From positions 6,414,495-6,478,494 of the forward strand of contig NC_088643.1 in assembly GCF_964019385.1 (NCBI RefSeq): 64,000 bases of DNA. Direction: 5' to 3'. Position numbers and translations under genes: made by a program. The notes beneath the pieces are model-generated. The model was not told where the DNA came from, did not search any database, and saw only the letters and a list, made by a program, of their open reading frames with translations. Source of the stretch: Sycon ciliatum. Taxonomy: Eukaryota; Porifera; Calcarea; Leucosolenida; Sycettidae. Positions 1 to 64,000 of the stretch are shown here, one piece after another. Positions within the stretch are counted from its first letter, which is position 1. Every line of letters starts with the position of its first letter.

Positions 1-636
1 AGTTGACGTTGATTTAGTGACTTTGGCAAGTTTGAGTCGTGTCAAGAAGTCAGGTAGGATTCAGTACTAGGCAGTAGTGAAACGTGAGTGGTAGTCTTTG
101 CCGGTTTCTGAGGGTATCCTGGATTTCGTGTCCAGCGCTGTGGAAATGGCTTGCTGTGGACGTCCCAGCACTGGATGTTGTATCAAACATACGACCTCGT
201 AGCACGTGCTAAACCTAAAAAAATTCAAAAATTTACTTGGGTCTGTGGGAGTGTGTGAGAGAACGCCCACTCGTTCCGTTGTGACAGATTCCAGGGCCTC
301 GTTGAGGGGCCCTACCCCATCACCCATGGCTGCTTCTGGTCTTGTTCTAGGTTTGAGTCCCGCGCACGAACAGAATGAGCACGAAAATGTGAAAAAATTG
401 TAAATGCATTTGTTTGGCTCCTGGGTGGCTCGCACACCGTGGCACTATGCCGGAAATTTGAGTTTTTCCGGCCTGGAAAGCCTGTCAGTGAGGCGCAAGA
501 ACTTGTGAATCATGTCCTGAGGGCCAGCATAGTGGCAGGAGTGTGTGGTCAAAATTTCACTCAAATCCATTGAGAAACACCAAAGTTACGGTCAATTGAA
601 TGCCATATGAAATTTATGGGTAGGCTGCCCCCTTAA
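1..636 (-). mobile_element. Kolobok-like TTAA MITE, copy 1 (cut by window edge)
   Basis: Reverse-orientation member of a roughly 1.05-kb non-autonomous family found six times here. Its terminus (GGGGGCAGCCTACCC when read inward) lies next to TTAA at 633-636; the other end is outside the window. TTAA target duplication with purine-rich GGG termini fits Kolobok better than piggyBac, whose ends start with CCC. No transposase is present. It contains a 122-codon open frame (67-435) that is kept at the same length in copies 5 and 6, probably by chance or recent spread. Confidence 0.75.
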
Positions 637-868
637 GTCACGCGGCCTTATTTTAAATGCCTCCAAAAGCCAGGTAATGACTATCTCACCACAACATGCC
701 GGGCCTGAGGTCTCTATCGTGTGCTGCGATACCTCTCTACCGATAGTGAATTAAGTCAAGCGGCCTAATTTTAAATGCCTCCAAAAGCCAGGTAATGACT
801 ATCTCACCACAACATGCCGGGCCTGAGGTCTCTATCGTGTGCTGCGATACCTCTCTACCGATAGTGAA
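633..868. repeat. 118-bp tandem duplication beginning at TTAA
   Basis: Bases 633-750 are repeated at 751-868 with a few differences. Each unit starts TTAAGTCA and covers the same stretch of LINE reverse-transcriptase coding sequence. The first TTAA is also the target duplication of the neighbouring MITE, so the duplication may be a by-product of aberrant TTAA transposition or repair. Confidence 0.8.
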
Positions 869-1669
869 GTCTGCGCGGTATCTTGGTGTCTTTCTTGAAA
901 ACCGCCTGAGTTGGGATCTACACGTCAGCGCCATAGTGACCAAAGTTGCAAGGAAGATAGGCGCCTTTTGGCGAGCCCGTCGATGCCTCTCCCGCAGCTC
1001 GCGCAAGATATATGTAAAGGCTATTGTCATGCCGGATATGATATATGGTGCCTGCAGCTTCTCTGCAGCCCTCCGCGTGACTCAACTTCAGCGTCTGCAA
1101 GCCATGCAAAACCGGGCGATCCGATGCATTGATGGCAGCCCGCCATGTTCCGCGATGCAGCCCCTCCTGGCTGCCAACTCGATTTGCCGCGTCACTGAAC
1201 TTTTTTAACAAAAGCTCCTGATCTTCATCTGGCGTTGTCTAAATGACTCCACTAGCCTTGCTCTAGCCCAGCTTCTCAAACCAGCAGCATGCAGCGGCAG
1301 AAGTACGCGCCATCAGCATGCCAATGGTCTGCTCAGCCAGCCAGCTCGCAGTCGGTGTGGCCAAACGAGATTCGCCACCGCAGGAGCATTGCTGTGGAAC
1401 AGTTTGCCTAGAGAGGTGCTCACCGTATCCAGATTGCAAGATTTTTAAGCTAGCCTGCCTTCCTTATGTATGCCTGAAATAGGTTGTGTTTCGTCAGGCT
1501 TTGACATGTTCCTTTCTTCTCAGTATTCTCGCTCGCATAGTACTCCACTTCTATGATAATATTGCTGTTGCTCATTAGGATTTTGGCAAATTCTACCCTT
1601 CGCTTTCATATAACTGGGCCAGGAACCCATTTGAACTTGCGAAGTAAAATAAAATCAATCAATCAATCA
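637..1669 (+). mobile_element. Non-LTR retrotransposon (LINE) 3' fragment
   Basis: A 5'-truncated LINE. The frame from about 760 to 1208 encodes the reverse-transcriptase thumb and C-terminal region, including the common pattern GLILNASKSQ followed by KSARYLGVFLENRLSWDLHV, then SRSSRKIYVKAIVMPDMIYG. After a stop at 1206-1208 the C-terminus continues in degraded form, with an ALLWNSLPREV motif at about 1384-1416. The element ends in a (CAAT)n-type tail at about 1645-1669, as in CR1/L2-like LINEs. RT palm motifs are absent, so it is dead. Confidence 0.8.
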
Positions 1670-1841
1670 AGTCCTTCTTGGGACAGAAGCCAGCATCGAT
1701 CACTAAGTATGACACAAAGTCGACTTCTTCCAGCAGAGGGGCAACCGCCTTGCATCCACGCAGTGCGCCAAGCATGCTGTTGTAATCTTGTCCAGATAAC
1801 TTTGTTTCGCAACCTTGTTCTTTAAATTTCGGCCAGCCGGC

Positions 1842-2420
1842 TACAGGTCGTCCCTCGTTAATACATAATCTCTGGGATTTGACAAATGTTATGTATTAAC
1901 GGGGTTTATGTACTAAACGAAAGTGTACATAACTTGCTTGTATAGCAGAATTTTTCACTTTTTTCAACTTTTCTGAGTGTTTCTTGCTTCCATGACTAGG
2001 CAGCGAGATATTCTTGATTCCCTCGATATAACATAACAATTATGTTATAATGGTCACATTTAGCGAAGATTCTACAGTTGACATTGTACATGCCCCGCCG
2101 CGCGCACCTGTACAGTCACTCGAAAAAAAAACAGAGCTTTGTCGGTTTGTGATGTGCGCTCTGATTTCTATGCTAATTGCGTCCACAAGTAGAAACTAGA
2201 ACATGATGTGCCTCCACTGGAAGGCCAAAAGACCAGTAAATTATGTACTATTGAGGTAGGTGACATGCGGGTACGGAGAAATGTTATGTACTAACGGATT
2301 ATGTACTAACCGACAAAATTTGTATGGAAGTGACCACGTTTCGTCCGGGACTTGAGATTTCTTATGTACTAACAGGGTTTATGTACTAACCGGACTCGTA
2401 TTAACGGGGGACGACCTGTA
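1842..2420. mobile_element. Tigger/pogo-like MITE (Tc1/mariner superfamily)
   Basis: Terminal inverted repeats CAGGTCGTCCCTCGTTAATA (left) and its near-complement (right, one mismatch) are each flanked by TA, the Tc1/mariner target duplication. The CAG(G)TCGTCCCTCG start is very like known Tigger termini. It is 579 bp with no open frame. The interior holds six close copies of TTATGTACTAAC in three closely spaced pairs (1889/1906, 2284/2299, 2362/2379), plus an inverted one at the left end. Confidence 0.75.
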
Positions 2421-4435
2421 CTATCATTTCATCTTGGGGGTTAGACAAGGGGATGTACAAGTAGCCATGCAGGGGCGTGAGCCCGCCTTTCAGCACCGGG
2501 AGTTGCAGCTCGCTCGACTTGACTCTACTGAGTGCAGAGGACCCACACCTTGATCTGGTGAGCTGCGTCGTGTAGATTTTGCACTCAGATGTGCGACTGC
2601 AGGGCTGGCACTTGATCCAGCTTCTCAGCGTAGGGTGAGAGTTTGACGACCTGCGATCGCGACTCCACACTTGTACCTCATTAGCCGCACTTGCCGTAAC
2701 AGCAGAAGCAGTCTTATGTGAACGTTCCATACTGATCATACTCGCAGGATTCAACTACAAACAATCCCCGTCGACTTCTCTGAAACAAGAGCAGGGAATA
2801 ATGCCAAAAGCCACCCGCTTCACTCTTCTTTGATGTAGCTTTGATGTACTTGCTCTGATGCCTCAGCCTGCCTTTGCACCAAAGTGGCCGCCTACACTGC
2901 GATTGCGTCATGCGACTCGGGGTCTGCGACTCTGCGCTTGGTGCGTTGCTTTGGCAATGTGTGCAACCACTCTATACCCACAATAGGGGTGCAAAGCAAT
3001 GCCAAGACAGCAACTGGCTCATGAAGAGCCACAACTGGCATGTGATGAGTCGCACGTACCACACTCAATCTCTGCTTTTCACAAATTCATTTCAGGAAGG
3101 TTGTACAATGCCATGTACATGTTATCTGTTTTGGTACCTGTGGCATATTTAAAGTTATTGCGTGTCGTGCTATTTCCATACCATTGTTTGGGATGTTTTG
3201 TGAACTTCGTTTCTCTCTTGCCATTGTACATGCGTGGGTGAGTTATTATCTGCTCGCAGCGTTGCTCATTTTTAAACATATCCTAGCCAGTATGCCCCAG
3301 TTCACTCCTGAAGATGGTTATTTTATGACCGACACGTTTAAAAACGTTTCCAGAATTTTTTTGTGAAAAGCAGCCATTGAGTGTGAGCCAGTGTTGCTCA
3401 CAATCCACACTTTACTTATAAAGCTGCGCGATAGGTCCTACAGTATATTAAAAGAGGATACGTTTTTTTATTTTTTTATTTTTATTGAAAAACCACAAAC
3501 CTTCAGACATGTGAATGTGCACATGATATACAGTGTACATACGCATGTATCGAGAAGGCAGCACAGAAACGTATACGTGTACGATAAAAGGGATCGATGG
3601 TGAAAATTGATGCCAGGGCGAGCTTGGAGCAAACAAATGATTTGACTTGGCTGTGAAGCCAACAGCAAGAAACAAAATGAAACCAAACAATCTTGCACAT
3701 CCAGGAACGACACCATTTTTGGCTACCACTGTCGTGGAAGATACGTTTGACGTCAAGCTTGTCGTTTGCAAAGCTATAAGCTGGCCATGGGTGTGCAGTG
3801 TCGCAAAGAACTCAAGCAGCGGTGCAAATGCACGCACAGAAACCTGCAAACATCGCAGCGTGATCAGCGGATGTTACCAGACATGAACTACAGGAACTAG
3901 ATTTGTGCCGCATAATGAAGTTTTCGTTAGAGCAGATTGGAGAGCACTCCCTCTTCACGCTTGAGTAATCTGGGTACACTACTCCACAAACATGCATTTG
4001 AAATGTAGAACTGACAACAACCCTGGTTTGAGTGCTGGCGGTGACCGCCAATTTTTTCTTCAGACTTTTTCAGTTTGAAACATTCCCTCAAACTTATGAT
4101 CATTAATATTTTGGATAACGCTGTATTCATGTTTGTCATGTTCTGAGTCTTGGAAGACATCAAGTCACATGAGTAGACTCACCTCTCCTTCATCGGACAA
4201 ATAATCTTCATCTTGCAAATATCAAGCCTCTGACCGTAGTAGATATATTATCCCAATCCGCAGGTTGACCAGCCTAGAGCAAGGCAAACAACACCGAAAT
4301 TGTCTGTATTATGTACAGGTCGAATGACTGTTAAATTTCGAAAAGCTCCTCACGCCTACATTTGTGACAAAGGGTTTAGTTCACACACAATATTAGCAAA
4401 GCGATTCATATTATTCCACATGCTGATGAACGCTT
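2421..4435. other. No gene recognised
   Basis: Two kilobases without a recognisable gene. A 117-codon minus-strand frame (2401-2754) and several frames of 60-130 codons around 3.4-4.1 kb show no domain I know. T-rich tract at 3463-3483. A hammerhead-like relic lies at 3308-3352 and is listed separately. Confidence 0.5.
3308..3352 (+). ncRNA. Degenerate PLE-type hammerhead-like motif
   Basis: CUGAAGA (the variable core position is A) is followed by U, then GGU/ACC as a short stem II, then GACA where the core needs GAAA, then an ACGUUU/AAACGU stem III. The single unpaired base before stem II matches the two motifs in the PLE at 48-50 kb. The core change predicts no activity. Confidence 0.35.
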
Positions 4436-5466
4436 TTAAAAGTGGCATATCAATCACCCAAAAAATTCATATGGCATCCCCCGACCGCAACTTTGGTGTC
4501 TCTCAATGGATTTGAGTGAAAGTTTCACCCCACCCTCCTGCCACTGTGCTGACCATCTGGACATGATTTAAAAGTTATTGCGCCTCACGGACAGGCTTCC
4601 CTGGCCGGAAAAACTCAGATGTCTGGCAAAGTGCCACGGTGTGCGAGCCACCCAGGAGCCAAAAATGTGCATTTGCAATTTTTTCACATTTTCTTGCCCA
4701 TTCTGTCAGCGCGCGGGATCCAAACCTAAAAAAGTCCAAAAGCAGCAATGGGTGGTGGAATAGGGCCCCTCAACGTGGCACTGAAATCTATCACAAGGGC
4801 ACGAGTGGGCGTTCTCTCACAGACTCCCACAGACCCAAGTCAATTTTTGAATTTTTTTAGGTTTAGCACGTGCTACGAGGTCGTATGTTTGATACAACAT
4901 CCAGTGCTGGGACGTCCACAGCAAGCCATTTCCACAGCGCTGCACAACAAATCCAGGATACCCTCAAAAATCGGCAAAGACTACCACTCACGTTCCACTA
5001 CTGCCTAGTACTGAATCCTACCTGACTTCTTGACACGACTCAAACTTGCCAAAGTCACTAAATCAACGTCAACTACAATAATCAAGCCACATATCTGCAA
5101 CGTCACGAGGGTGCTGGCAAAAGTCCTGCTGCACGGCGGCGGGCGAACCGCCTAATACATGGCAAAAACGTGATTTTTTGGACTTGGAGCAAAATTCTGC
5201 ACACTTTCACGTGTTTCCATGATACGACAAGTTGCAAAAGGTCAGCCCAGATTCAAATACAGTGCTGGCAAAAATGACAGCGTGCAAGAAAAAAATTCTT
5301 TCCTTGCAAGGGCACATTTTCGGCCATAACTCTTGAACGGCTGGTCAGATCGAGACAAGATTTTCCGAGATTTTGCAGCTATTCATGCTCTTTCAACTGA
5401 TGTAGCACTCGACAAGAATTCACAAATTCGATTTTTAGGAAAGTTTTGGGTGAAATGCCACCTTAA
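4436..5466 (+). mobile_element. Kolobok-like TTAA MITE, copy 2 (divergent)
   Basis: Flanked by TTAA at 4436-4439 and 5463-5466. Its inverted ends read AGTGGCATATCAATCACCC and, from the other side, GGTGGCATTTCACCC, a diverged version of the family termini. The interior aligns throughout with the other copies, including the AAAACTCA, CACGTGCTACGAGGTCG and AATCAACGTCAACTACAATA blocks. It is the most diverged copy and has lost the long open frame. Confidence 0.75.
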
Positions 5467-6597
5467 ATTTGATAGTTACACGGAGTTGTTGTTGTTGTTG
5501 TTCTTTTGGCTTCATTTGGAGCTTTGCTTTCTGATGACTGTTCACTTCCTGTAATGCATAGTCACAGCTGTCTGGAGGGTAAACAGCAGGTTTAGTTTCT
5601 AAGTTTGAGCTATTTGTTTTGCCTTCATGGTGTTCGGCTTGTAGTTTGTTTATGCGCACTGCTCTGTGGCTTGTAGCCCTTTCCCTAAAGTACTTTTTTA
5701 ATTCGTACTTAGTGCTTTTCGCGTCCCGCAAAATATGCTAAAAAAGTGCTCTTTTTTCAGTGAAAATCGGCAACAAGTGCTCTTTTTTCAGTGAAGCATA
5801 GCCATGATACACGTTCAGATATGAACCCAAGCTGAGAAATGAATACTCACTCTTCCATTTATGGGTCCACGAAAGGCAAAACAGGAAATAAAGTTACAAA
5901 AACCCACTTTTTACAGCATTGTGTACACCGGGTACAAGCTTCACCACTTTGTTACTTGTTGCCCCCCCCCCCCAAAACAGCGGCATGCCAAGGCCCATCG
6001 AGCACCCGGAAACTGTGATCCCATTCATGAGCAGACAGATTAGCACTTTCTCAGCTAAAAAAGCTCAAAAAGGGCGATATTCACCAAAAAAACACAATAA
6101 AGGACGACAGAAACGGGCTTTTCCAAAAAAGGCCAAAAAGGGCGAGCACCTTTGGGAAAGGGCTAGTGGCTTGTATGTAGTCATAAACCCATCATAATTT
6201 TATTATGATTCTCTGGCAATTTTTGAAAAGCATTTTTTGGTCTCAGGCTTCCTTCAGAAGAGTTTTCCAGGACTTACTAAGGTAGATTTACCCCTACCAA
6301 GAGTACATAACCAAGAGTGTACAACTCAACGATCCTCCAGCCCAGTCTTCGGTGGCTGTTTGGCTCACTGATGCCATCATGGGTAGCCAGAGATCAAAGT
6401 AGAAATACTAGTACAGTAGGAATCGGTTATAGCGTGGGTGTTTGAAAAACGACTTTCTATTCTTATTTCCGATATTTCTTACACACGAGAAATCAAGTGT
6501 GACATATCATGTGCATGTGCGCAGAGGCAGGAAGAGATAGGAGTTGCACACTCTTGCCACTGCACTCTTTCCCCTACCTAGAAACGATGGGCGAAAT

Positions 6598-6640
<43 letters not shown>

Positions 6641-6810
6641 AGTTACATTTTTAAAGACAGGTAAGGCTAACAACTGAGGACTAAGACCTCTACAACAGGG
6701 TTTTTACGTCTGAAAGCAGGTGCATGATTTAACAAGCAGGTTGTTAGTCTAGATTTTATGCGCAGATGGAGAAAAAAGCGCATAATTTTTGAAATGAGAT
6801 GAAAAGCAGA
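5467..6810. other. No gene; simple and short tandem repeats
   Basis: Contains (TTG)n near 5483-5502, a 21-bp direct duplication of AGTGCTCTTTTTTCAGTGAA around 5740-5795, a C11 tract near 5964, and an A-rich stretch with repeated AAAAGGGCGA words (6065-6150). No coding frame has a recognisable domain. Confidence 0.5.
6601..6638. repeat. (GA)n microsatellite
   Basis: Nineteen uninterrupted AG units. Confidence 0.98.
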
Positions 6811-7366
6811 AATGCCATTCCGCCGAATTGACTTGACACTTGACTCCAGTGTGGGAGCAAACCCATTCCTAATATAATTATCGCCAAAGTCTCAACCACT
6901 ATTTCGTACTGTTGTGCCCAGCGCCGGGTTGCCACTAGCTGGTTTCGGAGGAGACAGCGTTGTGAATGACCGAGGATCCTCAGCGTCTGTTCTCACCGTC
7001 CAGGAACGACACTGACTCACGCTGCTATCTGGTGTTCACGAGGTTTTGTCACGCTGGAAACGGAGCGTCTCTGCAAGTTTGTATCCCTGGTGATGTTTGT
7101 GCCTGGATAGCAGTATTTAAGTGGTGCTTTTAAGGCACAATCTTCCGCAGCCTACTCAAGCTCAACTGATGAGGGGTGAATTTCCCGAAACACTGTGTAT
7201 TGAGTAGGTAGTGGTGCTTTCTTGCAGGTTTGCCGAGTCGAAGGTTCAATGGACTTCTCATATTCCCTGGATGGCAGTCGTGAGTCAGTCAAGTGTCATG
7301 TCAAGTCGGCGGAATAGCGTCAGCTCCAGTGTGGGAGCAAACCCATTCCTAATCTCTTTCTTTCGC
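6811..7366 (+). mobile_element. Hammerhead-bearing retroelement family A, copy 1
   Basis: About 400 bp from 7000 to 7320 match the repeat at 34.2-34.6 kb, including the hammerhead core. The left edge (6811-6840) is a partial inverted copy of the right part (7287-7318). A 30-bp block starting CTCCAGTGTGGGAGCAAACC occurs on both sides (about 6842 and 7324). Inverted plus direct pieces resemble the mixed pLTR layouts of Penelope-like elements. No protein is encoded. Boundaries are approximate. Confidence 0.6.
7151..7208 (+). ncRNA. Type I hammerhead ribozyme, family A
   Basis: Core CUGAUGA at 7166-7172; stem II GGGG/UCCC with loop UGAAUU; GAAA at 7187-7190; minimal stem III ACA/UGU with loop CUG; cleavage site UA with the break after A7199. 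Stem I pairs CUCAA (7161-7165) with UUGAG (7200-7204). An outer CCUA/UAGG helix leaves a 5' bulge, as in the tertiary-contact bulge of natural type I ribozymes. All invariant core residues are present, so activity is predicted. Confidence 0.8.
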
Positions 7367-7942
7367 CGAAATAGAGGTAACGTTATAAGTGGAATAAATT
7401 CATCTGTGTGTCAGTGTGGTCCAAGAAGAGACCAAACAACACTGATTTCTTTTAAAGACTTCACGGAAAACTTCAGCTTCCTGTGAAATCACCCAGTTTG
7501 GTGCGGCACAGCCCTTACGGAATCCATACACTTCACCCACAAACTAGTAAACTAGGATCCCCCGATGCATCAATAAATCTCTACATTGAGTCATCATAAA
7601 TGAGCGTTGTAAGCATTTCCCAATCATCTTTGAATTACTACAACACATTATGACGTTAATAGATCTCTTTCTATGACCCAGTCTTTCAGTTGCTCATTAA
7701 TACGAGTACAGTAAAAAGCTGGTGAAAGCGACCTCAGGTTTTAGTGACCACATACACCGACATAACGACATGGACCCTGACAACAGTCTGTTGAACAGAG
7801 GCAGGAGCACACAGAGTGAGGGTAGTAGGCCGCAACCAGATGTGACTAAAACACAAACACCTGCCGTTTTTCCATGCACGGATAGTATAGTAGTATAGTA
7901 TAGTATTTATTCATATTTCTCTCGGGCAGTCCCCACAGACCT
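7367..7942. other. No gene recognised
   Basis: Noncoding. A short (TAGTA)n-like run (about 7884-7905) lies just before LINE sequence. Frames are under 91 codons and show no known domain. Confidence 0.5.
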
Positions 7943-8580
7943 ATGGTCTACTTACGGGGTACCCTAGCCAATCTAGGGTTGCGATTCGAAATTGACTTTT
8001 GCCGGCGACTCCTGAGGTCTGCGAAAATAGACTTTGACAACTTTGAATCAAAATCTAATTTGAATAGATTGTGTCACTTGGAATCCCTGCAATTCCGCCG
8101 TATCTTCGTTTTTCTGGTTGTTTTATTTAAGTACGTCAATTTCCACTCAGAATATCTCTCTCGCTTTGCGATTACCATCTCACGTAGTGCTCATAGGCCC
8201 AAAAAGCTCATTTTTAACTCACATGGCCGAATTTTCTCATGTCTCTTCCTACAGAAAACTGGTGCACTTTGGAATTGTCTCCCACCCCGATTGACAACTT
8301 TAGATTCCCTAACAGAATTCAAGCGTCTTTTACGTATTTACATTGCAAATTATCAGTTGGACTGCACTGGTATCCCTTTGATGTGCAATCATTGATTTAC
8401 ATGTACACTGCTTGTTCTTTCACTGTATCTTTTGTACAGCATCTCTCTGTTTCCGAACTCACTTTGCACATTTTCTCTTTTTCCCAACTCCAATGTTCAG
8501 TGTACATACACAAATAGGAGATCCCCCGATAGGCGTCAGCCTTTGGGTTATCCTGAAATAAAGATTATTATTATTATTAC
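7943..8580 (+). mobile_element. LINE 3' fragment with (TTA)n tail
   Basis: A 150-codon frame (7943-8395) ends in the classic C-terminal pattern of non-LTR ORF2 proteins: LESLQFRRIFVFLVVLFKYV, then GALWNCLPPRLTTLDSLTEF and KRLLR. The 3' UTR ends in AAATAAAGATTATTATTATTATTAC. RT core motifs are absent, so this is a 5'-truncated dead copy. Confidence 0.75.
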
Positions 8581-9008
8581 TTGGTGAAGCAGCAAGGCGG
8601 ACCGATGCCGCATTGGAGTTCCAGCTGTCAGCGGCTAAATAAGAAAAAGAGGAATAACCAAATCGAGAGGAGGCTCGTGGCAGTACAAGTCCAATCGAGA
8701 CTTGAGACCGTGTGCACGTGCGGCTATGTGCCTCAGAATTGGCACAAAGGCAGAAAAGGCGGCACAGAAGTGAACTGGCAGAAGAATGAACGCATCTGAA
8801 TACAAGAAGATACAGTCTAAGCGAGAAACGGATAGTGATGGGTGTGAGGTTGTTTCGAGACGGAATACACTGGACATCTGCGGTGGATGGGTAGCCAAAT
8901 ACAGTACGCAATGAACGGCGAGAGATGCGGGTGAGAGAACCATATTCATGTCGTCGCAGACTGTGTGCATAAGCATGAGTATTCCATTTTAAACTGGACA
9001 AAAGAGAG
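8581..9008 (-). mobile_element. LINE C-terminal fragment, opposite strand
   Basis: The minus-strand frame contains SRFGYSSFSYLAADSWNS, the usual ORF2 C-terminal FxYxAAxxWN pattern. It abuts the (TTA)n tail of the plus-strand LINE so the two share the simple repeat, suggesting insertion at or recombination through the tail. It is truncated at both ends and its frame runs into the tail repeat. Confidence 0.5.
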
Positions 9009-10051
9009 TTAAGGGGGCAGCCTACCTATAAATTTCATATGGCATTCAATTGACCCTAACTTTGGTGTTTCTCAATGGATTTGAGTGAAATTTTGACCAC
9101 ACACTCCTGCCACTATGCTGGCCCTCAGGACATGATTTACAAGTTCTTGCGCCTCACTGACAGGCTTTCCAGGCCGGAAAAACTCAAATTTCCGGCATAG
9201 TGCCACGGTGTGCGAGCCACCCAGGAGCCAAACAAATGCATTTACAATTTTTTCACATTTTTGTGCCCATTCTGTCCGTGCGAGGGACCCAAACCTAAAA
9301 CAAGTCCAGAAGCAGCCATGGGTGATGGGGTAGGACACCTCAACGAGGCCGTGGGATCTGTCACAACGGAACGAGTGGGCGTTCTCTCACAGACTCACGC
9401 AGACCCAAGTCAATTTTTGAATTTTTTAGGTTTAGCACGTGCTACGAGGTCGTACCTTTGATACAACATCCAGTGCTGGGACCTCCACAGCAAGCCATTT
9501 CCACAGCGCTGCACACCAAATCCAGGGTACCCTCAGAAACCGGCAAAGACTACCACTCACGTTCCACTACTGCCTAGCACTGAATCCTACCTGACTTCTT
9601 GACACGACTCAAACTTGCCAAAGTCACTAAATCAACGTCAACTACAATAATCAAGCCACATATCTGCAACGTCACGAGGGTGCTGGCAAAAGTCCTGCTG
9701 CACGGCGGGCGCTTCGCCCGCCGCCGTGCAGCCCAATACATGGCTCAAAAACGTGATTTTTTCGGACTTGGAGCAACATTCTGCACCCTTTCGCGTGTTT
9801 CCATGATACGATAAGTTGCGCACGGTCTGCTCACATTCAAATACAGTGCTGTCAACAAATTACAGCGTGCAACAAAAAAATCTTTCCTTGCAAGGGCACA
9901 TTCTCAGCCATAACTCTTGAACGGCTGGTCAGATCGGGACACAATTTTCAGAGAATGTACAGCTATTCATGCTCTTTCAACTGATGTAGCACTCACTATG
10001 AATTTACAAATTAGATTTTTCAGCGAATTTTTGGGTAGTCTGCCACCTTAA
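9009..10051 (+). mobile_element. Kolobok-like TTAA MITE, copy 3
   Basis: TTAA at 9009-9012 and 10048-10051; ends GGGGGCAGCCTACC and GGGTAGTCTGCCACC. The right TTAA is also the left TTAA of copy 4. Its inner open frame is shortened by loss of one T in the T-run near 9422. Confidence 0.85.
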
Positions 10052-11055
10052 GGGGGCAGACTACCCATACATTTCATATGGCATTCAATTGACCGTAACT
10101 TTGGTGTTTCTTAATGGATTTGAATGAAATTTTGACCACACACTCCTGCCACTATGCTGGCCCTCAGGACATGATTTACAAGTTCTTGAGCCTCACTGAC
10201 AGGCTTTCCAGGCCGGAAAAACTCAAATTTCCGGCATAGTGCCACGGTGTGCGAGCCACCCAGGTGCCAAACAAATGCATTTACAATTTTTTCACATTTT
10301 CGTGCCCATTCTGTCCGTGCGCGGGACCCAAACCTAAAACAAGTCCAGAAGCAGCCATGGGTGATGGGGTAGGACCCCTCAACGAGGCCCTGGGATCTGT
10401 CACAACGGAACGAGTGGGCGTTCTCTCACATAATCACACAGACCCAAGTCAATTTTTGAATTTTTTAGGTTTAGCACGTGCTACGAGGTCGTGCCTTTGA
10501 TACAACATCCAGTGCTGGGACCTCCACAGCAAGCCATTTCCTCAGCGCTGCACACCAAATCCAGGGTACCCTCAGAAACCGGCAAAGACTACCACTCACG
10601 TTCCACCACTGCCTAGTACTGAATCCTACCTGACTTCTTGACACGACTCAAACTTGCCAAAGTCACCAAATCAACGTCAACTACAATAATCAAGCCACAT
10701 ATCTGCAACGTCACAATGGTGCTAGCAAAAGCCGTGCAGCCCAATACGTGGCTAAAAACGTGATTTTTTTGGGACTTGGAGCAACATTCTGCACACTTTC
10801 GCGTGTTTCCATGATACAAGTTGCGCACGGTCTGTTCACATTCAAATACAGTGCTGCCAACAAATTACAGCGTGCAGCAAAAAAATCTTTCCTTGCAAGG
10901 GCACATTTTCGGCCATAACTCTTGAACGGCTGGGCAGATCGGGACACAATTCTCAGAGAATTTGCAGCTATTCATGCTCTTTCAACTGACGTAGCACTCA
11001 ATATGAATTTACAAATTAGATTTTCAGCGAATTTTTGGGTAGTCTGCCACCTTAT
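10048..11055 (+). mobile_element. Kolobok-like TTAA MITE, copy 4 (tandem with copy 3)
   Basis: Begins at the shared TTAA 10048-10051 with GGGGGCAGACTACCC. It ends ...GGGTAGTCTGCCACC followed by TTAT (11052-11055), so the right duplication has one change. It carries the same 1-nt shortening of the inner frame as copy 3, so the two are close relatives. It lacks the GC-rich stem GGGCTTCGCCC present in copies 3 and 6. Confidence 0.8.
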
Positions 11056-11416
11056 AATATGCGTCTGGCTGTATTGATCAACATGGTGCGGCAGCGCAGA
11101 AATGTTTGTTTGTATTTATTTTGATTTGCAAATTCAAACGGGCAATCGGGCATAGAACCCAATAACATGAAAGTGAATATGAAAATTATAATGAGAATGA
11201 GAATGAGAATACTTAGATCTTCAACGAATGCATTCACTTTTGCACTAACCTTCTTTCGGAGTGCATTAACTTGCTGACAGATCGTCAAGTGCTCATCATG
11301 GATACAGCGAACACCTACCTTGCGCGACCAGCCACCGTTGGGCAGTGTATCAAGGGCCATATTGGACCTGCACAAAGCGACCAAAATTAGCCAAATACAC
11401 CCTCTTGGCTGGCAGA

Positions 11417-11770
11417 TAGGGTCCAGCGATAATGCCGGCATTATATTCAGCAATGTGAGACTATCCGAGCATCAGAGCATTATGTATGCAATAAATGAGG
11501 ATGCCGAGGGTTAATGACCAATAAAAACTATTATAAAAACCGAGGTCCCCCCTTGTGAGAGATATTGCAGCAGCTTCAGAGACAGATCGACTAAAATTAT
11601 GCATCCTTTCCTGGAAGCTTGACAATGTGCAACCTTTCTTCCATTTTTGTTCCAAACCAAGAGCATTATAGCCCTTTCTGAAGCATTTTAATCAGTATTA
11701 TAAGGTAGTTTTTGGAGCAGTATGATTAGCATTATACGAACATTTCCGGAGCATTATCCGCTGGACCCTA
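11417..11770. mobile_element. MITE with GGGTCCAGCG termini, TA duplication
   Basis: Left end TA-GGGTCCAGCGATAATGCC and right end GCATTATCCGCTGGACCC-TA are inverted with one indel. The interior is studded with GCATTAT and CAGTATTA words. One end of a related copy occurs at about 18415-18455. It encodes nothing. Flanks 11056-11416 and 11771-12121 contain no recognisable gene; 11185-11212 has a short GAGAAT-type repeat. Confidence 0.65.
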
Positions 11771-13099
11771 CTGGCAGGGTTGAAGTGCGCTCATGTACAG
11801 GCAGGAAAGAAGATCGCACTTCCGATAAGTCAGGAAGACGGGGGCATTCGAAACTAGCCTCAATCTACTTGATTCAAACATATACAAAGGCTATGAGGAC
11901 CCAACCAGCAACTAGTGTCGCTTAGCATTTACACTTAGGCCGATAATCTCCTCTAAGCTCCGGTTGAAATACAATCAAGGGGATAGTAAAGACTCAAAAG
12001 CGACTCGCTAATTGTTTATTCCGTCAACCCTCAATTTTTTTATACTGGCAAACTTCATTGAAGACACTTGCAAATACAGTTCCCTCAACTTCTGTATTCC
12101 AGTCGTGTCTTCTCCATCCATTTAAGGGAGCAGCCTACCCATAAATTTCATATGGCATTCAATTGACCGTAACTTTGGTGTTTCTCAATGGATTTGAGTG
12201 AAATTTTGACCACACACTCCTGCCACTATGCTGGCACTCAGGACATGATTTACAAGTTCTTGCGCCTAACTGACAGGCTTTCCAGGCCGGAAAAACTCAA
12301 ATTTTCGGCATAGTGCCACGGTGTGCGAGCCACCCAGGAGCCGAACAAATGCATTTACAATTTTTTCACATTTTCGTGCCCATTCTGTCCGTGCGCGGGA
12401 CCCAAACCTAAAACAAGTCCTGAAGCAGCCATAGGTGGTGGGGTAGGGCCCCTCAACGTGGCCCTGCAATCTGTCACAACGAAACGAGTGGGAGTTCTCT
12501 CACAGAATCCCACAGATCCAAGTCAATTTTTGAATTTTTTTAGGTTTAGCACGTGCTACGAGGTCAAACCTTTGATAAAACATCCAGTGCTGGGACGTCC
12601 ACAGCAAGCCATTTCCACAGCGCTGCACACCAAATCCAGGATACCCTCAGAAACCGGCAAAGATTACCACTCACGTTCCACTAGTGCCTAGTACTGTATC
12701 CTACCTGACTCCTTGACACGACTCAAACTTGCCAAAGTCACTAAATCAACGTCAACTACAATAATCAAGCCACATATCTGCAACGTCACGAGGGTGCTGG
12801 CAAAAGTCCTGCTGCACGGCTAAAAAACGTGATTTTTGGACTTCTTTGGAATTCTGCACACTTTCGCGTGTTTCCATGATACACAAGTTGCGCACGGTCT
12901 GCTCACATTTAAATACAGTGCTGCCAACAAATGACAGCGTGCAACAAAAAATCTTTCTAATTCTTTGTGCCATTTTCAATAGGTCCGTCAAATACAGTAG
13001 TAGTAGGTTTTTCATTTTGACCCGACGAGACCATACGACGCTTGCAGATCACTGCACAAACAGTTCATCAGCCACACTCCACGAAAGCAAGTAGTAGTA

Positions 13100-13157
13100 C
13101 TCCTGACAAGTCTTGTTTCGTTCCATAGAGATAACAACGGGGAAATCATCAGAGGAG
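13100..13157 (-). ncRNA. Hammerhead ribozyme, family C, left arm (stem II damaged)
   Basis: Minus-strand copy of the family C ribozyme. CUGAUGA (13152-13146), GAAA (13119-13116), ACAA/UUGU stem III and UC cleavage site are kept. The first base of stem II is U instead of G, losing the G10.1-C11.1 pair next to the core; reduced activity is expected. Confidence 0.65.
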
Positions 13158-13797
13158 AAGCAGTTGTTGAATGAAGGGGTTTAGCTGAATAATGCTATTT
13201 TATAGAAAAGATATTGGCGCACTGAGGTGTAAACACTCAACTAACTCACATATGTGACATATCAACACAAAAGGAATAGTGCAGAATGGAGGTGTTCTGA
13301 ACCCTACCAGACACAACTATCACAAGTGCTAAATCATTCACAATGAGAAGGAGAGGTACACAGGAATAGGTTGCGCTAGTTTACACGTCACAAATGGTAC
13401 TGAGGTAGTGACAAAGATAGGTGAAAAGTAAACGCCAAGTGAAAGCCAACAAATCATCACGAACGTCTAACGTCACATCTGAAGATTGCTAGCGGCACAA
13501 GACAAATACTTCACAAACCTCGATAATTGAAATTCAGCCAGCGGTATAGTGAAAGGAAGGCTGCTGGGTGTGACACTAGCGCAACCTATTCCTGTGTGCC
13601 TCTCCTTCTCATTGTGAATGATTTAGCACTTGTGATAGTTGTGTCTGGTAGGGTTCAGAACACCTCCATTCTGCACTATTCCTTTTGTGTTGATATGTCA
13701 CATATGTGAGTTAGTTGAGTGTTTACACCTCAGTGCGCCAATATCTTTTCTATAAAATAGCATTATTCAGCTAAACCCCTTCATTCAACAACTGCTT

Positions 13798-13855
13798 CTC
13801 CTCTGATGAGTTCCCCGTTATTATCTCTATGGAACGAAACAAGACTTGTCAGGAG
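13798..13855 (+). ncRNA. Type I hammerhead ribozyme, family C, unit 1
   Basis: Stem I CUCCU (13798-13802) pairs with AGGAG (13851-13855). CUGAUGA 13803-13809; stem II GUUCC/GGAAC around a 16-nt loop; GAAA 13836-13839; stem III ACAA/UUGU with loop GAC; cleavage after C13850. All invariant residues are present. Confidence 0.85.
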
Positions 13856-14544
13856 TACTACTACTTGCTTTCGTGGAGTGTGGCTGATGAACTGTTTGTG
13901 CTGTGATCTGCAAGCGTCGTATGGTCTCGTCGGGTCAAAATGAAAAACCTACTACTACTGTATTTGACGGACCTATTGAAGATGCCGCTAAGAATTATGA
14001 CTTCTCCTGGACCAGGAAATCTGCTATTGACCAGAGGATTTGATCTGTTGCTCGGATTTTAGCGTTAGACGCCAACCTTGCAGTCAAGGTCAGGATGGAT
14101 ACGTCGCCTCAGCAGCCCACAGTTCGATGTCACACCCAGCAGCCTTCCTTTCACTATACCGCTGGCTGAATTTCAATTATCGAGGTTTGTGAAGTATTTG
14201 TCTTGTGCCGCTAGCAATCTTCAGATGTGACGTTAGACGTTCGTGATGATTTGTTGGCTTTTACTTGGCGTCTACTTTTCACCATCTTTGTCACTACCTC
14301 AGTACCATTTGTGACGTGTAAACTAGCGCAACCTATTCCTGTGTACCTCTCCTTCTCATTGTGAATGATTTAGCACTTGTGATAGTTGTGTCTGGTAGGG
14401 TTCAGAACACCTCCATTCTGCACTATTCCTTTTGTGTTGATATGTCACATATGTGTGTTAGTTGAGTGTTTACACCTCAGTGCGCCAATATCTTTTCTAT
14501 AAAATAGCATTATTCAGCTAAACCCCTTCATTCAACAACTGCTT

Positions 14545-14602
14545 CTCCTCTGATGAGTTCCCCGTTATTATCTCTATGGAACGAAACAAGACTTGTCAGG
14601 AG
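14545..14602 (+). ncRNA. Type I hammerhead ribozyme, family C, unit 2
   Basis: Exact structural repeat of the 13.8-kb ribozyme 747 bp downstream. CUGAUGA 14550-14556, cleavage after C14597, same stems. Predicted active. Cleavage at both sites would release a 747-nt RNA. Confidence 0.85.
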
Positions 14603-15024
14603 TACTACTACTTGCTTTCGTGGAGTGTGGCTTGTGAACTGTTTGTGCTGTGATCTGCAAGCGTCGTATGGTCTCGTCGGGTCAAAATGAAAAACCTACT
14701 ACTAAAAAATCTTTCCTTGCAAGGGCACATTTTCGGCCATAACTCTTGAACGCCTGGTCAGGTCGGGACACAATTTTCAGAGCATTTGCAGCTATTCATG
14801 CTCTTTCAACTGACGTAGCACTCAATATGAATTTACAGATTCAATTTTTCAGCGAATTTTTTGGTAGTCTGCCACCTTAAATCTTTCTTCAAGTTTCTCG
14901 GTGATTGTCTTGCGCCGGGTTTGTGTCATTTTGCAAAAGGAAATAAGTTTGCTTATGTAGTGACAGCACCTAAACTGCACGTCCGATTTTGTTCCCACGA
15001 CTACATGTTTATGAAGTACTCAAT

Positions 15025-15070
15025 CTGCGGACAGCATGCTGTTTCGTTCTTTTTGAACTCATCAGCGCAG
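15025..15070 (-). ncRNA. Type I hammerhead ribozyme, 228-bp family, unit 1
   Basis: Stem I CUGCG (15070-15066) pairs with CGCAG (15029-15025). CUGAUGA 15065-15059; stem II GUUC/GAAC with loop AAAAA; GAAA 15045-15042; stem III ACAG/CUGU with loop CAUG; cleavage after C15030. Complete and perfectly paired. Confidence 0.92.
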
Positions 15071-15252
15071 CACAGAGGAAATGAGGCCGAACCTGATAGC
15101 AATGGAAATAAAAATTTCCAATCAGGCCCGAACGTACCTTGCCAGAGTGCTCAAACTGACAAGTCAGTGAGCTCTGCATAACGCAAACAGCAAAGGCACT
15201 ACCCCACGCAAGAGTGCTCAACTGCTACAAGAGCAGGAGCGAAATACTCAAT

Positions 15253-15298
15253 CTGCGGACAGCATGCTGTTTCGTTCTTTTTGAACTCATCAGCGCAG
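15253..15298 (-). ncRNA. Type I hammerhead ribozyme, 228-bp family, unit 2
   Basis: Identical to unit 1 in core and all stems; cleavage after the base at 15258. With unit 1 it would excise an exact 228-nt RNA. Confidence 0.92.
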
Positions 15299-15480
15299 CA
15301 CAGAGGAAATGAGGCCGAACCTGATAGCAATGGAAATAAAAATTTCCAATCAGGCCCGAACGTACCTTGCCAGAGTGCTCAAACTGACAAGTCAGTGAGC
15401 TCTGCATAACGCAAACAGCAAAGGCACTACCCCACGCAAGAGTGCTCAACTGCTACAAGAGCAGGAGCGAAATACTCAAT

Positions 15481-15526
15481 CTGCGGACAGCATGCTGTTT
15501 CGTTCTTTTTGAACTCATGAGCGCAG
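15481..15526 (-). ncRNA. Hammerhead ribozyme, unit 3, core mutated
   Basis: Same stems as units 1 and 2, but CUGAUGA has become CUCAUGA (G5 to C, base 15519), an invariant core position. Predicted inactive. Confidence 0.85.
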
Positions 15527-15616
15527 CACAGAGGAAATGAGGCCGAACCTGATAGCAATGGAAATAAAAATTTCCAATCAGGCCCGAACGTACCTTGCCA
15601 GAGTGCTCATGAAGTA

Positions 15617-18589
15617 AATATCTGCCAAGCTGATAGTGTTAGCGCTGATCTACGAAACGGTCAACTGGTGCTTCATTCACCAGCAATGCGACAAACCATT
15701 GTTTTGGTTTAGAAAATGACTGCGAACAATGCGGGAACGCAACACAATTTGTAAACAGATGTAAGGTCACCTTACTGTCCGTGGCAGTCAGTCTTCGATC
15801 CGTCTGGGTGAGCTTCTGCCGAATCCTGCAGCCTTGTATTTCAGCGTCCGGAGAGATTGCGACTATCAGTTACGACAATAACTGCTGCTGGCCCGCAACA
15901 ACAACTGTAAATCTAGAAAGGGGGAGTATAATATTGCAATTGGAAAGGAAGGCTCTGTTGTTAGAGCTCTTGTCACGTAACAACTGAGGCAAGACTCTTC
16001 GACGGACTACTGTAGGTGCGGACAGCCATGTACGATGGCAGCGAATCAACTACAAGACTCGTAATGTCTAATACTAGTAACAGTAATGACACATTAGCTA
16101 AGGACTAGGCCCTTTTTATCCCTTTGCACGCAAGCGTTGCGCATGCGCGACGCTCAGGATGTAGGTCTTTCCTAGCCCTGGATGGCCAGCGTCGAATACG
16201 CCGCAATTTTATTACGCGACGCGCCCAAAGTGTACAGTGTACACTACACAGCAAGGACATAATACATTGTAGACGAGTGCTCAAACCTTTCGTAACTCAC
16301 TCAAACTGCAAGTGATTCTCACCAAAGATCATGATGATGCAACTACACCCTACTTGACCCAGACTAATAGCCACGCAAAATGGGCTTGAAAGTGCTACAT
16401 CAAAGCATAGAAACAAATAATTCAAAGACCGGATCCACTTGGACCCAGTTTTTGTATTAGTCCATCAGCCAAGAACTCAGAAGTCGTCAAATTCAAGCAC
16501 CCTGTTGCACTTAGAAATCGAATACTTGATTTTGGCCTCAATGGGGAGTTTAGGTACCCTGTACACCGAATCCGCAAATAAAAAGAGTAAACGACTTGCA
16601 CGCTCTGCAGGGGGAAGCCGACAAAGTGACCATTTTTGGCATTTCATCGACAGCCATTGTTGTGACCTAAAACCAATCTCCAATCAGTGCCATGCGCGTT
16701 TCAGGAATGAACTTTCAGATTTTTGTGAATTACGGGAAAAACCTTGCAAATCGAGAAGATTTGCAGTGTAAACCATTGCAGTTTCCGTATTGCACGTGTG
16801 CCTGGATTCAAATTACAATAAAATTGTTGTTCGCCTACTTGTAGAGTGTTGTTCCATTACATATCTCTTTGTAAGAAAGGGTATCTCTCGAGAACATATC
16901 TCTTTCACTGTTCTATTTAATTGAGCATCCGAATACATACCTTCAGGAAGATTACAACGAGCTAGTATTGAACATCATCCACCTTCGGGTTTCCGAAGTA
17001 TGCACCCCGAGTCATGTCAAGCAGGTTTGAAGCGTAGTTTTTGCTGTTTGGCAAAAGTGATCTACGCTTCCACCCTGAATGGAATCGCCCTGGGAAGGTC
17101 CTGATCCCTGGAAAATTAAGGAAAGTGGAGAGCTAAAAGTAAGGAATCTGCGGCGATGCATGTTGTACATCGAGTCAATGCCCTGCAGTTCTCTTCTCCA
17201 TTACGACCAACTAGCAAACGCCATGGCTCTGGATGCTGACAGCAAACAGTCGAAATAAAGGCAAGGCTGCTTTGAACATGTGAAACCAGGTAGTAGTACA
17301 GTTACAGTTGTACTACTTCGAAGTACTATCTACCACACTCGAGATCACCCAAAGAATAAAGCGATTGAATTCAAAATCAAAAAAATTGTTGGGGATCGTC
17401 TGAAGCATATTCAAGCGAGGTACAGTCGGGCTTGATGACTGATCAAAGCCCTCGGGCTGGTCCCTTGGGCTTTGATCAGCCATCAATCCCTCTGTACCTC
17501 GCTTGATTATCTACTTGATACCATTGTAGTTGCAAACAAGTAACTACAACAATTGCAGTACAATAGTCATGTAGTTTTTTGAATTACTTATTTGAAAATG
17601 GTGAGCATCTTCATCTTCTTCCCGGTGCGCATGTACACATATTTTTTGAATCTTTACGTGCTCCAAGCCAACTCACCTCTGCTCAAATCGACGGCGATTT
17701 ATTTCGCGATTTTAGGTCGATCGCCACGGAAAACCACACCAAACGTTGACAAAACTCCACGTTTTTCACTGAAGACGCATTGGATGTCCTGATAAAACGG
17801 ATGGAAAACCTCGTAATGGCTGATGAAGAAGAAGAAATTTGTCGAACTTCCAAGGCGCACTGCAAAAGGAGTGCAAGAGTTTCGCCAGGGAAAGTAGGCA
17901 GGTCGGATTCAGTGATGCTTTTGCTGTCGATTGATGTCAGTTCCAGGTGTTAGATTTGTAAGTGCAACAGGGGACTCACTTTGGCACCACTGGCTGATGG
18001 ACTATATGGATCCAAGCACATTTCAAGCCGTCTTACTCACAGCAAGATGATGTAGCCAGTGAAACTGACTGATTTGGCTACTGGGGGCGGGGTGACAACT
18101 GGTGGCGAAGTAAAAGTCACACCTGCATACGACATGAGTGGGCTGCTAGGCCCCCCCCCCCACATACTGAGGCAAAGTCACACCTGAGTGGATTCAAAAT
18201 AGAAATCTGATGTCGATTTACTACTGACTGGCAGTTTTTGACGTCATCATTTTCAAGCCCTATGCCTATGGTGACCTGGCCGTCCACACAGCACGTGAGC
18301 TTGATGATGCCACAACTATTGTACCAACCTGCATGAGTTGCCTGGAGTAGAATAAAGAAACATGAGAACCCCTGCAAACAGAATCCTCAAAGAAAAGTGG
18401 TCTCTTAGTAAGGTCCAGCGGATAATGCTGGCAGTATATTCAGCATTATATATAATGGGAAAACCAGTAAATTTTTGAACCTCAGGGGGTGGTTGACTTT
18501 TTTGGTGCTCCTCGGAACAGCTTTCCGGGAGCCCCCCCCCGCAGCAGTTTTACCCTTCTACCTGTCCTTTGTCCTTGCTGAAACTAAGA
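15617..18589. other. No gene recognised; dispersed repeat and hairpin
   Basis: Three kilobases of noncoding DNA. 15760-15960 is related to 47094-47270 (shared words CTTCGATCCGTCT and GAGCTTCTGCCGAAT), so it belongs to a dispersed repeat. A 110-codon plus-strand frame (16439-16771) has no known domain. C-runs occur near 18150 and 18532. One end of the GGGTCCAGCG MITE family lies near 18415. The LINE A 5' end is probably near 18480-18560. Confidence 0.5.
17411..17506. repeat. Long hairpin (inverted repeat)
   Basis: TCAAGCGAGGTACAG and CTGTACCTCGCTTGA form the base. GACTGATCAAAGCCC opposite GGGCTTTGATCAGCC forms the upper stem. The arms are imperfect, about 45 bp each. Possibly a small fold-back element. 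Confidence 0.7.
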
Positions 18590-19645
18590 ATGTCCCTGGA
18601 CCAGAACCTTGATCTTGCCCTGATTGGGTACCAGGAGCTAATCGGCATCGCTGAACGCAAGTCCCTGGACTCCCCTTCGAGCCTCGCCCGGCCAGAGCTG
18701 GTGCAGGCACTGCGGAAGCAAGGCGTTGGAGTGAAGCCCGTCACTGACACTGGTACGTCGTGGATTAATGACTCTAAGCTGGATAGCCTTGCTAACACTA
18801 TCCAGGCCTTGGCGGGGGAGATTGCCTCCATGAGGGAGGACAGGGATAGCATAATTTTGTCCTTGAAGCTGGAAATTTCGGAGCTGAAAGGGGAAGTGCA
18901 ACAGCTTCACCAGCAGCAGTACAATGGTTCATCCAAACCCGTACACTGCGACACTCCAGACATGCAATCCCGTTATACTCGTACAGTGAGTACGAATAGC
19001 ACACAGCCAGAAGAGGATGCACGCACTCTACACCGCAGGTCAACTAGCACTACTTATAGCAGGGCCACCGTACCTAACACCAACCACATGGAACGCAGGA
19101 ACATACCCGTACACACTGGTAGAAATGCAACAACTGGGGGCGCACTTACAACAGCAGGCGCCGGTGGTGCACCAGTACAGCCCACGTGTACTCAGGGTAC
19201 TCAGGGTGCTGCTGGGAGCACAGAAGGCGATCCCCATCAGAACAACTGGCAAGAACAGCGGCGAAGGAGCAATAAATCAGCGGCCCACAGCGATCCCATT
19301 GCCCGGGCAACAAAATCCAATATTGTGTCTGTCTACAGAAAAATGGCCACAGAAAACCCCAACCCCAACGCACTCACTGGCACACATCTTCCCAAGCGAT
19401 GTGCCTTCTTTGTCGGGAATATTAGTCCTGGAAGTAAGGCACAGTCCATTGTAACCTGGTGCGCTGATAGGGGCGTTGATGTATACGCATGCACAATTGC
19501 CGAAACCCAATACTTTGGTACCTGCTATGCACGCGTTTCTGTCGCGGAAGAGTTTGAGCAAACGCTGCTTGACAAGGAATTCTGGCCCGACACCATTGCG
19601 CACACCGTCCGCAAATGGCGCTATGCCGACTCCGCTAGCAAGTGA
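18590..19645 (+). CDS. LINE A ORF1 protein (coiled coil plus RRM-like C-terminus)
   Basis: Open for 351 codons. Residues about 60-115 look like a coiled coil (SKLDSLANTIQALAGEIASM, then KLEISELKGEVQQLHQQQ), followed by a low-complexity S/T/G/N-rich linker. The C-terminal 90 residues (CAFFVGNISPGSKAQSIVTW, then TCYARVSVAEEFEQTLLDKE) resemble the RRM-like nucleic-acid-binding part of invertebrate LINE ORF1 proteins, whose role is to coat element RNA. The stop overlaps the ORF2 start by one base (TGATG at 19643-19647), a termination-reinitiation layout. I chose the ATG at 18590 as the first ATG in the frame. Intact, unlike ORF2 downstream. Confidence 0.75.
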   Translation: MSLDQNLDLALIGYQELIGIAERKSLDSPSSLARPELVQALRKQGVGVKPVTDTGTSWINDSKLDSLANTIQALAGEIASMREDRDSIILSLKLEISELKGEVQQLHQQQYNGSSKPVHCDTPDMQSRYTRTVSTNSTQPEEDARTLHRRSTSTTYSRATVPNTNHMERRNIPVHTGRNATTGGALTTAGAGGAPVQPTCTQGTQGAAGSTEGDPHQNNWQEQRRRSNKSAAHSDPIARATKSNIVSVYRKMATENPNPNALTGTHLPKRCAFFVGNISPGSKAQSIVTWCADRGVDVYACTIAETQYFGTCYARVSVAEEFEQTLLDKEFWPDTIAHTVRKWRYADSASK

Positions 19646-21510
19646 TGGGTCCTCGGTCACCTAGCCAACAGCTAAATCCTCTTGCCCAACCCTTTGTGCC
19701 CCACGCAAGCTCATCACACCCTTCCCCTCATTACGTTACATATTCTTCTATATCTATTGGTCATATTCCACTTGCACCACCATTCCTTCCTGATTCTGGA
19801 CGCCAAACTACTAAAACTCCTAATCAACCTGCCCAATTACCTTCATCCTTCTTAGTGCTCTCACTTAACTGCCGCTCCGTAGAAAATAAGTTAGCTGAGC
19901 TTAGTCAAGTCTGTGAGCAGTATTCTCCAGATATAATCTGCCTATGTGAAACGTGGCTGACAGCTGCCATAGACGTCTTCATACCGCCTGGACCGCCCAC
20001 CTACGACCAGCTCTGATAACCTGCCAGCAAGAGGCTATGGCGGTGTTGCTACTCTTGTAGCTGACAGGTCGTTCATGTCCATCAAGCGCCGCTTCGACCT
20101 TGAGCGCTGTGGACTGGTTTACCGACCATTCACCGAATGACAACTCACCGAAAGAGACTTCAACGAAAGACACTTCAACGAAAGACAGATCATCTGGAGG
20201 CGGTTTGGCTCGAATTGCGGCCAGTGATCCTTCCCTCACTCCCCCTCATTATCAGCTCTGTTTACAGACCCCCTGGAGACAGCATTTCCCTAGTCCAGGA
20301 ATTTAGTGACCTCCTAGAGGACTGTCTGTCCAACATTAGCCTCCCCAATTCTGCGATTGTACTTGCAGGAGACTTGAATGCTCGCCACTCTGACTGGTCT
20401 CCTAGGGACACCACGAATCGTGCTGGAAGGGAGTTCCGCAACCTCTCCTTTTGTTTTGGCCTTGAGCAAATGGTGACATTCCCCTCACACTTTACCTCCC
20501 ATGGCTCAACATCGTGTATTGACGTTGTGCGCACGGATCATCCTCACCTACTACTCTCTGTTACATCTCTTGCTCCTCTTGGTGCATCTGACCACGCACA
20601 GATCCTCAGTCACTTCCTACTGCCTACTGATGCTGTTTATCGTGAGGAACCTGCTGCAAACGGACATCCCGCTGCTGCACCCCAATACCACTTCAGGAAT
20701 GTTCCTGGAAAGCCGGAATATGACTTTAAATCCGTGCCATCTTCCGCCTGGGATAGAGTGAATGCAGAGCTCGCTGACATTGACTGGAGCTGGAATCTGC
20801 GTGCCAGCAACGTCAATGATGCGCTTTCGCACTTTTCTTCCATTCTCAACAGTGCCCTTGAGAAGCACCTCTGGCCATTCGGAAAGCAGCCGTATTCTCA
20901 CCGCTGCCCATGGCCCAGTCAGCCACCATGGGTTGATGCCCATCTCCGCACAGCAATCAAGTGGAAATATGATCTCTATAGCATTTTTAAGAAGTACCCA
21001 ACACAACAAAACAAACAAGCATACCAACAGCAGCGAAATATAGTGAAAACCCTGACGCGGACAAAGTACAGAGCTTATATCCGCTCAGTGCAAACTACTT
21101 TGCAGGGTAGACACCGTCCATCGCTTCACCAGTTTGTGAGACAAGCAAGAACTCGAAACGTATCACGGGAAATTCCGTCACTCACCACAGGGACTCAGCC
21201 GGCGGCTGACCCTTTGGCCAAAGCTACCACATTAAACGCCCAGTTTGCCTCTGTGACTCGGCCAGATGACCCGTTGCTCTCTATTCCCCCTATTTTCACC
21301 CCCTCGGAGCCCTCAGCTTGTTTCACGTCCCTCATCACCACAACTGCCACTGTCCGGCGTCATCTGAAGAAGCCTCCGACGTGCAAGGCATCTGGTCCCG
21401 ACGGCATCCCCAACCGGGTCCTCAAGGCCCTGGCACCATCCATAGCATTCCCTTTTTGTCATATTTTCAACATGTCATTTACCACGGGCATATTCCCTTG
21501 CGAACTGGCG
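19645..21510 (+). pseudogene. LINE A ORF2 5' part: AP endonuclease and start of RT
   Basis: From ATG 19645 the frame encodes a proline-rich leader, then the AP-endonuclease start VLSLNCRSVENKLAELSQVC and DIICLCETWL. It shifts near 20015, continues as RGYGGVATLVADRSF, and meets a short minisatellite of ACTTCAACGAAAGAC-like units (about 20108-20190). The endonuclease resumes with ISSVYRPPGD, VLAGDLNARHSDW and LGASDHAQIL. RT begins with ASGPDGIPNRVLKALAPS, then breaks off at ELANWR (about 21510), where another element starts. It would have encoded the nicking and reverse-transcription enzyme for target-primed insertion; here it is dead. Confidence 0.8.
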
Positions 21511-23555
21511 AACTGGCGACTGGCGAACGAGCTGGACACAGCAGCTTGTACCTGGGATAAAACAAAGCCATTCGACACGTGCAACAATGTGCTGCAGACG
21601 GTGAGCAGCGTGGCCAAGGACGTTTTGGGATACGTCAACCGTAGCAGACACCAGAAACCAGACCCTGCGATACAAGAGCTATCACTCAAGCAAAAGAATA
21701 TTCGTCTGAGTATCAACAACTCCACCAACCTAGCACTCAAGGCCAATCTGAAGAGACAGCGAAATGACCTTCAACACACCATCAGAGACAAGTGTCGAGC
21801 CAACGCTGAGGCGCTTCTGGAGGCCAAAGCAGCAGAGATTGAGAGGCTGAAGGACGGGGCACGCATGTTTAAGGCTGTGCACCTCATGAGACGACGGAAA
21901 GCCCAGAAACCGGCTGTGGCGGACGAGACTGGACGGTTTGCGGCAGCGACGGTCAAGCGGCAGCTGTCGTCAGAAGTCACTGCATGAAGCAGTTTCAAGG
22001 CGATGTCAGCCATGGCATGGACCCATTTGATGGAGCGCCGAGGCATCTCAACAAGCCCATTACATCTGCAGAAGTGATTACCAGCTTTAAGAAACTCAAC
22101 AACGGCAGAGCAGTGGGCCCCGATCTGGTCCCGGCGGAGCTGCTCAAGTATGGAGGGGATGCTCTGGCGCCAATATTTGCCACGATCTTGAATGGAATGT
22201 TTGAGATGCACGAGCACATCGACCTGGGAAAGGGGACATTATTCCCGCTCCAGAAACCCGGCAATCCAGTTGGACCTCCGAGTAACCTTCGACCAATTGT
22301 CCTGCTGACGGCACTGCGCAAAGCCCTCTCCATCATTACTCTTCAGAGAATATCATCACAAGTAGAACAATATCTCTCTTCAACGCACAGCGGTTTCCGC
22401 AGAGGCTGGTCAACGGCGGATGTGGTCTGGAGCCACCGTTGGTATGCTGCAGCCTGTCAGAAATACAAGAAGCAATTGGTGGTCCTCGGCATTGATATGT
22501 CAAAAGCATTTGACTGCATCCGCAGGGGCCGTCTACTGGCAGTTCTCAATTCCTTCCTGAATGAGGACGACATCCGTCTCATCCGTGTCCTACTAGCCAA
22601 CACGTCCTTCTGTGTACGCATCGGCACAGCAACATCCGAATCCGCCGACACCACTATCGGGACGCCCCAGGGCGATTCCTAATCCCCTGTTCTATTTGTG
22701 GTATATCTCGAGGCAGCTTTGCGGGATGTAAGTAGCCCTGCTACTGCCAGGGCTCGGCCATCATCGGAACTCGGCTTGCCATTTGAAATTGCGTACGCCG
22801 ACGACGCGGATTTCATCAGCACAGAGTCTGGCTGGTTGGGTGACCTGGAGCCGGTTATCGGTGACGTCCTCAACGGATGGGCTCTGAAGGTAAACCCGGA
22901 TAAAACTGAAATTACCGTTCTGGGCCGATCCCTGGACAGGGTGGCGGAACAGTGGCGCACCACCAAGAAGCTCGGCTCACTCCTCGGGGATAGCGAGGAT
23001 GTCTCTCGGAGGAAACAACTAGCCGCTGCAGCGTTTCGATCGCTCTGGTCACTATGGAGCCGGCGCAGTACCGTTGGAGAAGAACTGAGACTTCGTCTCT
23101 ACAATGCGTTTGTACTACCAGTGCTAGTATACAACGCCAGCACATGGGGACTCACGGCAGCTGCCGAGGGTGGACTCGACGCATTCCACCGCGGCCAGCT
23201 CCGTTCACTGATCGGCTTTGTCTGGCCGCAGAAGATCGCAACAACAGCACTCTACGACAGGTGCAAGGCAGAGCCGATCAGCCGGATCATCACCAGAGCT
23301 CGGTGGAGGCTATTTGGCCATATCCTTCGACTTCCCAGTGATGCCCCCGCCGTCCTAAGCATGGTCAGCTACTTTCAATGTGATGACCACAAGTGGAGAG
23401 GCCGCCCTCGCATCACCCTGCCGGTGAAGCTCGACGACGACCTCCACCGAGCTGCGTGCGGGCGATTGCAGAGTCTGGAAGATCTGGAGCGCCTATCAGA
23501 CGTAGCTGCAGTTCGAAGCGAATGGAGGCAGCTACTGGATATGACCTGCAAGTAG
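21511..23555 (+). pseudogene. LINE B reverse transcriptase, fused to LINE A
   Basis: Begins in the same frame as LINE A at a microrepeat junction (GAACTGGC units, 21497-21525). It contains a pre-RT helical region, RT motifs GRAVGPDLVPAELLKYGG, NLRPIVLLTALRKALS, GIDMSKAFDCIRRGRL, GTPQGDS and the catalytic YADDADFI. The C-terminus is of the LDAFHRGQLRSLIGFVWPQK / RARWRLFGHILRLPSD type common in non-LTR elements. A frameshift lies near 21980, and a single nonsense TAA at 22680-22682 replaces a codon between GDS and SPVLFVVYL. Otherwise open to the stop at 23555, so it died recently. Confidence 0.8.
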
Positions 23556-23857
23556 AGGTTGCGGCGATGAAACCGCGCCGTCACCTTTTTCCCAGACCAC
23601 GGAAATATCGCTCAATACACTTTAAACATTCTTTACACAAAGGATTTACAGCTACGTTTGTGCTTGTTCTCTTTATGTCTCCTATAAACTGCTTCTCTTA
23701 CCATGTCCAGCATAAGCGAACGTGTGGACTGTGTTTGTGCATGGGCGACTTGCACTTGCACTGTTGACGCTGCCGCGGAAATGCATACGAGAGAGCTTGG
23801 AAGCTCAGGGCCCTACACTATGCTTTTTTGCCTTGATGACCGGGACTGTGACTTTGT

Positions 23858-25304
23858 TTACTGGGAGATACTGAAGTGCTGTCTGACGAGGGTACGGAAT
23901 TTGGGCATATCTGGAGCTTGTCTAACACTGGGAGGCAGTTGGAGACACGTAGAGTAGCAGGAAAAGAAATGGAAATTTACGAATAGGGTAGACCTAGCTA
24001 GGGGGAGATGAACGCAGCTTCGGGCGGTGCCACCTGAATTGAACCAATTAAGGCACTGTAAATGAGCAGAGTGCTGGTCAAGAAAAATTGAATGTGCCAG
24101 GGTGCACTTGGAAGCATCAAGGTAGTGTTGCAGAGTGGTAGTGGATGCAGCAGCATACAAGTCTAGATTTGAGATATAGCGATCAGTACGAAATGTGATG
24201 CGCAGTAAACGGCGATGGAGAACTTCTAATTTACCTATGTGGGTTTTGTTAATGGTGGACCAGGCAGGGAAGCCGTACGTGAAGAGGGGAAGAATGTATG
24301 ATTTATAAAACATATTCCGGCAATTTTGGGGCAAATGGGACAAGTGACTTGACATTATGCCTACAGATCGGCATACTTTGGACGACACATGATCAGCATG
24401 GTGAGACCAGGAGAGGGCGGAATCTATGACAATGCCAAGGTGTTTATGGTGGGGCGCTACAGAGATAGGGTGACCGGGATCATCGGGAAAGTGGAAGATG
24501 GGCACTGGATCTGTGGGAGGGGGAAAAAGGAGGAGCTTATTTCGCAACAAGTTATTATTTTTGTGGTAGTCTCTAGCTTCTGTTTCTTTTTGCAGTTGTT
24601 CTTGTGCAACCCCCCCCCCCCCCCCCCCCACACACACACACATTTTTCGATGCCTAGTTGCAACGCTGACGCCGAGACCTCTGGTCAGTTGAGTTGCCCC
24701 CAGCTCTTCAGCACGTCGTCCCTACATCCCCCTAGGGGTTTTGTCCTTTTCCTCGTTTCTTTTTGTTCTCCACCTGTTTTCCAGTAGGGCTGTGTCAATA
24801 GTAAAAAATAATATAAAAAAAAGCTCGGTTTTTGTTCACATTTGGCTTAAGGTACCAAGTGCTCAGCCAGTGAACAATGTCGTTGATACAGGTCTTAACT
24901 TTGGGCTAGAGGGTGGCGTGAGATGGGGAGGAAGCAAGGACAGTTGTATCATCTGCAAACAAAGAAATATTGGGAATTGCATAGGGGAGGTCTTTAACGC
25001 ATGTGAGGAAGAGCAGGGGACCTATAATGGAGCCCTGGGGCACTCCGGATGTCACATACTCGGGGTCAGATAAGGTTCCATTCACTGTGACGCACTGATT
25101 TCGGTCCAAGAGGTAGCTAGTTATCAAGGCGAGTAGGGAGCCGGAGACACCATGGGCACGAAGTTTGGCGATCAGGCCCTTGTGCCACACGGTGTCGAAG
25201 GCCTTGGAGAGGTCGAAGAAACAGATGCAGGAGACCTTCCGCTGGTCTTTTAGGGAGCAGAGGTATTGGATTATGCGGGACAATTGCAAGGATTGCGCAC
25301 ATGT
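23858..25304 (-). pseudogene. LINE C reverse transcriptase, minus strand
   Basis: Read leftwards, 25304-24906 encodes RT motifs CFFDLSKAFDTVWHKGLI, TSGVPQGSIIGPLLFL and SLFADDTTVLASS. 24640-23858 encodes the thumb and C-terminus (KHLGIVIDSALSWSHHADHV, FYKSYILPLFTYGFPAW). The two halves are separated by stops and roughly 230 bp of foreign sequence with a C21 run and CA repeat (24609-24641). The 5' half of the element is missing. Confidence 0.8.
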
Positions 25305-25314
25305 ACAGCCTCGA

Positions 25315-25516
25315 CCTGTGTTTGAGCTGGGAGAGCTGTCGGAGTCACCTGAGAGTGTTGCTTCCAGCGTTCGCGTTGGTACTGGTCGAAAGTCGCCGAC
25401 ACGGCTCCCCGCACGGGACTCTGTTGGCATCGTAAATGTGGACCACCTCATGAAACAGTTCCGCACCTGCATCAGCGATCTTTTAGAGGAGCGGATGGAA
25501 ACGGTCCTAGATTAGT
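25315..25516 (+). pseudogene. LINE ORF1-like fragment
   Basis: A short plus-strand frame ending HLMKQFRTCISDLLEERMET then stop. It is Ser/Glu-rich, lies at the edge of LINE C and ahead of LINE D, and is probably the remnant of LINE D ORF1 left after an internal deletion. Weak call based on composition and position. Confidence 0.35.
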
Positions 25517-25689
25517 AGAAGGTACGAAGGGGGTTCTAGAACAAAGTTGACCCCGGAAGTGACCTTTCGATGGGTTGACATGACCCTGTCAATTTTTGAC
25601 GTGACCGTGTCAGAAATGTGACAGGTTATTTCGACATTACTTTATTTTGACATGTTGACGTGTTTCAATCACGTGCTTACCTGAAATGT

Positions 25690-26945
25690 CACGATTAAAC
25701 TTCTGGACACTTTCCATCCCGGTTCAAAATTGCCCACATCACCCCGATATTGAAGTCAAAACAAGACCCCCGTAATTGCCCTTCCAATCACCGCCCGGTG
25801 TCTCTCACGTCTATTCTCGCCAAACTCCTTGAGCAGCTCGTGTTCTCTCGTCTCCAGGTGTTTTTCCAAGAACGTTGCCCGTTCCATGAAGATCAATTTG
25901 GTTTCCGGAAGCACCGGTCGACCGCGCAACTCCTCACGAAGGTAACGAATGATTGGCTGCTAGCCCGCGAAGGGGGTCTGCATACAGCTGTTGTTTGCGT
26001 TGACCTGAAGAAGGCATTTGATACCGTGGAACACCAGCAACTTCTCATCGCAATCGCGGCCGTGGGTATTTCTGGCATAGCCCTGGCTTGGTTGCAGTCA
26101 TACCTCCGTGGACGACAGCAGCGCGTGGTTACCTACATCGGAACGTCTCCTCTGGTACCAGTTACTAGTGGCGTACCTCAAGGCACCATTCTGGGCCCTG
26201 TGCTCTTCAATTTATATGTGCAGAAGCTGCCGCTCACAGCTGATGCTCTTTCCTGCAAGCTTCCGATGTTCGCGGATGACATGACGCTGTATGCCAGTAG
26301 AAGGTCGCCAAATGAAGCTGTCAACGCCGTCAACAAGGTACTTTCAGTGCTTGCTCTAGATCTTGCGGACCTAGGGTTGTCAGTCAACTCTGCCAAAACT
26401 GTCGCCATGGTCATTTCCAAACTCCCCCTGCACCTGTCTGTTCCTGTGATACTCAACGATCAGGTATTGACCCGCGTTACCAGCACCCGAATCCTGGGGG
26501 TCATCATTGATGACCGCCTAACGTGGTCGCCTCACATTGACTTTGTAATTCGCAAGACATGTGCTAAGGTTGGCGCTCTTCGTCGGTCCTTTCGGCAATT
26601 GAGCAGGAAGGCCAGGAGGCAATTTATTGTATCAGTCATTCTACCTGATCTTTTGTACTGTTGCTCGTGTTTTGTAACGAAGCTGTCCGCTAAGGACCGC
26701 CAAAGGCTCTCTACTGTGTTCCGCCGTGCTGTGCGAGCTACCTGTGGTGCTAAGTCACAGGACGACATCACGCCATTATTGACCACATTGGCGATTTATC
26801 CATTTGAACACTATGTAATTCTCAACTTTGCCCAGTTTATTCATAGAAATCATGTCATCATCTCACTGTCTACCCTAACGGAATTATTTCCACCGATCAC
26901 AACAGGCCTTAGAACTAGAAGCCACTCTAATGCTTCCATTGCCAC
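25690..26945 (+). pseudogene. LINE D reverse transcriptase
   Basis: Jockey/CR1-type RT from RFKIAHITPILKSKQDP onward. Motifs seen in order: NHRPVSLTSILAKLLEQLV, DQFGFRKHRSTAQLL, CVDLKKAFDTVEHQQLL, TSGVPQGTILGPVLFNLYV, catalytic MFADDMTLYAS, then ILGVIIDDRLTWSPHIDFV and a LLYCCSCF thumb. The RT is uninterrupted for more than 400 codons. No ORF1 or endonuclease precedes it, and the C-terminus is cut at 26945 by another insertion. Confidence 0.85.
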
Positions 26946-27265
26946 ATTATATATATTTATATTTATTACAACATCTCAAGACTCGGTGGAAACACCGGCC
27001 AATGTTAAAGAGAGTGGGTGATTGCCAACCACGGCGATAAATAAAAGTAAGGGGAGGGAAAAAGAAAGAGTAGCAAAATGAACAGCAACAACTCCGTAAA
27101 GAAAGAGAAAGATAATGTCAAATAAAAACAGTGAAAAACACAGAGACGCAAAGGACATGTGGATAATGAGCTATGCATGTCGTGGTAAATAAGGGGCGGC
27201 ACCGATCTTAAACAGGCGGAGTGAGGTCACATCTAAGCACCGGACAACTGATGGAGTAAATTCTT
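26946..27265 (-). mobile_element. Minus-strand LINE/SINE 3' end inserted in LINE D
   Basis: It interrupts LINE D between codons for HSNASIAT and FSNRAA. The left border, read on the minus strand, is an A/T tail (AATAAATATAAATATATATA), as expected for the 3' end of a retroelement. No coding frame is recognised. Confidence 0.55.
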
Positions 27266-27632
27266 TTTCTAATCGTGCCGCAATTTTTTTAATACACTGC
27301 CTGCCGAGTGGCGCAGACACCACCGTACCTCTACATTTGCAAACCAACTCAGGGATCTTTTTAAAGACCCAGTGGCGTTTAAGAAGTATTTTGACCTTCT
27401 TTTTGGAATCTGTTGAGTTTCTCGATGATCTTGATAGTTCTTGTACTAAGCTTGAAGTTGACTTGGTGTTTGATTACTGTACTGCTTGATGTCTGGATTC
27501 CAATTTTTTCTATTTTTTCTTTTCTTTTCTTTTCCTTTCCTTTCCACTTACCCCGTTATTGGCCCTCTTAAGAGTTGTGTGTATCACTGTTGAGGCATCC
27601 GATGGTAAATAAAATAAATACTACTACTAACT
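27266..27632 (+). mobile_element. LINE D C-terminus and 3' tail
   Basis: Resumes after the insertion with a CLPSGADTT pattern (ORF2 C-terminal LPSG motif), then a T-rich 3' UTR with (CTTTT)n words, ending in GGTAAATAAAATAAATACTACTAC. The position and match to the interrupted C-terminus suggest it completes LINE D. Confidence 0.6.
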
Positions 27633-28901
27633 ATTTTTGTGATTAATATGCATGTGGGGTGTTGTGAGAACTCAGTTTTACGATACACGTCATCAGAATA
27701 ATTATGATGAGCCTTCGTTTTCCTGTAACACCCGCGTTAAGATGATAATAACACCCCTCATGATGTGCTGAGAATGCAACTCATCCATATGACGATCCTC
27801 ATACATGAAAATCCAGACAAAGACATTATTATCATTGCCCGCATCTGTAAGCACACTCTATGTATGCTGAATTTTTGCTGGTATATACATGTATGTAAGC
27901 TCCCCCCCCCCCCGCCCCCCCCCCCCCTGCCTCATGACCCCAGTATTCTCACTACTAAAGCTGCAGATACGTGTACATGTACATGTACCACCACTGCATG
28001 ATGACTTTTTGTTGGTGTGTAAGCTCCCCCACCTCACTCCTCAGCCTCGAAGCGCATGACCCCAGTGCGCTCGCTAGTACAATAGTAGTAGTAAAGCTCC
28101 AGATACCACCACTGCATGGAGCACGTACATGCTGACAGTGGTGCATCAATCTATCAATGACAATGTCACTGAGATGTTGTGGGTGACAGGAGATCCTCAA
28201 TGGTTGTGCATGCTAACACGGTCAGAGATGACAGGAGACGCTATCTACTCACACATGAAAGAGCAAAGCCGCTCGAATGTTCTATGCTAGCTAGCACACA
28301 CTATCACGTCCTCAGTCCGAGCATTAGCATTGTTGTGCATGCTGACGCTGTCGGAGCTAACCATGACATAATTATATTGGAAGCGATGATAAAATCATTT
28401 CTACATGAAACAACAAGGCCACTCGAATGTTCTGTATGCTAGCACACACTATCACTACCTAACCGATGGCAGGTTGGAGCTAGCTTGGCGAGAGGGATTG
28501 GAAGCTATGATAGTACCATCTCCACATGAAACGACAAAGCCGCTGGAATTTTCTAGCACACCATACTCAACCTACACAAGTAGGATGTCCAGTTTAGTAC
28601 TCTTATTCAGAAGAAACAGTTTTGCACAAATCGAGGTCAATCTCAAAGACGCCGTCCACATCTCCAAGGGGGTGTCTCTAGAGACTTTGCTGTGCAATCG
28701 CACAGCCTTTACTCGCATATACCTCGAGTTATACTGAATTTGCTGACATGATGATGATTGTATTCTTAGGTCCTCTCAGGAGACTTTGCAGAGGGGAGAC
28801 GGGCGCCAGATCTCAAAACAGCCGCAGACTGCAAACAGACTAGGAACATATTGAATTTGTCTTATCTACGTTGGTAGGCATGCAGGTTAACAAGTCTCGG
28901 C
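27633..28901. other. No gene; diverged tandem repeats
   Basis: 27890-28010 and 28011-28120 are related units (GTAAGCTCCCCC ... CATGACCCCAGT ... CACCACTGCATG), the first with a long C-run at 27901-27926. 28245-28560 holds three related units with ACATGAAA(C/G)...AAGCCGCTCGAATGTTCT. 28430-28510 is the reverse complement of 36600-36690, making it the outermost arm of the 28-37 kb inverted structure. Confidence 0.6.
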
Positions 28902-28992
28902 ACTAGCGTTGCAGCTGCCTGCATGCTCGCAGTATACAATTATAATGCCTTTGTATTCTATTAGGGATATTAACTCAGTAGCAAGAGCAGGG

Positions 28993-29000
28993 TATAAATA
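28993..29000 (+). promoter_or_regulatory. TATA box of left-arm 225-codon gene
   Basis: TATAAATA lies 84 bp upstream of the ATG at 29084. The matching site in the right arm reads TATTAATA, so the arm with the intact gene has the weaker TATA element. Confidence 0.6.
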
Positions 29001-29083
29001 GCTATGATCTGCTCACCCGCAGTATCAGTTTTTAGAAACAATTAATTTTACCAGTATCTCTATCTCCAGTGTTTTCGTCCAAA

Positions 29084-30255
29084 ATGCTTTCTAGAACATC
29101 AGTAGAATTTGTGATTGATGGCGTAGCCAAAGGGCTACAGACAAGACATAAGTCCAAGGGTTGTTGTTGTTGTTGTTTATTTATTTTACATCGCATAGCA
29201 AACGGGCAGTTCTCCCAATATTATGAAAGCGATGACAACCAGTAAGAAAAATCAGAAATGAAGAGAAAAATAAATGAAAAATAAAATACGAAAATGGAAG
29301 TAGCAATGAGGGGAGGCAGGGTCAAGACGAGCAGAAAAAATGGATCTCAATGGATGGGCCAGGGGGAGGGGAAGGTTGCGACCCAACTAACCTCGAGTGG
29401 TCATGCCGGTTGGCGGGCCTTGCAATACAATTCGGGACGACAACAGCTCACTGGCGATTCCAGAACGGATTCTAAATGTCAGGAGTTGGAGCTTGCATTT
29501 CCCTCGTTCCAGCACTGGGCAGACACCCAGCCTGGTGTACAGGAGAAGAGTGTGGGCCAATGGGTGCTCATTGGCCACGCAACAGATGCAACGTTTATCC
29601 AGTTTGGCTACTGTGTTCCACTGCTCAGCGGACAGTCCTGGGAGAAACGCATTCGACGCATATAGAATGTCCTGTATGACAAGGGCAAGGGTAAGAAATA
29701 CCCAGAGTTTTCGCCCGCTAGGAGCTACCACTACACGGAGGGTCCAATCGCCTCTATTAAAGTCAAAGGAGTGGCCCGAAAAGGGAAGTATGGCCAAGTA
29801 ATTGTCGAACTCACCAAGAAGCTCCGGTGCGTTGTTGCAGCGCTCTACGAGTATCACCCTCCATACGGAGAGCGCTTCAAAGTGAGAGGGTAGACCGAAT
29901 AGCAACAAACTATTATCCAGCGAAGATTAGCAGCGAAGATGGCACAACCAAACACGGCCGTGACGTGTATATGAAGGGAACATCTACGGTACCCATTGAA
30001 GCGTTCAAGGTTCGAACGCTCGAGGATTACTATGTCTATCCAGCGACAATTTCATGGAAGAAAGAGAGCAGGGTGTACAAATGTACCCTGGGGGTCATCC
30101 CCTGCAACCATGTCGGGGAGGCTAGAACTACCCAGCGTACATGCAAACCCAACGAGGCCAACATCCTCATTGCTTCGTGTGATACTATGGATCAACTGAT
30201 GAAGGCATTTGAAGAGAATTGGACATCAGCCTCATCCACAGGAGAAGAGCAATAG
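29084..30255 (+). pseudogene. Left-arm copy of the 225-codon gene, broken by a LINE
   Basis: The first 26 codons (MLSRTSVEFVIDGVAKGLQT onward) match the right-arm gene. A minus-strand LINE fragment then interrupts at 29161, after which coding sequence resumes near 29691. A further frameshift separates the middle from the part ending ENWTSASSTGEEQ (30255). It retains the better TATA box. Confidence 0.75.
29161..29690 (-). mobile_element. LINE 3' fragment inserted in palindrome left arm
   Basis: The minus-strand frame reads VIQDILYASNAFLPGLSAEQ, then LDKRCICCVANEHPL, the RT thumb region of Jockey/CR1-like LINEs. Its 3' tail is (CAA)n, seen as (TTG)n at 29161-29180. A short CAAGGG direct repeat flanks it. 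The right arm has the uninterrupted target site. Confidence 0.8.
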
Positions 30256-30559
30256 GAGGAGGACGATACGCTTGCCGAGCTGTTCGCCTGAATGCTGGTA
30301 AGCAATGTATTTTAATACAATAATTGCACAACACAACCCAGACATTCAAACACCTCCCCGTACTATACTCACACATACACTTACACACTTATCACTTCTC
30401 GCTGAAAACGCTTCTTTATTCTGGTTTCTAGTAGTAGTAGTATAAGACGTACGAAAAAGATGTGTAGGTAGTTAGAAGAAACACTTGTATGATAGATGTG
30501 GAACTAGTAAGAACGAAACAGATATGAAAGAACTCCACTTGGAGTGTGGGTATAAATTA

Positions 30560-30790
30560 TTATTCATTCGGTCTTACGATTTGTGCTTTGTATGCTACAC
30601 TCTTTATCTTGATCTCTCGTCCTGAATTGAAAATGTATCGACTTCGCTTTCGTATCTTGCTAATTCTCACTTTCATCCGTCCATCATCGAATGGGATTTC
30701 TTGAAATGTAATGGTCTCACTGTTCTTGACGCGAACGATTTCATCTCCTTCTTGCTGCTCTTGGGGAGGGTTATCAACTTGATTCTCCAT
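30560..30790 (-). CDS. 76-aa basic protein, left-arm copy (unrecognised)
   Basis: Starts MENQVDNPPQEQQEGDEIVR and ends with a Lys/Arg/Ile-rich half (RMKVRISKIRKRSR). It differs from the right-arm copy by only two residues (Y/F and P/T) and has no frameshift, so the pair is recent or under constraint. The sequence before the ATG is a long pyrimidine tract ending TGACTTTCAG, a good 3' splice site, so this may be the last exon of a longer gene. I do not recognise the family; nucleic-acid binding is only a guess from charge. Confidence 0.5.
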   Translation of the reverse strand: MENQVDNPPQEQQEGDEIVRVKNSETITFQEIPFDDGRMKVRISKIRKRSRYIFNSGREIKIKSVAYKAQIVRPNE

Positions 30791-31336
30791 CTGAAAGTCA
30801 CAATGTAAAAAGCAAACAAAACAAAAACCAAAAAATGTATAATAATTTACTTTTTCCTACTCTGCTGTATACAGCAGCCCTGGGCGAGTTGTTTATTGAA
30901 ATGTGGCATTTTTTTCTTGGTGTACTTCCGGATGTCCAGCTATACAACAAAATCAGGGTGGCTATGGTCAGTTCTTGAGCTTGATCCGGAAACCTTGCAC
31001 GTTAACTAGCTGTAAAATGGTTCAAAGCGCAAACTTGAGTGACACGACTGGATTTTATTGAGTAGCGTTGTACGTTTTGGTGGGGTGGGGGGGGGGGAGG
31101 AGGGGGCTCTCTTCCTGCTACTTAACATGCAAGGTTTCCGGATCAAGCTCAAGAACTGACCATTGCCACCGTGATCTTGTTGTATAGCTGGACATAGGGT
31201 AGTACACCAAGTAAAAAATGCCACATTTCAATAAACAACTCGCCCAGGGCTGCTGTATACAGCAGAGTAGGATAAAGTAAATTATTATACATTTTTTGGT
31301 TTTTGTTTTGTTTCCTTTTTACATTGTGACTTTCAG

Positions 31337-31567
31337 ATGGAGAATCAAGTTGATAACCCTCCCCAAGAGCAGCAAGAAGGAGATGAAATCGTTCGCGTCA
31401 AGAACAGTGAGACCATTACATTTCAAGAAATCCCATTCGATGATGGACGGATGAAAGTGAGAATTAGCAAGATACGAAAACGAAGTCGATTCATTTTCAA
31501 TTCAGGACGAGAGATCAAGATAAAGAGTGTAGCATACAAAGCACAAATCGTAAGAACAAATGAATAA
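31337..31567 (+). CDS. 76-aa basic protein, right-arm copy (unrecognised)
   Basis: Mirror copy of the 30.6-kb gene. Acidic, Gln-rich N-terminus (DNPPQEQQEGDEIVRVKN), central FQEIPFDDGRMKVRI, basic C-terminal half. ATG at 31337 directly follows TTTTTACATTGTGACTTTCAG, again a plausible acceptor. Its 3' side faces the 225-codon gene of the same arm (convergent, about 270 bp apart). Function unknown. Confidence 0.5.
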   Translation: MENQVDNPPQEQQEGDEIVRVKNSETITFQEIPFDDGRMKVRISKIRKRSRFIFNSGREIKIKSVAYKAQIVRTNE

Positions 31568-31837
31568 TAATTTATACCCACACTCCAAGTGGAGTTCTTT
31601 CATATCTGTTTCTTTCTTACTAGTTCCACATCTATCATACAAGTGTTTCTTCTAACTACCTACACATCTTTTTCGTACGTCTTATACTACTACTACTAGA
31701 AACCAGAATAAAGAAGAGTTTTCAGCGAGAAGTGATAAGTGTGTAAGTGTATGTGTGAGTACAGTGCGGGGAGGTGCTTGCATGTCTGGGTTGGGTTGTA
31801 CAATTATTGTATTGAAAAACACATTGCTTACCAGCAT

Positions 31838-32515
31838 TCAGGCGAACAGCTCGGCAAGCGTATCATCCTCCTCCTCATGCTCTTCTCCTGTGGATGAGGC
31901 TGATGTCCACTTCTCTTCAAATGCCTTCATCGGTTGATCCATCGTATCACACGGAACAATTAGGATGCAGGCCTCGTTGGGTTTGCATGTACGCTGGGTA
32001 GTTCTAGCCTCCCCGACATGGTTGCAGAGGATGACCCCCAGGGTACATTTGTACACCCTGCTCTCTTTCTTCCATGAAATTGTCGCTGGATAGACATAGT
32101 AATCCTCGAGCGTTCGAACCTTGAACGCTTCAATGGGTACCGTAGATGTTCCCTTCATATACACGTCACAGCCTTGTTTGGTTGTGCCATCTTCGCTGCT
32201 AATCTTCGCTGGATAATAGTTTGTTGCTATTCGGTCTAGCCTCTCACTTTGAAGCGCTCTCCGTATGGAGGGTGATACTCGTAAGAGCGCTGCAACAACG
32301 CACTGGAGCTCCTTGGTGAGTTCGACAATTACTTGGCCATACTTCCCTTTTCGGGCCACTCCTTTGACTTTAGTAGACGCCATTGGACCCTCCGTGTAGT
32401 GGTCGCTCCAACCGGGCGAAAGCTCTGGATATGTCCTACCCTTGGACTTACGTCTTGTCTGTAGCCCTTTGGCTACGCCATCAATCACAAATTCTACTGA
32501 TGTTCTAGAAAGCAT
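31838..32515 (-). CDS. 225-aa protein, right-arm copy (unrecognised)
   Basis: Intact frame from ATG 32515. An upstream in-frame ATG exists at 32590, but the 32515 start is conserved in both arms and sits the right distance from the TATA site. The protein starts MLSRTSVEFVIDGVAKGLQT, has a basic stretch KVKGVARKGKYGQVIVELTK, a central AKISSEDGTTKQGCDVYMKG, a Cys-containing region KCTLGVILCNHVGEARTTQR, and an acidic tail EEHEEEDDTLAELFA. No membrane segment or familiar catalytic motif. I do not recognise it. Conservation of frame in a palindrome arm while the other arm is broken suggests it was functional when duplicated. Confidence 0.55.
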   Translation of the reverse strand: MLSRTSVEFVIDGVAKGLQTRRKSKGRTYPELSPGWSDHYTEGPMASTKVKGVARKGKYGQVIVELTKELQCVVAALLRVSPSIRRALQSERLDRIATNYYPAKISSEDGTTKQGCDVYMKGTSTVPIEAFKVRTLEDYYVYPATISWKKESRVYKCTLGVILCNHVGEARTTQRTCKPNEACILIVPCDTMDQPMKAFEEKWTSASSTGEEHEEEDDTLAELFA

Positions 32516-32692
32516 TTTGGAGGAAAAAACTGGAGAGAGGATTACTGGTAAATTGTTTCTAAAAACTGATATTGCGGGTGAGCAGATCATAGCTATTAAT
32601 ACCCTGCTCTTGCTACTGAGTTAGTATCCCTATTAGAATACAAAGGCATTATAATTGTATACTGCGAGCATGCAGGCAGCTGCAGCGCTAAT

Positions 32693-33277
32693 GGATCTCT
32701 TGCCATTTTTTCCAATTATTTACTCCTCAGGTTAACACTGTCTATCGCTTTTCTGGACCTATCGCTTTTTTCTTTGCCCAAGAAGAAGTAGTTGCAGCCA
32801 AAGCTCATGCGTATCGGCTCATCAAGGCCACCCCGGGAACGTCGCTCATTGGCTACAACCATAGAAACGGCACTGTAAAAACCTGAACTGGGATTCATAC
32901 TTGGCACGCGCACAATGGCAGTCGACCTTGCAGGTATAGCTTTTTTATGTGTTGGATCAGATTAGTTGAGGGTAACGTAATGCAATTTCTGTGGAAGAGA
33001 GGAGAGGGCGTATGTGGCAAATGGTGTGTACATGTGCAGGATTCAGGATTGTGGCCATCACCTCATGATCAGTTTTGGTCCTGACTTCCATGTACCTGTG
33101 TTACATGCGCGATGCGACCACGGTAACACAGAACATAAAATACAATGAGAATGATGTCAGCTGGCATCGACATAATATAACCTGCATGCATGTGCAGTAT
33201 GCAGTCCAGTACATGGCTGTGGGTTTAAAAGAAGCATGAACTCATGTGTGCGGTAGTCTTGGAAGGCGTGTGGCCGA
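32693..33277. other. Spacer between the two palindromes, no gene
   Basis: No recognisable coding sequence. It contains a short TACATGTGCAGG-type segment and T/C-rich stretches. Confidence 0.5.
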
Positions 33278-33686
33278 ACAGCGATGTAAATGTCGATAAG
33301 ACCGACGCAATGTGTGTATCGACCGTAGGAAGAGCATAGGAGACACAACGTACAAGGAAAGACTCCGTCATGCACAAGTTTAGGGAAGTGATAAGATCAG
33401 CTGTGTAGGCTTTCGACAGTGTAGCTACAAGTCAAGAGCCATGCGATGCGTGTACGTGTACGCGTCCGTGTGCATGTTACATAACTGGAGTGGAAATAGA
33501 TGTACTAGCACTATTGTGTGTTGGTGAGTTTCATGACATTGAATTGCTGCATGAAGTTGATTGTTCCAACTAGGAACACACGCTTCTTGCCGAACTTGAC
33601 ACTTGACTGACTCACGACTGCCATCCGGAGCACACGAGGAGCACGTCCCATCTTCCACTCGGCAAACCTGCAAGAAAGCACCACTC

Positions 33687-33744
33687 CCTGCTCAATACAC
33701 GGTGATTCGGGGAATTCACCCCTCATCAGTTGAGCTTGAGTAGG
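33687..33744 (-). ncRNA. Hammerhead ribozyme, family A, core mutated
   Basis: CUGAUGA (33729-33723) and GGGG/CCCC stem II are kept, but GAAA reads GAAU (33708-33705), destroying the A15.1-U16.1 pair beside the cleavage site. Predicted inactive. Confidence 0.75.
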
Positions 33745-34171
33745 CTGAGGAAGATTGTGCCTGAAAAGCACCACTTATAATAATACTGCTCTCCAGGCCA
33801 AACCATCACCAGGGATACAAACTTACAGAGACGCTTTGTTTCCAGCGCAGCGCGACAAACACCTCGTGAAGCTCCAGGCAGCAGCGTGAGTCAGAGTCGC
33901 TCATGGAGTTGTGATAAACAGACGTTGAGAGCCAGTATAGCTATTCGCAACGCTGTCACCTCCAACAACTAGTCGCACGTCCGCGTGAGGGACAACAATA
34001 CGAACTTAGAAGTTGCGACTTCGGCGGTAATAGTCATGAAGTTGATTGTTCCAACTAGGAACACACGCTTCTTGCCGAACTTGACACTTGACTGACTCAC
34101 GACTGCCATCCGGAGCACACGAGGAGCACGTCGCACCTTCCACTCGGCAAACCTGCAAGAAAGCACAACTC

Positions 34172-34213
34172 CCTGCTCAATACACCGTGTTTCGGGGAAT
34201 TCACCCCTCATCA
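34172..34213 (-). ncRNA. Hammerhead ribozyme, family A, truncated at an inversion joint
   Basis: Stem II and GAAA are intact. The 5' stem I strand is lost, and the core reads GUGAUGA because the inversion breakpoint falls at the first core base. Inactive. Confidence 0.7.
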
Positions 34214-34375
34214 CAACTCCATGAGCGACTCTGACTCACGCTGCTACCTGGAGCTTCACGAGGTGTTTGTCGCGCTGGAAACAAAGCGTCTCTGTAAGTT
34301 TGTATCCCTGGTGATGGTTTGGCCTGGAGAGCAGTATTATTATAAGTGGTGCTTTTCAGGCACAATCTTCCTCAG

Positions 34376-34433
34376 CCTACTCAAGCTCAACTGATGAGGG
34401 GTGAATTCCCCGAAACACCGTGTATTGAGCAGG
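34376..34433 (+). ncRNA. Type I hammerhead ribozyme, family A, intact
   Basis: CUGAUGA 34391-34397; stem II GGGG/CCCC, loop UGAAUU; GAAA 34412-34415; stem III ACA/UGU with loop CCG; UA cleavage site after A34424. Stem I GCUCAA/UUGAGC with an outer CCU/AGG helix and a 5' bulge. All invariant residues present. Confidence 0.88.
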
Positions 34434-34780
34434 GAGTGGTGCTTTCTTGCAGGTTTGCCGAGTGGAAGGTGGGACGTGCTCCTCGTGTGCTCCGGATGGC
34501 AGTCGTGAGTCAGTCAAGTGTCAAGTTCGGCAAGAAGCGTGTGTTCCTAGTTGGAACAATCAACTTCATGACTATTACCGCCGAAGTCGCAACTTCTAAG
34601 TTGAATTGCTGCATTGCATTCTTCTTCCATGTACATGTACGTACTTTCCACATGTTCAATCGAACTTTCTCCAGCACTACCAGGTACATGCAGGTCAGCA
34701 TCGGTTGTAGCAAGGGATGAATAGTACACAGACGATACTGCTTTCCGTCTTTCTCCTCACCTACGTCGCTGTATTCCGTT

Positions 34781-34788
34781 TATAAAGG
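34781..34788 (+). promoter_or_regulatory. TATA box upstream of the Crypton-like gene
   Basis: TATAAAGG, 84 bp before the ATG at 34865, the same spacing as the TATA box of the 225-codon gene. The mirrored copy near 36135 reads TATACAAG. Confidence 0.55.
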
Positions 34789-34864
34789 AAACGACACATT
34801 TTTCATCTTCTACGATCAACAAGTGCTTCAAATACATCTCTCATCTATTTTTCCCTGTCCCGAA

Positions 34865-35107
34865 ATGGCTGAACCCGCCCCTAAACGTTTAGCTTCCGTG
34901 ACCGATGCCGATGTAGACTCCGTGGTAGCGGGTCGTTCGCCGAAAAGTACAAAGAACAGTACGAAAATCTGGGTGTCTGTGTTAGAAACATTCATGAAGA
35001 AATCTAGTTTGACGTTGGACCTAAAAACATGCTTCAAAGATGACCTCTGCCATGTGCTTTGTAAGTGTTACGTCAGAATGAGGACGAACAAGGGTGACCT
35101 ATCATAA
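34865..35107 (+). CDS. Crypton/DUF3504-type tyrosine-recombinase N-terminal domain, truncated
   Basis: 80 codons from ATG 34865: MAEPAPKRLASVTDADVDSV, then SPKSTKNSTKIWVSVLETFM, then DDLCHVLCKCYVRMRTNKGD. The pattern (KSTxxST...V..F, then L...L..fY..vRtk.Gd) is that of the core-binding domain in Crypton recombinases and related animal DUF3504 proteins, which recombine DNA by a tyrosine mechanism. The catalytic C-terminal domain is missing: the frame ends just after entering the inner palindrome (arm starts 35069), so the gene was cut by the rearrangement. GTAAGTGT at 35061 could also be a donor splice site. Confidence 0.55.
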   Translation: MAEPAPKRLASVTDADVDSVVAGRSPKSTKNSTKIWVSVLETFMKKSSLTLDLKTCFKDDLCHVLCKCYVRMRTNKGDLS

Positions 35108-35815
35108 TTTCCAGTTCATGGTGAAATAAATATTACCGGCCACTTTGAACTCGATCTTTCCTGGACCGAGCGCTGTTGTTCGTCGGTTGTGCCGTAGTAA
35201 ATTGCCGAGTGAAGTAACAAAAATTTAGTTGTTAGGGAGGTGGGCCATGTATGAACCACGATCCTACACAGTTGCGTCGGGCATGCCGCTCTGATCTTGA
35301 CCTCGGTCATGCGAGTGATCTTGCCCTCGGTCGAGACGCCCTCGGGGCTGCGCCCCTTGGCCGTCTCGACCTCGGGCAAGATCACTCACAGACCTCGGTC
35401 AAGATCAGAGCGTCTTGCCCTCGCAAATGTGTAGGATTGTGTATTTCATATCCTACACAGTTGCGAGGGCAAGACGCTCTGATCTTGACCGAGGTCTGTG
35501 AGTGATCTTGCCCGAGGTCGAGACGGCCAAGGGGCACAGCCCCGAGGGCGTCTCGACCAAGGGCAAGATCACTCGCATGACCGAGGGCCAGATCAGAGCG
35601 GTATGCCCGACGCAACTATGTAGGATCGTGGTTCATACATGGCCCACCTCCCGAACAACTAAATTTTTGTTACTTCACTCGGCAATTTACTACGGCACAA
35701 CCGACGAACAACAGCGCTCGGTCCAGGAAAGATCAAGTTCAAAGTGGCCGGTAATATAATCACCATGAACTGGAAATTATGATAGGTCACCCTTGTTCGT
35801 CCTCATTCCGACGTA
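35069..35815. repeat. Near-perfect inner palindrome with sub-palindromes in each arm
   Basis: Arms 35069-35437 and 35450-35815 are reverse complements with few differences, joined by 12 bp. Each arm itself folds: in the left arm GACGCCCTCGGGGC faces GCCCCTTGGCCGTC around 35346, extended by GATCTTGCCC/GGGCAAGATC. The result is a four-fold hairpin able to form a branched cruciform. GC-rich compared with its neighbours. Confidence 0.9.
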
Positions 35816-35990
35816 AACGTTTTGCTTCCGTGACCGATGCCGATGTAGACTCCGTGGTAGCGGGTCGTACGCCGAAGAGTACAAAGAACAGTACGAAAAT
35901 CTGGGTGTCTGTGTTAAAAACATTCATAAAGAAATCTAGTTTGGCGTTGGACCTAAAAAGATGCTCCAAAGATGACCTCTGCCATGTGTG
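35813..35990 (+). pseudogene. Second Crypton-like N-terminal fragment
   Basis: Direct (not inverted) repeat of 34889-35050: KRFASVTDADVDSVVAGRTP through ALDLKRCSKDDLCHV. Lacks the start codon and promoter, begins where the inner palindrome ends, and passes into inverted 5' UTR sequence near 36000. Confidence 0.6.
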
Positions 35991-36959
35991 TGTGTTAGGG
36001 GCGGTTTTAATCATTTCGGGACAGGGAAAAATAGATGAGAGAATGGGAAAAATAGATGAGAGAATCTCTCATCTATTTTTCCTCAGATGTATTTGAAGCA
36101 CTTGTTGATCGTAGAAGATGAAAAATGTGTCGCTTCCTTGTATAAACGGAATACAGCGACGTAGGTGAGGAGATGGACGGAAAGCAGTATCGTCTGTGTA
36201 CTAGTATTTCATCTCTTGCTACAACCAATGCTGACCTGCATATACATGTACCTGGTAGTGCTGGAGAAAGTTTCAATGAACATGTGCCATGATGTGGAAA
36301 TTACGCACGTGCAGGAAGAATGCAGTGCAATTGCAATTCAATGTCATGAAACTCACCAACACACAATAGTGCTAGTACATCTATTTCCACTCCAGTTATG
36401 TAACATGCACACGGACGCGTACACGTACACGCATCGCATGGCTCTTGACTTGTAACTACACTGTCGAAAGCCTACACAGCTGATCTTATCACTTCCCTTA
36501 ACTTGTGCATGACGGAGTCTTTCCTTGTGTCTCCTATGCTCTTCCTACGGTCGGTACACACACGGCGTCGGTCTTATCGACATTTACATCGCTGTAGCTT
36601 CCACTTTCCAATCTCTCTCGCCAAGCTAGCTCCATCCTGTCATCGTTTAGGTAGTGATAGTGTGTGCTAGCATACAGAACAAACGAGCGCCTTTGCTGTT
36701 TCATGTTCACATTAATTTTGTTCCTTTTTTCAGTCGTTGCATGTTATAGACTAGTGGACCTACAGCAGACTGTTCATCTGTTTGGTGATATTTTCTTCCT
36801 CTGTTTGTGAGTCCCTTTCCATCAATATGGCAGCTTGTTTTGATTTCCTTTTTTTCAATTCATTTTGCTCTACTTCCTGTTTTGTTTCCGCCACTGCCCC
36901 TCACCTTGCGCTCAGTTCTCTGAGTGGAGGGCGGCGTGACCCCAAGGGGTAGCTGATTG

Positions 36960-37125
<166 letters not shown>

Positions 37126-37285
37126 AAACAGCTGTGTGGTGGATACCAGGCTAAAAATAGTGGCGGTTAATTCATCAGCCTTGCAAGCTGTTGGATGGTG
37201 TAATCCCTGCACAAGTTGCTATGTCCAACATAGCTGTTCGCTATCATCGCTTCCGCGATGGACATGTCTTAGTAGTAGAAGGAGG

Positions 37286-37338
37286 GTGTGTGTGTGTGTG
37301 TGTGTATGTGTGTGTGTGTGTGGTGTGTGTGTGTGTGC
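37286..37338. repeat. (GT)n microsatellite
   Basis: About 25 GT units with two interruptions. Confidence 0.95.
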
Positions 37339-37947
37339 ATGCTCATTGAATAGTCTAAGTTAAACGACATTTTCTTCTTTGATTCATAAGTAGGGACTGT
37401 GCTTGCGAATGAGAACACCATTCCTTACTTTGAGTTCTTTTTTGAAAATTAGACACAAAAGAAGAGTATTATGTACATGTGTACATGTATGCACAAATAA
37501 CAAAAACGGGAATATTGAAACGATTTTTACTTCTGTGATGGAACTACTAAGTACTCAATAGATTCATGTGCTGTATTGAGTAAAACTCAACCAAATTCGA
37601 GTAAAACTCAACCAAATTCCAAAAATTAAAGCATGTTGTGGACAGACATGCTAATGCAATCGATCGTTACATGTAATTCAAAATGTACTAATTATGATAG
37701 ACTGAGAACAATCATGTCAAAAACTAGAACTGACAAAATAATAAAAAAGACGATAAGAAGGGTCTAGTCAATCATTATCATCATTGAATACTTGAAACGG
37801 TAACAACTAGCCGTGACTAACACTGTTAGTGTTAACAAGGGCGGGTGAAGTGGACTATCAAAATAAGGAGGTATACAATCACGAAGTTCGAGATGAATAA
37901 CATTGCAATATACAATGTAGTGTGGGGTGTCAAATGAACGTCCATGT

Positions 37948-39169
37948 TTATACGTGTCTTCGTGTGTCTGCGTGCGCGTGTGTGTCGGTGTGATCGCCGC
38001 GGCCATCGGTTGTTGACACGGGACGCTGTTTAGATGATAATTGGACTATTCTTCGCGTTCTTCGTCTTCTTTCTTTTCGTCTTCTTGCACACATTCTGGT
38101 CTTCTTTGCTTCTCTGAAAGCGGTAGCTTTTCTGGCCGCAAAGGAAACTAGTTTTTTTCCATAATTCTTCATGGCGTTCACTAGCTCCGGTTTCATCCAT
38201 AGCTTCTGATCAGGCGATCCTGATATTGATGAAAGTAGATGGCTTCCCAAGCCGCTGCATAGAATTTCACGACTGGGGCGAATTGACTTAGCCAAACTCT
38301 TCCAGAATTCTTCATATTCGTTGAGAGCCATGAAGTAATTCTCGGGATTCAATGTCTTAAGCCTACCCATCATCAGCAGCTTCAGAACTGAGTGCTTTTC
38401 TGAGAGCTTTGCGGCCATGTCGACCAATGTTCGGGACTTATCCATATCTTCGCCCAGATCATAGTTGTCGCAATAGTTGATATCACAATGGTAGTACTTG
38501 TAAGGGTTATACGAGTCCGTCCACTCATCATCATCGTCGATAAGGGGAAATGCGTTGAGATCTTCAAGTTCCAGAGCTGATAACAATGTCCTGTCTTTCT
38601 GGGCTAAATTGTGCAGGGAATGCGCAATTTTCTCAAGCCTCCGCGAGCGGTTAACGTAAGGTACCGGTATGTATTTGGTCATCCTTGAAACAAGTGGTTC
38701 CATCGAGTTGATAATCACTCCTTGACGCGTTTTCTTCGATCCGAAACGCTTGAACAAATCTGCCACATTTCTAAACAGGTACTGCAATGGTTCAAACCGA
38801 AGGGAACTCAAGTCTTTGGTCGACTTAACGTTTCGGTCGACATCCTTCAGCAAAAGGTTTGGTAGGAACTCTCGATCTTCTTGTGCATGTAGTAAATGGC
38901 GTTCGGCGAGTGACTTGAACAGGCCAGCGCTGTCCCAGCTTGTGGTATGACTCAACTGCTGGCAGTATCCACTCTAGGCACGACAGTGTGATAATCGACT
39001 GCTTCTTTTCTCTGCCGACCAAACCAACATCCACATCGCTGCCGTAAATGCAATGCATGGTATCTATGCACCGGCTATGATACAGGCCGGCCACACCGGT
39101 GACAATTTCCAGGTTTCTGGCAACGTCTATATATGACATGTCCAAACCAGGACTGAGTTGATAGCGTTG
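37948..39169 (-). pseudogene. F-box-type gene copy 1, large exon (frameshifted)
   Basis: Equivalent to exon 2 of the gene at 52.4-54.6 kb. From the acceptor at 39170 it encodes QRYQLSPGLDMSYIDVARNL onward. A 2-bp deletion near 38953 (CAACTGCTGGC where copy 2 has CAACTGTGCTGGC) shifts the frame, after which 335 codons remain open to a full C-terminus rich in Arg/Lys (RMCARRRKERRRRTRR) and ending in TDTHAHADTRRHV. The intact C-terminus shows what copy 2 has lost. Confidence 0.7.
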
Positions 39170-40161
39170 CTGCACGCATGGGACAAAGAATACACAAATT
39201 GATAGTGAAAACAACTTATTTGTGCATTCGTGAGGCATATCGGTTGACAATTGGACCTGATCATTATGATAGTACAGCCAGTTTTCCTTAGACGCTTCCG
39301 TCTGTGATTTTCTCAATCTAAATAATAGAATGGAAGTGGAAGATTCATTGGACTTCTCGTGTGCTCTGGATGGTTGTCGTGAGTCAGTCAAGTGAGAATT
39401 CCAGTCGGCAGGAATAGCGCAAGCTCACACGTAGGGAGCAACACACAATTCCCCGGAAATAGTAAAGTATAATTGCAACGAGACGTATACGGACAAAACG
39501 GCTGCATTTCGAGTGTGAACAGGAGACGGCGTTGTGTGCCGACTCCTCCCCCCCCCCCCCCAACAACAAAACTGCATACTAGAGTTCTTTAGCATTTCAA
39601 ACACTAAGCTCCCCATGATAATTCACCGAATTTCTAACATGATTCATTCTCGCCATTGAACTTGCAAAATGCAAGCTCCGTTTCCTTATGCACCATGTTC
39701 ACACCACCAGCATTAGCTCTATTCTCAAACAGTAACTCCAACATCCCAGGAACACCCGTAGTAATGACAATTGCAAATACGTTGTGCCCCTCTAACGCTG
39801 GGAACACCTGGCAACAGCTGACCATTGGTTTCCGCCGTGAAGCTTTGGAACACCCTGCCACAGGAGATCACCTCCACTTGTCGCCATAATTCGTTAGAAC
39901 TAATGCTGAAAGTGTTCGTTCATGGTTAACCTAGCCGAACATTACCTCCCTTGAGCATTTGCCCTCATTTCCCCGTTCTTGTCTGATTGTAAAGTTTGTC
40001 AGAAATTGGCTTATAATTACCAGTACATGTATTTTCCCTATATTTCTCTCATTTTCTCGAGACACTTTTCATTTTTTATTCTATCGCCATTATAATATTG
40101 GACATCAATGCCCGATTGTTTTGCAATCTAAATTAGAACTTCAAGTAAACAAACTACTTAC

Positions 40162-40302
40162 CCGACATAGATGTCTAAACGTGTGTTCCTTGAACAGCAT
40201 CGACGGAACCTGCCTGGAGGTTCAAAGCAGCTGAAAGATGTCCCGGATGGACAACAAGGGCAGTGTATTTTCTAGCCACACGTCGAATACAATGCTGTCC
40301 AT
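40162..40302 (-). pseudogene. F-box-type gene copy 1, first exon with stop
   Basis: MDSIVFDVWLENTLPLLSIR is followed by DIFQLL and a stop inside the F-box. The exon still ends in CGG|GTAAGTAG like copy 2. With the frameshift in exon 2 this makes copy 1 a pseudogene. Confidence 0.7.
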
Positions 40303-40446
40303 TCCACACGCGGTTGACGTTAATTCCCTTGACGTGGTATCAATAGTCAATAGGTTGTTGACCCTCCGTTGCCAAGGTTTGCTCAGAGGCCTGGTCTTGT
40401 ATTCCCCGTTCTCAACGGAATGACCTGGAGGTCCGCACAACCAACA

Positions 40447-40456
40447 AACACACACA

Positions 40457-40521
<65 letters not shown>

Positions 40522-40551
40522 ACGCACACGCACACACACACACACACACGA
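40447..40551. repeat. (CA)n microsatellite
   Basis: Over 45 CA units with two small interruptions. The paralogous site at 54720-54745 has only about 12, so it expanded or shrank after duplication. Confidence 0.95.
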
Positions 40552-41069
40552 AGAGGAACACATGCACAAAAGCAATCATACAAGCAGCCAGGCATATAGA
40601 AACATACTTCACCAATACAGAATTGTTGGTCGATAGTGTCATAGAGTTGCATAAACAAGGCATCATTACAACTCCTTGCACTATTTGTTTGGATGGAATC
40701 ATTCCTGGATGACGACCCTATATGGCTATAGCCGCCATCGTCATAAAGAATTCAGTTTTTGGAGTTTGGAGTTGAGAAGTGAAGTTTCCTGAATGTGCAA
40801 GTGGCTGCGTTGGAGTTTGTGGACAATTAGAATTTTTTTCACCAATTGGAGATCATGACATGGGTAAAGTGTGAAGATATACTTTCGGGTAGTCTTAGGT
40901 AGATCACTACCTTGGGTAAGTCAAGTAACGTCAGAAAGCGGCATCAAGAAATAACGATTTCCTTGCGTCAAGCATAAACAGATGCTGGGAATTCAATTGC
41001 AGTAGTCGGTGTTTCTTGGCGTGCAGACTCAAAAAACACCAGCAGATACTGAAGAAGAATATTATTTTG

Positions 41070-41142
41070 AAGGATCAATTGGGGAAGTGAACTGCCTGAA
41101 AAGAGAAAAAATTCAGGCAGTTCACTTCCCCAATTGATCCTT
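41070..41142. repeat. Perfect 31-bp hairpin
   Basis: AAGGATCAATTGGGGAAGTG... (41070-41100) and its exact complement (41112-41142) flank an 11-bp A-rich loop. The same hairpin is kept at about 56906-56978 in the other duplicate with one mismatch. Confidence 0.9.
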
Positions 41143-41198
41143 TGAATTTGAAGTTTTCCCAATCCTTTCAAAACATTATATTGACTAGCACTATTCTT

Positions 41199-41799
41199 TT
41201 AACCCTTTAGGGGTCGAATTGTTTTGAGGATTGTTCGTCAAACTTGAGGCGGCATTAAAAAGTATCAAATATCTGAACAACCGTTCACAATTACTAACAT
41301 AACACCTATATTTTTCCGAACAAGGACAGAAAAAGGAATCCAATAGAGAAAATCAGAGCTCAATCTGACAATGTGAGGTTGCCAGCCGTTGCTCTAAATG
41401 TAGGAAATGCTTGCAAAATGGTCGGAAACCCAAAACCAAGGTCAGAGTGGACCAACCAGATTGCCCATAGTCTCTGGTAATGTGATCTGGTGTGACAGAG
41501 TTGATCGTAGGTTCCTACAAAGAGTGACAAACTGATCCAAATCTAAAATATTACTGCACTCATGAGCTTTTTGCATATTCAGACAGTTGAACGTCAACTT
41601 TTTCTTCGTGCCTGTAGTTCAAAACTTTTAGTTGCAACCTAGAAACCTAGAAAGCACAGGTTTCAAGTAGAAAATTGTCTTGAGAATCGAATTGCCAAAA
41701 ATCCAATAAAAAAAGTCAAAGAATTGGCGAAAATTGGTGATCAAAGCACTGCATGTTTGACATACGGATTAATCCGTACTATGACCCCTAAAGGGTTAA
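41199..41799. mobile_element. piggyBac-like MITE (TTAA)
   Basis: TTAA-CCCTTTAGGGGTC at the left and GACCCCTAAAGGG-TTAA at the right. CCC-type ends plus TTAA are the piggyBac signature. The duplicated locus has a single TTAA at 57036-57039 with matching flanks (CTATTCTTTTAATAT), an empty site that confirms the element and its target duplication. No transposase. Confidence 0.9.
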
Positions 41800-42440
41800 T
41801 ATAGCTATGAATAGGATGAAGGCCGCAGACACTATTCTTTGTGAATAATAATATTATTCCTTGGCCCAGTGTCAGCGAGAATCGACCTATGGGTGAAAAT
41901 ATTTCTTGACAGAAAAAGTGATTTTCTGCAACGGCAAAAATCTCTTGCTTCGCGCTGTGCACATCCAAACAAAAATTACTTCATTGCGATAATGAAAGCT
42001 TTTGATTGTCCTAAAAGTGTAGTAGGAACGTTCGCTCACGATGGCCAACTGCTGTCCATCTCTGCCAGAAGTCATTGGACTTCCTAGTTTGGAATCGTCG
42101 CGTCTGGTAGAGAACAACAACAGTTCTCACAAGATGTTTTTGTCGACACCCAATTCCTATTTTAGCAACGAGAAATTCAACTTTATTTATGCGCTCCGCC
42201 AAAGGAGCTCTTTGCTGGTGGAAGTACTTTCTGACATCTTGAAATCCTCGTAGGGCCCTTCTGATTTTAGGACAGATCCTGTCAGGGGAAATACCCAACG
42301 AGGAGACACTAGTGAGGCGACGGCGACAGAAGCGGTTCAACTGAAATGTCCTGGATCAACTCGAGTTAGGACGAAAGACCTCTGCCGCTTATGACATGAT
42401 CTGTCACCCTGAACTCCGTGCTGTACACCAAAATTCTAGC

Positions 42441-43646
42441 ATGGTGCCAGAGCTGAACTAACCTGTGTCTGTTGTGATCTATGAACTCTCTGCGCTCAGC
42501 GCTGGAATCATGGCACACTGACGCGTATGCTACCACTGAGTTTCCCACAGAGATCAAATTTGCAGCAGAACCATGATGGACTCCATATACCACAGAATCA
42601 TGTACAAGATGAAGTCCATGCTGTTAGAATGTTGTGTCTGTGCCATATTCCCTGTGGCATGCACAGATTGGGACTCCAGGTGTAGTTGTAGCTACTCTCC
42701 CTCCTGTTCTGGACTTCTGTGGGTTTTCAGCAGACTTGGGAGGGTGCAAGCAATTTTCATTGGTCCGCAGTGATGAGGATCAAGACCATCCATGCTCTAC
42801 GCCAGAGGTTGCGCGAGAGTTGTTGTGCAACAACAACTGGATGGCTGATTTATTCACTGCCTTTTGTAACACACAGTATTCTGATGTGGAAAACGCTGTG
42901 ATAAATTGTTGTATTTCCTGATATGTACCTATGCTTGTTTAAAAAAATTTGAACACTCTACGATGAAGGAGACGGCTATGGCGGAGTTTTGAACTTGTCA
43001 TTTGCATGCCTGACGTTGCGACGACGTCGCTGCGTTCCAGCACGGGTTGTTTGACTGCTGAGGCAAAGAATGTGGTATCATCGTGCTGGTCTCGTCCAGA
43101 GCTTTCCAACGAGCCCAAGATTATAAAAATCGAATGAGTACAACTAAAGTTATGACCTGGCAAAGCTGAAATTTCGTTCGACGTTTCAATGGGTGAAATT
43201 TATATGACGGTTAAAGGGTTAAGAAGCTTCTGGGTCATTGATATTGATTTGTTCCATCTAATACTTTGCCACGTGATCACTAGATATAGGGAGTTGAATC
43301 ACGTGACCGGGCACTTACATTGGGTCTCTACACGCGGATGTACGCATGGCCAGGTGGGCAGCGTCGCGTTTTTTTTTTTAATGTTTTGCTGCAAGCTCAA
43401 ATTTTTGAGCAAGAAGACAGCCATTTCCTGGTTCGTGAAAACAGTAGCTTTTGTTTGGTGTGTCGCTTGCCGTCATAGAACCGTTTTCCGACGTCCAAAG
43501 TTCATTTCGATCGTGTTTTTCAGTGCTTTCTTCTGGTTGCTCGCCGAGGAAACGCTCATATTCGTGTAGAGCACCCTCGAATTTAGTAAGATCGAGTCGT
43601 CCTGCAACTTCAGGAATTAGCAAAAGTCTGCCAAATTACCTGATCG
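42441..43646. other. No recognised gene; part of a region missing from copy 2
   Basis: An 81-codon minus-strand frame (43378-43623) runs divergently from the transposase-like gene, with 23 bp between starts. It has no known domain. GGTTAAAGGGTTAA at 43189-43212 resembles a piggyBac-type end, but no partner was found. Confidence 0.45.
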
Positions 43647-45455
43647 ATGGCAAGTCATACAGAAAAGGAGACAGATGACAGCACCAAGGGCGTCGTTGGA
43701 GATATGTGTAAAGTGCTGGGTTTGACTCGGACGTCGCTGCTAAATTCAGTGGAAAACAACGATGCATTTACGTCTCTGAAGCGTAGTGCTGAGAGCTTGT
43801 CCAATGGTCTTGTGTTGGAGCTTTTCCGATTAAAAGAAACGGAGAAACTGACGTTCAAGGCTTTCACAACATGGCTGGAAGGAATATCTGGGAGAGAACG
43901 TTCAACTTTAAATTCGAAGGCAGTGTCTGTCAAAATGAACAGACTGAAAGACAGACGTACTTACGTCCTGAAAGCAAACAAAGAGCAGTAGCATTTGCTT
44001 TCTGAGCAGGTATTTGAGCTTCCAGCTGGAGAGGCAGCAGGCTCTGGGTCCAGAGCTGGATCAAGCAGTGAAGCTGAGAGCAAATCCGCCGTGTCCAGTT
44101 CTGATCAGGCCACTGTAGAGATGATGGCTGCTGAACTTCTGTCCATGGAAGGAGAACTTGCTACTGTGAACAAAAGGAAAGATGCTCTGGAGGAGACTGT
44201 AAAGAGGCAGCGGGATAAGATCAGGAATGCGACAAAGAAGATGAAGCGCCAAGACAGTGCCCTTGCGGAGGCCCAGGATAGCGAGGAGAACACAGAGGTT
44301 TCGTATCTGGAGCGCAAGCTTACAAACGAGCAGCACCGTGTTTATTACTACCAAAAGCAGCTGTCAGTCAAGGACGAGAATATGAGGGAGCTTGAATGTA
44401 GCCTGGCGGAAGTTCGCCGATTGCTCTCTGCGGCTCAGAGCGAGATTTCTTCTCTTGAGGCTGGCCTGATGGATGCGCATGAAGAAACGGAATACTGTGA
44501 CACAGATGTGAAGACGATGGATGTTGGAAAATATCGAGATGCTGTGAGGGGGTGCTGTCTAGGCTTACTGGCGATGAATGTGGGAGTAAGGCATGTCGGT
44601 CCAGTTATCCGAACCGTACTGAAAATGGTTGGTAAATCAGCTGATCCCCTTCCAAGTGCCGGGCTGCTCTCCAAAATGCTTGTAGTTGTAGAGCTCAAGC
44701 AAATCAGTTCAATGCAAGTTGGCGAGTCCCTAATGGAAGCATCTAGCACCACCCTCCACAGCGATGGCACAAGTAAGGGTGGCTTCAAGTTCGGCAGCCA
44801 CCAGGTGGCACGAACTGCCACAGAAGTGCTGACTCTGGGAATTGTGAACATGAAGTGTGGTAGTGCAGACCATGTGTTGGACAAGCTGAAGCAAGTACTG
44901 GGAGATGTCGCGAGTGCTTGCAGTGGCGACGGCAAAGAACAAATTGCGGAGATCTTGAAAGGCATCACCAATACCATGAGTGACCGCTCCATAGTGCAGA
45001 AGAAATTCAGCGAACTGCTGCAGGAATACCGTGCTGACGTATTGCCAAGTGTTGTTGGCGGATGGGAGGATTTGACATCGGAGCAGCAGAGCAAGTTAAC
45101 AACAACGAACAACTATTTCTGCGGACTCCACTACATATTCGGATTAGCAGACCAAGCCCAAGAGTGCCTGAAAAAGTGGGAAGAGGTCCATTTCGAAGGC
45201 AAGGCATTTGGGGCCACAGAGCTGCCACGGGTGTTTGACACGACTGAGTCCAGAGTGATCCGCATGCTTTGCACCACTGCCAATGCCTTTGAAAAGCATG
45301 GCAACGAACAGGCCGGCTGCATGGCTGACTTCAATGTCTACATGGAGGAGACTGGCATTCCTGTCCCACTTGCCGAGCTACGTGGTAACCGCAGCTATGT
45401 TTGCTTTTACAACGGCGCCGGTGTCTCCTATTTGCGAGAGACCCTTCTCCAGTAG
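43647..45455 (+). pseudogene. DDE transposase-like protein with one in-frame amber codon
   Basis: One reading frame runs from ATG 43647 to the stop at 45455, interrupted only by TAG at 43989-43991; total about 602 codons. The N-terminal part (LTFKAFTTWLEGIS) precedes a long coiled coil (about residues 160-275). The C-terminal half has LHSDGTSKGGFKFGSHQV, TMSDRSIVQKKFSELLQEYR and NNYFCGLHYIFGLADQ. An Asp in HSDGT, an Asp in MSDR and a following C-x2-H fit the DDE plus C(2)H layout of hAT/Kolobok/P-type RNase-H-fold transposases. I recall similar orphan proteins in invertebrates but cannot name the family. Read-through, a small intron ending TTCTGAGCAG, or inactivation are all possible. Confidence 0.55.
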
Positions 45456-45510
45456 ATACCTCCAGATGACAAAAGCAGAAAAACGTCATTTTGTGAAAAA
45501 TCACCCTAAC

Positions 45511-45912
45511 TAAGGGTGCGTTCTTAAATCCTCTCGGAAAAGTTGGACACTCTCCGAAAAGCTCGAGAGCTGTTCTTATTCTCTCCGACTTTAAGGAGGC
45601 TCTCCAAAGCTCTCCAAGCTTCAGAGGTGGTTGAAACTCGGAGATTCCTGCGGTTTGGGATCAGCGCTTGCAACTACGACTAAAAGCCACGTGTTAATCA
45701 TGAGTGTACCCATTTCCCTTTTCGCATACGCACACGTGCATATTACATTCATCACTCAAGATCGCTTCCTTTGGCGCTTCATTTTGCTTGACATGTGCAA
45801 AATATCTCCGAATTCTTCGAGACCCGTTCTTGAATTATCCCGATTCAGCGGTTTCTTTGACTTCTCTTTTCTTCTTCTCCGAGAAGCTAGGGAATATAAG
45901 AACGCACCCTAA
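45511..45912. mobile_element. PIF/Harbinger-like MITE
   Basis: TAA-GGGTGCGTTCTTA at the left and TAAGAACGCACCC-TAA at the right; 402 bp, 3-bp TAA target duplication. Its left part is missing in duplicate copy 2 (about 57681-58015), which dates a deletion there. Confidence 0.75.
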
Positions 45913-46102
45913 GGTCCATTTTTGCAGATACTGGGCCATATCATAAGCCTTGACGGACAAATTTGCTTTGGGGGTGCACACAGAAAACTGAGCATACGAT
46001 TTTTATTCATATCCCACAACTGCGTGCACATGCATTTGAAGTGAACATCTGCGCACGCTAGTGCTAGGGATGATGGACAAAACCTAGTGTGATAGTCCCG
46101 AC

Positions 46103-46987
46103 CAGGGAGTAGTAAAATACAGCGAGGTGACACGCCACTAATCGTGATTTTTGATGGGTGCCTCGCGCTTGTATTTTTTCTTTCGCAAAAAAAGATGATC
46201 TGCTTAATCAATCTTGAGTATTTGTCGAAGAACTAATTCCGTGAAAAGGTCTATCCATCTCATGGAACAGCATTTGTTTTGCTCTTGTGATGCATCTGTG
46301 TCATCGTCATATGGAAAGGTATCACCCTTCCGAAATTCGTCCCGATCGACGGCATGGAGCAATAGAACGAAGGTGATTTCCTTGAGAACAATATGTGTAT
46401 GATTGGAGATGAAAAGCGAGTGCACCGATTTCGAAGCCGAAAAAAATCTCTACGACACCACACGATCGGCACTAATTTCTCCTCAGTTGTGATCAACCAG
46501 TACTTCTCTACCTTCTTTGTGAAGATGAGCATTTCATATTATCGTATGCTAGAGATTCGGGAGTTCACTTTTCGGAATGAAATGTTCCTAAGTTTGTGAA
46601 GGATTGAAATGCGGCCTACATCGTCGTAAACAGCTTGTATCGACACAGGAAAAATCTACGGCGTGCAGGGATATCTCCCAAAGTGATACCACTCTTGCCG
46701 GACTTCTATCCTGACATAGTGGTAGTTTGGTCGACTACCAAACTTTGTGAAGGCAGACAATTGTTGGAAATTCTCAGCGCTGAGTTTCTACGGGCTGCAG
46801 TAGGAGTCTCTTTGGCGGTAGGTATTTTACTACTCCCTGATCGAGAGAATCCTCATCCGCGCGCGTGTCTACACACTTCGGTTCCCATAGTACCCCAATC
46901 TCACCCGCCGGGTGAAAACGGTGCTGAGGCAATCGTCAAACTGGCCGTATATGCTCGTGTCACCTCCCTGTATTTTACTACTCCCTG
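46103..46987. mobile_element. hAT-like non-autonomous element
   Basis: Inverted ends CAGGGAGTAGTAAAATACAG, extended imperfectly to GAGGTGACACG, lie between 8-bp duplications GTCCCGAC (46095-46102, 46988-46995). CAGGG ends and 8-bp duplications are typical of hAT. A further inverted copy of the end motif occurs inside near 46826. No transposase frame. Confidence 0.75.
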
Positions 46988-48075
46988 GTCCCGACACGAG
47001 CAACGCAACGAAACTTTGCTTTAGTGCGAAAAAATAATTGTCAACAACGGGATAATGCAGAAAAATTAGTAAGCTGATGTTCAAGCCTTCAGTTCACCTT
47101 ACCGTCCGTGGTAGTGAGAGTCTTCGATCCGTCTAGCTGAGCTTCTGCCGAATTCTGCAGCCTCGTACTAGTTAGCAGAGAATTTGACTTTCAACTACGA
47201 CAATCAGTGTATTCGCCTAGCTACAGCGGGACAGCAACACCATCAGTAAATCTAGAGAAGAACGGAAATATGTTCAGTAGGATGGCAAGCCTCGGGTACT
47301 CAGTCAGTATTAGAAGTAGTGTTAGCTACTGATACTCCGCTACAACTGAAACAAATCTCTCCCAAAGCCTTTAAGTTTTATCCCCATGCTGTTATGTAGG
47401 CGAATCCACAACCACTGATTTTTTACACACAGCTGGTAGTGACCATGTGAACCGCTGGGGACACGTACACGCCAGCTAGCTAAAGACTAAGTCACGTGAT
47501 CGAACACAATGCGCGTTTATTTATTCTTATTCTTACGTGTGCAACACTGCCAAGGCCAAGTACATGTATAATGACTATGTACTAGCCCCACGTAGATGAA
47601 CACGTGATGTCATTCATAATGACTATGTTGTTATGTACTAGCCGCACGTAGATGAACACGTGATGTAGGTCTTCGGCCCCTTTGCCTTTGGCTTCCTCTA
47701 CGTGGCCACGTAGACGAAGTTCGAAGCCAAAGAGTGGCCACGTAGACATGGTAGACGAAGCCGAAGCCTGTAACCGAAGACCGACATCACGTGTACTCTT
47801 TATTCATTAATCACATGTAGTCGGTCTCGACTCTCGATCGAGTCGATGAGAGGCTCGCAGTTGGCGCCCACGTCATTATTTGGACACGCCAGCTAAAGAC
47901 TTGGACTTGATCGAACAACGGCGTTACGCTTTATTGTTAGGTGTGCAGCACAGTTACACTACCAAGCCAACAGGCACCCTACGATCCGTGATCAGGCAGT
48001 CGATTCAGCTTGAATTTCGGGGCCTATTAGTATTACAACATGTATTACGTGCAGACTGCACGTCATTATTATAAG
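46988..48075. other. No gene; dispersed repeat and inverted/tandem repeats
   Basis: 47094-47270 is related to 15760-15960. 47567-47616 is repeated at 47620-47668 (ATGTACTAGCCNCACGTAGA ... ACACGTGATG). ACACGTGATGTAGGTCTTCGG (47657) faces CCGAAGACCGACATCACGTGT (47777), enclosing GGCCACGTAGAC repeats. A 64-codon frame (47880-48074) has no known domain. Confidence 0.6.
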
Positions 48076-48194
48076 TACGTACAATGATTTGAAGAAGGGC
48101 TGAGGCTTCCTGCAGCTTCATCTGTGAAAAGAATTCGGGTGGACACACCCATTCCCATAGCGCTGCATATCACATCTGAACCAGTTCCGTTATT

Positions 48195-48225
48195 TTACAA
48201 CGTTTCGGCACTTGGCCATCGTCAG
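48195..48225 (-). ncRNA. Hammerhead-like core in left pLTR
   Basis: CUGACGA (48225-48219), one unpaired U, GGC/GCC short stem II, GAAA (48206-48203), then a CGUU/AACG stem III. The expected U before the cleavage site reads G, so activity is doubtful. Confidence 0.55.
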
Positions 48226-48477
48226 GTAATAACAATGAATACCGTGGAAGCCACACAAGAGCAGTACATACGCAGAGTGTAGCGCCAAAAAAGATGCGAA
48301 TTATGTCACCTAGTATGACACAGAGAGAGAAAAGGCGCAACTAGCACATCACGGAGGAGAAGCAGCAGAAGGTAGCGCGCATTGTGCTCTGTGAATGGCG
48401 TTACGCAGCGTGTAGCGCCAAAAAATAAAATGATGCGAGTTATGTCACCTCTATACAGAGGCAGGATTGTCACCTCT

Positions 48478-49522
48478 ATACAGAGGCAGGATTCTCCGTT
48501 AGTACCGCTCCTCTACAAACGCTACATCGACGATATCCTGCTGCTATGGACCCACGGCAGAGAGAGCTTGATGCGGTTTGTGCAGCATTTCAACTCTGCA
48601 CACCCAAGTATCAACTTCACATAATTATGAGCTCAGCGAGGTGAGTGGCTCCATAAATTATATGGATATCACAATTATGATCCAGGAAGGCAAGCTGGCA
48701 TACAAGCTGTACCAGAAGGCATGTGCTAGTGGTCTACTCATTGATTATACTTCGGCAGTTCCCCACCATATCAAATTGGCAGTTGCTTCGTCACAATTCC
48801 TAAGAGCTCAGAGGCTCTCATCGAATACCAGAATGCGTGCAGAAAGTGAAGCGATGGTTCATGAGCAATTAAAATTGAACAATTACCCAGAGAAAATCAT
48901 TGAAGAGGCACGCACTGCCTCCATAAGGCCAAAGCGTCGTCGCCATGCCAACCCATGCTGCGCATTTCTAAAGCTTCCATATAAGTCAGATAAAGTACAT
49001 CAAGCAGTGAATAAAGCAATCAGAAAGTATAAAATTCCGGTTAGAGTCGTATATGGGCACACTGGTAGCCTGAGGCGCACATTGTGTCGCTCCGCCCTCG
49101 TTCCTCCTCTATGTGTCAAGGCTGCAAATCCGCTACAACCGAAAAAGAGAGGTCGCCCAAAGGGGCCGTGTATCTCGTGTATATCCGGGGGACCGGATGT
49201 ATGTATGCAGAAGAATGTTGTATATCAGCTGAAGTGCAAAGAATGTCCGGAACAATATGTTGGTGAGACTGGCCGCTTTCTGGAAACTCGCCTGGAAGAA
49301 CATAATGGTGAGGCAAGACGCCAGGAACTCGACAAGCCATGGGGCCAACATTTTCGCACCACTCACCCTGGATGTAAGCTTAACTATGGGCAAAGTGCAT
49401 TCTCTGCAGTTGAAGTAATAGGAAGAGAGCCTGATCGAGCCCGTCGCAAACTGCGCGAGGCGATTGAGATTCGTGATGCCAAGCCCCATGTGAACATAAG
49501 CACCGGATGGGATTTGTTGTGA
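48478..49522 (+). pseudogene. PLE polyprotein C-terminal part: RT palm end and GIY-YIG endonuclease
   Basis: The first frame holds LYKRYIDDILLLW with the catalytic YxDD motif (48515-48550). A frameshift near 48620 leads to YELSEVSGSINYMDITI, the PLE continuation of the RT. The following linker is rich in Lys/Arg (ASIRPKRRRHANPC). A CMQKNVVYQLKCKECPEQYV segment runs into GETGRFLETRLEEHN, the GIY-YIG nuclease (about 49203-49310), with Cys pairs before it (CISC, CKEC) as in animal PLEs. It would nick target DNA and prime reverse transcription. Most of the RT (fingers and first palm motifs) is missing, so this copy cannot act alone. Confidence 0.85.
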
Positions 49523-50060
49523 ATTTTCTCAGCTTCCCCTGCTGCTACTTCAATATCACTGAATAATTATAATATGAGGCGGGTCACTCAAAACCATTCT
49601 ATTCCTGATGCCTCGTCGCGTCCCTGGTGGTAACAGTTTGGCATGGAAGTTTTAACCTCATAGTGCATTGACTCATGGGGCTCCGTGCTCCCCTCCTAGA
49701 TCCTGTGCTAGAATTAACACCATAATTATTTGGCATGTGCCCTCACTTCGTAGAGCACAACGGTGCGCTCTTCTTCTCCGTGATGTGCACAGTTGCACCT
49801 TCTCTCCCCCCCCCCCCCCCTCTGTATCTAGGTGACATAACTCGCATCATTAAATTTTTATTTTTTGGCGCTACACGCTGCGTAACGCCATTCACAGAGC
49901 ACAATGCGCGCTACCTTCTGCTGCTTCTCCTCCGTGATGTGCTAGTTGCGCCTTTTCTCTCTCTGTGTCATACTAGGTGACATAATTCGCATCTTTTTTG
50001 GCGCTACACTCTGCGTATATACTGCTCTTGTGTGGCTTCCACGGTATTCATTGTTATTAC

Positions 50061-50098
50061 CTGACGATGGCCAAGTGCCGAAACGTTGTAAAATAACG
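50061..50098 (+). ncRNA. Hammerhead-like core in right pLTR
   Basis: Mirror copy of the left pLTR motif: CUGACGA 50061-50067, stem II GGC/GCC, GAAA 50080-50083, stem III CGUU/AACG. Same uncertain cleavage site. Confidence 0.55.
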
Positions 50099-50171
50099 GA
50101 ACTGGTTCAGATGTGATATGCAGCGCTATGGGAATGGGTGTGTCCACCCGAATTCTTTTTACGTACAATGA

Positions 50172-50541
50172 CTACTGTATAATAATAGGGGAGCTAGAAG
50201 CGCAAGGAGCTGAAACTCACAAGCTGAGTCCACCACGTCCCCGACCACCACCCCGGCTATACTATGCTATGCTATCCGTGTCTTGCTTTGTATACCTTCA
50301 TTGGCTTCAATAATGAATTCATGCCCCCGGCTGATGCTGTGCGTGTACAGGTGTACATGTGACATAACTAGAGCAAAAATACCGGTAGATGACATGGGCC
50401 TTGTCTGAACCATACTCCTACACAGTTGCGTGACGTGTTTTTCACGTCATTAGACTCCCACACTCATTCAGAGCGCGCAAGAAGCAGTACACCTAGATCT
50501 ACTGCGGCGGGTGCACTCCGAGTCTAGTCAGTGCTCTCAAC
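50172..50541. other. No gene recognised
   Basis: Noncoding. CCTACACAGTTGCG at 50409 also occurs in the inner palindrome at about 35451, hinting at a dispersed fragment. Confidence 0.5.
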
Positions 50542-51595
50542 TTAAGGGGGCACATCACCCAAAAATTTCATATGGCATTCAATTGACCGTAACTTTGGTG
50601 TTTCTCAGTGGATTAGAGTGAAATTTTGACCACACACTCCTGCCACTATGCTGGCCCTCAGGACATGATTGACAAGTTCTTGCGTCTCACTGACAGGCTT
50701 TCCAGGCCGGAAAAACTCAAATTTCCGGCATAGTGCTACGGTGTGCGAGCCACCCAGGAGCCAAACAAATGCATTTACATTTTTTTCACATTTTCGTGCC
50801 CATTCTGTCCGTGCGCGGGACCCAAACCTAAAACAAGTCCAGAAGCAGCCATGGGTGGTGGGGTAGGGCCCCTCAACGTGGCCCTGGAATCTGTCACAAC
50901 GGAACGAGTGGGCGTTCTTTCACGGACTCCCACAGACCCAAGGCAATTTTTGAATTTTTTTAGGTTTGGCACGTGCTACGAGGTCGTACCTTTGATACAA
51001 CATCCAGTGCTGGGACCTCCACAGCAAGCCATTTCCACAGCGCTGCAAACCAAATCCAGGATGCCCTCAGAAACCGGCAAAGACTGCCACTCACGTTTCA
51101 CTACTGCCTAGTACTGAATCCTACCTGACTTCTTGACACGACTCAAACTTGCCAAAGTCACTAAATCAACGTCAACTACAATAATCAAGCCACATATCTG
51201 CAACGTCACGAGGGTGCTGGCAAAAGTCCTGCTGCACGGCGGCGGGCTTCGCCCGCCGCCGTGCAGCCCAATACGTGGTTTTTTAACGTGATTTTTTGGA
51301 CTTTTTTGGACTTGGGGCAAAATTCTGCACACTTTCGCGTGTTTCCATAATACGACAAGTTGCGCACGGTCTGCTCACATTCAAATACAGTGCTGCCAAC
51401 AAATGACAGCATGCAACAAAAAAATCTTTCCTTGCAAGGGCACATTTTCTGCCCTAACTCTTGAACGGCTGGTCAGATAGGGACACAGTTTTCAGAGAAT
51501 TTGCAGCTATTCATGCTCTTTCAACTGACGTAGCACTCAATATGAATTTACAAATTCGATTTTTCAGCGAATTTTTGGGTGATGTGCCCCCTTAA
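50542..51595 (+). mobile_element. Kolobok-like TTAA MITE, copy 6 (best preserved)
   Basis: TTAA at 50542-50545 and 51592-51595, with perfectly matched 22-bp inverted ends beginning GGGGGCACATCACCC. Both ends differ from copies 3-5 (GGGGGCAGACTACCC) in the same way, so this is a separate subfamily. The 122-codon inner frame is open. A GGCGGCGGGCTTCGCCCGCC hairpin lies at 51238-51258. Confidence 0.9.
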
Positions 51596-52095
51596 CTTGT
51601 AATGTCTTTTTCCTTTCTACATATAAATAGAATTAATAAAAATACAAAGCCAACAAAGAGTACCATACAATTGTCATCATTCATGTGCTGTATTGAGTAA
51701 AACTCAACCAAATTCCAAAAATTTAAAACATGTGGACAGACATGCTAATGCAATCGATCGTTATATGTAATTCCAAATGCACTAATTATGATAGACTGAG
51801 AACAATCATGTCCAAAACTAGAACTGACAAAATAAATAAAAAAGAGGATAAGGAGGATCTAGTCAATCATCATCATCATTGAATACTTGAAACGGTAACA
51901 ACTAGCCGTGTGTTAACAAGGGCGGGTGAAGTGGACTATCAAAATAAGGAGGTATACAATCACGAAGTTCGAGATGCATAACATTGCAATATACAATGTA
52001 ATGTGGGGTGTCAAATGTACCTCCATGTGTATACGTGTCTTGGTGTGTCTGCGTGCGCGTGTGTGTCGGTGTGATCGCCATGGGAATCGGTTGTT

Positions 52096-52509
52096 GACAC
52101 GGGGCGCTGTTTAGATGATAATAGGACTATTCTTCGCGTTTTTCGTCTTCTTTCTTTTCGTCTTCTTGCACACATTCTGGTCTTCTTTGCTTCTCTGAAA
52201 GCGGTAGCTTTTCTGGCCGCAAAGAAAACTAGTTTTTTTCCATAATTCTTCATGGCGTTCACTAGCTCCGCTTTCGTCCATAGCTTCTGATCAGGCGATC
52301 GTGACACGGGGCGCTGTTTAGATGATAATTGGACTATTCTTCGCGTTCTTCGTCTTCTTTCTTTTCGTCTTCTTGCACACATTCTGGTCTTCTTTGCTTC
52401 TCTGAAAGCGGTAGCTTTTCTGGCCGCAAAGGAAACTAGTTTTTTCCAAAATTCTTCATGGCGTTCACTAGCTCCGGTATCGTCCATAGCTTCTGATCAG
52501 GCGATCCTG
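52096..52509. repeat. 207-bp tandem duplication in the F-box gene C-terminus
   Basis: 52096-52302 is repeated at 52303-52509. It doubles the basic C-terminal coding segment (FAARKATAFREAKKTRMCAR...) and is absent from copy 1. Confidence 0.85.
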
Positions 52510-54575
52510 ATATTGATGAAAGTAGATGGCTTCCCAAGCCGCTGCATAGAACTTCACGACTGGGGCGACTTGACTTAGCCAAACTCTTCCAGAATTCTTC
52601 ATATTCGTTGAGAGCCATGAAGTAATTCTCGGGATTCAATGTCTTAAGCCTACCCATTATCAGCAGCTTCAGAACTGAGTGCTTTTCTGAGAGCTTGGCG
52701 GCCATGTCGACCAATGTTCGGGACATATCCATATCTTCGCCCAGATCATAATTGTCGTAATAGTTGATATCACAATGGTAGTAAGGGTTATACGAGTCCG
52801 TCCACTCATCATCATCGTCGATAAGGGGAAATGCGTTGAGATCTTCAAGTTCCAGAGCTGATAACAATTTTCTGTCTTTCTGGGCTAAATTGTGCAGGGA
52901 ATGCGCAATTTTCATAAGCCTCCGCGAGCGGTTAAAGTAAGGTATGTATTTGGTCATCCTTGAAACAAGTGGTTCCATCGAGTTGATAATCACTGCTTGA
53001 CGCGATTTCTTCGATGCGAAACGCTTAAACAAATCTGCCACATCTCTAAACAGGTACTGCAATGGTTCAAAGCAAAGGGAACTCAAGTCTTTGGTCGACT
53101 TAACGTTTCGGTCGATTTCCCTCAGCAAAAGGTTTGGTAGGAACTCTCGATCTTCTTGTGCATGTAGTAAATGGCGTTCGGCGAGTGACTTGAACAGGCC
53201 AGCGCTGTCCCAGCTCGTGGTATGACTCAACTGTGCTGGCAGCATCAACTCTAGGCACGACAGTGTGATAATCGACTGCTTCTTTTCTCTGCCGACCAAA
53301 CCAACATCCACATCGCTGCCGTAAATGCAATGCATGGTATCGATGCACCGGCTATGATACAGGCCAGCCACACCGGTGACAATTTCCAGGTTTCTGGCAA
53401 CGTCTATATATGACACGTCCAAAGCAGGACTGAGTTGATAGCGTTGCTGCACGCATGGGACAAAGAATACACAAATTGATAGTGAAAACAACTTATTTGT
53501 GCATTCGTGAGGCATATCGGTTGACAATTGGACCTGATCATTATGATAGTACAGCCAGTTTTCCTTAGACGCTTCCGTCTGTGATTTTCTCAATTTAAAT
53601 AATAGAATGGAATAGGAAGATTCAATGGACTTCTCGTGTGCTCTGGATGGTTGTCGTGAGTCAGTCAAGTGAGAATTCCAGTCGGCAGGAATAGCGCAAG
53701 CTCACACGTAGGGAGAAACACACAATTCCCCGGGAATAGTAAAGTAGAATTGCAACGAGACGTATACGGATAAAACGGCTGCATTTCGAGTGTGAACAGG
53801 AGACGGCGTTGTGTGCCGACTCCCCCCCCCCCCCCCACAACAAAACTGCATACTAGAGTTCTTTAGCATTTCAAACACTTAGCTCCCATGATAATTCACC
53901 GAATGTCTAACATGATTCATTCTCGCCATTGAACTTGCAAAATGCAAGCTCCGTTTCCTTATGCACCATGTTCACACCACCAGCATTAGCTCTATTCTAA
54001 AACAGTAACTCCAACATCCCAGGAACACCCGTAGTAATGACAATTGCAAATACGTTGTGCCCCTCTAACGCTGGGAACACCTGGCAACAGCTGACCATTG
54101 GTTTCCGCCGTGAAGCTTTGGAACACCCTGCCACAGGAGATCACCTCCACTTGTCGCCATAATTCGTTAGAACTAATGCTGAAAGTGTTCGTCCATGGTT
54201 AACCTAGCCTAACATTACCTCCCTTGAGCATCTGCCCTCATTTCCCCGTTCTTGTCTGATTGTAAAGTTTGTCAAAAATTGGCTTGTAATTCCCAGTACA
54301 TGTATTTTCCCTTTATTTCTCTCATTTTCTCGAGACACTTTTCATTTTTTATTCTATTGCCATTATAATATTGGACATCAATGCCCGATTGTTTTGCAAT
54401 CTAAATTAGAACTTCAAGTAAACAAACTACTTACCCGACATAGATGTCTAAACGTGTCTTCCCAGAACAGCAGCGACGGAACCTGCCTGGAGGTTCCACA
54501 CAGCCGAAAGATGTCCCGGATGGACAACAAGGGCAGTACATGTTCTACCCACACGTCGAATACAATGCTGTCCAT
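52436..54575 (-). CDS. F-box-type gene copy 2 (two exons)
   Basis: Exon 1 (54575-54435) encodes MDSIVFDVWVEHVLPLLSIR, then DIFRLCGTSRQVPSLLFWED and TFRHLCR, which fits an F-box: LP..L...D, L...S, then an aromatic/W region. F-boxes bind SKP1 in ubiquitin ligases. It ends at CGG|GTAAGTAG. The next acceptor, TTTGTCCCATGCGTGCAG, opens exon 2 at 53446 in the same phase (QRYQLSPALDVSYIDVARNL). Exon 2 runs 336 codons, with acidic IDDDDEWTDSY and a helical C-terminal half, and stops at 52436 because of a 1-base loss in a T-run. Copy 1 shows a longer basic tail. The substrate-binding part is not a repeat type I recognise. Further upstream exons are possible. Confidence 0.6.
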
Positions 54576-55112
54576 TCCACACGCGGTTGACGTTAATTCC
54601 CTTGACATGGTATCAATAGTCAATAGGTTGTTGACCCTCCGTTGCCAAGGTTCGCTCAGAGGCCTAGTCTTGTATTCCCCGTCCTCGACGGAATGACCTG
54701 GACGTCCGCACAACCAACAAACACACGCACACACACACACACATATGAAGAGGAACACATGCACAAAAGCAAACATACAAGCAGTCAGGCATATAGAAAC
54801 ATACTTTACCAATACAGAATTGTTGGTCGATAGTGTCATAGAGTTGCATCAACAAGCCATCATTACAACTCCTTGCACTATTTTTTTGGATGGAATCATT
54901 CCTGGATCACGACCCTATAGCCGCCATCATCATATATCTATACTATAGAAAAGAAAAAGGACAAGGGAACTACACGTTTCGCTATTATGTCCACTTTTCT
55001 TTTCCTTTCTATACATTTATCCTTGGCTCTCCATCCGAGTTCATCATAAATGGTCTCAAATTACAAAACAAAACTGGACTCATCAACCATACAGACATCT
55101 CTCTTTTTCTAT

Positions 55113-55124
55113 CTCTCTATCTAC

Positions 55125-55164
<40 letters not shown>

Positions 55165-55227
55165 ATCTCTCTCTATCTCTCCCTCTCTCTCTCTATCTCC
55201 CTCCCTCCCTCTCTCTTTCTCTCTCTT

Positions 55228-55306
<79 letters not shown>
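55113..55306. repeat. (CT)n microsatellite
   Basis: Long CT tract with small interruptions, then GCTGCTGCTGCT. Confidence 0.97.
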
Positions 55307-55309
<3 letters not shown>

Positions 55310-55587
55310 GCTGCTGCTGCTCATGATCTTGATATTTACAGCCAGATATTTAATCATCCCAGTCTTATTTGTATCTTTTCTTGCCGCCTTAGAACACAAT
55401 TGGCAACCATAACACCAGAATGGTTATGTACAGATATACAATAATAAATGCTGCTGTCTGATGATCGCTAAAATGGCTGATCATTTGTAGCTGTAAAGTT
55501 AATTTAGGTACGTTCGGGCCTGGTTTAAATCTGGCTTTGGAAATTCTATTGTTCATTGCTGTCAGGGTCGATCTCATTTTCTTTATG

Positions 55588-55623
55588 CTACGCTGACGAG
55601 TCCACAAAGAACGAAACATTTAG
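55588..55623 (+). ncRNA. Hammerhead relic, stem III and cleavage site deleted
   Basis: CUGACGA, stem II GUCC/GAAC and GAAA are present, but the sequence then jumps past stem III and the cleavage site. Confidence 0.65.
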
Positions 55624-55819
55624 TATTTCACTCCTGCTCTTCTAGTAGTTGAGCACTCTCGTGGTGGGTAGTGCCTTTGCTGTTTGCGTTATGCAGAGCT
55701 CACTGACTTGTCGGTTTGAGCACTCTGGCATAGTGGCAAGGTGTGTTCGGGTCTGGTTTAAATCTGGCTTTTAAAAATTATTTTCAATTCAAATCAGGTT
55801 CGGCCTCATTTTCTCTGTG

Positions 55820-55863
55820 CTGCGCTGATGAGTCAACGAAGGACAAAGCAGTTCTGTCCCCGG
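55820..55863 (+). ncRNA. Hammerhead relic, GAAA mutated
   Basis: CUGCG-CUGAUGA is intact, but GAAA reads AAAG. Confidence 0.7.
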
Positions 55864-55871
55864 ATTGAGTA

Positions 55872-56080
55872 CTCTAATTTCAGAAATTTTCGGTGCTCAA
55901 TATTTTCGGTATGAGGGCAACAGGCCAGGTTAGGTGAACAGAAATTTTCGGTACAGAGAAGCAGTTCCCTATTGGATTATGTGTGTTAGTGTTTGTTCGG
56001 TGTATTGAAATTTTAGGTATGAAACAGACGCACCGAAAGTACCGAAAATAAAAGTACACCGAAAATTTGTGAAATTACAG
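55872..56080. mobile_element. Small TA-flanked MITE nested in the retrozyme
   Basis: Inverted ends CTCTAATTTCAGAAATTTTC and CTGTAATTTCACAAATTTTC with TA on both sides (55870-55871, 56081-56082); 209 bp. It carries several ATTTTCGGT words. The uninterrupted monomer at 15 kb (GATTGAGTATTTCGC) is the empty site. Confidence 0.8.
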
Positions 56081-56261
56081 TATTTCGCTCCTGTTCATAG
56101 AAGTTGAGCACTCTCGTGGTGGGTAGTGCCTTTGCTGTTTGCGTTATGCAGAGCTCACTGAGTTGTCGGTTGGAGCACTCTGGCAAGGTACATTCGCGCC
56201 TGGTTTAAATCTGGCTTTGGAAAATTTATTTCTCACTGCTATCAGGTCCATTTTCTCTATG

Positions 56262-56305
56262 TTGCGCTGATGAGTCCACAAAGGGCAAAACAGTTCTGTC
56301 CGCAG
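56262..56305 (+). ncRNA. Hammerhead relic with G12 to A
   Basis: Stem I UUGCG/CGCAG, CUGAUGA, stem II GUCC/GGGC, stem III ACAG/CUGU and the UC site are kept, but GAAA reads AAAA. G12 acts as general base in catalysis, so it should be inactive. Confidence 0.75.
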
Positions 56306-58198
56306 ATCGAGTACTGTAGCTGTAAATTTGAAAAATGTACATGCCAGTTCCAAGGATTCCTTCAGAAGAAGTCATTGGAAATATGTCATATTTTCAAGGA
56401 TTTTGTAAAGTTGATCTACACCCCGGAAAGAAACCTGGCTGAGGGATTTCAACATTCAACAGCCAGCAAGGCTGATGGATTTACCGCTACGGCCTAATCT
56501 CATAGCTTAAAAATGGGTCGAGTGGCTTTTAGCCTTTTTCTGACCGATTAAAGCCAGTTGTGGATTTTCCATTGTTTTCCCTAAACAAGTCAGTTTTTGG
56601 AGTTTGGAGTTGAGAAGTGAAGTTTCCCGAATGTGCAAGTGGCTGCATTGGAGTTTGTGGACAATTAGAATTTTTTTAATCAATTGGAGGTCATGACATG
56701 GGTAAAGTGTGAAGATATACTTTCGGGTAGTCTTAGGTAGATCACTACCTTGGGTAAGTTAAGTAAAGTTAGAAAGCGGCATCAAGAAATAACGATTTCC
56801 TTGCGTCAAGCATAAACAGATGCTGGGAATACAATTGCAGTAGCCGGTGTTTCTTGGCGTGCAGACTCAAAAAACACCAGCAGATAAAGAAGAAGAATAT
56901 TTTTTGAAGGATCAATTGGGGAAGTCAACTGCCTGAAAAGAGAAAAAATTCAGGCAGTTCACTTCCCCAATTGATCCTTTGAATTTGAAGTTCTCCCAAT
57001 CCTTTCAAAATATTATTTTGACTAGTACTATTCTTTTAATATACCCATGAATAGGATGAAGGCCGCAGACATTATTCTTTGTGAATAATAATATTATTCC
57101 TTGGCCCAGTAGCAGCGAGAATCGACCTACGGGTGAAAATATGTTTTGGCAGAAAAAGTCATTTTCTGCAACGGCAAAAATCTCTTGCTTCGCGATGTGC
57201 ATATCCAAACAAAAATTAGTTCATTGCGACAATGAAAGCTTTTGATTGTCCTAAAAGTGTAGTAGGAGCGTTGGCTCATGATGGCCAACTGCTGTCCATC
57301 TCTGCAAGAAGTCATTGGACTTCCTAGGTAGGAATCGTCGCGTCTGGTAGAGAACGACAACAGTTCTCACAAGATGTTTTTGTCGACACCCAATTCCTAT
57401 TTTAGCAACGAGAAATTCAACTTTATTTATGCGCTCCGCCAAAGAGGCTCTTTGCTGGTGGAAGTACTTTCTGACGTCTTGAAATCCTCGTAGGGCCCTT
57501 CTGATTTTAGGACAGCTCCCGTCAGGGGAAATACCCACCGAGGAGACACTAGTGAGGCGACGGCGACAGAAGCGGTTCAACTGAAATGTCCTGGATCAAC
57601 TCGAGTTAGGACGAAAGAGCTCTGCCGCGTATGACATGATCTGTCACCCTGAACTCCATGCTGTACACCAAAATCCTAGCATGGCTGTTCTTATTCTTTC
57701 CGACTTTTAGGAGGGTCTCCAAGCTTCAGAGGTGGTTGAAACTTGCAATGGAGATTCCCGCAGTTTGGGATCAGCGCTTGCGAATTACGACTAAAAGCCA
57801 CGTGTTCATCATGAGTGTACCCATTTCCCTTTTCGCATACGCACACATGCATATTACATTCATCACTCAAGATCGCTTCCTTAGGCGCTTCATTTTGCTT
57901 GACATGTGCAAAATATCTCCGAATTTTTCGAGACCCGTTCTTGAATTATCCCGGTTTCTTTGACTTCTCTTTTCTTCTTCTCCTAGAAGCTAGAGAATAT
58001 AAGAACGCACCCTAAGGTCCAGTTTTGTAGATACTGGGCCATATTTGAAGCCTTGACGGACAAAATTGCTCTGGGGGTGCACACAGAAAACTGAACATAC
58101 GATTTTTATTCATATCCCAGAAATGCATGCACATGCATTTGAAGTGAACACCTGCGCAGTGCTAGTGCTAGGAATGATGGACAAAACCTAGTGTGAAG

Positions 58199-58435
58199 CC
58201 TAGTTCACATTCGACGCAACGCCGACGGTACGGGACGTAAGGGCTTGTCGGTAGGGCTGGGGTGAGCTGTAAAATCCTGTACGATTCGTACGACACGACA
58301 TGCAGCCTTCGTTGCAACGTTCAACGTCGAACGGCGCGAGTCAAGAGGCACGGTCCGTGACGGGGTGACTTTCGACCTAATTTCTCATTTTTCGGGACTT
58401 CTTTTCAATTTCTCCTTGAAAGAAGCGGAATTGAT
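58199..58435. other. No gene recognised
   Basis: Unique GC-rich sequence right of the duplication breakpoint. No coding frame of note. Confidence 0.5.
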
Positions 58436-58750
58436 TGATTTGATTGATTTGTATTTCACGGATCCTCCAGAGGCAAATAGATGCCTATCGAAGGGAGTCT
58501 CCTAAGTAAGTATGGAAACTGAGAAAGTATGTTCGTAAGGGAGAAGAGGTAGAAGATACATTAGTACAAAAGAAGTAAATTCAGTACTTCGGGTAGTACA
58601 TTGCATGCTAATCATAGTGAGAATTAGAAAAGCAGCATTGCGGACTACTATAAGTGACATGGAATCAAGTTCACAATACCAGTTTTTCATGAAGATCAAA
58701 AAATTAGCCCAGAAAGTTGTGGCATTCAAATAATAGCCCCAGGAAATGAT
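58436..58750 (-). mobile_element. LINE 3' end, minus strand
   Basis: The minus strand ends in GTGAAATACAAATCAATCAAATCAATCAATTC, a (CAAT)n tail like that at 1645-1669, preceded by an ORF2-type 3' UTR. Extent uncertain. Confidence 0.45.
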
Positions 58751-58859
58751 AGAATAGTTCGTCTGTCACTCTTTTGAACTATCTAAACTTATAACGAAGA
58801 GGCACCTGTGACGTGTGTTTGTCTGTGTGTTACGCAGAAGCGCTGCGGAGCAGCGCTGC

Positions 58860-59120
58860 CCTGAGCATGCGAAGCGTGCGAACAGTGTAGCTAGCGGCCG
58901 CAGAAGCACTGAGCACGCGAAGCGTGCGAATCGTGTAGCTAGCAGAAGCAGCCACAGAAGCACTGAGCACGCGAAGCATGCGAATCGTGTAGCCACCACC
59001 ACGTGCTGAGCACGCGAAGCGTGCGAATAGTGTAGCTAGCAGACACGATCAGTACGAGTAGCATGCAGTAGCAGCCGCGCGCAGAAGCACTGAGCATGCG
59101 AAGCGTGCGAATCCTGTAGC
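58860..59120. repeat. Five-unit hairpin array upstream of the Helitron
   Basis: GAGCACGCGAAGCGTGCGAA or a close variant occurs five times (about 58863, 58910, 58963, 59007, 59092). Each contains GCACGC-GAA-GCGTGC, a tight hairpin, followed by TNGTGTAG(C)TAGC. Spacings are about 45-85 bp. Possibly Helitron 5' subterminal or promoter sequence. Confidence 0.8.
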
Positions 59121-59164
59121 CACCTAGTCTACGCCATAGGTAGCACTAGCAGCCGCACAAGCGC

Positions 59165-59398
59165 TGCGGACCACGTGAACCGTTCTCTGAAAATAGAAAC
59201 ATCTGCAAAAAAAGGATACAAAAGATCTACACTGACTGCACTCTGCATCTGATCTGCAGTGAAGAGCGCATCGTGCAGCTACCTTTTCCACGGACCACGT
59301 GAACCGTTCTCTGCAAATAGAAAGATCTCCAAAAAAAGGATACAAAAGTTCTACAGCTTCCTTTTCCACCTGAACCTTTCTCTGCAAATACAAAAAAA
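59165..59398. repeat. Short tandem repeats ahead of the Helitron gene
   Basis: GGACCACGTGAACCGTTCTC ... AAATAGAAA ... AAAAAAAGGATACAAAAG occurs at 59167 and 59288, and in part at 59371. Likely leader or promoter of the Rep gene. Confidence 0.7.
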
Positions 59399-59468
59399 CT
59401 TTAAGACTTGACCTAGGCGACGCTTTGCACTTTTTCATGTTTTGAGCCGCTTCATCCGCCACCAGGTG

Positions 59469-62400
59469 ATGGACAACCCTGACCAGCCTCCCGAAGGCGT
59501 AACAGACGTCCCTCCTTCTCCTTCCAACGATGAAGAACCTTCCTCACCAGGACTTCAGCGGTCTGGGAAAAGACGCCGCCGGTCCTCATCAATAACGTCG
59601 TCCGACGATGAAGAGGCCATTGCCCGCAGACGCGAACAAGCCAGGGTTCGAATGCAGAGGGCAAGGTCACAGGAAACTGAAGAACAGGCTGATCGCCACA
59701 GACTTCTAAATCGTCGACAAACTGCTGCGACACGCTCTCAGGAGACGCATGAACGAACTCTGGAACGTAGAGACTGTGACTGCCGCCGAACTGCTGAGGC
59801 ACGTTCGCATGAGACACCTGAGCAGGCAGACCATCGCCGAAGTCAAAGCCGTATGCAAGTTGCCAGAGCGAGGTCACTCGAGACGCAAGGGGACACGGAG
59901 GTACGAAGAAGCCAAAATGCTCAGCGGGTGGGAGCACCCCCGGATGAAAATGCATCCGCCACAGGGCCAGATCCCCACGAACAGCCTATGGCCACTACGA
60001 GAGCAGGTGAGCGTACTGGTAATTTCACCCGTAACATACAGACCATTAAACCAGATATCTGGGGTAAACTGGGCTTCCATTACGACAGCAACTTGGACTA
60101 TCCCACTCACAGGTCCATCACATTAGGTGGCATGAACGTCCTGTGTAAGCATTGCAAGGCCAGAACGTGGAAAAATGAGCCGCCAGGTATATGTTGCTCA
60201 AGTGGAAAAACTTTGTTGATCTCCCAGACTATGCAGAGCCACCTCAGCCGCTCAAAAGCCTGCTTTCTGGCCTTTCAACTCAGGAATCCAAGCACTTCCT
60301 CCAGAGCATTCGCAAATACAACAGTGCATTCCAAATGACATCATTTGGTGCGAATGAGCAGTACATGGACGGCTTCATGCCAACGTTCAAGGTGAAAGGG
60401 CAAATCTACCACAGACTTGGGTCAATCCTTCCCCTGGCAGGCGAAGAGCACAAGTTCTTGCAAATTTATTTCATGGGCGACAGCGAGCGAGAAACTAGCA
60501 GGCGGTGCGAAGTTATTCACAACCTCCACCACGTCACTGTTGCTGACCTGCAGGCGATGCTCCATGCGCACAATCCGCACATCGTCAACATCAAGACGCG
60601 ATTGGATGTTGGCAATGTCCCAGACTTGCGACTGAAGTTGAGCGCAGACCGAGCACCACAAGGTGAACACCCCGGTCGCTTCAATGCACCCACGGTCAAT
60701 GAAGTTGCCGTTCTGATAGCAGGCGATGCGCATGAAAAGAGGGACATTGTACTGCGTTTGAGAGACGAGTCTGTGAACAGGATAGCGGACACACACAGGT
60801 CATACGATTCCTTGCAATACCCTTTGCTGCTGCCGTATGGCGAAGATGGCTATCACTTCCTACATAGGCAGGTCAATGCGCAGACCCGTGTTCCGACGAG
60901 CAAGAAAGTGACAGCGAGTGACTTCTACGCGTACAAACTGATGGTCCGCAATGACTCCTTCAACACAATCCTCAGAGGTGCTCAGTTATTCCACCAGTAC
61001 ATTGTTGACATGTATGTGAAGATCGAATCTGAACGTCTATCCTTCATTCGCTTCAATCAGGCCAGTCTCCGAGCAGATAACTACGTTCATTTACGTGACG
61101 CCATCAGCAATGACGGAAATCCTGCAAACGTCCGTCGGCAAGTCATTTTGCCCGCAACTTTCACTGGCGGCCCACGATACATGAAAGAAAAGACACAAGA
61201 TGCAATGACGTATGTTCGAGAGCGCGGCAGGCCACAGCTTTTCATTACCGCCACATGCAATCCTAAGTGGCCCGAGATAGCTGCAGAGCTTTTTGACGCC
61301 CAGTCACCGCATGACAGAAACGACCTCATCGCACGTGTCTTCCGTTTGAAATCAAAGTTGTTCATGGATGTCCTGACAAAAGGCGAATTGTTCGGCCTGA
61401 GCACTTGCAACATGCACACGATAGAGTGGCAAAAGAGAGGCCTGCCGCACATGCATGCACTACTGTGGCTCCAGCATTCAATTCAATCTGCTGATGTGGA
61501 TGATGTTGTTTGTGCGGAAATTCCCTCGGCGGAGGATGACCCTGTCCTCCATGACTTGGTCAAAAAGCATATGATCCATGGACCTTGCGGTGCACTAAAC
61601 ACAAGCGCGCCATGCATGAAAGATGGGAAGTGCAGCAAAGGGTACCCCAAACCAATGGTGAAACACACCCAGACGGACAGGGATGGATACCCTCTTTACC
61701 GCAGGCGCTCCCGGGAAGATGGCGGGTCATTCACGGTGTTGAAAATTAGAAACGAAGAAGTCGAAGTCGACAACAGATGGGTTGTGCCTTACAACCCAGT
61801 CCTCCTTCGATTGTTCAGTGCGCACATCAATGTGGAGGTGTGCAACTCTGTAAAGGCCATCAAGTACATCACAAAGTACATCAACAAAGGTTCGGATCAG
61901 GCAGTCTTCGGTGTCCAGAATGAGAACGATGAGGTCAGCAGGTACCAGACAGGTCGGTATGTTTCCAGTAGCGAGGCAGTCTGGCCCATTTTTGGCTTCC
62001 CGATTCATGGCAGGTATCCAACAGTCACCCACCTTGCGGTTCACTTGGAGAATGGCCAGCGAGTCTACTTCACAGAAGAGACCGCCCATACGGTAAGTGA
62101 GAGTCCGCCAGAGACTACTCTCACTGCTTTTTTCAAGCTTTGTGCCACTGATGCCTTCGCGAGAACTCTTCTGTACAACAGCGTGCCTTCCTACTTCGTG
62201 TGGGATGCCCAACGGAAGAAATTCAAGAGGCGCAAAGTCGGCACTCCTGTCCCAGGCTACGAGGGGGTCAGGAAAAGTGATGCTCTCGGCCGAGTGTACG
62301 CCGTGCACCCAAGGCAGGCAGAGTGCTATTACTTGCGGCTCCTTCTGCACACTGTTCACGGGCCGACTTCGTTCGATGATGTCAGGACAGTAGATGACCA

Positions 62401-64000
62401 AGTTTGCGAAACGTACAGGCAAGCCTGTCAGCTTCGGGGTCTGCTGCAGGACGACGAGCATTGGCTCGGTGCCTTGCTTCAGGCTGCCGAGTCCAGCCAT
62501 CCAGCTGCGATCAGGCACCTCTTTTCCATCATGTCCTTCTGCGAAGTTAGTGATCCTTTGCGACTATGGAATGAATTCCGTGAGGCAATGTCAGAAGATT
62601 ATTTGCAGGCGGCGCGTCGACAGGAAGGGAATGAGGCGCGAACATTTTCTCAGATGGAGTTCGATCAGTGCCTTTGCGCCATCCAGACACACCTTCTCAC
62701 CATGTGCGGTAGAACCTTGGTAAGTGCAGGCCTTCCAGACCCATCACAGGCAAGTTCAACTCTGTCCGACCAGCCTCTTGCAAGGGAGACCAACTACGAC
62801 CGTGCCGCGTTGCTTGAGCAAGTACGACAACAAGAACCGACACTAACCGACGATCAACGTTTGGCGTATGACGCAATTTGTGACCAGGTACAGACAAGTG
62901 ACGATGGGTTGATTTTCCTCGACGCACCCGGTGGTACAGGTAAGACATACGTCACAAACTTACTTCTTGCAAAGGTTAGATCAGGTGGACACGTTGCCTT
63001 GGCTGTTGCCTCTTCCGCAATAGCAGCCACACTCTTGGCTGGTGGTCGGACTGCTCACTCCACATTCGCTTTGCCCTTAGATCTGCACCGCCTTGAGGAG
63101 CCAACCTGCTCGATCGCCAAAGATTCTGAGAAAGCAGCGCTCCTTCGTGAGGCTGTGCTGATCGTGTGGGACGAATGCACGATGTCACACAAGCATGCTT
63201 TCGAGGCTGTCGACAGGACTTTGCGAGACCTGCGCAGCTCTAATTCCTTGATGGGTGGTGTGACGGTTGTGATGTCCGGTGACTTTCGCCAAACGTTGCC
63301 TATTGTTCCTAGAGGCACTTCTGCTGATGAGATCAATGCCTGCATCAAGTCTTCGGCGCTCTGGCGTTCCGTGGTGGAGTACACACTTACCACAAACATG
63401 CGAGTTCTGCGTAGCAGTGATACCAATGCGGGTCAATTCTCTGCGCAGCTCCTTAAAGTCGGCAACGGTGCAATACCCGTTCTGCCTTCAGGCGAAATTG
63501 CGGTTCCGGGTGATCTCGCACAGATTGCTGCTTCCCAAGAAGACATTGTACGAATAATCTACCCTGATGTCGCGGACAATTTTGTAGATCCCACTTGGTT
63601 GAAAGAAAGAGCTATCCTTGCACCTTTGAATGACACTGTCACTGACATGAATGGGATACTCATGCACAAACTGCCAGGTGACTTGGTCCAGTACGAGTCT
63701 GTTGACACTGTCGAAGATGACGACTCTGGTGATTACCCTGTTGAATTCCTGAACTCCTGTAACCCCTCAGGCTTACCAAGTCACCTGCTTCAGCTCAAAG
63801 TGGGTGTGCCGGTCATGCTTCTCAGGAACCTGGATGCGCCGAAGTTGTGCAATGGAACAAGATTGTGAAGCGCATCCAGCGACATGTAATTGAAGCTGAG
63901 ATTTTGACTGGCTCGGGTGCAGGAGAACCGGTGTACATACCGAAAATACCCACGACATCCACCAATCTGCCATTCCAACTTCGACGTGTCCAGTTCCCAC
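59469..64000 (+). CDS. Helitron Rep/helicase protein (two frameshifts, runs off window)
   Basis: ATG 59469 opens a Ser/Arg/Glu-rich N-terminus with R..Q.....R...E repeats and a zinc-binding segment CKHCKARTWKNEPPGICC (about 60142-60200). A 1-base shift near 60210 (A-run) moves to a 1,200-codon frame. This holds the Rep HUH motif in RGLPHMHALLW (about 61438-61470), the KYITKYINKGSD tyrosine motif (about 61861), then a Pif1-type helicase with Walker A DAPGGTGKTY (62920), Walker B IVWDEC, GDFRQTLPIVPRG and TTNMRVL. A second 1-base loss at 63864-63867 truncates at NGTRL, but VKRIQRHVIEAEILTGSG continues in the next frame to the window end. Rep nicks and helicase unwinds during rolling-circle transposition. 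Recently inactive. Confidence 0.93.

Follow-up and report, generated by a model that had tools for sequence, protein, structure and literature searches.

It was reported in 2020 that metazoan non-LTR retrozymes are tandem, non-coding repeats of 150-450 bp that carry type I hammerheads, are accompanied by target duplications and give rise to circular RNAs, the units of the coral Acropora measuring 220-240 bp (PMC7229834). The same article names Penelope-like elements as strong candidates for their mobilisation (PMC7229834, Cervera and de la Pena 2020), and a review of that year describes retrozyme repeats as carrying no motif that points to an enzyme (PMC7761336). The Penelope-like protein of the anole is described as cutting AT-rich DNA at 5'-ATT-3', with both strands cut and extended, and as starting reverse transcription internally, past the hammerhead of its element, with tandem copies among the products; unprocessed RNA is given as the main substrate, and ribozyme mutants as having no effect on insertion (PMC11167929). 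In rotifers the target duplications of Penelope copies, where there are any, measure 8-10 bp, and Penelope elements are said to prefer simple AT-rich targets (PMC3846280).

By every criterion that can be tested from sequence, the locus that we analysed in Sycon ciliatum is a metazoan non-LTR retrozyme. According to the published description, metazoan retrozymes such as those of Acropora millepora have the same hammerhead type, the same unit size and the same short tandem non-coding repeats without LTRs, and also the same duplications of more than 4 bp, shorter and longer variants, and Penelope-like sequence in the genome (PMC7229834); the likeness is drawn from that description. Plant LTR retrozymes (PMC4918200), as portrayed in PMC7229834, are likewise non-coding hammerhead retroelements that spread via circular RNA (a probable route here), but they differ from our element in possessing LTRs, in type III hammerheads arranged as dimers and in target duplications of only 4 bp (PMC7229834). 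Schistosome SINE-like elements are, as described, small hammerhead retroposons too (PMC8490949). The element itself belongs to the class described in 2020, and what we add is the anatomy of its junctions. The passages of PMC7229834 consulted mention neither a 3' end fixed relative to the cut nor a TA target, and no report of a fixed retrozyme 3' end appears among the titles and abstract openings listed for open-licence papers on retrozymes together with target-primed reverse transcription or Penelope.

A tandem hammerhead insertion and its neighbours

The element is a 590-bp insertion at positions 15019-15608 of the window (the whole 64-kb stretch of DNA that was analysed), with its RNA sense on the minus strand, and consists of 2.6 tandem 228-bp monomers. 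A preliminary description, made from the letters alone, had reported an exact 228-bp periodicity and a 2.6-mer, and TRF run on the window recovered both (period 228, 2.6 copies, 99% match, score 1180, span 15013-15609). The two full monomers, at 15030-15257 and 15258-15485 on the minus strand, run from cut to cut and showed no difference from each other in a letter comparison. Each has a GC content of 48% and no long open frame, the longest stop-free stretch being 75 codons when the unit is treated as circular. Both size and GC content lie within the bounds of metazoan non-LTR retrozymes (150-450 bp, tandem and non-coding, GC under 50%). The third monomer, delimited by junction analysis and letter comparison at 15486-15608 (minus strand), is truncated at its 5' end and differs from the full units by a single base at 15519, where hammerhead position G5 is changed to C on the minus strand.

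Both borders of the insertion are directly abutted by ATGAAGTA (TACTTCAT on the minus strand), at 15011-15018 beside the 3' end of the element in RNA sense and at 15609-15616 beside its 5' end, as the earlier reading of the same sequence on both sides had it. This exact 8-bp target duplication exceeds the 4 bp above which those of metazoan retrozymes lie. Since ATGAAGTA is not rare in the window (4 occurrences in 64 kb, about 1 expected), the weight lies on its exact abutment at both ends and on the repetition of this arrangement, with other letters, at sister copies. No LTRs bound an internal region: the monomer repeats directly, and by eye the flanks are unrelated except at duplicated loci. 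The monomer folds better than shuffles on either strand (z -2.2 and -2.35), and values so similar carry no strand signal.

Each unit reads CUGAUGA...GAAAC...GUC on the minus strand, and its helices I, II and III are ordered as in a hammerhead. Type I hammerheads with intact cores lie at 15025-15071 (predicted cut between 15030 and 15029) and at 15253-15299 (predicted cut between 15258 and 15257), both on the minus strand; the third, at 15481-15527 on the same strand, has the G5 to C change at 15519 as its single difference, so that its core reads CUCAUGA, and is presumably inactive. In a 1-kb search the three cores matched Rfam RF02275 (Hammerhead_HH9) with 28.4, 28.8 and 24.7 bits (E 9e-5, 7e-5 and 1e-3). 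All three scores are below the Rfam gathering score of 52, and for this reason a search of the entire window at default settings lists no hammerhead. The preliminary description had claimed two complete type I hammerheads and a third with G5 changed to C, and had proposed a covariance-model check of the first on the minus strand; core letters and RF02275 agree with it, the first core giving the 28.4-bit match. Its word "textbook" overstates the sub-gathering Rfam score. Among minimum-energy folds of 53-nt stretches, only that of the G5C copy showed all three helices of the hammerhead, both intact copies folding otherwise, and in none of the three copies was the fold energy better than that of shuffles. 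A type I hammerhead with a complete catalytic core is nevertheless what the RF02275 match, though sub-gathering, and the exact intact cores found throughout the genome (below) point to.

The window holds several other repeats. Beside the retrozyme, at 12958-14704, lies another repeat with direct (747-bp spacing) and inverted copies, and with hammerhead-like cores that have a long loop 2 at 13085-13152 on the minus strand and at 13803 and 14550 on the plus strand. A third hammerhead-like family (CTGATGAGGGG...CCCCGAAAC) occurs at 7166, at 34391 (plus) and at 33550-34602; it forms a foldback in the window and is also repeated in loci L028 and L035. In the stretches searched, Rfam did not recognise the hammerhead-like cores of either repeat. 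Furthermore, a Helitron ORF, in which a Helitron-like N-terminal domain and a PIF1 helicase domain were recognised, spans 60179-63868, and several LINE fragments with endonuclease and reverse transcriptase domains lie at 20104-27021.

Copies across the genome

We found 5,688 matches to the core pattern at up to 3 mismatches in the 538-Mb assembly (313 contigs), and none to the reversed control; the intact-core pattern was matched exactly by 3,411 of them, the other 2,277 being pooled regardless of where they differ. Among fetched copies the units were of about 226 bp, about 228 bp and 209 bp, with longer forms that have about 17 extra internal bases. A search of phage records gave no match. 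A second insertion within the window, at 55507-55869 on the plus strand, is older than the one at 15019-15608: its hammerheads are damaged, the first giving a weak RF00163 match (E 0.8), and its 3' end, read by eye, is GATTGAG followed by TA. It has no clear target duplication, the duplication search giving 2 letters at the wrong boundary.

The junctions were analysed in a sample selected by the hammerhead core only, comprising the window and 40 loci of contig C1 (the first 20 listed exact-core clusters with the window excluded, and 20 more, four clusters of the second stretch being omitted), which yielded 42 arrays with 65 exact cores. The sample is drawn from one contig, misses badly decayed copies and contains the duplicated loci L044/L045 and L047/L048/L051. 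In its 65 cores the variable pair of helix II was C-G in 40, U-A in 24 and C/A in 1 (L051), and was thus paired in 64; this offers mild support for selection on the RNA, only mild because the pair change may be one event between subfamilies.

Tandem repeats of this kind could also be ordinary satellite DNA that unequal crossing-over and segmental duplication have spread, the hammerhead being a relic, and copies have in part been multiplied at the DNA level, as loci with common flanks attest (the chromosome 13 group, the C14 group, and the duplicated loci of the sample). Against this explanation stand the small size of the arrays, of which 29 of the 42 sampled have a single exact core and none has more than six, together with the fixed 3' end and target duplications at unrelated sites described below. 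We therefore disfavour the satellite explanation and hold it to be very improbable. One locus of a separate, query-biased set, L010, has ten cores. Copies are dispersed rather than confined to satellite blocks, with 20 separate clusters in the first 6.9 Mb of C1, the window excluded. The genome search that the preliminary description had called for thus returned thousands of cores in short, dispersed arrays with target duplications, and not the satellite blocks without duplications that it had named as contrary to a retrozyme.

A lineage with dead ribozymes was suggested by the loci from the first 40 places of a search, nearly all of whose solo copies and array ends were C5. On that evidence the element would be a SINE-like linear retroposon whose true template is the uncut, ribozyme-dead (G5 to C) RNA, since those loci were dominated by C5 cores that stood alone or mostly at the ends of arrays. 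The pattern was an artefact of ascertainment: the search skips common words, so that the rare C5 letters of the query chose the loci, and for this reason the sample was reselected by the hammerhead core alone. Exact cores in the genome have G at position 5 in 3,411 cases, C in 18 and A or T in 9 (27 other than G), and only 1 of the 65 sampled cores is C5, the window's own. The SINE-like explanation is refuted as a general rule and keeps next to no probability. At position 8, where the 3,411 also have G, 38 exact cores have another letter. Among the exact cores without G at position 5, C is mildly over-represented relative to A and T (18 of 27, p 0.0004 for an expectation of one third; with loci merged by eye, about 13 of 21, p 0.007), C (18) outnumbering A plus T (9) although transitions should lead; the fetched C5 copies are mostly single or at array ends, with L013 as the exception.

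Junctions and target site

Of the sampled arrays, 41 were informative at the 3' end, L071 being excluded as it runs past its last exact core. In 40 of the 41, at least 9 of the 11 letters of CGCAGATTGAG follow the cut, and then only 0 to 5 letters of the unit's continuation, TATTTCGC; the element is thus left 11 nt past the ribozyme cut. In the window these 11 nt are 15019-15029 (minus strand), with the duplication starting at cleavage+11; sister copies have the same tail. The tails of L066, L071 and L073 were read by eye, and L074 breaks the rule, being broken and continuing for about 26 nt. Beyond the fixed end the unit reads TATTT, and many targets start with TA, so that the exact border is blurred by up to 5 nt.

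Target duplications scored at least 8 in 34 of the 42 arrays (8 did not reach this score) as against 7.15% of mismatched locus pairs, with means of 10.8 and 5.6; both figures are inflated by duplicated loci and by simple repeats, (TA)n among them. In the 36 arrays with a score of at least 7, the duplication starts between cleavage+9 and +13 in 25, most commonly at +11 (13 arrays), and later in the remaining 11, several of which lie in simple repeats. Duplications in the sample measure very roughly 6-16 bp. The 5' ends, in contrast to the constant 3' end, are scattered over the unit, none of the 42 falling within 3 nt of the ribozyme cut; four (L044, L045, L069 and L081) start at most about 4 nt from the inferred start point, near exactly one turn, too few for a peak.

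Tails of opposite orientation were seen in L053, L009 and L010, those of L053 and of L010 pointing towards each other with (TA)n between them, and at C1:14563194/14563754 and C1:14667854/14668265, apparently across a (TATC)n stretch. They possibly reflect use of both target strands, or two insertions at one microsatellite.

The tail TGTCCGCAGATTGAG with its following stretch occurs 4,187 times in the genome. The first 100 listed, all on C1, divided into 36 internal junctions and 64 external flanks. Of the 54 flanks that were distinct, 40 start with TA, a dinucleotide with a frequency of 0.049 in the window, and T stands at position 3 in 28 and at position 4 in 28. Past the fixed end the retrozyme RNA reads UAUUU, and pairing between target and template could contribute to the choice of TA; a preference of the endonuclease is the alternative, and both fit the data. 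LINEs too use AT-rich targets.

What do these junctions say of the template? From the predicted cut, a self-cut linear monomer would begin with CGCAG and end with GUC. The insertions end in GUC-CGCAGATTGAG, so the RNA that was copied must have had those ends either joined, as in a circle, or never separated. With cut linear RNA as the usual template, 5' ends should pile up at the cut through run-off, and no such peak is seen, which again argues for ligated or uncleaved RNA; the constant 3' end in turn argues for a fixed internal start of reverse transcription, at the end of CGCAGATTGAG as we infer. We take the template to have been ligated (circular) or uncleaved RNA, probably copied from that one internal start.

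Of these two templates, an uncleaved linear multimeric transcript, entered internally by a LINE or Penelope-like enzyme while the ribozyme serves other steps, has the same unbroken junction, and the protein of the anole Penelope-like element is described as acting on unprocessed RNA in vitro (PMC11167929). It requires an identical fixed internal start, and the exact intact pattern is kept in 3,411 of the 5,688 core matches, so that uncut RNA would be scarce if, as we assume, the ribozyme is fast. We regard an uncleaved template as unlikely. It seems to us fairly probable that the element is a retrozyme of the metazoan non-LTR type whose template is rejoined or circular RNA, subject to target-primed copying from a fixed point, with a Penelope-like enzyme as the likeliest agent.

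Candidate machinery and a proposed cycle

Since the monomer has no long open frame and encodes neither a reverse transcriptase nor a GIY-YIG domain, it could only be a non-autonomous user of Penelope-like machinery. The window contains a Penelope-like fragment at 48088-50159 (plus strand), bounded by a 12-bp target duplication (TACGTACAATGA, at 48076-48087 and 50160-50171) and with inverted 307-bp arms that both bear hammerhead-like cores. A GIY-YIG domain was found in its ORF 48572-49522 (24.1 bits, cutoff 22.6), and no reverse transcriptase domain in that ORF, the one scanned. The fragment is possibly a relative of the machinery that mobilises the retrozyme. Both arms carry a 16-base piece that lies close to the 3' end of the fragment, and the genome has 378 occurrences of it. 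Among those listed, 42 distinct continuations diverge from the prevailing one and were treated as external ends; the divergence sets in 1 to 9 letters beyond the piece, and the 8 bases that follow are 73% AT. Retrozyme and local Penelope-like family both have AT-rich targets, whereas a strict TA is seen in the retrozyme only.

The published features of Penelope-like elements match the retrozyme junctions, by analogy. In comparison with the hammerhead-bearing elements described in PMC11167929, the retrozyme is alike in that reverse transcription starts internally, from a fixed point beyond the hammerhead, and in its AT-rich target and tandem copies; it differs in that it has no protein, that its hammerhead is a standard one with closed helix III, that its template is probably circular and that the distance from cut to start is 11 nt, which is much longer in the anole element (PMC11167929).

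Under the cycle that we propose, retrozyme arrays would be transcribed, and intact hammerheads, as the conserved cores suggest, would cut the transcript into 228-nt monomers. Their GUC and CGCAG ends would be rejoined; the junctions require ends that were joined or never cut, and a circle is the form we consider probable. A target-primed reverse transcriptase, most likely a Penelope-like protein, would cut AT-rich DNA, mostly at TA, and begin copying inside the unit, 11 nt beyond the cut site, at a point that was fixed in the sample. Copying for less than one turn or for several turns, with a variable stop, would leave single or tandem copies with the features that the sample displays: a constant 3' end, a 5' end that varies, and duplications of the target that span very roughly 6-16 bp. 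The retrozyme-like tandem hammerhead element and retrozyme cycle of the preliminary description are supported, as far as genomic letters can speak to them: anatomy, duplications, thousands of cores, short dispersed arrays and seemingly ligated 3' junctions all fit.

A bolder proposal, which we advance tentatively as a possibility, is that Penelope-like proteins copy animal retrozymes from circular RNA, loading at a single point 11 nt past the cut and rolling round the circle. If this is true, each insertion records one rolling-circle reverse transcription. The constant 3' end, the scattered 5' ends and the TA target make the route by which animal retrozymes enter the genome, and the enzyme that they use, directly testable by biochemical means.
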